Made by a program: the position numbers and the translations under genes
DNA from: Diadema setosum
Taxonomy: Eukaryota > Echinodermata > Echinoidea > Diadematoida > Diadematidae
DNA length: 64,000 nt
Assembly (NCBI RefSeq): GCF_964275005.1
Contig: NC_092689.1
Span: 11,455,479 to 11,519,478, forward strand
Direction: 5' to 3'
Shown: positions 1-64,000 of the stretch, piece after piece
Position numbering within the stretch: position 1 is the stretch's first letter
Layout: each line of letters opens with the position of its first letter
The notes under the pieces: model-generated
What the model was told of the DNA's origin: nothing
Database searches by the model: none
Seen by the model: the letters and a program-made list of their open reading frames with translations, nothing else

Positions 1-388
1 TCCCGGGATTACCCCGCCTCCGGGGACGCGCCGGGGCGGAATCATATCCATCTCCCGCCTCATGACGGGAGCAATACCAGGTGGAGCACTATGCGGGATT
101 TGGGGATTAATCGGCCACGGGCCACTAGCGAATGCGGAGAAGCCGTGGGGGAAAGCAGGAGTACCGTCCTCCCACATGGTGGGGTTCATGCTGTTCCATC
201 CAAGCCAAACTTCCGTCTCCATAACATTGTCCTGATTGAAACTGGCCACCAAATCGTAGATTTCTCTGTTTTCTGCGGCAGAACTGACCGATGCGAGGGC
301 GCCCATCACAGCCTCGCCGTTTCCACATGGTGTCACCATCTCGCAAAACTCGCTCGCCCAGTTGTACGGAAGTCGAAAGTTGAAGTAC
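1..388 (-). CDS. SM30: SM30-type spicule matrix protein (gene A), second exon, cut by window edge
   Basis: The minus strand is open for 129 codons from 387 to 1. A polypyrimidine stretch ending CCTCCCAG lies immediately before 388, and the first exon base G completes an Arg codon with AG from exon 1, the same phase as gene B. The translation starts YFNFRLPYNWASEFCEMVTP, followed by the CTLD core: ASVSS at 88-92 of the exon-level alignment to B, VWLGWNSMNP, WEDGTPAFPHGFSAF, then a Pro/Arg-rich stretch ending PGGGVIPG at the edge. This order and spacing match the SM30 family, whose members are secreted glycoproteins occluded in sea urchin spicule, spine and test calcite. The frame has no stops or frameshifts, so the visible part looks intact. 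The final CTLD cysteine and C-terminus lie outside the window. The signal-peptide exon should lie at higher coordinates, but none was found by eye in 389-6558. Confidence 0.88.
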
Positions 389-1004
389 CTGGGAGGATAG
401 AGTGAGATCATGAAGAAACAAAGAATATGATGAGAGGGGAAAAAAAACTTTCCTATTTGTATGAAACGGGAAAATACTTCGCACAATTAATAGTCCAATA
501 ACGAAGTCATCACCACGGTCGAATCAAGCGGATATGCCTCACAAAAAATTATAATTGATTTTGTATTTGACATTTGATATTTGATTTTGATGTTCTCTGT
601 ATGACATCATTCCTTATCTGTTATAGCAATATCATCTGCCATTTTTATATACCTATATGGTACTACACACCATGGCTATAATTATCTAATGCAGTTGTCT
701 TACAAGCATGATCAGCATTCTCTGGACGGTGTTATCGATCGAAATATTTTCAGCATGGTACCGTGTTCGCTTTTAATGCGAAATGACACTTTCTTTCTCA
801 AAAACTTCCTTCACAAAGTTTGCATCAGCTTACTCAGTGCTTAATGAGATGCGATACCCAAAATAACGTTATATCGCATCTCGTTGTTAGCGATAACGCT
901 AAATAAATAAATAAATAAATACAAGAAACGCATCAAACGTCTTGGACGTTCTGCTAGGGTTACTTGTGATAAATGAGGATGTCCCGGAGGAGAATGATAC
1001 CCAA

Positions 1005-1040
<36 letters not shown>

Positions 1041-1157
1041 GTGTATATATATATATACATATATAATGCATATATATATATATATATACATATGTATATG
1101 TATATATATATATACATATATATATGCATATATATATACATATATATATATACACAC
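1005..1157. repeat. (AT)n microsatellite with ACAT interruptions
   Basis: About 150 bp of nearly uninterrupted AT dinucleotide with periodic ACAT and GCAT interruptions. It produces spurious Tyr/Ile-rich open frames on both strands. Confidence 0.95.
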
Positions 1158-1365
1158 ATGGATTGAGTGAACGCAGTCATAATTTGTAAAACACATCAAG
1201 TGAAAGTTTGAGGAAAATCGGATAATTCGTTCAAAAGTTTTACAAAGTCGGTGACGTTACTACTGGTGAGGAGACTACTAACTTTCGTGACGTCACGCAT
1301 GGACTACGATATAAAGAAAATACAAAGATAATTCCACACGTTTTCATTTTTTCTAGCATAATGAA
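1158..1365 (+). repeat. Dispersed repeat related to the 29.4 kb foldback element
   Basis: The stretch beginning GATTGAGTGAA, then AACACATCA, GAAAGTTTGAG, GAGGAGACTACT and TGACGTCA, follows the same word order as one arm of the palindrome at 29352-29914. Only one arm is recognisable here, directly next to an (AT)n tract. It looks like a truncated copy of the same family. Confidence 0.65.
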
Positions 1366-4072
1366 GGAGCACTTCAATGAACTTCTTCAGAAAATAGGGG
1401 AAATTATATTACCCTTTGTCAGTATCAAGGAGCGGATGTGTATGAAACCTATACACGTCACTTTTCATTAAAAAAATGTTGGATTGTCCCATTTTGTTCA
1501 AACATAAGTGATATGTTCTACTAACATTGCCGCAGTTACTCAATTCATATATTATATAAATTTTAGGTTTCATTCCCCTTCAAGAAAATTAGACATTAGC
1601 AATTATATAAAGAGGTAAGGCTGTACATTAATTTCTCGTAAACAGCATGTGCTGCAGTGTATCTTGAAAAGCGCTTGCATTACGACATTTTTGCTTCCAT
1701 TTTCCATTTTATTTGCTTGTTTGTTATTGCTTTTTTTTTTCTTGGAGCAACAATCTGTACATTACAGGAATGGCATTACGTAAAGTAAGATTTGCACAAA
1801 AGGAGTTTAGGGCAAACGGACTTCTGGTTGTCCAAAATGAATTACAAACGCCTTGACTGGTAGTGGAAGCGCAGTGTGTTGAACCCGAAGAGATTTTCAA
1901 TTGAATTCAAATTCACTAGTTTATCTATGTCCATTAGAAATAGTATTATATGAGTTATCATAACTGGTTGAACCACATTTCCCTATCCGTGCCAGGGTTG
2001 CTGATAGGACATGCAGTTTTAGTATTGTTGGTTTACGTGCCAGTGTTTTAGTCGGTGATTTAACATAGAAGATGAAGAATAAAGGTTATACGACGTGTTA
2101 ATTCAGAACAAGATTTGGGCATCTTTTCGACATTCATGAATCAATTGCAACCTAAGAAAACAACCACCACAACAGTCCCAATCTACAACTTATCCTTGGG
2201 CATAATAAGTTGGTCCAAAACATATTACGTACTTTTCTGTAAAGAAACATGCAGTCAGTTGAATGACAACAAACATGTGACTCTTATTTCCACATACCAA
2301 TCTGCAAAACAGTTTGTCCTGAAACAAACCACCTTCTGCATTTCTTTGATGAAATAATCTTGTTAGTGTAAAAAAAGAGCAGAGCCTCGGGGTTGGAGAT
2401 AAAATCAAAAGGGATTTGGTTAGGGTTAATGCGTGGGAAACATGCAAAGCAATACCCACACTGGCATTGTATATACACACTTAAGACAAATACACACAGA
2501 ACAATGACAAATAAACGCACTGGATTTATTTCAATATTTGAAGAAAAAAAAAATCATTATAAGGTAGTTTAATACGATACTACATAACTGTCGGTAATTG
2601 AGATTTCCACGTGAATATTATTGTAAAATCATCATTCCATATCAAACGATACAAGATACACCTTGTCATGTATGAATTAGACATAATTTACGATTTCCTT
2701 GTATTTACCAGGGAGGTGCTCACCTCCCTGTATTTACCGAACATCATTTGCAAGATTTCATCCGCTGTCAGGAATCTGGCAATGTCTGCAGAATGGAAAG
2801 TTTACTATTTTAGTTATTTCAATGAGTTTATTTCAAATTATATACCCAACCCACAGTGGATTTAAACAAGAATCAGAAAGGCGTAAAGAAAACGGAATAC
2901 CAAAATGAGTTTGTTTTCTTTGTTTATTGTTTGCTCTGGTTGATCATGCGTAATGATTGATTTCCCTTTTTCCCTGCAGCTCATAATAATCAAATTTTCG
3001 ACGTGCTGTACCACGATTACATCACTTTTGCATTGATGCTGTTTTCGTGCTACAGAATAGACTGTTACAGAATAGACTGTCAACATCGATAATTACAATA
3101 ATCAAAATGACGAATAAGAACAAGATGTAAAATTTTACGTGCCTGTGATATTAGTCTAGAGGATTGTTTTCTGTTCCAGTACAAGTTAGGTATATTAAAA
3201 GTTAGTGCACACTTTTCACGAAGTAGACGTCACTCGAGTACTAATCATGCTGTCCAGATTCACCAGGAGGACGCCCCCATTGCTGGTGTCCGCCACTCTG
3301 TTATCATTTACGAGTATAACTATGTGCGATACTGTAATGACTAGAGAGCAAGTTACCTTTGTCAATCGCGTAACAGCGACAACAACAACAAAACAAGCAT
3401 GGGAACAGGTGCGATGTGAGACAAACAATGCTAAACTTCAACACTCATTCGCTGCTTACAGTCAGCTTACAGCATGTTTTAGTCGTCCACGCTTTCAACG
3501 CAGTGTCTTTCGAAAACATCACTATTGTCACTTTCAGAAGGCACATTAGTTGCAAGATGAATTGATGAAAAAAAAAGGTAAACAAGGTTTTGTCATCGGA
3601 TGGAAGTGTAAAATCATAGGTTGAATGAGTAAGTTCCTAGTTGAGCAGTGTTTGCAGGTTTATGTGGCGATGAAAACAGAACTTATCAAACTCACAAGAA
3701 ATCGCTTTCGAAAAAAAAAAACAGGAATGATTTCTTTTGTATGTAAATGCGAGTGTGAAGGTATGTGAAGAAGTGATGCATAATGATTCTATGCGTGCAT
3801 GTGTGAAGAGTGTAATCTAAAAGGTCAATTCATATGACCTTGGATCATTTTTCTGTTCCCTGTTCTTACAAGAATAAGTAATACAATTTTAGCCTAGAAC
3901 GTCTTGTTGTTTACACTACGCATATCCTTCATGGATGCGTTTCACCTCAGAACGCTTCACTTTATTCAGTTAGGCCTATATACTCGGTAGAATATCAGCT
4001 TTGCTTATCTTTAAATGAAATAGTAAACATTCTCTCTTTTAAATTGATGGCTTTTATTTTGCTATACATAAT

Positions 4073-4242
4073 AGTTACGTTCAGACGGTGAACCTTAATC
4101 TCGACGATGAGCTAACTTCGAGGATAAACTCTATGGGGCGCCAAGTGTCGCACGGTCGATTTCGTTATGAAATCGATCGTGCGACACTTGGCGCCCCATA
4201 GAACTTATCCTCGAAGTTAAGAATCACCTTCTTAACGTAACT
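4073..4242. mobile_element. Short hairpin element (MITE-like), near-perfect inverted repeat
   Basis: The arms at 4113-4163 and 4169-4219 are almost perfect reverse complements; the core GGGGCGCCAAGTGTCGCAC is matched by GTGCGACACTTGGCGCCCC. The similarity extends outward to AGTTACGTT on the left and AACGTAACT on the right. The loop is only a few bases. There is no coding capacity. Size and structure fit a non-autonomous palindromic DNA element, and the transcript would fold into a roughly 50-bp stem. Confidence 0.8.
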
Positions 4243-5612
4243 CTTATGGTACTCAGGCTTGACTCATATTGAAAAGCTGAAAGCATGGCATGAGGAGAAC
4301 ATTAGAACATCGATCTGGAAAGTATGGGTAGAATTTCCATTGGTCTAAAGAGTTACAAATTAGGATATCTATATGTTAGCTGCGGTATTTTCCACGGTTG
4401 TTGTTGTTTTTTTTATAGAAAGAAATAGAATGCTTATTCGCAATGAAAAGTCGAAAATCAAAAGAGCAAGCAGCAACGTGACAATGAGTTATCTTCTTGC
4501 ATAGCTGTATCAGGTATCCGCTTCAAATAAAACTAATTGTTAGGATTTAGGAAGAGGCAGCGTTTTTCAAATTCATGAAATTGTCAATCAGTTGCAGAGG
4601 CAGCGTTTTGAGTGTTGAGTCGCACTGTATAGACATACACGTAGTTTATGAAAGGTATTAAACTTGGAATCGGTTATCAAGTGGTGCAGAGGTTAGGGCG
4701 TGGCCGTAGGATAGAGCGTGACCATTGTCTCAGAAGGAGGGGAGAGGGGATGTGACTGGTGCTCGTTCTGTGCTCGGGACTCAAGAGGTAAGGTGGGGTG
4801 AGTTTACCAAACGTGCAGTGATACAAAGGATATATAGTTTTAGCGGGCTACGGCAAGGACGGGCATGGAAGTTAATATGAGGAAAGGGGTCAAAAAGAGG
4901 TTAAACATCACGTGCATAAGCTGTGCTGATTCAAAAGGGAGAGGTTAAACGATCGAGGAAATGGGGATTTTTATGTAAAGCGTTGTGAGTCATCTAAAAT
5001 TCATCTAACTGTAAACACGTTTACAGAACTCTCGAATGAAGAGCGAGTTTTTGATCGACACATGGGTATTCAAGGTAAGAAGGAGTGCTTGCTAATCATC
5101 TTACCTCTAGATAATCACGTGATCTTTCGTGAGCTTCACCCATCAGCGAAAACAGGTTTACAGAGCTGCATCCTTCCGGTCGTTCAACTTGGGAGGTTTC
5201 CATCTGAATACCTCTTCCCTCTTCTCTCCTTCTAAGTCGATGGGGGCGCCAGAGGCATTTTTTTTGTTACAAATTTTGGGTAGACTGGGTTGTCTAATCG
5301 TTTCAGTTCAATTTTGGTAGAATTCTTTGGAGTGATAGCGACCACTCAAACTTGGTCCGCTTTAAGTTAGATTAAGCGTTCATTTTCGTGTCGCACTTAC
5401 AAGTCAAATTTTCAAAAGATACAGTTGACTCATAAACGGTCTGTTTTTTTTTTTTTTTTAAAGGGATGTTGTCGAGTGCAACGTTGACTGCTGAATTCAC
5501 GAAAACATGACGTTATCAATTTCCTTTTATAAACCATTGTCAATGTTTCATCCAAGTAGCAGCCATTTTTTCTATTATCTACTTATCCTGTTTCTATCAC
5601 TACCTGACTTCT

Positions 5613-5710
5613 ATTATTACTACTACTACGGCTATACTGCTACTGCTACCACTACCACTACTACTACCACTACCACTACTACTACTGCTACCACTACTAC
5701 TACTGCTACA
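5613..5710. repeat. Trinucleotide microsatellite (ACT/ACC)n
   Basis: Runs of TAC/CTA, then ACC and ACT triplets, give a poly-Thr open frame that is not a gene. Confidence 0.9.
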
Positions 5711-6024
5711 TGTGCGACAACATTAGTCTCTGACGATATGACTGATACCACAAACAACATCTACACAAAATAGCCAACAACAACAGCTGTAGATTATGCT
5801 CAGTTTAATCAAAAAGTTGACGTGTCAATTCTGTTTACGAATTCTGCAGATCTTTCTTATTTCATTCCAATCTGCCAGCAAATAGTTTGATGTCTGCTCT
5901 AAATCATTCCCAAGAAACGCTATGTTAACTGGCCTTTCTACTTTGTGTTCATGCTTAATCACTGTCAGGCAACAAATAGCAATTAACGTCATGTCGACAA
6001 AAAAGGGGAATATCAAAGTGAGCA

Positions 6025-6030
6025 TTTATT
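6025..6030 (-). terminator. Candidate poly(A) signal for gene B
   Basis: TTTATT on the plus strand reads AATAAA on the minus strand, about 530 bases past the stop codon of gene B. It is the first clean hexamer I saw downstream; use is inferred. Confidence 0.35.
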
Positions 6031-6558
6031 TTTGTTTGCTCCTTTCGTTACTTGCGAAGGAAATAAACTAACGGAAATTAACCGGGAGCATCCATATCTT
6101 TAGTCGTGTGCAGGAGACCTACCAGGGTTAGTTGTTTCTAGTGAGTGGCATCACCATCTGTGTCACTATCTCGTAGGAAAAAGCCATGGTAGCTTGGAAT
6201 CTGTTTCATATAAGGGTTAGAGTACATGGAGCACATCATGTTATCTCTTCGAAAGCTCTGAATGTTGAAGTTCCCACGAACCAGATGCTTTTAACATTAA
6301 TTTGCATTGGACATCATCTTTCGGAGGGGCAATTCCCTGGGACTGCAGCACAATGTAGCATACAACACTTAGATTTACAGCCTATCAAGCCGGGTCCTTC
6401 TTTTCAAGCTTATTTCATGGATTTTCAATGACCATTAATAAGACCAGGACCATCTACACGTGCATTATTAAAGAGATCAGGTGAGAAGAGTCTAGGAAAC
6501 AGAGTTTCGAGTCTCACTCGGCATGGATTGTTCTTTCAAAGAAAAGTGGCACAAAGAG

Positions 6559-7045
6559 TTACTTGGCTATTGGTACTTTGCACACAAATGCCTGCAAACG
6601 GCCCCTCGGGTTGACGGGGTACCACACTGGTCCATTTCTTGCTGGTATCCACGTGTTGTTTGGCCCCTGGCGGCCCGGTGTCATTTCCTTTTGGCGGCGC
6701 ATGACTGGAACGAGGCGTGGCGGCTGTGCGAATGGGTTCTGTTTGTTGATCGGCCAACCATTGGCATTAGGGAGACCACCAGTGACAAAGGCGGAGAAGC
6801 CGTGTGGGTAGGCCGGTGTTCCGTCCTCCCAATTGTCGGGGTTCTTACTGTCCCAGCCGAGCCAGATTTCATTTTCCATCATGTTATCTCGCGAGAAGCT
6901 GGCCACGAGGTCGTAAAGGTCTTGGTTTTCCTCCGGCGAGCGGACGGACGCGATAGCCCCCATGACGCCACTGCCTATTCCACACGGTGTGGTCATCTCG
7001 CACAGCTCGGACGCCATTTCGTAGGACAGCTTGAGGTTGAAGTAT
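6559..7045 (-). CDS. SM30: SM30-type spicule matrix protein (gene B), exon 2
   Basis: This exon joins the exon at 10978-10872 to give a 197-residue secreted CTLD protein. The acceptor CTATTCAG precedes 7045, and the first base A completes AGA (Arg36). The lectin domain starts YFNLKLSYEMASELCEM and continues with VMGAIASV, EIWLGWDSKNP, WEDGTPAYPHGFSAF, WPINKQNP and FVCKVP. Cysteines lie at 21, 34, 51, 57 and 191, and a sequon N-N-T at 165. This matches gene A and the SM30 family, occluded glycoproteins of the urchin skeleton. The protein stops four residues after CKVP; family members I recall continue with a long Asn/Gly/Pro/Gln-rich tail. The TAA overlaps a potential splice donor (AAGTAACT), but no tail-like exon was seen downstream. 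It is therefore either a short paralogue or one with an unseen third exon. Confidence 0.9.
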
Positions 7046-7731
7046 CTGAATAGAAATACAAATAAGCTCTTTCAATTCCAATTCTGGCATTTAGAACTCT
7101 TGAAATGAACATCACAGTGCGAATGGAACGCAAAACCAAACAAACAAACAAAAAAGAATGAGTCGCTTTACAAAAATGCTATCAATACTCAATTAATTTC
7201 AAAGTCAATATGCACTCGAAGCATGCAATGCCATGCAGTAAATCAGATAGATCACATTTAACCTTAAAGCCGGGAACAATGTCTTCCTCATTTGATACAA
7301 TGTTAAAAACAACTTGAGATCTAATATTTTAACCTTATTTTTTCGGTTTTCTTGCAGAATGATTTCTTTAAGAGACGATAGAAAATGAACAACTGCAAAC
7401 TAGGTGATCTTCATTATCAATGAAACTGAAGTTACTGAAAGTAAAAATAATAGCATCCTACTTTATTTATACCATAACTACACGTACGTTAATCACTACC
7501 TTTCAAGGACACAAACACAATAAACACGCAGAGACGAAAAAACAACAACACGCAGAAACAAAATTAAAGAATAAAATTGAACAGAATATAATTGACACGT
7601 GAGGAGAAACAGCGACATACAAGTAAAGAAAATAAAACAATAGGTAAATCATAAAATAATTCATGCATGTTAACAGACAATTAGAAGGACAGTAGTTGTG
7701 AGTTGCGAAAAAAATTAGTATAACTCTAACT

Positions 7732-7800
<69 letters not shown>

Positions 7801-10800
7801 TTCTTTGCATGAAAACGAAAATGAAAGTAACCCATATCATGAAAACTAAAAATACAATTATGAAATGAATAAAAAGAACAAGAGAAATAGAACAGAAACA
7901 GACAACGAATGATCACACAAAAAAAAAAAACCCACACACACACACATGTAACGTAAACAGACATTTCAAAACATAATGAATAAAAGGGTGCAATTACATG
8001 CGAATAAAGTGCAGCTGTTGCAGGAATTACTATAAATAGAACAAGGAAAAGTTAACACATCGTTAAGTGTCATAAATCAATATGAAATGAAGATTTAAAC
8101 ACAACGGAAAAACGGAGCAACAACGGAAAACAGAAAGGAGACGAGACATTACATGCAACATAGAAATAACAAAATATTAGCAAAAATTTCAGACATGTCT
8201 GTTCAAATTATATGAAATATTGTAAGTAGAAATAAAAAAGAAGAACAAATCATATAAAATAACATTTTAACAAATCGAAATGATTAAAAGAACAAACTTA
8301 AGATGAATAGGATGAAGTTAACTTCCTCAAGTTTTACATGGGCGGGTTTGTTTGTCGTATGATAATGGTCAGCCTCAATTAAAGTAGGCCTATATCCACT
8401 TCCCTGTTCCTTCCTAGCCCCTCCCCAATTGATAAATGTATACCTTAGTCATCAGGAGCCCCACAGTGATTCAATTTCCTGTTAATGTATATAAAGGATA
8501 TGATCCCCAGTCGTACCTTCGAAGCCACATCATACATGCACTATTTATATACACATACATACATCTGCATAGTAAGTAACATCAGTGTAAAATACCGGAG
8601 GCCCAATTTAAAGTTTCCCCATTGAATTACTCTAGTGGCAACATTAAACATCGATTTCATTAATTGTATGTCTATTGAATAGTCTGATTCACTCATCTTT
8701 GTCATCATTTCATTCAGATAACAGTTGAAGTGCTGATAAATTGAAGTTATAAAATCAAAAGAAACTCTGATATCATGATCAAATACAATCAGATCTGACA
8801 ACATAGATTATCACTTTTATGAAATTGGTCAATGAACAGCTTTTGGGAGCGTCTGTTATTTTACTTTAACTTTATCTATTCATATGACGTATGGCATGTT
8901 GACTGAGAACTATACCAAATTTCAAACTGAAAATGCCTACTGGGCTTGTTATCATTGATGGCAGCTGCACTAGGTTAAGAAAATACAGAAGTTCCTTCCA
9001 AAAACTAAACAGATAATAATTACACAATTGAGGTCAATATGTGTCGGACATGCCTTATGTTAACTTAGATAAACAGCAGTAAAATTCGACTTGAACTCGG
9101 TGAAATTCAAATGTGCACAGGTTAAATAGAAAACAAAAGACAAAACAGAAGAAAACAATCGAAAGTTAAAAAAAATCATATCAAAACAAAATTAAAGTAG
9201 CAATTAAAAGGAAACGTACAGAACACTTGTTATCAAAGAAACATAATACGACAAAGAAATGAAATAAAAAAAAATCAAATACATTGGATGACAGTAAAGT
9301 TAGTTTATTAAAATGAAAACAATATACACTACAAATGAACATTACCATGATTTAGTGTATAAAAAATTTGACAAATAATGATATTAGACAAAATATTGTT
9401 ATAAGAAGGGTTCAGTTTCTAATTTTAGTTACACTCATAAAAAATCATACCTTTTTGCCGCATGTAAGTTTCTCTTGTCGGGTTGTTGCGAAGGAAGAAG
9501 TAGAGTTGACTTGCGTTTGAGTTTGGCGAAAAACTTCTCGAAAAAACGAAGCTCTGTCTCATCTAAAACTAGTTACTAGGAAAGTACCATCTCTGTTTTA
9601 ACATTGCTCAAACATTGGTCTCAGTTTTGAAAATTATTATTTTTTTTTGCATTCTGTAAATGCTGAAAATGTTTTGTATACTGGTAGTCCTCTTTAAAAA
9701 ATCGGATGCAAGACCTTTATTTTGGTGTCTCAATGATTATTCGTCCACATTGAAATATTGTTGGTGAAGGTGGTAAATTCAAACACCAAATTGTGTATGG
9801 TTGAAGAAGGAAACTAATGAGTTGTTTTGGAACAATTCATGAAAAAAAAAGAAGAAATCATTTTATTAGGGGGAATAAGATAGCGTCGCAATTAATGTTG
9901 TGTAAAAAAGTACCGGTAAAGAAGTTTTATGAACTCTTTCTGTCCCGGCAGTCTCTAACATTACAATGGCTTAAAACAAATTTATTTGTTAAAATGGCAA
10001 TGCATTAAAGTGAAAATCTCATTATAACGGTGTGACAATCTAGACATGACCATTCGTGATCTGTCAGTGTCATGACTAGCTTAAAAGAAGCAATAAAAAA
10101 AAATGGGAAGAGGACTAAAATGGTAATTGTGACAAGAGCATTTCGAACAGAGGCACCAACGTAGATGACTTCACCAGTCGAAGGAGTCGTGACGTCATCC
10201 GGTCGTCATCCCCAGATAGCGAGAGGTCCGATCAGCAGCAGAAACCGATTCCAGTTCTTCCGATAATATAGCGTCCGATCGCAGTATCGACTTGACGCCG
10301 ATAGCAAGTCGATACTGTCGTGAAGTCGATCTGCTATCGATAGCTTTAAATTCTGCTGCGTTGAGCGTCCCCTCCGTGTAGGTACGTAGCACTCAGAGGA
10401 GATGACTACTTGTTAGAGACCTCCTAGACACATTTTCTTTCGCCTCCACTGCGCACACACAAACACACTCTCTCTCTTTTTTTCATTCTCTTCCCCTTCT
10501 GTTTCCCAAACTTCATAAAGGACGAACTGCCAACTTAATGAGTCAAGTGTTATAACTTTGCATAGCCAGAATGCTTTATGCATAATATAAGCATGCGCAA
10601 AACAATTTACCCCATCCACAAGCATGAGTAACGTTTCTCTACTGAATCGTTAATGGGTATGACTACACACACGAACACACACACATACACACACACGATA
10701 TTGCAAACCTTTGTTCTACCTGTTTTTACTTGCAGTCTTCCTCAAAAGCAATAAAAAAGAAAGGTGTCTTTTCTGGTCTGGTTGACACGGTAGTCTCGTT

Positions 10801-10871
10801 TGACAAAGTTATGTGAAAAGAAAATCAGTAGTTTAGTATGAAAAATGTGTTATTAATTTTTAACTTCATAC
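7046..10871 (-). other. Intron 1 of gene B
   Basis: A 3.8 kb intron runs from donor GTATGAAG (minus strand, starting 10871) to acceptor TTCTATTCAG (ending 7046). It is phase 2 within an Arg codon, just after the second CTLD cysteine. The content is AT-rich with no credible coding sequence. It includes an (AT)n tract at 7735-7798 and a GC-richer patch at about 10190-10380 with a small hairpin in which CAGTATCGACTTG pairs with CAAGTCGATACTG. Confidence 0.85.
7735..7798. repeat. (AT)n microsatellite
   Basis: About 64 bp of AT dinucleotide inside the intron of gene B, broken by a single CAA. Confidence 0.95.
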
Positions 10872-10978
10872 CTGTAACATGACTGGCCATCTTGACTGCG
10901 TACGTAGTAGGCTGGACAGTCTTGCGCTGAAGCAAAGGCTACTAAAGTAGCTACGAAAACGAGCACTGCTCCGTTCAT
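10872..10978 (-). CDS. SM30: SM30-type spicule matrix protein (gene B), exon 1 with signal peptide
   Basis: The ATG at 10978 sits in a strong context (GCCACCATGA). It opens MNGAVLVFVATLVAFASAQ, a typical hydrophobic signal peptide with an expected cut after Ala18 or Gln19. DCPAYYVRSQDGQSCY follows, giving the first two CTLD cysteines (21 and 34). The exon ends AG before GTATGA, a good donor, splitting the Arg36 codon. Exons 1 and 2 total 594 bases (198 codons including stop), so the frame closes exactly. The first intron directly after the signal-peptide exon agrees with the two-exon layout I recall for SM30 genes. Confidence 0.88.
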
Positions 10979-11007
10979 GGTGGCGTTCTGGTACGATAAC
11001 TTACAGC
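10979..11007 (-). promoter_or_regulatory. 5' leader block shared with gene D
   Basis: The leader GCTGTAAGTTATCG starts 29 bases before the ATG of gene B. Gene D has GCTGAAAGTTATCG also 29 bases before its ATG (60903-60931), identical at 13 of 14 bases without gaps. The rest of the leader is diverged. It may be a relic of common ancestry or a constrained 5'UTR or initiation element. Confidence 0.55.
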
Positions 11008-11088
11008 AGAGAACAAGCCCGATGCGATCACAACCACTACAGAGCTAGAATGAAACGCTTCGCAACTCTGTTCCCCATCTCGCTCAGT

Positions 11089-11128
11089 GCAACCCTTCCC
11101 GAAGAAGCGTTCACCAGGAGTGGGCGTG
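11089..11128 (-). promoter_or_regulatory. Candidate proximal promoter of gene B (CACGCCC box and AAGGGTTGC word)
   Basis: Reading toward the gene, CACGCCC (plus-strand GGGCGTG, 11122-11128) lies about 145 bases before the ATG, followed by AAGGGTTGC (11097-11089) and then ACTGA. Gene E has GGGCGTG and then AAGGGTTGC with CTGA in the same order about 230 bases before its ATG. No TATA box is obvious. Function is inferred from the recurrence only. Confidence 0.35.
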
Positions 11129-13755
11129 TCCATAGAGGTTGCGTGCGCAACATGGGTGTGTCCCCAGCGCTGGAAGGGAAAAGTGGGCTGGAACTTGTCG
11201 GCCAATCAGGAAAGTTGGGCAATTGACGCACATCCAGGCCCGCCTGGGGCTCCGCAAGGAAAGCCTGAGTCAGGGGCTTTGGGGTGAGCTTGTAATAACC
11301 CTTAATGAAAACGACTTCCTGGTGCAGGGGGAGACTTGCAGTAAGGGAGTGTGTTACTGTGGTCCAATCTTTGCTAGATCTATATTACGGCATACCGAAT
11401 TCGGCTGTGATATCATCAGCCGGAATGAAAGGGGTCAGGAAAAAAAAAAAAGAAAAAAAAAAAGAAAGAAAGAGGGGCTACAAGTTGCCTAATTCACTTC
11501 GTATGCTAAATGCGTCACACGTCCAAAGTTGCCAAGCAAGTCATACGATTTTAACCCAGGTCGTGCTCATAAATGCTTAAAATAATCGTTAATCGCAAAG
11601 GTCATGTTATTAGTTTATGATTACGAGATAGTTTCTCTCGTAATGTGCGTCATGAAATGCCTGAGAGTATATCGATTGTGGTGGGAGGACGACGCCGACA
11701 AAATTTAGAGACACGTGAACGTTACGTGGGTTTCAAGTGGTCAAAAGTTTTCCACAGAGTTCAGAATTTCTGGCAAAGTCCGTCCCTCCCTGAAAAGTTA
11801 CTGAACTGCTGAATGACCATGGGGATATACCATGCCTCTGTATGAAAACGACGAGTAATATTTGCAAAAAAAAAAAAATGCAAAATGACTCAACCAAAGA
11901 TATCTTTGTCCCTTTGTGGAAAGAAAATGTTAGAAAAAACCGAAAATGTCTGTCACAGAAAGTCATCACTGGGTCCTCCGAAAAAAAAAAAAAATCACAT
12001 CCCTTCGGATAAAAAGATTTTAACAGAGTTATTTTCAGCATGGGCTCAGGAAAAAGAGGATTTGACTGTTCCGCGTGAAAGATTTCAGACGTCAGTGGAT
12101 CACGCAGTCCCAGCAACTACGACAAACAGAAATATTTTGTCTCTCATAATTAGAATCCTCCGTTTGCTCCAAGCTGTTCAGAAAACCATAGAAGAGGCAA
12201 CATCAAGCGTTGAAATAACTTTTGCACATGAGGCGCTTTAACCATTATATTGTACTATAGAAAAACCATGCACTACTCTTTTGTCATGCAAATATCGTTA
12301 GAAATCAATTTCTGAGTAGTTTCTGCTTATAAATTGGCATGCTAGCACTTATAATAATAATTGTCTCAAAACTTTTTGTCTCCACTTCTTAATCTTTTAC
12401 AACATATATCACATTGTAGCTCAGTAATGAGATTCATGTATGTAATGTGCTATTGTACATTAATTTTGTCACTATCTCTTGCGCTACATAATTTTAGTTA
12501 CATAATGTCTCTCCATTGCTAACTATCATTTTGGGATGCTTACATAATGAACTGCAGAGAAAAAAATCAAATAAGATTTTCGATCGCACATTTAATATGC
12601 TTATACATTGCTTCTTACGATTAGAGTCTTTTATTTTGATATGCAAAGAGTTTACTTGTAGTCGAATAAACAGATGAAATATTACTGCAGTCCGAGTTTG
12701 TTATTTCTTAGTCAGTTACGATGAAGAAGCTTGCTTTAGTAGGTCATGGACGAGGACATGGATAGATATATCATGATTTTCAAGATAAATTGTCAGATGA
12801 CAAGATCTATTGATTCTGGCTTTTAATCTTATTTTGTAAAGATTGTCACAAACTTCTCGTTCTTCTGAAAATTGTAACTAGAGGACTACAACGCCTGGTT
12901 TCTTTCAATGAACAGCGCCAACTGCGGTAACAAATTCTGCTGCTTATGACTTTAAAGTAGGATTCAAGTTAATGTTCAATACGCGCGTGATCTCGTTACA
13001 TTCGCATCTTAATCTCTTCAGGCGCCTGAAAGCGATTACTAAAGACAAACAAAAAACAAACAAACAAAAAACAAACAAACAAACAAACAAAACAAACAAA
13101 CAAACAACGACAACTCTCAAATCTCTTAAAAACAACAACTACAGAATGCAAAAGCATGCGGCGGATCCTTAAAATGATCCTCGGAAGACTATGTTAAATA
13201 ACTATATCAAATGATATGATACTTCGTGACATTGAAAGAAGTAATAATGAAACGGTATGATCTCTTGTAAAAAAAAAAATGTCATGTTCGAGTGTGGACC
13301 AATCATAAAAGACAAAGTAAAAACCGACGGGTTCTGTAGGATCAATGCGCAGATTTGTACATAAATCACTTCCCTTATTAAATAATGATGAGGATCGGCT
13401 GTTTTACCAATGCTAAACACAAATTTACCGACATGACATATAAGTAAAAGGTTAAACTTAACCTACATTCTTGCTATTAAATATACACTGTGCTGTTATT
13501 TCCACTTTATTCACATATTTGCATGGCGTCATTTTAAAATAGATACAAAGCGTACACAGACTTAACAGTCTTTCATTTAGAAACCACGTGGAAAAGAATT
13601 ATGAAGTCGAGTAAGATGTATAATGAAATATAATGAAATATGCAATAAGCGCTGTTTCTTGCATAATCAAAGAGCACTAGACTTTCAGAAATCAGGATGA
13701 ATAACATTACCCTTAAAAAAAAAACTTTAAAAGAACGAGTGAAAACGTTCACTCT

Positions 13756-14000
13756 AGAAGGAGTATATTGATTTCAGAAAACATTGAATTTAGAGTAAAA
13801 TCGTTATGAATTTGGAATGAAAATAAGTTTTTTTTTTTTTTTTTTAAAATACTTATTTTGGAGTGACATCAGGGATCAAACAAACATCTTGGAGTGATCC
13901 TGCAGTGTTCACTCCAAAATTAGTGAAAATAAACATTTTCACTCAAAATTCACTCCACTTTCACTCTAAATTCACTCTTTTCTGTTATTCACTCCTTCAA
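13756..14000. mobile_element. Diverged palindromic element with GAGTGAA motifs
   Basis: The left side TCTAGAAGGAGTATATTGA and the reverse complement of the right side, TTGAAGGAGTGAATAACAG, align. Internal GAATTTAGAGTGAAA-like words continue the match on both arms. A poly(T) run at about 13831 marks the centre. It fits an old non-autonomous foldback; the boundaries are approximate. Confidence 0.5.
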
Positions 14001-15017
14001 GGCTATTGAACATTTTTTAAGAGTAAGTCAGTAACAAGTGGAAGTAATGGGTACTTTTGATTTACGACGACTATTCGGAAATTTAAAAAGTTTATAACTT
14101 TTCAACGGATCATTTGATTGTCCTCAAATATTGACGCTGTGTGCTGTAAATATTGCTGCATTCAGATCAAGCCATCACATTTATGTGTTCCGTACTGTAT
14201 ATTTGCGTTTCTTTCATCTTCAAGTTGTAAGCTTTCGCATGTACAGTGTAGCCTATCGTTGTACTGCCTTTGTAGGAAATATCTGCATGTAGGTACATGC
14301 AAGGTTGTTGTGTGTGAGCATTTTCTTTTCAGTTGAATTAGGACAGCTGAAAGCAATAAACCATCATTTCTTCTTCTTCTTCTTTTTCGCGTCCCCTAAA
14401 TATTTTCAAAACACAATTTGATACAATTGTCATGTCTAAGACATTATTCAAGAAGCACGTCGAAAGTTACTGTTTAAGAGCAGAGAAAGAAAAAAGAAAG
14501 AAGAACAGAAAAAAAAAACGAGAGAGAAACGAAGAATGGAAACAAGACTGTAAGACGATAAGACGACAAAAAAAAAAAACAAGATGAAAACGGGGAAGAA
14601 GATGAGAAGATGGAGACGAGGATACCTAAAAAGAATTAAAAAAAAAAGGAGTGAAGGAAGAAATATTGAAAAGATGCTTGGGAACACATATGAAGAGAGA
14701 AAACTTGGCAGGGGACAAGCAAAATGACAGTGTATAGACGTACGAAATGATTTAATTAGGTGGAATGCTTGGTTTCTGGCAATCTACCACAGTGCTAACG
14801 AGTGAAAAGGGCTGCCTTTCCATTAGTGCCAAGAGTGAACATCCAAAAATAAATCGTTTGAGTGAAAAAAAAATGAAAAAACAGTTTCAAACTATCGACC
14901 AAACCGGAACAGGATGATTAACAGTGGATTTATTTGGCATGCATCCGGCTATAATTTAACTATGACACTCTCCACTCAATTATACCCGAGCATTTGTCGC
15001 CCGATTTCCTGTTGTAG

Positions 15018-15022
15018 GACCA
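15018..15022. repeat. Left target-site duplication GACCA of the foldback element
   Basis: GACCA immediately precedes the terminal TGTGGAGCC. The same five bases follow the right terminus at 21029-21033. Confidence 0.7.
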
Positions 15023-15029
15023 TGTGGAG

Positions 15030-15250
15030 CCGGGAAATGTGCAAACGCCGGGAAATGTGCAAACGCCTGGAAATGTGCAAACGTCTCGCCGGGAAATGTG
15101 CAAACGCCGGGAAATGTGCAAACGTCGTGCCGGGAAATGTGCAAATCTCTAAATTTCATCAACGGGAAATGTGCAAACGTGACGCCGGGAAATGTGCAAA
15201 TGTTCAATTTTGCCGGGAAATGTGCAAAACGTCGCCGGGAAATGTGCAAA
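15030..15250 (+). repeat. Left terminal minisatellite array of the foldback element
   Basis: About ten copies of core CCGGGAAATGTGCAAA occur with spacers that alternate between 18-, 22/23- and longer periods. Extended units carry TCTCG, TCGTG or GACG between cores. Two units have long AT-rich spacers, and these are mirrored at matching places in the right array. The core is nearly invariant while the spacers differ. Confidence 0.95.
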
Positions 15251-15359
15251 CCATTCATTTCACCTATATTATGTAGAGATGGAAGAGAAACTCTCAATCA
15301 AAGCTGCGCACGAACCATTACCATCTTTACCACCTGTCTTAGCGACCATCTGTCTTGTT

Positions 15360-17135
15360 TTTTTTTTATATTACATTTTCAGCATTTTCTTGCAAACCCT
15401 ACAACGAATTTTCACCAGATTTGGCAGATAACATCTTAATGGTGATATGATCGTAATTTGTCAAAATAAGCCCCCCCCCCCACACCAGTCCTAAGGAGGG
15501 GGGGGGGGGGACTTGAAGCCTCAGAGTTCCTTAACGCTTGATTTTTTCTCTTCATCTGTCGAACCGAAAAAGAAAGAGCTAATTAAGTTAGTGCTATGAA
15601 GACATTAATGACTAAAATTTCATGTTTGATTATGGCGGACCCAGGGGTGCCCTGATCGGGAGTGAGGGGAAGGGGGGGGGGGGGGGGTTAAAGCTTCACT
15701 TTTAACATCCCAAAAATCTGGATTTAAAAAAAAATCTTTTTTCTGTCAAACCGAAAAAAGATAGAGCTAAGTAACACTGTTAGTGCTATGAAGACATTAA
15801 TGTGATTAATGAATGAAATTTCATGTTTGATTATGGCCGATCAAGGGGTGCCCAGATCGGGGGGGGGGGGGGGGGGGGGGGTGATGGGTGGAGGGGGCTA
15901 TTCCACATTAGCATCTTCTTGAAATATCTATGAGGGATTTTCACCAAACTTGACAGATAGCAAGATTATGGTAATAGTTATGATCTTATTTTGTTCAAAT
16001 GAGCCCCCCCCCCCACTTCCCCCACCGCCGAAGGGGGGGGGGGGGTGGGGCTGCGGGGCCCGGGTTGAAGTTTCAGTGTCCCCAAAACTCTGGATTTTTT
16101 TAAATCTTCTTCTGTCAAACCGATAAAGATAGAGTTTAGTTAGTGCTATGAAGATACAGCGTTAATGAATGAAATTTCATGTTTGGTTATGGCGCGGATC
16201 AAGGGGTCTCCAGATCGAGGGGGTGAGGGCAAGGAGAGGAATTTTCCACATTTTCAGCATCTTCTTGAAAAATCTACGACGGATTTTCACCAAAATAAGC
16301 CAGTTCGGAGTTCCACTTTGAGCATGAGCAGAAACAAGGTCATTCGGACCAACAGGCATGTTGGTTTTTAAATTCACTGGGATAAGCATCTGTCATGTAA
16401 TGATTATTCATGTAATCCTTATAAATGCCGCTTGCCAGCACATCCACCTGACAGCAAAAGTGGTATTTGGCAATATCAATAGAAAGAGATTGTCAATACA
16501 TCCAATGCAAAATAATGAAATGGATGCTGTCTCAAGTGTGAATTGACAGATCATTCTGCTCATCTGGTCTACGCAAGTTTATTCTTTGTTTGAACGGGAT
16601 TGATGGATCCCATAAATTGTTACGTAAAGCTTATCCATTATGTCGCACTGAAAACGAGTGAAGTGCCCCTAACCAACTGAGAAAAAAGAAAGGTCATTCG
16701 TACCAATGTGCCCATGAGCTAACTCCGAACTGGCTTATTGGCAGATTGCCTCTTTACGGTGATATGCACTTAATTTGTTAAAATGAGCCCCCCCCCCCCC
16801 CCCCATACACACACACACACACACCGCTTAAGGGGGGGGGGGGGGTTGAAGCCTCGGAGTCCCTAAACTCAATTTTTAATCTTCTTCTGTCACACCGGAA
16901 AAGAGAGCTTAGTTAGTGCTATGAAGACATTAATGCCTGGAATGTTATTTCACGTTTGATTGTAGCAGATCGAGGGGTGTCCGTATGGGGGGGGGGGGTG
17001 AGGGGGAGGAGGGGGGATTTTCACATATTCTGCATCCTCATGAGAAATCTTTGACGAATTTTCACCGAACGTGGGAGGCAGCATCTCTAGTGTGATAGAA
17101 TCCCACTTTGTTCGAAGGGGCAACAAGTCCAAGTT
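15360..17135 (+). repeat. Left inner satellite units (plus orientation) with C/G hairpins
   Basis: The recurring order is TTTTCACCAAA, TGGCAGATAGCATC, AATGAGCCCC with poly(C), spacer, poly(G), TTGAAGCCTCAGAGTCC, CTTCTGTCAAACCG, GTGCTATGAAGACATTAATG, ATTTCATGTTTGATTATGG, ATCAAGGGGTGCCC. The landmark GTGCTATGAAG occurs near 15592, 15783, 16142 and 16919. With the nested insert removed, the normal spacing is about 335-360 bases, and one unit is shortened to about 190. The homopolymer lengths are probably unreliable in assembly. Confidence 0.85.
16298..16735. mobile_element. Nested 438 bp MITE with TA duplication
   Basis: The terminal inverted repeat AGCCAGTTCGGAGTT lies at both ends (left from 16298, right ending 16735), with a TA at 16296-16297 and 16736-16737. 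The internal subterminal words GGTCATTCGGACCAA and TTGGTACGAATGACC are also inverted. Removing the element restores the unit sequence CACCAAA-TTGGCAGAT seen in neighbouring satellite copies. A TA duplication with short TIRs fits a Tc1/mariner-type non-autonomous element. There is no coding capacity. Confidence 0.85.
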
Positions 17136-17149
17136 GTTCCCCTTCCCTA

Positions 17150-17815
17150 AAGCTAGGGATAAGACCAGGGTAGCCCCCACGTCATTTAGTAAGCAGACGT
17201 GAAATTTCATCAAAGTATAGATCTACCTTCTAAAAATGTGATAAGAATGTGTTCTATTACTCTTGGTTGTATAGAAAATTTCTTTAAAAAGTATGTATTC
17301 CGGTTTTTTTTCATATGTATAGGGTTTTCAATAAAATTCTGTATTCCACCCGAACGACCCCACCCCCTCGTGTTGGTCCCTTTCAAGTTCAAGGGGCGGA
17401 GATGGGGTGGGGGGGGGGTCCATCTCCACCCACCTTAGGGGTTGGGGCAGTGCTCATCTAGACAAATTGAGGTAATTTTACCAGATAAATACGCTACGCT
17501 ACGTTTCAAGCTTGGCAAATATCTATAAGGGTTTCAAGAAGAAGCTGAATATGTGACAAATCCGCCTCCGCCGCACTTAACATTAATTCATGAATTAACT
17601 TACCATAACAGGCACCAGCACTCTATTAGCTCCATCATTTTTGTATAGGCTTTTTTTTTTTTTTAAAGCTGATATATGATTTTACTATCCGAGGGATGCG
17701 TCTTGAGTTTTCAGGAAAAAGATAAAAAATGTGAAAACTAAGACTCCTTCCTACCCACTCCCCTTTTTGGGCATCCCTTCATCTGTCATAGTAAACTTGA
17801 ACCTACATCATGCAT
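17150..17815. other. Unpaired centre of the foldback element
   Basis: This is the region between the two oppositely oriented satellite blocks. It contains short remnants of satellite words (GAAATTTCATC near 17207; a G-run and C-rich pair near 17395-17430), but I see no gene, no long ORF and no mirrored partner. Confidence 0.5.
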
Positions 17816-17969
17816 TAACTGTATTTACAGTACTATCACCATAAAGACGCTATCTGCCAAGTTTGGTGAAAATTCGTCATAGATTTTTCAAGAAGATGGA
17901 GAAATCTGAAAGATGGAGAAACCTGGAGAAAATTGAAAATCCCCCTCCTCCCCCTGGTTACAGCTCGTT

Positions 17970-18946
17970 ATTCCGAAGGTTCTTATTCCGAAGACTGGTT
18001 AATCCGTAATGAGCCTTCGGAATAACGAACCTTCGGAATAACGCCACAAATTTTCAGATTAACGAACCCTTTTTCATTTTCGGATTAACCCTAACTTACC
18101 TGGGCTATTTAGAGAGCTTGAATTCTTGGGGGGGGGGGGGCATTATGCCCCCCTTCAGATCTCGGCCGTTGATCGCGCGATCGCCGCAAAATTTTGCATG
18201 AACATAAAGCCGGATGTAATCTACAAGATTGTTTAGTTAAATTTTCAAAAAAAATTGCATTTTCTATTTTAGATAAATTGATTATGCAAATACAAAAAAA
18301 AAAACACATTTTCGTCTGAAATTGGCTAACAAAAGCTTATGGAATGCTGATTTTGGTGTAAATATTCCTAGTGACATTTCAAACATTTGTGCGTTACAAA
18401 AAATCAGTATCAAAATTAATTTCTTATGTTTTTTATTGTTTTATCAATTTTTTATATATTTCCTTGTTTTTTCGAACTTTTGTTTTTGCAGTTTTTTCAG
18501 TAGAATTTGTCATACAAATTTTTTGAAGCATAGTTATATTAAAATAAATTGATTTCAGCCATTAGAATTAAAAATATGAATTTTATATGAATTAATTGAA
18601 AAAAACAATTTGTATTGACTTTGTACACAAATCACGTTTTTGAGCAATTTTGGGGTTGACGAACATTTTATGAAGGAGCGTGGCTTCGGAAAGGTATGCC
18701 CGGGCGCGACAAATTTGGTCTCAAAAGTTGTGCGAGACTTGAAATTAAGAAGTCAGCTAACGGCGCGGTCAAAAAAATTTACGCGCCGGAATGGTCGCGG
18801 AATTCGTCGGGGGGGGGGGGGCATTATTCCCCCCCCCCCCCCCCCCCCAGGTAAGTTAGGGTTAACGAACCTCTATAGGTATAGGGACTTTGCGTGTTTC
18901 GAATTAACGACCCTTCGGAATAACGAACCTTCGGAATAACGAAGAG
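17970..18946. repeat. GAACCTTCGGAATAAC repeat cluster interrupted by a TTAA element
   Basis: GTTATTCCGAAGG and its complement alternate at about 17970-18087 and 18860-18946. The cluster is itself palindromic and split by the element at 18089-18861. The same family forms a larger palindrome at 35315-35690. Confidence 0.75.
18089..18861. mobile_element. Nested 773 bp TTAA element (piggyBac-type MITE)
   Basis: The termini CCCTAACTTACCTGGG and CCCAGGTAAGTTAGGG are perfect inverted repeats, flanked by TTAA on both sides (18085-18088 and 18862-18865). TTAA targets with CCC termini are characteristic of the piggyBac superfamily. Next to the termini are long G and C runs with CATTAT, which pair with each other. 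There is no transposase ORF, so it is non-autonomous. Confidence 0.85.
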
Positions 18947-20024
18947 CACCCCTCCCCCTCACCCTCACCTACCCCCGATCAGAGCACCCCGAGACCCGCC
19001 ATAATCAAACATGAGATTTCGGTCATTAATGTCTTTACAGCACTAACTTTTTCGGTTCGACAGAAGTAAAAAAAAACAACAAACAAACAAACAAAAAAAA
19101 ACAAAAAACAAGAGAATATAGACTCTGAGGGTTCAACCCCCCCCCCCTCCTCGTCGGCGGGGAGGGGGGGGGGGGATTCAATTTAACAAATTAAGATCGA
19201 ATCACCATAAATATACTATCTGCCAAATTTGATGAAAATCCGTCATAGATTTTACAAGACTATGCAGAAAATGTGGAAAATCCCTTTCCTCCCCCTCACA
19301 CCCCTTATCAGGGCACTCCTGGACCCGTCATAATCAAACCTGATATTTTAGTAACGATATTGTCTTCATATAACGTAGTTCCATATTCTTCGGTTCAACA
19401 GAAGAAGATTAAAATTCCAGAGTTTAGGGACCTGAAACTTCAACTCCTCCTCCCCCCCCCCTCTTTTGGCGGTGGGAGGGGTGGGGCTCATTTTACCATA
19501 TACATGCGTAAGATCATATCACCGTAAAGATGGTATCTGCCAAGTTTGGTGAAAATCCTTCTTGAGATTTATCAAGAAGATGCAGTAAATGTGGACAATC
19601 CCCCTCCTCTCCATCACTCCCCCCCCCCCCACCCCCAATCAGGGCACTCCTGGATCCGCCATAATCAAACATGAAATTTCAGTCATTAATGTCCTCAAGG
19701 CACTTACTTAGCTCTATTTTTTTTTTTGTTCGACAGAAAAAGATTTTTAAAAAATCCAGAGTTTAGGGACTCTGAGGCTTCAACTCTCCTCCCCCCTTTT
19801 CGGCCGGGGGTGGGGGGGGGGGGGATTGGGGGCTACTCAATTCATAAAGATCATATCACCGTAATGAGGCTATCTGACAAGTTTAATAGTGAAAATCTGT
19901 CCTAGACTTTTCAAGAAGATACTGACAACGTAGAACATCCCTCTCCTCCCCTCATCCCCCCCCCCCCCCGCGATCCGGACGCCCCTGGATCCGTCATAGT
20001 CAAACATGCAATTTCAGTCATTAA

Positions 20025-20373
20025 AGGCATAATTTACCATTTGCAGATGAAAGCATTAGTGCTTTAAAATAGTTCTAAAATGTGAGTTAGGGATAGAAAC
20101 AACCACTGTCAAAATTTGAATCCGTAAAATCGATGTTAAGTGTTGTTAAATACACAAAATGTGAACAATAGTTATAATAAAAATGTTTCCAGACTAAACC
20201 GTATACAGTTACGGTTTACTGAGAAAAACCCTGATATCTCCTTATATTTTAGGTTTTATTGCAAATATTTCATATGGTAGGATGTTTTATGATACAACAG
20301 ACCTACACATATGCATAAAATGTGATATCTTGAACATTTTTGAAATCACTGCTCCCAAAGGTAAACTGGACCT
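20025..20373 (-). mobile_element. Nested 349 bp TTAA element (copy 1 of a three-copy family)
   Basis: TTAA at 20021-20024 and 20374-20377 flanks termini AGGCATAATTTACC and GGTAAACTGGACCT. The insertion splits the satellite landmark CATTAATGTCTTCATAGCAC exactly at TTAA, so removing it with one TTAA restores the consensus. The same sequence recurs in the opposite orientation at 32928-33269 and 51633-51965. No coding capacity. Confidence 0.9.
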
Positions 20374-20785
20374 TTAATGTCTTCATAGCACTAGTTTAGG
20401 GACTCTGATGCTTCAATTTGAAGACTCCTCCCCACTTATGGCCCCGTGCCCTGCATCCCTGGATCTGCCATTAAACGTGAACTCCTGTCATCAATATCTT
20501 TAAAGAACCAACCTAGCTCATTCTTATTTGGTTATATAATACAAGAAGAATTTTGATAATACCGTAGTTCTGGGACTTTGAGCCCCCCTCCCCTTTTTCG
20601 GGGGGGGGGGGGTGGCTACTATATAAACAAATTGAGATCCCATTGCCATAATCGTGCTACCTGCCAATTTTGTTTAAAATCTGTCAAGGATTTCATTAAG
20701 AAAATCTAAATGGCGGAAGTTCATGGGCAGTTCTGATGTGGAGTTTATCTACTATCTTTATACACAATATCGCTAAAGTAAATGA

Positions 20786-21028
20786 TTTGCACATTTCCCC
20801 GCGACGTTTTGCACATTTCCCGGCAAAATTGAACTTTTGCACATTTCCCGGCGTCACGTTTGCACATTTCCCGTTGATTAAATTTGCACATTTCCCGGCG
20901 AGACGTTTGCACATTTCCCGGCGTTTGCACATTTCCTGGCAAGACGTTTGCACATTTCCCGGCGTTTGCACATTTCCCGGCGAGACGTTTGCACAATTCC
21001 TGGCGTTTGCACATTTCCCGGCTCCACA
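20786..21028 (-). repeat. Right terminal minisatellite array of the foldback element
   Basis: About eleven copies of TTTGCACATTTCCCGGCG, the reverse complement of the left array unit. They show the same 18/23 alternation and the same odd units (spacers AAAATTGAACT, GTCACG and TTGATTAAA) in mirrored order. Units carry a few substitutions (ACAATTCCTGG). Confidence 0.95.
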
Positions 21029-21033
21029 GACCA
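21029..21033. repeat. Right target-site duplication GACCA
   Basis: A perfect copy of 15018-15022, directly after terminal GGCTCCACA. Confidence 0.7.
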
Positions 21034-24000
21034 CCGATAAATTCTCTTGCATGTTTTTCGCAACATGTCAGTTGTTGCTATCATAACCTGGCCGTCGTTT
21101 CTCGATTTAGTCTTTCACAAGCTCGATGATCAGAAGAACTTAACGCATTGAAACAACACCAGAAAAACAAGCGAACAAACAAACATAACGCCATCTCCTT
21201 TGGCAAAAATCTCTTCATGATAGTATGATTTCATTACCGTACAGATATTTGTGGATTTCAAATCGAATTGCCTCGAACTTTAATTATATAGCCTTCAAGT
21301 TTTGTATTATAAAAAAAAAGATCGAAAACAGTCTCTGACCTTCAATTATTTCTTTCTTGTTCTCCTCTGAAAAGTTATTTCCATGCAATTTCATGGTTAT
21401 GTTTGTACCATACTCATTGCGAATTGTTTACTGTAGTTACCTCGACAACATAATATCAGTCTATACATTCGCAACTGGTTGGTTGTTAAATGGCTGCTGG
21501 TTGTCAGGGTAAGTGTATTGATTGTTGCTTCTGATATCTAGAAAACTTGACATTTAACGGAACCTGAGTGTAGAAACATTTTGACCATATAGTTAACATC
21601 TATTAAAAAAAAAAACCAAAAAAAAAAAATCATCGATATATTCTCTCATACAGCTCTGCAAGAATAGGTTCTAAACCAGAATTAGAATTGCTGAAACAAT
21701 ACACAAGATGTTTCTGAATTCCTTGGATTTCTCAAAGTTTATCACAACTTTAAACTTTAGTCACGTCAGATCCTGAAAGTGATGATAAGCTTTTGAGTTT
21801 AGATGATAATACAACCCTCTCTATGATAAATTCTAAACCTTCTATCAATATTTGCCATGTCACGTTTCCTGGTTTGCTCGTTGAACTTGCATGCTGTTGA
21901 TTCTGTATTTTCAACGATAAAAGAAAAAAAAAATGCAGGAACCAAGAAATGCAATCGAATGAAAATATTCGGAAAAATGTGTCTGATCAGCCGGGAACGA
22001 TAATATCACTATGGGGATAGTATGAAGCTTTCCTTGTCTCGTAATGATATTTCCAACATTTCCATGTAAGGTGTCTTGTTCTTTACTTGCGTTTTTCTTG
22101 CTTTTTATTCCTTTTTATGTGGGGGGGGGGGGCAAGTTTCTACAAGCAAACAATGCAGAAACCAAATTTCAATTGAAATAATTACCACCCCAAAAAGAAA
22201 AAAAAAAAAAAGAGAAGCAAACGCTCTTATCGTAGTGTTCAATCCTTCAGCCGTGATACCTTTGAAACTTTTCCCCTCTTAACAGGGTCACTATCAACGT
22301 GCATCATGTCTGCAAGAGGGCTAAATCGGGCTTGTGGGAAGGGGGAATTCAGGGGGAACAGGAAGACTGCTCCGGATGCCGGAAGAAGGGTGCGTTAAAG
22401 ATCATGGGGAGTCAGAGTATCCCCCCCCCCACCCCTCAACCCTTTGAATTGCCAGCACAGGCCTCCCTCCTCATCGGGAAGCACCCTCAAAAACACGTGC
22501 AGTGGATAGATGCAGAACCCACGTTATCATCAACCCATCAAGATTTGGGATATTTTTTTTTTATCTATTTATTTTTTTTTTTGCAGACATCATCTTGTCA
22601 TTATTTTCGCACTGCTAAATTTCTCGGCAAAAGAAAAGTGGAAATAAAGTTTGAATTTGAATTTGAATTGGAATTGGAATAATGTGATATAGGAGCTTGT
22701 GAAAATCATCGAATCTGTACAAAATCGGAGAGATTGGCAAAAGTATGCCAATTTCAAACAGAAAAATTAACTTCAGTCTTTTAAGAATTTTTAAGAATGT
22801 GTTTATGAATTTAGAAACTAGGAATATTATGACAATTCTGCAACAGACAATACAGACAATCGTGTATTGTAAAAAAAAAGCCCAAATGAAATACCTTGTC
22901 AGTTGTGAAACAAAAACAATAAATAGTAAATACATGTATTACGACAAAAATGCACACCAAATCACGTGGCTTCTAGGACTTGCTGGATCAAAGGACATTA
23001 GCAGACGTAGATTGATTTGTAGATGAAATATTGGAGTTCAGTATGTATGATATTTGTATGTATCTTTTTGGTTTCATCATTGATTCGTCCGTCCCTGATT
23101 GATGAGATTTTATTTGGATAGCAGCAGTCTCATTAACATGTTTATTTCTTTGTAGACTTGTGGTTATTGAAATAAAATTTGCATCATAATTAGCTATTCT
23201 TCATGTCGAAAACTTGCATAGGAACACGGCATTGCAAGCTAGTTTATTATTCAGATGTGCTTACAACGCAATGTTCTCGAAACGAATTTGAAATAATGAT
23301 CTATCCGACAACACTTTGCTACAATCGATTCATCCACATGACGTAACTCACCGTAACGTGACATTAAGAGAGCACCATAGGCTCTCAACGAAAATGACTG
23401 TTTCAAGCAAAAACTAAACAAAAGTGTAAACCAAACCCTGATTTAGCACGTACCGGCATTCCGATATCAATTGACATCTACGGAAGATCTCATATTTTCC
23501 GGAAATCAGATTTGGAAACCCGTGACCGTCTCTATATCTCTGACATTATGGTGTTAAATGGCAGGGACAAATTTGATTCGGAGAAAGAATTAGTTTGGAA
23601 ACATAGGCAAGGAAAGTGACCGAGCTCCATCTTGACAGCAGCTAATTAGCTGTTCTGCCTGCGTGGTTCCTGTACCTTAAGCTATCGGGAAGGATGAGCT
23701 AATTTGGCCTGTGACGTCAGGTGACCTCAGTTGCATGCGAATTCAGATGCGGGTTATAATGGCGACCTCCTTTATTGAAGCTGCAAACTTTGCCTACATC
23801 GCTTAAGAGTCAAGGGCTTGGTTCATAGAGATTGAGAGTAATATTGAACTTACATGGGCGCAATAACAAAAAAAAAGTTGCGATCGATCTCCAATCAAGT
23901 CTGTGCTTTTAAGTCAAGCGTAATTTCTTTATAAAACAGACTGACCATCAGCATTGATCTAACAGTCTAACGCACAATTCACTAAGTTACCCTCAATAAA

Positions 24001-25807
24001 TCAAGCGTAAGATCATTCGTAGCTCTTTATGAAACAGAGCCTTGGTATCATTTTCCTTTGTATACTTGATATCAAGGCAGACCTTGACCATGTTTGGTTT
24101 CTGTGAACTATTACCCCCCCCCCCCAAAAAAAAAAAAATGAATGAATAGATACAAAAATGAATAGCGTCTTCTTTCTTTCCATTGCGATGGATCGTATTA
24201 ATGTAACACTATTAAGAGGGATTCGATCCGGACAAGAGATTTGCGCTTTTAGTGTAAGCTTGTGTGTAAACTGTACAGAATCTGATAAACGCAGACACTG
24301 ATTCGCTTTAAGTTTCTACTTCCATGATGCTATCTGTCTGTGGATAAATGCGGTATCACTTTACAATTGTCGACTGAGCTTAGCCACATAATCCGGCTTA
24401 ATGCCAGCTCATGCAGGCCGCGAAACCACACCACTTGAATGGGTCATTTGAACTTTGTTGTTGTCTGCGAACAATAGAGGAAATGACTGATCTTATCGAT
24501 GCTGTTAGAGCCACGCTTCACATCGTATGTTATTTACTCCCTCATTAGGCGTTATAAACAGAGAAACATGACAGCCCATCATACACCGATGCCTTGATCA
24601 GAAACAGAAAAGTGGAAAAATAGAGACCTTACTAGTAAGGGCAAATATAAAGTTTGATTTAGCAAATATCATTTATTTTTTAAAGAGAAGAGAAATGCTT
24701 CTTTATATTCTGTAGTGAGTGTTATCATTTAAAGCAACAACTTTTTGTACAAACAACTTAAATAACACAGTTCTAGTTTTGTCATTTTTGAAGAAAAGAG
24801 TGATTGAATATCATAAGATGAGAGACATATTTATTCTGTATCGGCTACGTGTAACCAATCTTATTCAAAGTGGCAGTCACTCCAACATGTGTTTGTGTAA
24901 ACGAAAACGAGAGATATGTTAAAGAAAAATGGGTTTTGGTTGAAGGTATCCGTTTATTGAGGTGTGAAATGCTAGAATGAAAAAAAAATGATTTATGGAG
25001 GGCTAAAAAAATTGGAAAAAAGATTCATTGTACCCATGCAAAATCGGGCTACGTAGTGTGATATCGTTACACTTTTGTCAAAGTAACTTAATCAACTTGA
25101 AAATGAAGCTTGTATGAAGGGATCTATGGCAACGATTTTTCAATTCAAGTGTCATCATATACAACAGAATAGAAATTAGACTCGTTCTGTATGGTATGGG
25201 CGAAGCGATTGCATATCAGATAATTCATATTTGTGTAAGAGAGAGAGAGAGAGAGGGTGCGTGTGTGTGCTAGGTTAGCTCCCATGTACAATAGGGAAGA
25301 GCGACTCTCGATTATTGCGTAATCACCTTCATAGCTGAACGGGTATGTTGTAATGGAAAGACAGGGATTGAAAACGTGAGTGCAGTTAGCAATTCCATTG
25401 CGATCGGACAGATGAGTGAAAAAAGGTCGTATGTGCAGTATACGTGACGTAACCTGTGATGGTCTTTCATAAATACAACCATTTGGATAAACCTAAAATG
25501 ATTCCTCCAAGTGTGTAAGCTGAATAAAACCTAACGAATTAACCCGATAACACTGATGGTACCTTTTCATAATGGAATGGAATTTCCCATTTGATATGAT
25601 TGAAAATCAGTCAACAACGCAATCATTATGTGTGGCTTTAGTTTCTTAGTGTTCTCGACACACTTTCCAAGCTATTCCTTCTTGAATTCAAAACAAAGAA
25701 TCGCGTAAATTGTTTCAATTGGGGAGGTGTTTAGACGTTGGAATTGATTATGTTGTATTTTGACATCTATTTGCAGATATGTTTGTTGTATCAATTTGGA
25801 ATGCTCC

Positions 25808-25873
<66 letters not shown>

Positions 25874-26200
25874 AACAACAGAAACAAGCAAACAGAGAAC
25901 TAACGGTGTTTTGCATAGCGATCATTGTCATACAATAATTAATGTTGTGTTGCGAACACATGATATACTCGACCATGGAATGCTTTTGTTTTTGGTGACG
26001 GCTATTATTTTGCAATCGATTAGACAACTCAGCCTTGTACCTCCTTAGAATAAGTCAACTCTTGGCTTTCGGAACGTTACACAGCATTCTATTTTGCACC
26101 CTTAGTTTAGGATCACAGTTTGAATACAGCGGAAGCAAAAGCAAGGAAAGCACTGCATGCGGTGTTGAGTCAGACAGATGGGCCCCTAACCCGATGGCTG
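21034..26200. other. Non-coding interval between the foldback element and gene E
   Basis: No supported gene. A G-run lies at 22121-22132. A (TTTGAA)n-like tail follows GGAAATAAAG at about 22638-22680, resembling the 3' end of a retroposon. An (AG)n run lies at 25238-25256 and a (CAA)n array at 25808-25880. The remainder is AT-rich without visible structure. Frames at 22299-22682 and 25672-26048 arise from low-complexity sequence. Confidence 0.65.
25808..25880. repeat. (CAA)n microsatellite
   Basis: More than twenty near-perfect CAA triplets; read in other frames it gives poly-Thr, poly-Leu and poly-Cys ORFs. Confidence 0.97.
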
Positions 26201-26204
26201 AAAG

Positions 26205-26228
26205 GGGCGTGGTCTATACAAGGGTTGC
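26205..26228 (+). promoter_or_regulatory. Candidate core promoter of gene E
   Basis: GGGCGTG (26205-26211), a TATA-like TCTATACA (26213-26220) and AAGGGTTGC (26220-26228) lie in a row about 230 bases before the ATG. GGGCGTG/CACGCCC and AAGGGTTGC also occur in that order upstream of gene B. Start of transcription about 25-30 bases downstream is inferred. Confidence 0.4.
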
Positions 26229-26448
26229 CTGACTGACGAAGCTACTGACATGAGAGCAAGTTGCCGCCCACTTTTAGTGCAGGCCGTGCGCAAAGGAGAA
26301 GGCAGCGCCGATCAACCCAAACTTACGCAGGCATCATTTACGGGTGAAGCCGTTGCCGAGGAGAGTTCTGTGAATCCCCGTGTGCTTGTGAACATATCAG
26401 TCATAACAAAATCAGAGGACCTGAACGAGAACATCGACTGAAAACAAA

Positions 26449-27324
26449 ATGGAGTCGCTGCTCCGTTTCGCCTGCCTCGTAGCAGGTCTGCTGGCTGTCC
26501 AAGCCCAATGCCCACCGTCATGGCAGAAAGTGGAGAACAGCTGCTACAGGGTTTTCGGACAAAGTATGTCATTTGACATGGCTTCACAAATGTGCAAAAG
26601 CTTCGTTGGATGCGATGGGATTTCCCCTGGTCACCTTGCCTGTCCATCATCGTACCAGGAGCAGAGGTTCGTCAGGAAGCTGAGATTCGAGATTCTGCGT
26701 CCACTGAGGGGTTTCCAGATGGGTGAGGGGCAGCGTCTGCGACCTCAGACTGTGTGGCTTGGGCTGAGACTAGGACAGGGTGCTAACACTACCTGGGAAA
26801 GCACAGAGATGTACGACAATGCTGCCATGGCGCAACACTGGGGTGCCAACCGACCAGGCATGGCCGCCAGATTTGACCCCACTGAGATGCGATGGAACGG
26901 CAGGTGCGCCGTTCTTCCCGGCCAGATGCAGATGAACGGAGCCATGCAGAAATGGGGACACCAAGCCTGCAACATGCGATTCCCCTTCATCTGCGAGATC
27001 TCGGCACCTGGCATCTCTAGTGGTAATGGTACATTCGGCGCTGATGGTGGTTTCAACGCAACAACTGGTTTTGGACCTCAGCAACCCGCCAATCCTCCCC
27101 AGTGGCCGGGCACTGGCGGCGGCGCTGGCGCAGGTAGGGGTCAAGGTGGAGGTGGAGGCAGGGTTCCAGGTGCAGGTGCAGGTGCAGGCACTGGCGGACG
27201 ATTTCCCCCCAACACTCCTGGAAACACCCCACGGTGGCCGACAAGACCGAACACACCTCCGAACCCAAGAGGACCAGGCGGCCCAAGACCCCGACTCTAC
27301 CAGCAGGCCTACGCCCAACCATAA
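26449..27324 (+). CDS. Intronless spicule-matrix-type CTLD protein with basic Gly/Pro-rich tail (gene E)
   Basis: This is a complete 291-residue frame with an in-frame upstream TGA at 26422, so the ATG at 26449 is secure. Residues 1-20 form a signal peptide (LACLVAGLLAVQAQ-like core). Residues 21-184 are a CTLD with cysteines at 21, 32, 49, 55, 65, 153, 174 and 182 and the diagnostic VWLGLRLG and FPFICE motifs. EPN/WND calcium-ligand motifs are absent, so sugar binding is unlikely. Residues 185-291 are low complexity: Gly-Ala-rich, then Pro-Arg-Asn-rich, with eight Arg and almost no acidic residues after 200. Sequons lie at N113, N193 and N203. The layout matches the basic spicule matrix proteins (the SM29/PM27/SM50 group); which member it is cannot be settled here. 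The third-position GC content is far higher than its surroundings. It is probably secreted by skeletogenic cells and occluded in calcite. Confidence 0.85.
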   Translation: MESLLRFACLVAGLLAVQAQCPPSWQKVENSCYRVFGQSMSFDMASQMCKSFVGCDGISPGHLACPSSYQEQRFVRKLRFEILRPLRGFQMGEGQRLRPQTVWLGLRLGQGANTTWESTEMYDNAAMAQHWGANRPGMAARFDPTEMRWNGRCAVLPGQMQMNGAMQKWGHQACNMRFPFICEISAPGISSGNGTFGADGGFNATTGFGPQQPANPPQWPGTGGGAGAGRGQGGGGGRVPGAGAGAGTGGRFPPNTPGNTPRWPTRPNTPPNPRGPGGPRPRLYQQAYAQP

Positions 27325-28451
27325 GGACAATGTTTTGTGCATTCAATTGTAAATTCAAAACTAGTCATTTCATGTAAAATACGGCTCAGAAACCTTAAAC
27401 GTTAGACCACTCACGGGGCAAAGAACTCTGAGCAATCTACAAAGAAACCAGAACTTATGAATAGTGCATCGTTTGTGGGAGAACGGCGAATCTACGTGAG
27501 GGTAATTGAACGTGACGCACGACGACGGACGATCGCAGCTCTCTTCTTCGAGGAACGTAACATACACTAGCGCCCTCTTGCGGCAATTTGTAACTGAACT
27601 TTACACATGCACGTTAGGTAATGACACAATGATCTGTTTTATGTGAAATACCTGGGAACATTTTTGATATAGCAAACATTTTTTTAAAGAAATCTACGTT
27701 GCATTATTTATGCAAAGTTCAGTCAACTCACAGTGTCTTCCCCCGTTTCTGAAATTTGTCAAATGTAATTAAACGAGACTGCAATTGCATTTTCAATATC
27801 CTTTGTTGACATGTTGCGCTATATTTTGCATGTTTTGAGCAGATTTTAAATGTCGTAGGTGTAAAAGGCTCTGTAAAGGGAGAATTAAGGGAGTTATTTA
27901 TGAGATTTATCTTGTTAGTGTGATAGATCGTGGTAGTTAGCATGCGTGTTGCCTTTGTGTGATACATGAGTGTAAGTCCATGTTTGTGTGTGTGTGTGCG
28001 CGCGCGCGCTGCTGTTTGTCTTTTTGTGTTATGTTTATGAATGATATGACTGCATCATGAGTGAATGAGCTTAATAAACAGACAAGTGAAACAAACAAGC
28101 GGCATCTGACAACAATCACGCTGGTACACACACTCCAAAAACATTCAGACAGTTAACAAACTTCATTCATTTCACCTTAATTATCTTTAAGTTGAAATTA
28201 CTTTTAAAATATATATTTAAACATGACATGACCGAGCAGGACAATTACACTCAAAGATCGTGCAACAGAAATGAAACTCTGGGAAAAAACGGAGAAGGTA
28301 ATACAGATAAAAACAACTTCTTGAGCCATGAATGATATCAGAACATTGCATTATTTCATCTAATCTGAAAATAAATTACATATTTTCGAAGTTTATCCTT
28401 CGAAGGAAACTCTGATAATGCAAATATGTTTCTCAATGAAAGCGTTTCCTG

Positions 28452-28598
28452 GGGTCCGTTTCATAAAACTTGTCATCAGTGACAAGTTGTCATAGATGTG
28501 ACAAGCTACTGAAATCTTTGCATCTGATTGGCTGAGAGCAAATTTGTCATAGAAATGAGGCAGTTGTCACTGATGACAAGTTTTATGAAACGAGTCCC
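28452..28598. mobile_element. Short MITE with 34-bp inverted ends
   Basis: GGGTCCGTTTCATAAAACTT, then GTCATCAGTGACAA at the left, is mirrored by TTGTCACTGATGACAAG, then TTTTATGAAACGAGTCCC at the right with few mismatches. About 147 bp in total, non-coding. Sequences of the type 'CCGTTTCATAAA...TTGTCA' are common in marine invertebrate genomes, as I recall. Confidence 0.85.
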
Positions 28599-28774
28599 TG
28601 GTTACTGTAATCCATTCCAGTAATATTACTATAAACACATCGATCCAGATGAACATTTTTATCATATTGCACGTTTTTACAATCGAATTAAATGGTCTAC
28701 TGAAATGTATATTGACAATAAAAGTAATATAGTTGGTAATTTTCAAGGACTGGCTTATGTGAATCCGTAGGCTA

Positions 28775-28970
<196 letters not shown>

Positions 28971-29351
28971 CATATATCTATTTGTTTATTTATTCATTCA
29001 ATTATTCGTTTATTCATTCACATATTCATATATTATAATCAGGGTTGGCCAATTAGGTTTTTTAGGTGTCGCACCGACCTGCTAACGTTATCACTTTTTT
29101 TTTCTTTTGGTATATTACACCCGCACCATTCTCAACTGAGTTAACGATAAGCGAAAAATGCGACTATACAGACTTAAACGACTAAGCATGCCAACAAAGT
29201 CTGGCCGAAGATTTTTTCGTGGTTTGCGAATCATACCATGGGGTCAAATGCTGAAATACAGATGACGGATAAAAGTATTATGTAAACATTAGACCTGTAC
29301 GACAGCCGCGGAAGACTTCGCACTGTAATATGCGACTTTGTTGAAAATCTG

Positions 29352-29914
29352 AAGGAAGCAAAAACCAAAGTATTAATTTGGATTGAGTGAAAGCAGCAAT
29401 ATAAGTAGAACACATCAGTGGAAGTTTGAGTAAAATCGAACTATCGATTCAAAAGTCAAACATTTTATAAAGTTTCGGCGCCGTCATTGCTGGATTAAAA
29501 AAGAAAAAAAAAAACTACTACAGTTTATGACGTCATTTTGGACAACAATATGAAAACGTAAGGATCATTCCACAGATTTTTTTTTTTTTAAACCATGAAA
29601 AGTGCACCTGTGACTTACATTGCAGGAGTGATGTTATTCCCCCTGCTTTATGAAAGAGGTAAGTACATGTAAAGTGCTCTTTCATTGTGCCAGAAAAGTA
29701 AAAAATTATGCTGATTTTTCTTTATATTTGCTTTATATTGATATCCGTTATGACGTCATGAAGGTAAGTAGTCTCCTCATCCAGCGATGGCGGCACCGAA
29801 ACTTTAAACCTCATAGGTGTTGAATTGATTGCCCGGTTTTACTCAAACTTTCGCTGACGTGTAGTTGCTTTCACTCAATCCGCATGTATGTATTTTTGCT
29901 TTGGTTTCCTTTAA
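29352..29914. mobile_element. Foldback element about 560 bp
   Basis: The left arm (AAGCAAAAACCAAAG, GATTGAGTGAAAGCAGC, GAAGTTTGAGTAAAATCG, AAGTTTCGGCGCCGTCATTG, TGACGTCA) is matched in reverse complement by the right arm ending TTTTTGCTTTGGTTTCC. Arm identity is roughly 80% by eye over about 230 bases. The centre contains AT-rich unpaired DNA. A half copy occurs at 1158-1365. Confidence 0.75.
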
Positions 29915-32540
29915 GTCGGGAACCACTATGTTATTAGTATATAGTATATGATTATATTATATGTTTTATATATCTGTTCCGAGGCGTGGTCAAAAGAAAC
30001 GAGTGCGTGCCGACAGATACACCCAACTGAAAGGTGGCACATGTCATATTGCTTCAAGATTGTGTCAGCGCAATAGAGGAACCGACACGCACGTTGATGT
30101 CTGAGTCACAATTCTTCAAGGCAGTGATCATGAGGTAAGACTTTCCGGAGTCTATCGAGGGTTTCATCAAACAATGTAAGAACAATCAACGTGAAATAGG
30201 GGTCAGGGACTTCTATTTCACCCCCCCCCCCCTTCCCCAGCACACACAAACGCATAAACACCCACACACCCACACACGAACACTAATAAACGAAAAAAAT
30301 TGTAATAGCAACAACACACACTATAAGGGTGCAATATCATATCATTACCAGTTTTCATTAGAAGAGCAAAACTATAGATCAACATAACAGACATTCATCA
30401 AATATATGAATTGAAAATACAAAAGTTATGGATTTTTTTTTTTCACATCGCGTTTAACGTTGTTTAATCATGTAGTGCTATATTAGTGTTACTCATGAAA
30501 TCCGAAAGTGTTCCCCCCCCCCCCAAATTTTGAAAACGCTCCTGTACCCAACCTATACCTCATTCTGTTCATTTGAGTTACTATATTTCTCACATGTAAA
30601 GTAAGCTTAGCCCTTTGTGTGCTATTGGCACAGAAAACCCCAAAGCGAAGTACACAGTGTCCAAAATCCATGGCACAGGAAGGGTTACTTAGAGTGAGAA
30701 CTGTTGTCTCAATTTTGCATTGAATTACATTGACATAAAGACCTCCACACAGCAGCCCCTCCCAATTTTTTTTTTCCGAATGAGGTTGTGCGTTTATCAT
30801 TGCGCGTGTGTGTTAGAGGGGGAGGAGGTTATTAAGTGAGGGTAGGGGTAGTCCTTGTCTGAAAATGTTTGATTGGAAATATAGTCTCCCCCTTTTATTT
30901 TTTGAATGTCTGGTTTTTTGTTTTTTTTCTTTCTAGAAAGTGTATTGCCGGGAGACAATGTCCCAGGAATCGGGGCACAAAGAATGACTCATCAGCGAAG
31001 TCAAAGATATGGTGCACAACGTTGCCAATTTTGATGGGAAGCATGCACGAGACCTGGGAGTACTAGAGATACACAAAATTTACGTGGGACTACATGAATA
31101 AAGACCATTGTGTTTTCTGGAATGATTGCTTTAGACTTCTAAATCTGAATGTTATGTGAAACAAGGAGATACTCCCAGCACTGTCAAGAACATATTCATT
31201 GTCTTGATCATGAAGAAGTTGTGTCACTTTTCCTTTCGTTCATTTGTTAATGATAGCCATCTCAAACTGAGACATTTTGTTCAGGTAAAACGAAACTCCA
31301 TCTCTGGGGCATTATTACAGACTCTGAAGGAGGTACGCACTCTTCGACAAAACTTTGTCAGTTTACGTTTTGCGTAATTATTCGTCAGGAAAAAAAGTTC
31401 CGATTGTTTTGCATTTTCCCTTTTTGGCATTAACCACTGAAAGAAAAAATACAGCACATGTTATTCAATCTTTAATCCATAAAGAGAAGCTTTTAAGATA
31501 TTTGCTTTGTGTCATGATGTTCTGAAAATTAGTTTAATGCACATATTTTATAGAGTAAGATAAAGGGAATAATATGGATCGAATCAAAGTGTACTTGAGA
31601 CATGTAATATTTTGATGTGACTTGAGGGTTCCCCCTGAGCCCTATAAAGGTAGGGTAAATAAATAATGATTACGTCCCTGAAGTTACGTGGCAAGTTAGA
31701 TAAAGAAATAGACAAGACAACGGAAAGGTTGTTAAAATACGTTACATGAGTCATTTAGTCATTATTGACACAAACAATGTGCTTTTAACAAGAATACACA
31801 CAAGTGCCTATCATTATTATACGGGCGTCCTCGTTTTTCCCCCTTCTCTTTTGGCAGCAAGAAGCTTTCTTTTCTAACGAAGGGGACAGGAAATCAGCGA
31901 CTAGCGGTTCGTCAGAGACGATGACTAATGATTACTATGCTAATCCAAATGAAGACGTTTACCACAAATTCTATCTGTCAATACTTCATTTCAATTCAGT
32001 TATCCAATATTGTGTCAAAACACAACGCTCTCTATCCAGTTAACACATCGTGAGTACTTCTGTTGACATGATATTATGATTTATTTGAGCCACATAAAGA
32101 TAGACGGTGCAAATCAGAAAAAAAAATGACTCTTATGAGATGTTCCAGGAGAAGAAGAATAAAGATAACGTTAAAATTTATAGTTTTTCATGAATGCCGA
32201 AGATTTGAAAAATTGTAGTGAGCACAAAAACTCAAACCCAAAACACAAAGCTACAAAAGCACACACACACACTAGAATTAGAAAAGAAAATAGAAAAAGT
32301 GTGTCTCTTAAGAGAAGTGGAAGATGAAGAAGAATAAGGATAACTTTTTTTTTCAGTGATCTTTTTATTAATTCCATTTTCTTTGAAAATATAACAGTTT
32401 CAAAAAAATGCATATTATATACAGAACATTTTGTCATAAATGTTCATGCATGTACGAAACATATTCCATGAAAACAAGAATAATCATTCAATCCAGTCAA
32501 TCAAGCAGGAAAAAAATAACGTTGAAAGCTAAAGCACCTA

Positions 32541-32595
32541 CCCACACACACGCACACACACACCCACACCCCCACACACACACACACACACGCAC
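32541..32595. repeat. (CA)n microsatellite with CACCCACA variants
   Basis: CA dinucleotide repeat with C interruptions. Confidence 0.9.
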
Positions 32596-32927
32596 ACCCA
32601 TCTCGCCCGGCCGAGCACACAATATTATGTACACCTAGACGCCGAGATAGATCCAAATTTAGAAATGCATATTACAAAGTAAAAAAAAAAATAGTGGAGG
32701 CAAAGGAAGAAAATTGATTAGCGACAGAAAATACTCCATTGAAACGTCATCCGAAATGGACCAATAAAAAGACTCAACTTTGAACCTAGAACCTTGAAGT
32801 GATAATCAATTTCAGTAGCTCCTTGGAACCATCCCGGGATGGTGAAAATGTCCAATGTCAGTTTGAGGCGGCATGGTGAACAAAACAAGACCCAGAGTAA
32901 ATCTCACTTGTGTAGGCCCTACATTAA

Positions 32928-33269
32928 AAGTATTGTTTACCATTGGGAGCAGTGATTTCAAAAATGTTCGAGTTATGATGCAAATGTGTAGGTCAGTTGT
33001 ATCACAAAACATCCTACCATATAAAAATTTCGCAATAAAGCCAAAAATATCAAGAGATATCAGTATTTCTCTCACTACACCATATCTGTAGACGGTTTAG
33101 TCTAGAAACAATTTTATTATAACTATTGTTCACATGTTGTATATTTAACAATACTTAACATTGATTATAATGATTGAATTGGCTGTTTCTATCCCTAACT
33201 CAAATTTTAGAACTATTTAAAGCACTAAAACTGGGTTTTTGTTTCATCTGCAAAGGGTAAATATCGCCT
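32928..33269 (+). mobile_element. 342 bp TTAA element (copy 2)
   Basis: TTAA at 32924-32927 and 33270-33273 flanks termini AAGTATTGTTTACC and GGTAAATATCGCCT. The interior shares GGGAGCAGTGATTTCAAAAA, ACAAAACATCCTACCATATA and TTTTAGAACTATTTAAAGCA words with the copies at 20025 and 51633. The right end abuts the 3' tail of the retrotransposon remnant. Confidence 0.85.
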
Positions 33270-33294
33270 TTAAAAGGCAGCGTGCACAGTGCAA

Positions 33295-34265
33295 CAAGAA
33301 AAACAAACAAACAAACAAACAAACAAATAAATAAACGAAAACATGCCTTCTCGCTTAATGTGCGACCAACAGCATGAGGCTGCATCACTCGGATGACTGG
33401 AAGAGCAGCCTCTCTGAATGTTAATGGGTTGGTAATCGCGACCACAGGGCCTGGCAGATGGTTCCAGGTTCTGACAGCTCGGGGGAAGAAAGGAAATTTG
33501 TACACATCTATGGTCGCTTTTGGGATTACGTACTTCAGTTTATGGTCATGTCTTCCAATGTAAGTAGCTGGAAAAATAGCATGTGGTTATGGTAGGCTAA
33601 CTTGTCAGTGGTAGATCTTGTGAATGAGGGTGCACTGTGCAAGGAGACGCCGTGTGTGGAGACTATCCTAACCAAGAGCTGAGACCAGCGTTGAGGAAGA
33701 TGTTGAATACCTGTAGTCTCCATGTACAAAGCGAGCACAGCAGTTATCTGCACCTGCTCGAGAGAGTTTACCATTGTTGCTGTATGCGGGCTCCAGGCCT
33801 CTGGTCTCTGGCAGTAGAGGTCGGGCAAGTGCAGTGTAAGCTCTGGCTTTCACTACCTTGGTACATGACGATAATGTCCTACGAAGATGTCCTAAGGTTT
33901 TGCTTTCTCTATGTCTGATGTTCTGGCAATGCTTGTTTCAGATTAAGTCATGAGTGATTATCATTCCTATAGGTACTTGTATTCTTTTGCCTTGGGTATA
34001 GGGTCCTTGTGGAGATGGTAGTGGAAAACAGAGGGATTACGCTCCCGAGTGATAGACGAGACAGCATACTTCTTTACATAGAAGCTCATAAGCCAGGTTG
34101 AGGACCAGATGGAAAACTGCTGGAGGTCTTGTTGCAGTTATGTGACGGTCTGACTTTGCATCTATTTCTCTGTAAATGGCATAATCATCAATAAAGAGGC
34201 GAATATTTGACTGGATATTATCTTGTGTGTCATTAATGAACAAGAGAAAAATAATGTGCACGAAG
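33295..34265 (-). pseudogene. Degraded non-LTR retrotransposon (3' part of reverse transcriptase)
   Basis: Three minus-strand frames carry successive pieces of a LINE-type reverse transcriptase. 34261-34037 has FLLFINDTQDNIQSNIRLF followed by IDDY in place of the catalytic F/YADD. 33853-33668 has ARAYTALARPLLPE and CCARFVHGDYR, the conserved C-terminal 'YTALVRPLLEYA...ARFV' region. 33505 onward has FFPRAVRTWNHLPGPVV, the near-terminal 'R(T)xNxLP' motif. A (GTTT)n tail near 33303-33345 marks the 3' end. Frame changes between the pieces, the altered catalytic Ala and a missing 5' part show that it is dead. The family resembles CR1/L2/Rex-like elements; exact placement is uncertain. Confidence 0.8.
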
Positions 34266-35314
34266 AAATGATCTCAAGTGAGAATTGCATTTCTCCGTTA
34301 ATGTACTGTATACGAGCAAGTCACATTACACGTTTACAGGACATTACAGGATGTTTGATATTACACCGGATCTATTTCTTATGACCACGAACACTATGTA
34401 TGGCATTATATTGAATTCTTATGTGTTTTTTTTAGCCTTTTCTATATACACTGATTGATTTTTTTTCTCTCCTGGACTAGTAAATCATGTTCATAGAAAT
34501 GTTTTATGATACCTAAATGTAAGTTGGCAACATAACGTCTATTAGAACCATTGTTAGACAATTGTGCAAAGAATCCTGGAGCAGGGAGGTTTCTGTGCAC
34601 GTAAAAATCCCCGTGGCCATTCGAATGGTGTAAAATTGACGCTGCGAAAAGGGGGGAGGGGAGAGATTTGAAGCTCTACTCTGAAAGTGAGAAATAGACA
34701 GTGTTTATCGGAGCAGTTTGTGTCTATCGTTGAAGTGATATGAATACTATCATGTTAAACACGCTGAACAACCGTATGTTAGCGGTGTCGGCAACTTTAT
34801 CACATTCAGCTAATTAAAAAAGTACCCCATTCTCTTTGTGACAGCATTCCTTTTCAGATTATTTCCAACGAAGAGTTTACTATGGGAGGCTTCACACTGT
34901 CCCGAAGTTGACACAATATGGAATTTTCGATTCCGCACGAAGTTGGTCCCAAACTTTAATAGTAACACGCCAATCAACAGCAGACGCATAAACTATGTCT
35001 ACACAGAGGATCACGTGATGACTCCTGAACCACACTATAGAAGGCTACACAAAGATGTGAATCTTTATCATAAAATCACATTTCGCAAGATCTTCGGGCT
35101 TTTCTTTGGCTTGCAAAAGATTTTGCTGCCGCTCACGAGGTTGCTTTCGCAGCCTGAGAAACTCAGTCGTCAGTCATACGACGGCTCACGAATGACGGGG
35201 AAGTTTCTACCATCACGACCAAATTTGAACATTCCCGTCATTGTGTGTCCATCTTTGCTCAATGTCGGAGCACTAACGCATACAATAATGAATTACGACG
35301 CCATGACGGTCATA

Positions 35315-35690
35315 GTGTGTTATTCCGAAGGTTCGTTATCCCGAAATGAAATCAGGTTCGTTTTCCCAAAGGCTCGGTTATCCGAAAATGTGTGTTTTTT
35401 TTTTAACCATTTTCGAATGATGGCACCGTATAATATATTATTTTTGGCCTAAAGAACCTTCGGATTAACGAACCATATTTCATTTTCGGATTCACGAACC
35501 TTCGGAAAAAACGAACCTTCGGAATAAGGCCACAAGTGCTCAGAATAACGAACCCTGTTTCATTTTATTTTCTGATTTAACGAACATCTAAGTATACGAA
35601 ATTAGTGTGTTTAGGAAACACAAACCTTCGTATTAACGAACATTAAGCCTACTTCGTTTTCGGATTAACAAACATTCGGAATAACGAACA
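35315..35690. mobile_element. Palindromic GTTATTCCGAAGGTTCG repeat element
   Basis: The left part carries GTTATTCCGAAGGTTCGTTA and ATCCGAAAATG words. The right part carries their reverse complements (TTTCATTTTCGGATTAACG, GAACCTTCGGAATAA) several times over. It is the same family that interrupts the foldback element at 17970-18946. It ends AACGAACAT at about 35690. Confidence 0.75.
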
Positions 35691-35820
35691 TCACGACGTC
35701 GACTTTTATCAAGCTTTCTGAGCGATCCATGTCGTCTGAAACAGGGTCGACTGTCTGAAACAAGCAAAGTTTCGGCATCTATGCTCTATGCATATTAAAT
35801 AAGGACACTTTCTTAACTTT

Positions 35821-35825
<5 letters not shown>

Positions 35826-35852
<27 letters not shown>
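35826..35852. repeat. (AC)n microsatellite
   Basis: Uninterrupted AC dinucleotides. Confidence 0.95.
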
Positions 35853-35855
<3 letters not shown>

Positions 35856-37073
35856 AAAATCACACTTGTTGAATCTCGAATGGCCTAAAAATGCCTGTGA
35901 ATTCACAAAGCTACTTCAAAGCTATATCATGCATGGACTATGCAATTTTTTAAAAGTGTGCAAGGAAAAATGTGACACAGGGAAGTAACACGAACAGACA
36001 TCCAACACTGAACACATTTTGACACGTACAAGTGCAAGGTACTGCTGTTTCGCAATTGTTTTAGTTCGTGGACTGTAGAATTCAAACCATGGGTTTTGTT
36101 TTTACCACCTTTTTGAATGCGGGTCTTAAAGTCTGCATATATACACGTTAAATTGTAACTGCTTCGAAATGAGTGACTGTATGGTCATTTCATGTAGGTA
36201 GTAAAACAAAACAACGCTTCATAAGTACCATCACAATAGCAACTAAGACATCATGTTTCTGTGTATGGTACATTTTGCTAATGTCAGGTGTGTTAAATTG
36301 TCAACGATTTTGTCTGTTCCTTTAAACGACAAGACATTTCCAAAAATCGTGAACATGAACACGATTAAGGAAATAAAGTCTACGTTCACTCATGTTGATC
36401 AAAAAATGCAACGGCGAAACATTTATAGATACTATCAAGATACTAAGATATTACGAATTAAAAATGATAATAAGAGGATGTAAAAATCGCTACTGACGAT
36501 AGTAATAGTGATGATGTCATCACACATTACTATGATCACACACCATTGCTTACCAAGGTAGCCAGTATTCGCGTTGCAGTTCCCAAGGCACCAACCAATG
36601 CCAGCCGTTGCTATATATTACCGCAAAATTACCAGGTATCAACTAAAACACCTAAATCTGCAGTTTGACGATGAAAATAACAACAAAAACCTCAAACAAA
36701 CATTATGATGACAAGTCATCGGACAAGCTGATTCATACTGCAAAAGTAATCTGCTGAACTTTGGAGCTTAGTAACAACGATGTTCGAAAGGTGAATGCAT
36801 GAGCAGAAGCTAAGTTTTGCTCAGACCGATGGCGTATGCTCCAGTCTCCAAAGTTCAGCAGGTCTTAATTGCATGATTTGTTTTTCTTTGTTTGAATCAC
36901 CACTGTAACATAATTTAATCTGAACGTGCCTGTTTCGAACCTGGTAGCTACAAAAAAACGGACAATACTGAATTTGGAAGACGCACCATAGCTTAAGCAC
37001 TCGCAGCATATCTGATATAGACAACAGCACTGCGAGGTAAGCCAAAAGAAATAAACAAAAATAAGCTAACTAA

Positions 37074-37132
37074 AACACACACACACACACACACACTTGT
37101 ACACACACACACGCACACACACACACACACAC
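37074..37132. repeat. (AC)n microsatellite
   Basis: AC dinucleotides with TTGT and ACGC interruptions. Confidence 0.95.
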
Positions 37133-38504
37133 AAATATTTGAGCACGATAACATTTAATGACACATTCGAAGAGCAAACTAATACAAAAGAGAAAAAGGA
37201 CGACATGATGTATTTTGCCATTTTTGCTATTCATTTCATGTAAGAGATTTTGCAACCTTGGGCGTAAAATTTAGAAATTCATCATAATTTTGCTGTCCTT
37301 GTAGTACAATTTACACCATCTTATACATGTTTATATATGTGTATATACTATATATCATATATAGATATATATTATAACATAATTCTTCAATGGAAGGTAG
37401 ACGTTTATGGATTCTCATGTATATTTTTTTCTCTATGGCCAAATGTCCTAATGAAATGAATGGGTAGTGTTAACAATACTCATTCCGAGAATAGGTAATT
37501 CAAATAAAGTTTGTAATGCAATGAGCACGTTCCACAGAGATAACCAAGATTGTTTGTCAAAGGTCGGAGTGATCTACTGAAACAAAATTTGGTGTGACGT
37601 AAATTTATGTTTCGATAATTTTGAAAAAGATAAATCATCACGAAACTGGAACGTGTGCATTTTGTTTTTGTCGTTGAGAGTTGTAATCAAATCAATTGCT
37701 CGTTCGCATGACTCTATATCTCGTGTTATTTTCGCTCCATCAGAAATGATGAGAACTAGTTACATCCAGGGATGTTTGTGCTGTATCCAGTGACAACTAA
37801 TAAACTGAGCGATTTAAGGAAGAGTCGGAAGGGTGATGGAGAGGGGGGTAAGAGTGCTCTTCTCAAGTAACTCTTCAAGAGCGATAATAGGGTCTCCACA
37901 TGTCTCCGCCCTACACGGTATCGCCTAAATGGCGTTATTCCCCAGGTCGGAAGGTCATCATTACCAGCCCAGTTCCGCCCAACGGATTTACGTGGGACCT
38001 GCGAGGATGATTCACCAATAGCAGCCCGTGTGCACGTTCACTCTCACCCCACCCCCTCCTTACTGTATCCACCTGTATCTTCGACATACTTTGCACCCAC
38101 TTAACCCCTCTGTCCACCCGTCCCCTTTTCACTCCCTGGTTATCGCTGTCCTTGTTTTCCTTATACCAATCCCCTGTGTCCAAACGTGAAACTAATTCGG
38201 GCTTATGACGTAAATATCTACCTTTAACTCCGTCAACATCACGTTCTCCTTCATTGACGCATGGACCCAACCACTAATCCATGGTCGACGTACAAGGATT
38301 TTCATGTGTAAACTCATAGGGTTTGAAGAAACCAAGAGGACTCCCGACTGCATCCTTCTTAGTCCGGCCTTCCATATTAAACAGAACAGAGTTATCAGGG
38401 TTTTCTCTCTTCCCAAGACATCAAAAGAGGCCGTACTGCAGTGGACTTGTGTTCAACAGGAAAAAGACACTAATACTGTGATCACCTGAAATTGATAAGC
38501 GACA

Positions 38505-38843
38505 ATGCTTCGATTAGCCATCTTCGCCGTCCTTACCGCGGTCGTAAGCGCCTGCCCGTTCGGGTGGTCGCAGTCCGGTAGCTCATGCTACCGTATCTCC
38601 AACAAGCCCGACACGTGGGTTGGAGCTGCACGAGCTTGCAGCCGCTTTAGTTCTTGCGCGTCCGGTTTTGCCGGTCACCTCGTGGCCATCACGACGCACT
38701 TCGAGAACCAGCAGGTCATGGACGTCCTCAACTTCAACAACATGGCACACAACGAGACATGGCTCGGACTGAGGACCCTGGCGGGACCCGTAGCTTGGGA
38801 GAGTGGTGAAGCGCTAAACCCTGCCCTGAGGAACACCTGGCAC
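38505..38843 (+). CDS. Spicule-matrix-type CTLD protein (gene C), exon 1
   Basis: The ATG at 38505 has an in-frame TAA directly upstream (38496). Residues 1-16 (MLRLAIFAVLTAVVSA) are a signal peptide. Residue 17 opens the CTLD with CPFGW, then SCYR (C28), C45, C51, GHLVAI, NETWLGL (sequon N83) and VAWESGE. Coding continues to NTWH at residue 113, followed by CAC/GTGAGT, an excellent phase-0 donor. Past this point the frame runs only into intron-like sequence before a stop at 38931. The second half of the domain is found at 41202-41441. This intron interrupts the CTLD itself, unlike the SM30 intron. Third-position GC is high, as in gene E. It is probably a secreted skeletal matrix lectin-like protein; the paralogue is not recognised. 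A weak TATA-like TATTAAA at 38375-38381 is the only promoter hint. Confidence 0.8.
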
Positions 38844-39195
38844 GTGAGTAGCCTATGCTTTGAACAGTCAATAACGGTGGTGGGGTTAGTTGGGGATCAA
38901 AGGTTGACTGATAAGGAAAATAACATGTTGTAAACATGAAGAAATGACTTGCGAGAGAATAAACCCGTGCACATTGTTAGGAATAGGCCTATATCGCTCT
39001 TACTTCTTTTTGTCTTCACTGCTATTGCCGATGAATTTGTATTGAGGCTTTGATATTTGAAGGGTGTGGAATATTAAGAATACGAGGATGAGTTCTTTTA
39101 GTTAATGTTTCCTCTGTGTTGAATAATCGAGCGTGGTCTGCTTATGATGATACCGATATTATGGGCATACAAATTTAACCGCTGCAGCTTATAGA

Positions 39196-39582
39196 CCCCG
39201 TTTACAGTGCAGGGCCGGGCCGAGCCGCGGCCGGGCCCGGCCTCAATTGCGGTACTCGGCCCGTTAATTTTGTCCGTTTACAGTGCCGGGCTCGGCCCCG
39301 GCTTTTAATTAAAACCTTTCATAATTTTGTCGTAATGGCGCTCTGCTTGTAAACAAACGACTATTATTGGGAGCGCGCCGGTCGCAATTTAGTACCGCAT
39401 TTGGCCCAGTTTGCGTTTACAGTGAGAAAAGGCCGGGCTCGGCCGCTCCGAGACTACCTCCAGAGCTTGGTCTAATGCGCGGCCGATTTTGATACCGCAT
39501 TTGACCTTTTGCGCGTTTACAGTGAAATGAAGGCCGGGCTCGGCTGCGGCCGAGCCCGGCCCTTTCACTTGCTGTAAACTCA
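39196..39582. mobile_element. GC-rich composite element with CGTTTACAGTG repeats
   Basis: The word GTTTACAGTG occurs four times (near 39200, 39279, 39413 and 39518), and the interior is filled with GGCCGGGCTCGGCC-type palindromes. The right end has GCTGTAAACTCACT, an inverted, diverged copy of the left terminal CCCCGTTTACAGTGC. It is a striking GC/CpG island in AT-rich surroundings and best read as one or more tandem non-autonomous DNA elements rather than a promoter. Confidence 0.6.
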
Positions 39583-40888
39583 CTAAGAAAATGAAATAAA
39601 TATCAATCGGAAAAGCTTTCATTAGGTCTATTTAATCAATGACGTAACAAGGGAATGTCTGTAAACTCATGAGCCAAGAATGCATCGTGATGAGGACTTA
39701 TTTTACCGTATTCAAATGTTTGGGTAGCTTTGGCAATGAATGATTTACATTGCTCACAAGTTACGAAGTTTCCAACACGTATCCCCATACATTCATTCAA
39801 AATAACAAGCTGTAATACTCTTTGAATCATTCAAGCGCTTAAGACAATGTAACACAGGACGGGGGGGGGGGGGGGTGGGGGAGATAATGGCAAAACAATA
39901 CAAAAGAGCAAATAATCCCAGATTCGTAAGGTTGATTTGAATGCTATGATTTTACATCGACAACGACAAAAATCTGCACACTGCAGTCGTTCAGAAATCA
40001 CAATTGCCCAACGACAGAATCAGTATTGGATAACAATCAGCCGATTTGAAAGTTCTTCAAAATATCAGTGCTCAACACTCCTGGTTATCGATGGTGACAT
40101 TATTGCCGTATCGCCGTCCCCAAATTTAACACGTCTTCCTGTGTGCCTATATCTCTCATCGCAGGAACAGCAGGGGTACCTGAGCTAAAAATAATGTTTC
40201 TCAGTTTGTCCTCGTTGTCAATGGTCACTAACATTCATAACCTCGCTGTTGCCAATTTGCCTTCGACTGCAAGATTGCCGGAAATGATATCTAGGTCAAC
40301 CATGTCTTAAGACATTCAAACAAATATCATACAAGATCAGTGTCAAAAGTCTCCAATGTTGGTCAACAAGTATAAAGATCTTTCTTTATATTATTCATTT
40401 ACGCCCTCCGTGAATTTGAGCTTTAACTGTGGTTTCCAGGTTATCAGCAAGATCCTGTTTCAATGGGTCTGAAATGTATACATCTAATCTGTAAATTTCA
40501 GCATCATATTTATCAGATTCAAGGACTCGGATAATTTCTGTCGTCGGCTTTGATGTTTATGTTTAACGAGCCTATACTTTAGAACTTTGGTATTCATGTT
40601 TTAAACCATTTCCTTCACGTTTACTTAATATATCATGTTAGCGTACTTTGCATCTTAAGTGAATATAACAGAGTATGAATAGTCAATTGACTATTGCCAC
40701 CCTTTCTACATTTGATATGAACATGTTTTCATTATTTCATGTCTGCCTATGGTCTTCTTCTAGGTCTGCGTGTGAAATCTATTTCCCTACTGTGTTTTCC
40801 CGCATTGCCATTACGGTCTATCATTCAAGGATCATGTCATTTCTTAATTTTACTACCCAATTTTGACACTCCCTTTTGACGTGAAAAA

Positions 40889-40927
40889 CAACAACAACAA
40901 CAGCAACAGCAACAACAACAACAACAA
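40889..40927. repeat. (ACA)n microsatellite
   Basis: ACA triplets with two GCA substitutions. Confidence 0.95.
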
Positions 40928-41201
40928 CTGTTACTAGAATCCCCTTAGGCTCTTGTCAAATGGCCACATCTTGTTTCATGTATTGCTTCTTGAGCATCAT
41001 TGTAGAATAGGCCTACCATATTACATTTTAAGAATTTTTTCTCTCGTCACCAATTTATCTATACTCGCTAACTTAACACACATCTTCGTTATCTGCTTAT
41101 CATTTTGTATTATCTGCACCATAACCTGTGCAAGTACATGAGGACCAGACTAATTTCGATATCTCTTTTTTTCTTTCTCAATCGATCGATCGACGCATGC
41201 T

Positions 41202-41441
41202 CTCACAAACGTCAACACCCATCAACCTTACATCCGGTCTCCATGGGGGCTCCACAACGTCTCCATAACGCAGCCTGGCAATCCAAGGAGAGGCTACAAC
41301 ATGTGCACCGTTGCGCTTCGGGGCAGATGGGCGTCCAGGCCCTGCAACTCTCGTCGGTATTACGTCTGTGAGATGGGTGGAGACCCGGCCCCACCTGCTA
41401 TGCTTCTGAGCCAAGGCGTGAGCCCGGAGGATATCTTCTGA
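41202..41441 (+). CDS. Spicule-matrix-type CTLD protein (gene C), exon 2 (start approximate)
   Basis: The frame starting at multiples of three reads RSPWGLHNVSITQPGNPRRG, then YNMCTVAL, RGRWASRPC and RRYYVCEM, followed by a short tail and TGA at 41439-41441. This supplies the missing late CTLD cysteines (NMC, RPC, YVC) and ends with the V/I-C-E motif, fitting the phase-0 end of exon 1. Codon use is GC-rich like exon 1. A second sequon is HNVS. The frame is open back to a TAA at 41151. The upstream AG at 41147-41148 lies before that stop and is out of phase, and no other AG occurs up to 41235, so the true exon start is unknown: non-canonical acceptor, mutation or sequence error. The combined protein would be about 190 residues, with a modest Pro/Ala-containing tail rather than long repeats. 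Confidence 0.7.
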   Translation, partial: LTNVNTHQPYIRSPWGLHNVSITQPGNPRRGYNMCTVALRGRWASRPCNSRRYYVCEMGGDPAPPAMLLSQGVSPEDIF

Positions 41442-41959
41442 GGACTACCACGCCCTAAGAAGTGCCACGCCCTAAGTGAGCATCATTCTCGAGGGAGCGC
41501 CACGCACTAACGGAGCGCCATATGCCCGCTGGGTTCATCAAGGGACGTGATCTATTCTCTTTTAGAACAAATGTTAGAAACTAGAACAGCTAATGCTAAG
41601 TAGTTGAGTTTGTTCTATAGCAACAGATCGATATCAAGAGAAGAGATCCAATATCGGCACTGACGAAACGAAGTCAGAAAACCATGTCCACGACTGGCTA
41701 TATTTAGAAAGCATCGGATGCAATTTGAAACTGAGCTTGAAATGCATTGGTGCCTTTCTGGGTCATATTTGTGTATTGGAATATAGAAATTTTCCCTATC
41801 TTCCTACTCGTTAAGATTGGGCCACCTAAATTCGTCCTCACTGTCAAAAAAAAAAAAAAAAAACCCAGAAAAATAAGGGGAGTGATTTTATGTAGAATTT
41901 TTTTGTCTTAATATTGTCTAGGATTGGCAATGCTCTTTAACCTTTTTGATTTCAAAATA

Positions 41960-42139
41960 CAGTCAAACCTGTCTGTAGCGGTCACCCAAGGGAGACAAAA
42001 AAGTGTCTGTTATAGACAGATGGCTGCTGCAGACAGGGTCTCTGACATGGCTTTTCTCTGGGGGATTGTTTATACATGTAGTGGCCGTATACGGCAGGTG
42101 GCCGCTATAGACAGTTGACCGCTAAGGCAGGTTTGACTG
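41960..42139. mobile_element. 180 bp MITE with CAGTCAAACCTG ends
   Basis: Left CAGTCAAACCTGTCTGTAGC is mirrored by the right end, GCTAAGGCAGGTTTGACTG. Internal GGTCACC/GGTGGCC and ATAGACAG words repeat in both orientations. No target duplication is clear and there is no coding capacity. Confidence 0.8.
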
Positions 42140-44453
42140 CAGTTAAAATGTTGAGCTTTGATTAATATGCCGAAGAATTCATGTTTACCGACGATATTCT
42201 CACGTATTATTCATTGAATGATGACTGGGTTAATAGCATCACCATCAGGAGAATCTTCATGATGCCAAGTTACAGAATTTGACTAGCTTTTCACGTGCCA
42301 AATGTTAACAGTTTTGTCTCCAATACGGATATTTCCCCCAAGGGCATGAAATATAATGCGGGTGAGTAATCATGCTGCCAAATCCATAGACATCATTCCT
42401 GCCAAAAATCAGTATAGATCGATTGTTTTTACTGCATGATGAAATGTCGAAAGTTTTATTTATGTGGTTATATTTGTATTGTACTGCAAACTTATAAGTT
42501 GTAGAGTTTGATGTAATAAAAGATAATGGAACGATGTAAAGTTGACAGATGCTCGTTTGACGTTCGTTTCTTTCTCTTTTCTTTTAAGTTGCCTTAACAT
42601 ACGTATATTTTCATGGATGATTTTTCTGGAAGTTCTCCGTCTGAGTTTAGAAAATGTTTTCTCTGGATAAATTGGCTTTAATCACATTTTACACAATGAC
42701 ATTAATCTGAAAATGGCAATATTCAAGCTTCTGGCAGTGACATTTTCAATCAGTTAAACTTAAAGTTTCCAGTCCTAAATCTCCAGAGAACGTAATAATG
42801 AAAAAAGCAAAACAATTTTCATGGCCACTCACATAATAGTTTAAGGAGAGAAGAGAGAACTGGAAATGATGAGTGTAAATGGAAGTGAGAGATAGCCTTG
42901 TATGTTTTTAGACTGCTAGAGTTGAAGTTGGACAATGACTATGAGGAAACTCTCAAACAGAAAATATAAAATTGCCAGTACTTGAGTTTGATAACTTAAC
43001 AGAATTGATTGTTACAGACATGAGCGAGCAAGTAAACAAAATAAATCGCCAGAAGGAAAACGAAAAAGGATGAAACAAATTCATGAATTATGTGCACCAT
43101 TGCACTCACAGACTTCGATATCGTTGTCATGTGAATGATCAAAAGGATTCGAAGTCTGAAGCTGAAGCTCAATAATTGAAGAAAGTGTTGTGTAGAAATG
43201 GTTGTATGTGTATACACAAGTGCGTGTCTGTTTGTATGACTTTGTTTGTTTGTGGGTAGGTGGTGTTGTAAGCTCCTGCTGATGCTCTTAGGCTCAAAGA
43301 CATATTAAGACGGAACGATTTGATATAAGTCAGGTTAATAACGAGGAGGAATGATAAGAATTTCCAGTGAGTCATTTAAACGTGACCGTCCTCGAGGAAT
43401 TATTTTTATCCTGTTTCCTTTGACATATTTTTTTTTCTTGTTATGAAAACGCCGAAAAGTATTTTTGAAAAGCTGCAAGCGAAATAGCAGCGCGTTTCCT
43501 TTTTAGTCTCATTTGGTTTTTGAATAGTAGACATTGAAAGAAAGAAGTTTAATGACAGTTCCAGGAAATACATCAGAAGGACAGCTATTTTCGCTAGAAA
43601 TTATGATTAGTATGAAAGGCTGCGCCTTAAAGTAGACTGCCATGAGATGCAAAGGGCACATATAATTATACTTACACGTCACACCAGGGAGGTGAGTATC
43701 ATCTTCCTGATCATACACTGTCAGACATATAAGATAATAGAGGGATATAAGATAATTTAAGGGAGTCTGTCCTATTAGGACCATTATTTCCAGCTTCAGT
43801 GGATATTGTTTGCACATGAGCGTGGCCTTTACGTATAATCAGTGATAATGGTAGATGGTCATCATTCTCACTAAAATAAATCATTATCATTAATAATCTT
43901 GATAATATTACATGCTTCAGGAAGGTCTCGCATTATTAGGCTCCAACGACGGTGTATAATGCTGATTGCTTCCTGAATTTCTTCTTTCCGTATTTAGAAA
44001 ACAATTCGAAAAATTCATTTGTAAAGTGGTTTGCTTTGTGCTTTTTAAATCGCTGGTGATCAGTTTGACAGAGAGAGTGTTAAATGGGTTGTAGATGATT
44101 TTTGTCTTGTTTTATTTTTCTGTGAAAAAAAGAAATGTTCTCACAAACGTACACCTATATACTTTTATATACAAATTTATCACAAGACGAGCTATATCCA
44201 TTTTTCTTACGTTGAGACATTTGTGATTAAAGCTGCTAAAAACAAAGAAAATAATAAAAAAAAAATACAGGATATTTTGATCATAACTTCTAGGATATTC
44301 CATGTTATATTACAGTGAGGTATTACTGGACAGGTTTAATTTTGCTCTATCTGATGATGGACTTATTTCGAAATGTTTAGAAATGGTGTTTAGCTCACGT
44401 TGCAATAAAACTCTCCATATATATTATACCTAAATTGTATATGTATGTTTGGT

Positions 44454-44456
<3 letters not shown>

Positions 44457-44492
<36 letters not shown>

Positions 44493-44517
44493 ATATATGT
44501 ATATATATATGCATAAT
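44457..44517. repeat. (AT)n microsatellite
   Basis: AT dinucleotide tract with TAATAT interruptions. Confidence 0.9.
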
Positions 44518-45581
44518 ATTATACATGTAGACATATATTTGTCTATTGATTTATCTATACACATATACATTCACCCCCGCCTCCAAGACTCATCAAACTA
44601 TCTCATATGCACTTTATCATTCGAGACCTGTCTATCCCACCATAAGCTCAGATTTAGACGATGATGCTGTAGTCATGTGTTTTTCGGTCTTCAACCACAT
44701 TAAAATACGAGGTTGAGGCCTCTATATCAGTCATCAGGAATGTGGAAAATCTTTTGAAAAATAAGTGTCATAACAGTTCCTCCCTCCTCGTAATTCCAGC
44801 TTAATACTCTCATGGGAATGCCCCTTATACACGAACTTCAGCAATTAACTCATTAGCTTTTTGGAGTTTTGTGTTTAGTTATCGTCATATCCAGATATCG
44901 GTATACTTTTGAGATGTATTTTAGAGGGCGCTTTCGCCGGCTGCGGCCTCACAGATGAAAGAAATTGAGCTGTGACATTGGTTAGTTTATTAACCCGAGA
45001 TTCTACTCTAATACCAATGAGTGATTTCCAATATTCTTAAGTGAAACTTATCAATTTCTATCGCATAACGTGTGGCGCCTTTTTCTTGTACCTTTTCATT
45101 CTCTGTGTATAACTAATAGTGCTTTATGGCGTGAAGTACTGTCATTATATTTCACTTAATTATGCAATATCTTAAAATCGGTCATTCAATGACCATATAT
45201 ACATTCAGGTGCCTCTTCAATAAAATTTAACACACTAAAATAGTCAGGAAACCTGAACAGAAAATTACATTATGAGAATTTTTGCTCGCTTTTTTTTTTT
45301 TAATACACATTCACACCATACAATTGAAACGAAAACACGAAAGCACAATAGATAAGGAATGATCGTATAGAATGGACATGTCATGGTTATGGTCACTGAA
45401 AGGAAAATTTACCCCAAGTATACATGAGGATTTAATGACATAAGTTTTACACATCAGTAAAAATTGAAGGAAAGTAACTTACGCAGAAGTTAAACTGATA
45501 CCAGGAATCAAAATCAGTAATATGTAAGCAATGCATCCTGGGATGTCTTTCATTCTGTCGACTCAAGCGCTACTGCCTTCA

Positions 45582-45732
45582 GGGGCGGATCCAGGAATTC
45601 CGTAAAGAGGAGGCGCATTTACAAAATTAAAGGGGGCGCACGCGCCCCCATTTTTTTCTTTATATATCTATTTTGTTTTAACAAAAAATAAAGAGGGGGT
45701 GCGGGCCCGGTGCGCCTCCCTCTGGATCCGCC
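45582..45732. mobile_element. Short MITE with GGCGGATCCAG ends
   Basis: The left end GGGGCGGATCCAGG and right end CTGGATCCGCC are inverted. Subterminal AGGAGGCGCA and TGCGCCTCC also pair. The interior contains a small hairpin GGGGGCGCACGCGCCCCC. Confidence 0.8.
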
Positions 45733-48652
45733 ATTGACCTTTAATCCCGCACATGATGAAGCAATAATACGGATCCTACACGACATCGAGCAAATCACAA
45801 TATTTCTCAAACATATCCGCCCCTGCCTAGAGAGAGAGAGAAAAAACAAACAAGAACAACAAAAGTAACAAATTGCCAGTGACAGTATGCCAAACCTCTA
45901 AGTACCGTGGCAACATTATTTATCTATAGCAATTGGATGGAAGTCAAGATGGGCTATATAAAGCTTTTTTAAGTTGACTTTGCGCCAGCAGTGAATTATA
46001 AAGCATGTGTCTACTCTCGGAATAGCCTTATTTATCACATGCGAGGTGCAACGAGAGGTCGAAGGTGTTTGGAATGGTTTTTTTTTTTTCTGGCACGGGC
46101 ACACACACTTTTTGTTTTATGATATTCTTTATTTGAATTTTATTCGATATTTAAGTCTCATGTTCACAATGAAATTGATATGAACAAAAATAAGCAGCTG
46201 TATTCTTCTCTCGTGTGTTGCTAAATCACATTTCTTTAGACAGGTACAATATTTTTGAGGGTTTTTTGGTTGCAAATCATACCATGTATAAAAAACAAAA
46301 ACAAAAAAACAATCGACATAAAGGGCTTCATGAATCTCAGAAAAAGCTATCTGATCAACTTAATCAAGCCAATCCATATTTGCTTCATTACACAAACACT
46401 TTTGCTGCTAAATCACCTTGTTTTTTAACATACTTTTTTTTTTTTGCAGAGCTTACCATATATACAAAAATCATATAAAATCCATCTATAAACGCGTCTT
46501 TGACGATCAATTAATACTGCTCATTCACTCATAACATGTTATGTGTCTGTCATATGAGAAATGTTATTAAAAACAAACCTATTGTATTGGCCTACTTATT
46601 TTTATTACTGCGTATGTTTTCATCGGGCATGTCCCGGTGAGAGGCATGAAGAAACATGGAATTACTAGGTGCTTTGTGCAGATTTGGTAACGTCCAAGGG
46701 AGAGCAAAGAATAAGAAATTTATCAAGAAAACATTTTCTGTTTATATCTCGCTCAGGAAGTCCCGAACGAAACAACTTTAAGGCTTGGCAAAATGACACT
46801 CTCACGCCTACGTTCACATGACTAGCTAAATGACTAAAAGAACCAATAAAAAATAAAAAAATAAAAAATCTTTCCGCTTGAAATACTGACATCATGTGGT
46901 CATCATTAGCATCGTTTCCGGGAATAACTGTATAACGCTGTCTTTTAAACTTTTTCTGAAGAAGCCGCAGGTTATAAAGACTGAAGAAAAGAAAAAACAA
47001 AAAACAAAGTGAGGTGGAAACTCTTAATCATTATTGCGAAGGGCATGGCGTGGGTGTAGCCTGTCATCTCTGAAGATAGATGATTTCGTGCTTGAAATGA
47101 CCGTTAAAGAGACAATGTACCTCATGTAATATGAATGTATAAATATTTCTCTGTGTGTGTAGTTTGTCATCACCGATCATTACTTAACCTGACGTTATTA
47201 TCACATCCGATTTCATATTCTATTCATTGATTTTAAACTACTATCTTTCCTACAACCAGAAATAACATCAACAGCAGTTTCATTATTATCTGAAAAGACA
47301 TACAGAAACGAATACCCCCCCCCAAAAAAAAACAACAACAACAACAACAACCAACCAAAAACAAACAAACAAACAAACAAACAAACCTAAGATCCCTTGG
47401 GTTAGGAAAAGAAAGACTTGACAAAAAGAAAAAGATCTAGGAAAAAGGAAGAAGAAATATTCCAATTAATAGAGGGAGGAGAACAAGAACAAAAAGATAA
47501 TAACCATTAGAAGATTATGCTATTTAATCCCTTTTTCTTTCCATGGAAACAAAACAGTTCGTCAACAACTACGATGGAGTCTCCTAGAGTCCGTTGTTTT
47601 GAGAGGTGCCGTTTGAGGATGTTCGCATTAAGGGCGGAAGATCCAAGGCTGAAAATAGTAACCAGTCTTGTCGTCACGGATGACAGCTTAGCAAGAGGGG
47701 AGATATCTAACTTTTTGCGGCAGAGGTTGAGAAAATGTCAAAGCTCAACGACTTAAAGGCAGTAGCCATCGTGTCCACACCCTACAGACATGGCCAAATT
47801 TAGCCTATATATAAAGATGACAACCTTCATGTGATCTTATTATTCAATATCATTTATTCGATATTATCAAAGAGCGTTTTAATATCGAAATCAAAAATCC
47901 TGATGAAAGCTGCAGTTCAGTTGGAGTTTTTAATAGAATGTTTGAATACTGAAACTAAGACGTTCTGATATTACATAGAAGGCGCGCTTTTTAGTTAAAA
48001 TCATAGATCCCTGTCTTTTTCTATATCAATTGATCATTTAACAATCGTATAAAAAAAAGTGAAGGTTTCGTTCTTAATCATACGATGAGAATACTGCTCG
48101 ACTTGGAAACAAAGTAAATGTATTCTTTGTCAGAAGTTGAATCAAACTAATATGTCTCCCTATCAGTAACCTCCACAACTGTCATTCACAGTTATTTCAC
48201 CAGTGTTTCAGTTGCACTTTCAGTAAGTTTTATTTCTCCACTTGTACAAAATAGAAAAAAAAATCAGTATGACAAAATAGAAAATAAGTATGATAAACAC
48301 AAGTCATCCAAATATAAACAAAAGCTATCAATATACAAATATGTTTGTAAATGGTACGTATATTCATGGCATATCTTAGAGTATGCAAGTGAAGGAGACC
48401 GTTATCTAGAAGCATATCTCGTGACTTGGGTAACGGCCTCCAGATATTATGGCTTGAAACAATTTTCTCTCTCTCTCTTTTTTTTTAACTGAAGAAACAG
48501 AACACATATACACATACAATAAATAACGTAAAACTTTCAAGTATTATCAATGTTATTTTACCGAAAAGGACAATACATTGGGGATAAAACAGGACAGAAA
48601 CGAGAACAAGGGACAAAAATAAGGGGGTACATGAATAGGAAAAATAGAGAGA

Positions 48653-48681
48653 AGAGAAGAGAAGAGAAGAGAAGAGAAGAG
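48653..48681. repeat. (AGAAG)n microsatellite
   Basis: Five to six units of a purine pentamer. Confidence 0.9.
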
Positions 48682-49567
48682 TAAGGAGAAAAGGCTATAG
48701 TATAACGTGTTCTGGAGTGTCTGTTTGTTTCTCAAGTCCCCTATGTTTGAAGAAGTTTTGAAATAAAAAGCAACAACCGAAAAATAAGTGTAACAGGTGA
48801 ACCTTGATTACCCTGAAAGATATGATGTTGAACAAATTTGTGATAATGTGTGGCACAAAATTTTACTCGTTGTCCTTACCAAATGTTGTCATCATTTGTC
48901 ATATTGAAATGCTAGCAATATGCTTTGACAAATAACGTTATTATTTGAGAACGTGTGCATCCTCGTGTGTGCGTGTAACCTAGAATTGTGCACATGTTTG
49001 ATAGCCATATGTTCAATAATGACATGCACTAATCATCACTGGAAGTAGTTGCGCAATGTTTAAGCATCTTATCAATCTGTGCTGTAAAATTCCGAGGGGT
49101 AACTCTATCAAACAACCTGTCACGCATTGACACCGCCATGGCACGAAAAAGGATGTCGTTAATTAAGTATCTTCATCTACACCTTGATTCCTGAAACCAT
49201 CATCTGGCAGACGAAAAGTCTTCTTCCAAGTCACTAAAAAAAGTAATACAGTCTTCTAAAGAGATAAATTGTGAAGATAAGGCCGTATCTTTTTAAGCAC
49301 CACTTGCAATGTTTCAATGTATCAGTTGATGTGTAGGCACACCTTTATCATTGTTCACATGCATCTTTGTAGAATGAACTGTTTTCACTGTTATTGTTGT
49401 TGTCATGTATGTGTGTGTGTGTCTGTGTGTGTGTATGTGTGTGTTTTAGAAATGAAGGTATAGTTTGATTGAAAAATACAAACTTCCTACATGACCACAG
49501 TGTCTTCAAAATCACAGTTATATAGCTGATACGAGAGTTAGTTTACACATAATGCATTTTTACTTAA

Positions 49568-50173
49568 AGGGGCCCTGAGATCTAAATGCATGTTGATTAG
49601 TGTTGGTTTATGATACCCTCAACATCACTTTTGCGGTAAAACAAATATCTAGAAACATTTCATATATTTCTAACTATTTTTCTTCAGATTACTTGGGAAC
49701 GCCCACAAAAAAAAAAATCCTTCCAAACCAATCAATATTAATATTCTTGAGATGACCTCATCTGTCAATCATTGCTAAAGTACTGAAATGTTTAACAAAA
49801 GACATGGGAATGCACCTTCCTCTCGACTCAGCATAACTTGCATGTTTCTGTAATATTAGTGTGACTAACAAAAGACATGGCGAGGGAACATGCAAGTTAT
49901 GTTGAGTCGAGGGGAAGGTGCATTCCACTGTCTTTTATTAAACATTTTAGTACTTTAGCAATGATTGACAGATGAGGTCATCTTAAGAATATTAATATTG
50001 ATTGGTTTGGAAGGATTTTTTGTGGGCGTTCCCAAGTAATCTTACGAAAAATAGAAAAAAAAATATCGTTAAAGATATATGGAATGTTTCTAGATGTTCG
50101 TTTCACCGCAAAAGTGATGTTGAGGGTATCATAAATCAACACAAATCAACGTAATATGGATTTCAGGGCCCCT
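49568..50173. mobile_element. 606 bp fully palindromic TTAA foldback element
   Basis: Termini AGGGGCCCTGA and TCAGGGCCCCT are flanked by TTAA (49564-49567 and 50174-50177). The arms pair along almost their whole length: CAACATCACTTTTGCGGT with ACCGCAAAAGTGATGTTG, GATTACTTGGGAACGCCCAC with its complement near 50023-50042, TTGATTGGTTTGGAAGGATT, and GATGACCTCATCTGTCAATC with its mirror. The loop is a few tens of bases near 49865. Transcription across it would yield a stem of nearly 300 bp. No ORF. Confidence 0.92.
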
Positions 50174-51632
50174 TTAATGTTACCATGCTATCATAAAATA
50201 AACGTCTAGATGCTTTCCATTATTGATGGTTGAATTCACAGAAATCTGTTATCGGCATACATGATGACCTCAATATAAAACTGCAGTCGTAGATAATCGG
50301 CAAAGAAAACGAGAAATAAGAAAGCTTTGTAAGCAAACTTGACTGAGAAAACGCAGATTAAATCCAATACGAAAACGTATGTTATACTGAGATTTCCAAC
50401 CCAAGTGAAATATGATAAACAGTTTCCAATATTACCACAAATTTTATTTATTTTTTGTTGTAAAATATCTCTACACACATACCATTTGCCTCCGTTATCG
50501 TTCAAAAAAAAAAAGAAGAAAATGCAGGGAAGACGTTATTAGGGGGGAAAAACAAACAAGCAAACAAAACACCAACAAGAACTTAAGCGGGGGAAAACTG
50601 ATGAGAAAAGAGGGTAAAAAGGAAATCAAGAATCCTAACCTTCCCCAGGAATTACGAGAGTTACATAGAAAAGCTGATTACTTCTGTGGGCGAACGTTAG
50701 AGCTTCATAAGCTATATATGAAGAAAAAAAAATAGGGCCTTGACATAAGACTATAATCATTTATCTGCGATACCATGCAGCGGCTAGGGTGTCACCAAAA
50801 TTAAGAAACCTTTAAAAGCTACGATAGGGCGACATGTGCTTTCGACGTGTCACATCCCGTTATCCGGCCAATGATGCCGGGATGAAAAATAAGTTGAGAC
50901 CGGAGATGTTGGAGTTAACAGGTTACTTCGATGCCATTTATCCCTAACTTTGGATCCACACCTGTTTCTAGCCCTCGTAAGAGCGGAAGGATCCGCGAAA
51001 ATCTATTTACACTTTGAAGTCTTACGTGCATTACATGCTAACCATTAATTTTAAGCAAATCACATATTAAGGACACGTTGGCGAAGTTAAGACATAGTGT
51101 CATTAGGAAAGATTATAATACATGAAGTATGGCATTTATCTTGACAAGGCCTCATCTAACCTATGTACTGCACCGGGGAGGAGTTTATCTCTTGTCGAAT
51201 GTCCTACATTGACGTCATAATGTTGTTTAAATGTGTGGTCAGACAGTGAATTGAGCGAATGGTATGTTACGTTATAAGCTATTCAAATTTGATGGAATAT
51301 AGGAAACTAGCTTGGTATATTATGCGTAAATGAGATGTGTGTTTACAAAAAAGTCTACTCCACACAAATGCCCATTGCTGTTTGATGAAGTACAATATAG
51401 CTTTTATGATTATACCGAATTTTGACAAATAAATACTGTGGATAGGAGCTGTATAGAAATATTATGGAGTGTAATAGATATCAACCGAAGCAAGCATTAT
51501 AGTCAGTATGCATATAAAGAAAAACCAAAAATTCAGAATCTGACAGTCTGAAAGGAATTATCACAATTTCTTGAATGATCAGTAAAAAAAAACAAACAAA
51601 ACACTGAACATCGAGAGGGTATTAACTATTAA

Positions 51633-51965
51633 AGCCACTATTTACCGTTAGGAGCAGAGATTAAAAAAAAAAATGTTTTAGTTTTCCCATACTTCAGTCG
51701 TATCACAAAACATCCTACCATATAAAAATTTCGCAATAAAGCCTAAAACGTAAGGAAATATCACTAATTTTTGTAGACGTTTTATTCTAGAAACAATTTT
51801 AGTAAGAAATTGCTCATATTTTGTATATTTGAAAATTCTTAACATCCATGATACTGATCAACATTTTTGCATTGATTATTTCTATCACTAACTCACATTT
51901 TAGAACTATTCTGACGCACTAAAGTTTTTTCTCCTTCGTCTGCATATGGTAACAAACAGATCCCT
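51633..51965 (+). mobile_element. 333 bp TTAA element (copy 3, decayed)
   Basis: Left TTAA (51629-51632) and AGCCACTATTTACCGTTAGG are intact. The right flank reads TTGA instead of TTAA. The interior shares CACAAAACATCCTACCATAT, AAAAATTTCGCAATAAAGCC and TTTTAGAACTATTC with copy 2, in the same orientation. Confidence 0.8.
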
Positions 51966-52301
51966 TTGATCTCCCCCACCCCTCTTTGGGGAATAAATCG
52001 TCTTGATATTACGTAATCATCACATGAGAATTAACATGACAACTATATAACATGATACATGTGCTGTGCAGCTATGCACAAAATCTTAGTGAAGCACGAT
52101 GGCCAAGACATGGGCCCCGCGCAATGGGGGAAAGCTAGCCTGCGGTTTCCGGTCCGAGGGACGCTTTGATCGACACGACTAGGAGCCTATCCCTTCTTTT
52201 CCTGCTCCAGGAAGAACCCAAGTTTCTTTTGATTCGTTGCAAGGACCTGACACGTACGCAAGGTACTACTACCCCCTCACACAGGACCCTCCTCGCCCCC
52301 A

Positions 52302-52311
52302 CACACACACA

Positions 52312-52372
<61 letters not shown>
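52302..52372. repeat. (CA)n microsatellite
   Basis: About 35 CA dinucleotides with one CT interruption. Confidence 0.97.
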
Positions 52373-52373
<1 letters not shown>

Positions 52374-53656
52374 AATGTAATATGGAGCTACACTCATTAT
52401 TTTCAGTTCAAGCAATGCATTTACGTTATTTAACAATCACGATTACAATTGAATTAGAAATAAATTTGAGCAGTACAATAACAAATATAACGCAAGCATT
52501 ACAAACTTTGATTAATTTTCTAAACACTTATACCATTCACCCTGATATTAATGATAGCAATGATAACAATAATGATGATGATAATGATGATAATAACAAA
52601 AATAATGATTATAGTAAATTTTGTAGTACAGTAATAACAACTATGGTCTTCTTTATAATAACATTTTTTTTTCATCTACTTATTTTTGATATCCAAATAG
52701 TACAAAATTGTCACAAAATAACGATGGCGATTTGTACAAGGAGGTGAAATGGCATATTGGTTTAGTACAGTGATGTAATACAAATACGTATATAAAGTAA
52801 ATATGAATAGATACCTGCAGTAAGTATACCGGTATGTATATGTATATCACGTGCGTGTGTGTATGTATCGGAAGACGGAAAGGGAAGTGCTAGAATAGAA
52901 TTCTACTATAAACAATCACTGGTATGAACGCTTACTCACACACACACACACACACAATCACGCACATGTACACACACACACACAAATCACACATCATACA
53001 AAGGTGATTTTTCCATGCGAATTAACATAAAAAAGGACCCAATTCGAAATGTATTTCGGATAACACGATTCCCTTTCTCATGCATTCCATTCCAAATTTC
53101 TCAATGCGAGGTATTGAATTCCCTACACAAACAAAAGTAGATAACATAACCAACCAAAGTCCAGTCATCAAGATGATTGATACCCATTGTCGGTGAAACA
53201 ATGCATCCCCAAAAATTTCAGACAACTGCAGGGAGGGGGTGAACAACAGGTGACAACAGATACTGCCATTGTTTTAGAAAGTTTGCCCCCTCATTTGCGT
53301 CATCGAAATCGAGTTGACGCAGCCACCCGCCGTGACTGTTCACTTTTTTAGTCCCTGAGTCACTCGGTTTGGCCCATGATGACGGCGCGCGTTATGGCAA
53401 CCCTTGCACGTGACAAGCCGGTTACCGGAGCTAGTTTCATTGAGGTCCCCTCACAGCCATTGTATGAGCTACTTCATGTACATCATTATTTTTGCGAGAT
53501 TATGGCAGTAAATTTACACAAATTCGATTATGCTCAATTCAGTTTACTAGTAATTTTATCTCTGCACTTTTTTTTCAAGGATATCGTACATTAAAATGAC
53601 AACACGTATATCTGAAAACAGAATAGGAAAAGAGAACAGGATTACATTCATAGTAT

Positions 53657-53830
53657 TGATTGATTGATTGATTTTATTTCCGCAAAATAAAAAATATGTA
53701 CATCACTTCTTATTGAACAATACAAAGAAATTATCACAAAAGTACATGAAACTGCGGCTGGATAGCCCTACTCAGCTCCGCCCTCATGGTGGAGCTGTTC
53801 TACCGAGGGGTCCAGAAGAAAACACACTCA
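53657..53830 (-). mobile_element. Probable 3' tail of a non-LTR retroposon
   Basis: On the minus strand the sequence ends GGAAATAAAATCAATCAATC with further TCAA units, a poly(A)-signal-plus-microsatellite tail typical of non-LTR elements and their SINEs. The preceding region has the GC-rich palindrome-like AGCTCCACCATGAGGGCGGAG. No reverse transcriptase sequence is visible, so this is a tail fragment or SINE. Confidence 0.45.
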
Positions 53831-56800
53831 GTATATCTGAAATTAACATGCAAACTTGTATCAACAAAAACTACACTAAACAGTATAACAATCACAACAA
53901 TCTTTAATGTTTATACGTAACGAAAATGTGATCAAAGTAATCGACAATACATTGCTCTTTTTTTTCTAGGTAAAGAGGAAGAAAAAAAGAATGCAGGAGT
54001 CTGCCATCCTATGGTGATGGCAGCCTCAAGGAGTAAGAAACATGATAATACACTAACATACAAAATGGGCAATTTCCCATTGAACTATCTTGTGCCAGGT
54101 TTGTGAGATGGCGTACACAAAGGGAAGCTAATGGGGAAAGAAAGAAAAAAGAGAAAGCAACAAAGAAAAAGCAAATGAATGAATGGAGAGATAATCATAT
54201 ATGATTGAGAATAGTTGACATTCCAGTAACCTCCTATTTATTTATCATAACATCCATTTTTTCATGGTATTCTTTTCAATTTGGGATGCTACAACTATTT
54301 CCTTTCTAGGAGGAGACGCTTGTCTTACACGTGGTGCGTTCTACATGAATGTATCAATCTACTGGGTCATCTGCTTGTGGTTGTGTGAATGTGCTGCTAA
54401 AATAATCAAGATTTGCGATCCTGATACTAACTATATAGCTGATCAAAGGGATGACTGTGCTGCTCATATGCCTTTGTTTATTATTTACTGTCCTATAGCC
54501 TTGTTATCCATCTCAATATATCTAGAATCAGTATCATAAGCAAGTATCTACTTTGGTGACAAAATTTTGGATCTTTTATTTGCCATACCTGTTGTTCAAA
54601 ATCATGGTATAGGCCTACATGCAATAGTTTATTCCAATTATAGGCTCATGTTGCTAACCTCTACGTTACAGGACGCCGAGAATTGAGCACTCGTATTACT
54701 TACTTTTCATTAAGTTAACTATTTTTGTTGCTCTTACTTTGCATTCATTAAATTTCTTGGTTTTAATAAATTCAGTTGAGCATAATTGTTGTGAACGGAA
54801 AAGTACTAAAATAGGATAAATTTCATTACTTGAGTACTCATAATCTATCACTGACCTAGTACCTCGTACACACGCTAATCAGAACGTGTAGTACACGTTT
54901 GCATTTTTGACTATTTTGGAAATACTCTTTTTAAATCATTTTTCAAATTTTCAGAGCACAGCATAAACAGTGGAATGTAATCATATTGAATCAAACTACC
55001 TCGCTGTTTAACTGCCTTGTTGACTCGGTAGTTTGTTTGTTTCTTTCTTTCTTTTTCTTGACGATTTAATAGGAAGGCGGGAACCGAAATCTACAAAAAT
55101 ATAAAAATGTGCAACATAAATGTTATGTGTATGGTCAATTCACTATCTGCATGCATCTATTCAATTTTCACACTTTACTCTAGTATTTCTATCAATGAAA
55201 CTCTGCAAATTATCTGTGAACGAAATGGGATAATCTCTTTTAAGTCAATGTTATATAATCGCAATGTCTGTATTCAATACTTCAAATACTACGTAATCAT
55301 TGTCTTCAATTTAGTCGTCTTGGGAAGAAACACATGACTCGAAGACTACAAAGTGAGAAGAAAAAAAAAAAGAAATATCCTGGCATTGATTTATTATTTT
55401 TGCCTCATCTACAGGTGAAATTTAGTAAGCGAGTACTGATACATATCCGTATCTTCAGATTTTCAAGTAAAGTAATCATTTATTATAAAAAAAGAAAAAA
55501 AAGACTGACCCTGCTATTTATGGCTACATATTAACTTTCATTCGCTACATCGAAACGTTCGTGCAGCTCTGCGGGTCCCTTGTGACCTAACGGGATGCCG
55601 TGACGCACATCAGCCAGATGCTTCCCGAGACCTAATCATCCGATTCCTGTTGAGAAGGCGGGGCAGGTCAACAGTACTCAGTCTGGCGTGTGTTAAAGGG
55701 GTTAAAGGGAGATGGGAACGGCCATGAAAAAGTTCCTACTGCTTATCTTTTATCTCTTTCTTCTTTTTTTTTTTGCACATTAATTTTCACATTATTGAAC
55801 GCGTTTGAAATCGCGCTAATTTTTGGTGACTGTTTGAAATTTTCGTTTGTATCGAATAGTAGTGAAGCACATCTGAACGTAGATATGCAACAAATGCACC
55901 CTGTGTACATTCTCTTTTTTACAGTCCCATCCATCCTCCTCCCCCTCCCAGCCGCCATAAAGACAGACACAGACAGACGCAGACAGACAGACAGACAGAA
56001 GTAAGGGACAGCTATACAGTGAAAGCGAGAGACTTCTTTCCATATCTTTATGTCAATGCAAGTGAAATGACGCCTGCTGTTAAGGTGTTATTATCTAAAC
56101 ATTCAGCTTAGTTGTTGTTGTTTTTTAATTACACGACTGTATTTGCATTTCTCTTGCCCTCTTGTCTGCTGAGGCAATGTAAATTGCGCATATTTAGATG
56201 CATGAAATTGGACATACCTGTTACCAATGAATAAACATTGCTTTTGCTTAAAAATAAAGGCCACTTTCCTTTGTTTGTCGAAGCAAAAAAAAAAAAAAAA
56301 GAATAGGCAGAGTAAAATACAACAATGTTATAAACTTGACAGCCACCATTAGTAACAAAAGAAAATGAAAACTGTGTCATTTACTTTTTGATAGAGGTTA
56401 TATCATGATATTATCAGGATTCGACTTTCCTGTTATTCATATATTTGTTTTTACAAAACATAAGGGAATGAAACTATCTCTGCTCTCCAAAGTGCGAACG
56501 GCTTTATTATCGTCCCAGTTTCCTTCGTAGGTCAAATGTTACCGGTGTCTGTAAGTGTTACGGCTTGCACCTGTTCGCAGGGGAGCTAGCCGCTAAATCC
56601 TTTTCGAAAACAAAGCAAACGAGTACTTTCCTCTTCTTTAATTAAACGTCTTTACGCTACAGTCATCTCTTTAACTAGAGGTGAGACAATAGCCCCATCC
56701 ATCATCCGGTACAATCATACAATTCAAAGCATTATTTTTTTTTTCCGTTCACAGTATATCTTCCTTTATTGCAATGCTTTATTGATTTTATATAAATATG

Positions 56801-59206
56801 AAGTTTTACATGTAAATATATTTTCTTTTACTGTAATTGCATTTTTATTGGAAATGAATATAAATTGAATAAAATCAAATGAAGTACATGGAATGGCGTG
56901 GTTGTCCTAGCCACGAGTGTCGTATTCATTAACCAGGACTTTAATATACACCAACACGACAGCTTACTTCGTGACCCGGAGTTATGAAAATTTAGATGGG
57001 ACACAGGTATGGTGACGGGTTTTTGTCGCCCTTTTGATTTGATTATGCCAAGAACTTTGAAAGGATAAATACGCAAACATGTACACGTCTTTGTATATAT
57101 CTAGATATATATATACAGTCAACCACGCCTTCGTCGACATGTCACAAGTATTAAAGAAAAAAAAAATGGCCGAGCCGAAGAAAAAAAAAATACCCTGATG
57201 GATAGAAGCATGTATTGATTCGATTGTTTGAGTACAAATTCACATAAATCGAAAGATTTCTGTCTAGATTATTCCATTGATATTAGGTTGGAATGTGTAT
57301 GCATGTATAAGAATTTTGACGTCCATTTTCAGCTCTTTTGACCGTCCAAAAATTTTGATCTCTCATGATAGCGATCTCAAAATGTTCTATCGCTAAACAA
57401 TGCAGTAAATATTCAAAAACTTCGAAATCGTTACTGCGCATAATATAGTAGTAAAAGAGAAGAAGGAACTGTCGGCACAATTAGGATATCAGTATAATCC
57501 TATATTTTCTTTCATAAATGTTATATTTATTGTACTTCATTTCATTATACTTTTTCTTATTGTTGTCTTTATTTTGTGTAATTATGTATATCAATGTCTG
57601 ACCGTTTGTTGAAAATGTAATAAAAAAATGAATTGAAAAGAAACACATACCTTTAGCTTTCGGTATGAAATAGCAAACCTAAAACTACATGTTTACGGAG
57701 TAAATTCTATGAAATATTCTGCCCAATGATAACAATATCTGAACGAAAGAACATAACGTAGTGGAACTCATTTACAATGCAAAGCTTGCATGTATAAAAT
57801 TTTAGGTTAAAAAAACATAACAACAAAGCTCTAAGCAAATATTAGATAAAGTTGCTGTGAATTGAACAAAAAAAAAAAACTCAATCTAGAAACAGTGCGA
57901 TATATGTCTGAATGTTGATGCAGTAAGAGAACAAGGGAAACTATTAGCCGCATAAGAAGAGCACTGTGAGAGCGTGACATAGGGTGTCTTTTGATTTTAG
58001 GCAGATTCAATATTGTTTATCTTCATAAACGATAATATTTTATTACAAATGATACGAGGATATCCATATCAAAGTTTCGATGAAAGAAAAATGTATAGAT
58101 CTATCGGGACATGGCGAGATGGTGATGATGCAAAGCACATCATGGACATTATCTAAGGTTTGCCAGCATCGAAACCGCAGCCGCATGTACGCAGTAGTTG
58201 CAGAACTCTTTAGACATATCAGGTATCGGTATCGATATACCGCCTAGTATCGGTTTTAGAAACGAGTGTAGCCGATCAAGAATACATCGGCGTTCAAAGC
58301 GATCGTTCGCAGATCGGCGTACGTCGACAAAAGCTCATCGTTGTTCTCTGCTATGGAAAGTTTTGAAGAATCTTTTCGACTTAAAAAGTTAGTTTTATTA
58401 ACCACACAGATGTTTAAAAATGGTATGTTCTTTCTTATCTTACTGAAACAAAGTGTCAATTTTCACCTGTTAAGCTTTCCGGAATGGTCATCTTATTTCC
58501 TTTAAATGCTACTTTATTTAAATACGTCAAAAATATATCATCTATCTATCTATATCAACATGTACACGCATGTGTTTGTGTCTGTTTTGCGTCACCTTTT
58601 CCCAACTTCACCTTATAATACTATTGTTAGAGTGTGCGATACGATTTCTGTTATAATGCTCAGAGTCTGCACTTATTCATCGTGAAAACGCAGTCATCAA
58701 TAGATTGTCCGGCTCATTATTGTGATCACTCGTTATTGGTTTGTTTTTCCTTATGTCTGGTTGGTTTTATTGTCAATTAAGCTCGTAACGTGTAAATGGG
58801 AGGGGTGGAACCATCGTACGGAAGATGTAGTGTGTATTTTCTCTTCTCATGTCTTCTTGTTGAGAAATTTCACGGTCTAAACTGTCGTGTAAACTGTTGT
58901 GTATTCATTGTTGATTACATTATAAATGTGCCTGTGGGTGTCGTCGGTATTGGCAAATGTTGCCCACTGTTTTCTTTTGATCACGGTCACACTCATAAAC
59001 CATTATCTTCTTCGTCATCGCCGTTGTGCTCGGCATTGCAGTCGATGTCAACATCCGCACCATAATCTCAGTCATCGTAAAACTGTGAAGTTATCATCAA
59101 TCAAAGTATCAGTCTTATTGTTCAGTCATCAACAATTTACCCAAATATCAATCACAAAAAAAAAAAATAATCAGCACTGAAACTACCATCTAACACATAA
59201 TGTAAC

Positions 59207-59251
<45 letters not shown>

Positions 59252-59429
59252 TCCTAGATGGGTCATTTGGAAGACATTTCCATTTGTTTTATATGCAAAT
59301 TATTATATACATGTTCAATGGCAGTTTACGCAATGGAGACACGAAAATTGTCTCCTTAATGACCAGTTCTCTCCCTAATGAAGACACTTCCCCCCAATAT
59401 GTCTCCCTAAGGTGCCAACTAGGGATATA

Positions 59430-59435
59430 TATATA

Positions 59436-59508
<73 letters not shown>

Positions 59509-59540
59509 CTGTGTGTCTGTGTGTCTGTGTGTGTGTGTAT
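59430..59540. repeat. (AT)n followed by (GT)n microsatellite
   Basis: AT tract to about 59500, then GTGTGTCT units. A second AT tract lies at 59620-59692 and a third at 59207-59249. Confidence 0.95.
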
Positions 59541-59630
59541 GTGTGCATAAATTCACATGCATATATATGTATGATCTACAAACATGAATGAATACATATG
59601 CATACATATGTATATATAATATATATAATA

Positions 59631-59691
<61 letters not shown>

Positions 59692-60148
59692 GTACACATG
59701 CACATACACAAACATGCATGCAAGACAAAAGCGTGAACACCACAAAGTGACAAGCAAACTCATGTTATTACAATGAATTCTTTTTACTGGAAATTACATT
59801 ATTTCAAAATGTCATATCATACATCATTTTTTTTTCTTCAACGTGTATCATAAAAGTCCACTGTCTATTGGTCCCAATGAAAAAAAAAAAATGTTTGAAA
59901 GTCACAAAGATATATGCACCTGTAGTTCAAACATAAGTTCCGTCCAAACAAAGCGATTGTGAGAATTTGTTCATCATCACGGTACTCGTGATGTAGCTTG
60001 CAATGTCCCTGAATTTCTGACTGAAATAATGCGTCATGTTACCGATGGTGAGTCCTTTTGACAGTTACATGTTGCGGCGAATCTTCTTGTGATTTATAAC
60101 AGCATCAGTTGACAGATAAGTCCGCCATCTTGGATTTGGCTACAAACA

Positions 60149-60154
60149 TTTATT
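60149..60154 (-). terminator. Candidate poly(A) signal of gene D
   Basis: TTTATT on plus reads AATAAA on minus, about 40 bases after the stop codon at 60192. If used, gene D has a very short 3'UTR. Confidence 0.45.
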
Positions 60155-60191
60155 TCTCTGAAAGCTAGAAAGTTAGTTTTGTTCGGACGAT

Positions 60192-60902
60192 CTACGGGCC
60201 TCCGACGTCCGTCCTGATGAGCAGTCCGTTGTCACCGAATTCGACGTGGTTCTGCATGATTGCGTGCGGTGCACTCAGGAGCATCCCTGGGGTCATGGCC
60301 GGGGTGTTTCCGTTGCCCTGGAGAGGTGGGTTGACCGGCATTGAGCACATGAAGTACATGGGCTCGTCGCAACGTCGTACGAACCACTGTCCCATGCGGT
60401 TCATGCCGGCGCAGTAGGAGTGCTGCTGGTCCAAAAGCTGCAGGTTAGGTTCACCAGGCGCCCAGTTGACGTACGTCAACGGTTGTTGCGTCGTGCTGTA
60501 TCCAGCCGGCCACTTCCAGCCCTCGTACCTCTCCAGTTGCTGGTTCCAGTAGTTACGCAAGCCAGTCCAGAACGGAATGTCAATAGCGTTTGGCGTTGAC
60601 GACAAGCTCTTGAGGTGGGAGATGACGGCGTTTGATGACGGCAAGTCTGGGATCGTCATGACGCCGCCGAGGACGGCGACGCCGCAAGGAGCATTCTGTT
60701 CGCACATGAGCTCGGCATCGGACCATTTCATGGCCCTCGGAATCATTTTGAAACATTGCTGACCGAGCAGGAACCATCCTCCTTTACATTTTGCCGAGTA
60801 TGGTGTGTTGGGTGCGTTAGGTGCGTTGGGTGCGTTGGGTACGTTGGGGGCCTGACTGTGACACAGAGCAGGTAAAACCAGCAAAAACGCCAACAACTTC
60901 AT
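60192..60902 (-). CDS. Intronless CTLD protein with N-terminal Pro-Asn-Ala repeat (gene D)
   Basis: The complete 236-residue frame has an in-frame upstream TGA 27-29 bases before the ATG. Residues 1-17 are a signal peptide (MKLLAFLLVLPALCHSQ). Residues 19-34 hold the repeat PNVPNAPNAPNAPNTP. The CTLD spans 39-188 with cysteines 39, 50, 67, 73, 164, 178 and 186. It contains FWTGLRNYW and NWAPGEPN; EPN (151-153) is the mannose-type calcium-ligand triplet, but WND is replaced by WFVRRC, so full calcium/sugar binding is doubtful. The tail after 188 is Pro/Asn/Met-rich and ends NGLLIRTDVGGP. There are no N-glycosylation sequons. The proline repeat sits before the lectin domain, not after it as in SM50/PM27-like proteins. 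It is a spicule-matrix-type or related secreted C-lectin, possibly the orthologue of a described urchin 'C-lectin' biomineral protein; I cannot confirm which. GC-rich codons match genes C and E. Confidence 0.85.
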   Translation of the reverse strand: MKLLAFLLVLPALCHSQAPNVPNAPNAPNAPNTPYSAKCKGGWFLLGQQCFKMIPRAMKWSDAELMCEQNAPCGVAVLGGVMTIPDLPSSNAVISHLKSLSSTPNAIDIPFWTGLRNYWNQQLERYEGWKWPAGYSTTQQPLTYVNWAPGEPNLQLLDQQHSYCAGMNRMGQWFVRRCDEPMYFMCSMPVNPPLQGNGNTPAMTPGMLLSAPHAIMQNHVEFGDNGLLIRTDVGGP

Positions 60903-60931
60903 GACTGTTTTTCGTGCCGATAACTTTCAGC
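60903..60931 (-). promoter_or_regulatory. 5' leader block shared with gene B
   Basis: GCTGAAAGTTATCG begins 29 bases before the ATG, identical in position and at 13 of 14 bases to the leader of gene B at 10979-11007. Confidence 0.55.
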
Positions 60932-61103
60932 TTGGCACAATACCGTGGGTCTGAACACGCCGAAAGTTTGGGAGACAGTCTCTTCAACGTGTGTTATCTA
61001 TCCGAGCCACCCAGCTATGAATGGTCATAGCGTAAGTAGCGAAAGGGCGATGAATTTTGCACACGACCCCCAAAGCAAGTGATCCGCCCAACGAGCGAAA
61101 TAT

Positions 61104-61110
61104 GGGCGTG
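61104..61110 (-). promoter_or_regulatory. CACGCCC box upstream of gene D
   Basis: Plus-strand GGGCGTG reads CACGCCC toward gene D, about 200 bases before its ATG. The same heptamer lies about 145 and 240 bases before the ATGs of genes B and E. It resembles zinc-finger (EGR/KLF-type) sites; a role is speculative. Confidence 0.3.
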
Positions 61111-61949
61111 GATATCCAAATGGGGGAAGTGCGCATTGAGTGACTAAACCTTGATGAAAGCGCGCATACGGAAACGAACCACGAGACAGGGGATAATCAA
61201 GACTGTGCAGCGTTCGTATGACAACAAATACGTAAATCCTCTAAGTTTTAATGAGAAAAAAAAAACAAGAAGAAACTAAATCAAGACAATATTATGTGTT
61301 AGGTCACGAAATCTGACCCCCTTTATTAAGAGAGCAAAAAACAAACAAACACATGGATATCACCTCAAATCATCACCAACATAAGCGAAAAAAAAAGTTA
61401 TTCGAAGGCCTGAACACACTCAGTCGATGAATAAGCAATAATCATAGACATTATTGTATACTAGTATAAAAGAAATTATATTCACTCGTGTAATGAATAG
61501 ATGAATTAGTCATCTCTGTGTTCGCTCTTTTGGTGATCACGAAACATAGGAAAAAATATGAAAAATATTTGTCGCCATTGTGCCTTAAGCAGCGTCTTCA
61601 TGTTTCTGCTTTAATTATTCAAATTTATGCACACATAAATCATTATTCTCTGTGATAGTTAATTGCAGCTTTACCTCTCAAAGGTGATCAAGTCAGAGTG
61701 TGTAAGAGAGAAAACATTTGCGACTCCTAATAGCACGCAGATATTTTCAGAAGGCTGAGTCAGTTTACCAGGCTTCTTGTTCACAATGCTTGCACATGTA
61801 TTACATGGCGTCCATCCGAAATCTTTGTTTACGCAATAATTAATCATAGCCAAGTGTTTGCCAAGCACTGCAGTGAATGCTGCGGTTCAATGACTGATGG
61901 CTCAGAAACATATTAACATGTACGGCAGTGAGAGGGATAGCGATGCGTC

Positions 61950-62006
<57 letters not shown>

Positions 62007-64000
62007 ATAATATGTATGTATATTATTGCGCCCTTGGTTCAGGTGATAGAAAATTACTCCACTGACTCACTAATTAATGTGAAGCCGGGAGCATTCTTCA
62101 GGATTACGGGGAAACCAGCCATTTCCACACGTCTTTCATGAATGTCACACTCTCAACTTCAAATGAAGTGATGAACCAATGGCATACGCAATAATATACA
62201 TTAAAGTGGCGTAATGTGCGTTTATGAACGAATGTCAGGCTACGGCTTCTTGCGGAGACAGTGTCCAAAACCACTCAAACATTAACACAGACTTATGAAT
62301 CTATACATCAACCAGAAGGCTAGATTTTGACTTAATGCGTCAAGGGTTATGCGAACGAACTTCTGCATCCATCTTGGCACGCTGGTTTGGGGAATAGACC
62401 CGAATCTGTCGGGAGGTTCCTTTTGCTAGTCATTTTGGGGGATATATTCTTGTGGGGTTCCAGTGCGGTTACTTCCTGCCGCTTTAATTGAATTTCCCCC
62501 AGACTGAGGTAAACGGAACAATGACTCAGGCTTTCAGGGTTAAGAAATGGATTTAAGAATAGCAACGACATATAAATAGTTTTTATCATTTTCCCCCCTC
62601 TCCTCAAGAAGAGGCAAGGGAAGGTGCGCCGGCGGCATTTGCGATCCAATCTCCCCCGCATCGTCCCGCGTACGCGAACTAGGGTGTGCCCATAATTAGC
62701 TCGTTCACCAGTGAGCAGACTACGCAATCTTTCGCTTTGGATTGACGTTCTTAACCGGGATATTGGGGTACAGATTTTAAAACTGACACCCATTTTAAAG
62801 GTAGTAGTCCTCTGTTTAAAGCTTTCACTCATATTTACGGTGGTAAACAACAGGTTTGTTTTGTTTCGTTTTTCAAATTTTATACCAGAATTGAATACTT
62901 TTTAGCATCCATCATTTTAGAAAATGGAAGCCAATCAGAAAGACCAATCGATGATGCGTGTTCTTGCATTTTGATTTCTGTTTTGTTTGTTTTTTTTTTC
63001 ACTTACTTAATTCAAGTTGTTCCTTCTGGAGAAGTGATAGTGTTTTCATAAATGAGACATGGAATTCGTGAAACATTAGATTTCATTGTGTTGCTTGATA
63101 TCTATCATGATTGTATATATGGCCATTTTTGAAGGTGAGAATCTCTACTTGATAAATTTTGCCGAGTTTAGTAGAACAAGGCTATACCCGTGATTACTTT
63201 ATCCTTGAAAGTTTAGCCAGTTAATTCTCCCTGTACTTCTCCATTAAATGACAAGCCAGGGGTACTCAAGGTACATGGGAGGGATTGGTCACGTAAAACT
63301 TTGGCCAGGTCATATACGGCAAGACTTACAAAGCAAAACACAAATTGACTTTTAAATCCTCTCATTTCGAGAAAAGAAAAAAGTCTACCTGTATAGGTGC
63401 AACTGTACATGTACTATACTATATTTGTAAAGTTTGCATTTGTCTCATCTTCTTGTACAAATCGATTATGCTACTTTGCAATTATTTTGCTTTATTTGAA
63501 TATGGAAAAATAGATTAGATGAAATAAATGAAATTACTTAGACATATGAATTTTGAGAAATGACAGACCTCAACTATTAGAATAACGGCTGGATTTATAA
63601 ATGAATAGTCAAATAACTACAGTATAATGACCTTAATTATCAAGTTAAAGGAATGATAGTGGATATGAGAATTGGGCTTTTACTTTTTGCGAGATACCAA
63701 GAAAACACTTATGAAATAGTACAGAGCATGCCATTAAGTTAAGCATACATTAAGTGGAATTCAAAGTTTATTTGATGAAAATCGGGTTTGCAATGACTGA
63801 AACATCAAAAAAAAAAAACCAAAGTAAAACAAAGCAATCGTAATAAAAGGTGGGTCCCACACTTTATTGGAATCGCTCTGTTTTGGATATCTCAGCCATT
63901 TCAAAGCCAATTTTCATCAAATAAACGTTGAATTCCTCATGGAATTAAATACTTTTTCATAATTTATAAGAGGTTTCTCATTATCTCACCAAGAAATGTT
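61111..64000. other. Non-coding right end of the window
   Basis: Upstream flank of gene D. An (AT)n tract lies at 61954-62001; otherwise it is AT-rich without supported genes. The 167-codon minus frame at 62347-62850 has no domain signature and is not accepted. Confidence 0.6.
61954..62001. repeat. (AT)n microsatellite
   Basis: Pure AT dinucleotide tract. Confidence 0.97.

Follow-up and report, generated by a model that had tools for sequence, protein, structure and literature searches.

The window, the whole 64,000-nucleotide stretch of Diadema setosum DNA analysed here, holds a 6006-bp element with exact bounds at 15023-21028. The preliminary description of this DNA had delimited one unit of about 6 kb at 15023..21028 by a 5-bp GACCA duplication; its coordinates proved right to the base, and the two GACCA copies, at 15018-15022 and 21029-21033, adjoin the element on its outside. 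The flanks of this copy are unique in the single assembly searched. Among six window frames tested, three matched C-type lectins, of which one lies right at the cut-off, and these frames presumably resemble spicule-matrix genes. The features of the element are as follows.

15018..15022, no strand: left target-site duplication, GACCA
15023..21028, plus strand: complete element of 6006 bp with termini TGTGGAGCC...GGCTCCACA; its left end is of type A, its right end of type B
15023..15250, plus strand: A-type end, the terminus and 10 GGGAAATGTGCAAA-core repeats
15251..15372 (approximate), plus strand: A subterminal segment, the first part of which aligns inverted with the B subterminal segment
15373..17112 (approximate), plus strand: inner satellite units of up to about 350 bp, with poly-G/poly-C runs
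16300..16738 (approximate), no strand: nested MITE-like insert, ends AATAAGCCAGTTCGGAGTT
17113..17824 (approximate), plus strand: middle segment between the arms, common to many copies
17825..20677 (approximate), minus strand: inner satellite units in inverted orientation
17965..18945 (approximate), no strand: nested segment with TTCGGAATAACGAACC-type ends
18090..18855, no strand: insert, ends CCCTAACTTACCTGGG...CCCAGGTAAGTTAGGG
20034..20374 (approximate), no strand: nested MITE-like insert, TTAA at both borders
20786..21028, minus strand: B-type end, 11 repeats in the window copy
21029..21033, no strand: right target-site duplication, GACCA

With 2 mismatches allowed, the GGGAAATGTGCAAA core is found 10 times in forward orientation at 15032-15250 and 11 times in reverse at 20786-21019, with one stray match at 2435, compared with 0.93 on average and 3 at most in whole-window shuffles; the minisatellite ends of about 10 and 11 copies described earlier were thus recovered in number. 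Among the 25 longest of 217 inverted-repeat pairs listed, the arms include stretches of 133 nt at 90% and 101 nt at 95% identity, and the inner arms reach 138 nt at 71-87%. Mirrored inner satellites had also been described, and their landmarks are indeed in forward orientation over 15556-17079 and reversed over 17852-20677, the exceptions being six weak forward matches, with 5 edits each, at 17166-20048. The satellite-built inner domain had been one reason to consider this copy a new or divergent subfamily; it is not special to the window copy, as about 12 of 13 further copies match it in the comparison. Together with the target-site duplication and the many copies carrying both termini, the long inverted ends, which are made up of tandem repeats and enclose a middle, place the element among the foldback type.

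Genome-wide, the 23-nt terminus with up to 2 mismatches was found 211 times in forward and 210 times in reverse orientation, and its backwards-read control not at all. We examined 31 two-ended copies, picked for intact ends from contigs C1-C6, and thereby found the further copies sharing both termini whose lack, by the preliminary description, would have counted against a mobile unit. Their restriction to these contigs and their mostly intact ends make the 31 a selected rather than a random set; five loci (L015, L016, L026, L027 and L028) and a second right end of L034 were excluded, the matching end opposite being absent or compound. An exact 5-bp duplication flanks 26 of the 31 copies, four more have one mismatch and in L029 the duplication is absent, whereas mismatched pairs of flanks agree over 5 bp in 0.97% of cases (9/930). 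Two of these duplications, in L013 and L023, say little because they lie within C or G runs, and L021 and L037, which have common flanks, count as one event at most. The TGTGGAGCC terminus is present at the left end of 30/31 and the right end of 29/31 copies, most of them picked for that terminus. Some other insertion sites have empty relatives, with a single copy of the 5-bp sequence or close to it. The duplications are rich in G/C (79%, 103/130) compared with their flanks (43%, 448/1040). A palindromic target was considered, since the consensus columns look symmetric, yet single sites gave 42/156 matching pairs against 46 in control flanks; we dropped it because the single sites are not palindromes. 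Together, these results make it very probable that the family consists of cut-and-paste DNA transposons of the foldback type, non-autonomous and with a 5-bp G/C-rich target duplication and paired A and B ends.

The ends of this family look alike, yet they are of two fixed types: A, with 10 repeats, and B, with 12 in many other copies and 11 in the window copy, which is without one outer 18-nt spacing. In the window copy the A-end repeats are spaced by 18, 18, 23, 18, 23, 32, 23, 28 and 22 nt. This difference, absent from the preliminary description, is seen again in how ends are combined: of 72 facing pairs, drawn from the 200 end places listed out of 310, 71 were A+B and one was A+A, whereas 10,000 shuffles of the labels gave a mean of 36 A+B pairs and 53 at most. 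Likewise, A+B was found in 28 of the 28 copies typed at both ends (three of the 31 are untyped at one end), or in 27/27 without L021, which was typed B through a 24-nt gap in an unusual place. Exact A ends without a B partner among the B matches listed numbered 27 of 93. The pairing could reflect descent from one master copy rather than a functional need.

Nested inserts at about 16300-16738, 18090-18855 and 20034-20374 had gone unmentioned in the preliminary description. The insert at 16300..16738 is missing at the same place in L014, L018 and L025, and that at 20034..20374 in L014, L017, L018 and L025; each is matched anywhere in at most 2 of 30 other copies. For 17965..18945, five copies (L013, L024, L030, L041 and L048) match the outer parts and lack 18090-18855, an insert present whole or in part in the window copy and in L014, L023, L025, L031, L039 and L044. 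The window copy arrived as one unit, and its two MITE-like inserts are missing from the copies compared at those places.

In agreement with the earlier claim that the window copy lacks a transposase, its six frames over 15300-20752 were without a Pfam match at E 0.05. Outside the arrays, the 31 copies contain 167 stop-to-stop frames of at least 90 aa; 20 selected frames were searched against Pfam, 18 from these copies and two from the dropped loci L027 and L028. No transposase was found in the 18. Reverse transcriptase and endonuclease frames were identified in L029, L044, L027 and L028, and one Gypsy-like frame in L046, and the remaining frames of the 20 gave no match or weak ones under the curated cut-offs. 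The 16.7-kb and 9-kb copies carry LINE-type frames, and in a 10.8-kb copy direct repeats of 211 bp enclose a Gypsy-like frame. Six-frame searches of the middles specific to L020, L021 and L043 found no Pfam match at E 0.05. For the 23-kb copy L010, two of six frames from the middle were searched and yielded a single match, to a zinc-binding family, which fell below its cut-off and was taken as chance. Because neither a transposase nor an autonomous copy was found in the tested frames, we infer movement in trans. The repeat core GGGAAATGTGCAAA was not found in the literature searched.

Variation across copies is lower in the arrays than in the middle; for the shared-to-single variant ratio the Fisher p was 0.14, which does not show selection on the ends. 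The A subterminal slice was the most variable of all when slices were cut at fixed distances, and for that reason partly misaligned, and was low in another comparison. One end-alignment set, in which the values of L019 and L020 look like misalignment, was left out of all claims. The copy tree was built from window positions 17113-17882.

Repetitive, palindromic arms would also suit local satellite DNA duplicated in inverted orientation rather than a transposon, but this reading is refuted by dispersed sites that share exact termini, matched 5-bp duplications and empty relatives, and we give it practically no credence. Membership of the TU foldback family of Strongylocentrotus purpuratus, to which the preliminary description likened the element, is a more serious possibility, though an unlikely one: TU elements share the foldback plan, with an outer tandem-repeat domain, an inner domain and a middle segment, and a sea urchin host, and would differ, going by their general description, in having 8-bp duplications and outer repeats of about 15 bp, against 5 bp (26/31 copies) and 18 nt here. 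As to the enzyme that would move the family, Transib elements make G/C-rich 5-bp duplications, and the genome has 16 RAG1-family matches. The Transib/RAG1-like clade, as described, mostly has CA..TG ends and makes duplications of 2-5 bp (PMC12730594), whereas the ends here are TGT..ACA. The surroundings of two near-identical RAG1-like copies, which stop short of the right ends, contain no TGTGGAGCC and one 2-mismatch core each, and a transposase of this kind seems quite improbable. The ends of hAT elements start with CA or TA rather than TGT, and none of the frames tested, from the window copy or from the others, contained a hAT domain. The 5-bp duplication is that given for the hAT5 families (PMC12730594), and we hold a hAT5 transposase to be just as improbable as a Transib-like one. 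The best placed of these candidates, though still doubtful, is an integrase-like transposase of the Ginger type. According to the published account, Ginger elements end in TGTNR, which TGTGG here fits, and make short target duplications, Ginger1 inserts at G/C-rich CCGG/CCGT targets, and the Dictyostelium elements TDD-4 and TDD-5 have 5-bp duplications as here, whereas the animal Ginger elements described have 4 bp (PMC2836005). Ginger1 and Ginger2 also carry an integrase-type transposase gene; none was seen in the tested frames of our family, the sole integrase-domain match being in the nested retrotransposon frame of L046.

Among other known systems, the Drosophila P-superfamily element Galileo has a duplication length unlike the 5 bp here. 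Its inverted ends are likewise very long and internally repetitive, and its repeats hold extra transposase-binding sites, a model that we adopt for the GGGAAATGTGCAAA arrays; the outermost Galileo site is described about 70 bp from the end, whereas here the repeats adjoin the terminus (PMC3688188). Tetris, a Drosophila virilis foldback element, is similarly non-autonomous and modular, with tandem repeats, an inner domain and a middle, and an autonomous partner has been found in neither case; its repeats, of about 220 bp, are reported to have given rise to satellite arrays, whereas our family has an 18-nt outer repeat, inner units of at most about 350 bp and a fixed A/B pair (PMC4079207). PlavakaA shares TGT..ACA ends and differs in its 2-bp duplications, and IS3EU, a eukaryotic superfamily that also makes short duplications, has 6 bp and TAYGG..CCRTA ends in the families described (PMC12730594).

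We suggest that a transposase made elsewhere would bind the repeated GGGAAATGTGCAAA sites, bring one A and one B end together and cut at the terminal TGT/ACA. Insertion would be into a 5-bp staggered cut of G/C-rich DNA, with the gaps filled by host repair. The middle segment and the palindromic arms of satellite units may be passengers or spacers that change through unequal exchange and nested insertions. More speculatively, and with low confidence, the unlike ends may mean that transposition needs a 10-site A array and a 12-site B array, served by an integrase-type sea urchin transposase that uses G/C-rich sites and leaves a 5-bp duplication. Phage Mu and Tn7 have unlike ends that are needed together. 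Being gene-less, foldback elements often go unclassified; in this family, the exact duplication of 5 bp, a target rich in G/C and the near-strict pairing of A with B ends provide marks for tracing the transposase. With these marks it also becomes testable whether, in an animal transposon, arrayed end repeats choose the two ends to be joined.

The element occupies positions 15023–21028 of the window, exactly as given in the preliminary description, with GACCA on both sides. The end minisatellites were likewise as described: the repeat core occurs 10 times on the left and 11 times, inverted, on the right, against approximately one match expected in shuffles of the whole window, and the two arms pair as inverted repeats. 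The inner satellites, also claimed to be inverted, largely follow this plan, their landmarks flipping orientation between approximately 17079 and 17852, although six weak forward exceptions (5 edits each) depart from it. Of the 27 runs of at least 9 G or C bases in the window, 20 fall inside the element. The lack of a recognisable transposase held for the window copy, as six-frame translation of 15300–20752 gave no Pfam match at E 0.05.

Features of the element and of the window
15023: left start of the element, TGTGGAGCC, flanked by GACCA
21028: right end of the element, GGCTCCACA, flanked by GACCA
20034–20374: short dispersed repeat in the element, TTAA at both borders
32921–33273 and 51694–51952: relatives of this short repeat elsewhere in the window
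26425–27324, + strand: long frame, C-type lectin match
38499–38933, + strand: long frame, C-type lectin match exactly at the cut-off
60192–60926, − strand: long frame, C-type lectin match

C-type lectin matches were obtained for three of six window frames tested, and we take these three to resemble sea-urchin spicule-matrix genes. Positions 35319–35694 contain repeats of the TTCGGAATAAC type that are akin to the segment nested at 17965–18945. Elsewhere in the genome, two RAG1-family copies (L049, contig 1; L050, contig 11) have at least 5.4 kb in common at 99.85% identity and are possibly a recently mobile RAG1-like element.

Searching the genome (912.7 Mb, 102 contigs) located the exact 18-nt repeat 467 times forward and 454 times in reverse, and the 23-nt terminus, at up to 2 mismatches, at 211 + 210 places, 100 of these 421 being listed; the terminus pattern read backwards gave none. 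From stretches around ends on contigs C1–C6 we kept 31 two-ended copies, the window copy and 30 others that have both termini, as its reading as a transposon implied. The 5-bp duplication is exact in 26 of the 31, two of these (L013 and L023) being weak cases sited in C or G runs; four copies (L009, L018, L037 and L038) have one mismatch, L037 having common flanks with L021 and thus not being independent of it, and L029 alone lacks a duplication. When the left flank of one copy was compared with the right flank of another, 0.97% matched. At L015, L016 and L027 (contig 1, approximately 33.96–34.06 Mb), right ends are repeated with identical flanks, which suggests local duplication of element pieces.

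Some copies are inserted into dispersed or local repeats, and uninterrupted relatives therefore exist among the sequences compared. The joined flanks of copy L048 align straight across the junction with three repeat copies (at L009, L010 and L011, all within one long copy), two having a single unchanged 5-bp site and the third one base altered. Similar relatives with one site and small differences were found for L014 and L043. For L041, the joined flanks have an 87% match inside the window, at 45580–45736, where the target site carries three inserted bases; this stretch is a repeat that served as a landing site elsewhere. The window copy has no paralogous empty site because its own flanks are unique genome-wide. 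G/C content reaches 79% in the 26 exact duplications (103 of 130 bases), compared with 43% in the flanks (448 of 1,040), and all 26 have G or C at the central position; a palindromic target was rejected, since the single sites are not palindromes.

Repeat spacing is fixed and unlike between the two ends: 18,18,23,18,23,32,23,28,22 in type A and 18,18,23,18,23,18,23,24,23,28,22 in type B. Many copies have the exact A or B spacing and others have lost repeats; in the window copy the left A end is intact and the right B end lacks one outer repeat. All 28 copies typable at both ends were A+B, one end being untypable in the other three (27 of 27 omitting L021, typed via a 24-nt gap at an odd place). 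Genome-wide, the diagnostic patterns at up to 3 mismatches occurred 157 (A) and 153 (B) times, and backwards controls gave none. Among the 100 places listed per type, 72 pairs, overlapping with many of the fetched copies, faced each other within 30 kb (median A–B spacing 5.5 kb, 3.2 to 23.2); 71 were A+B and one A+A, whereas shuffled labels produced 36 A+B pairs on average and at most 53. A listed B partner was present for 66 of 93 exact A ends, the remaining 27 having none among the B places listed. A third A end lies close to the lone A+A pair, found at about 23.91 Mb on contig 8, and this pair may be compound. The A+B rule reflects either transposition requiring one of each end or descent from one A+B master.

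The satellite arms are common to approximately 12 of 13 other copies compared, and several (L020, L021 with L037, L043 and others) have private middles. An insert at 18090–18855 marks a subgroup comprising the window copy, L014, L023, L025, L031, L039 and L044. In a middle-segment tree of 23 copies, with L031 left out, the six other members cluster, joined by L020 from outside the subgroup, and the end branch of the window copy is 1.3%; judged from this clustering, copies seem to have gone on moving after acquiring inserts. Compared with the window copy, up to 19 of the other 30 copies diverged by a median of 0.9% in the A array, 2.3% in the B array, 1.8–3.2% in the subterminal parts and 4.4–5.6% in the satellites, the middle and the nested insert. 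Constraint on the ends is at most plausible: the copies had been chosen for intact ends, shared versus single variants gave p = 0.14, and the A subterminal slice, partly misaligned, gave a value contrary to constraint.

Eighteen frames tested in other copies yielded no transposase, only nested retrotransposon frames being recognised. The element at L046 has a Gypsy-like insertion nested approximately 1.0–7.5 kb from its left end; this insertion is bounded by direct repeats of 211 bp (97%), and its integrase zinc domain precedes the reverse transcriptase. Movement in trans is the best reading: a transposase supplied in trans would bind the repeated core, bring one A and one B end together and insert the element with a 5-bp stagger. 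Among tested precedents the nearest is Galileo, whose transposase binds repeats within long inverted ends (PMC3688188). The TGT..ACA ends agree with those of Ginger, which follow TGTNR, but the duplications of the animal members described in the same source are 4 bp rather than 5 bp long (PMC2836005). According to a further source (PMC12730594), hAT5 has the same 5-bp duplication, PlavakaA has TGT..ACA ends but 2-bp duplications, and the Transib clade differs in its mostly CA..TG ends.

The repeat core had no occurrence in the literature searched, and searches for foldback elements and TU, the sea-urchin foldback label raised in the preliminary description, matched Tetris, Galileo and others, with no TU description among the matches listed, which in one search were 20 of 150. 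The family may already be in Repbase or Dfam under another name. The foldback plan of this element is a known one; it is combined here with a 5-bp, TGT..ACA chemistry that we assign to no superfamily and with two fixed end types.
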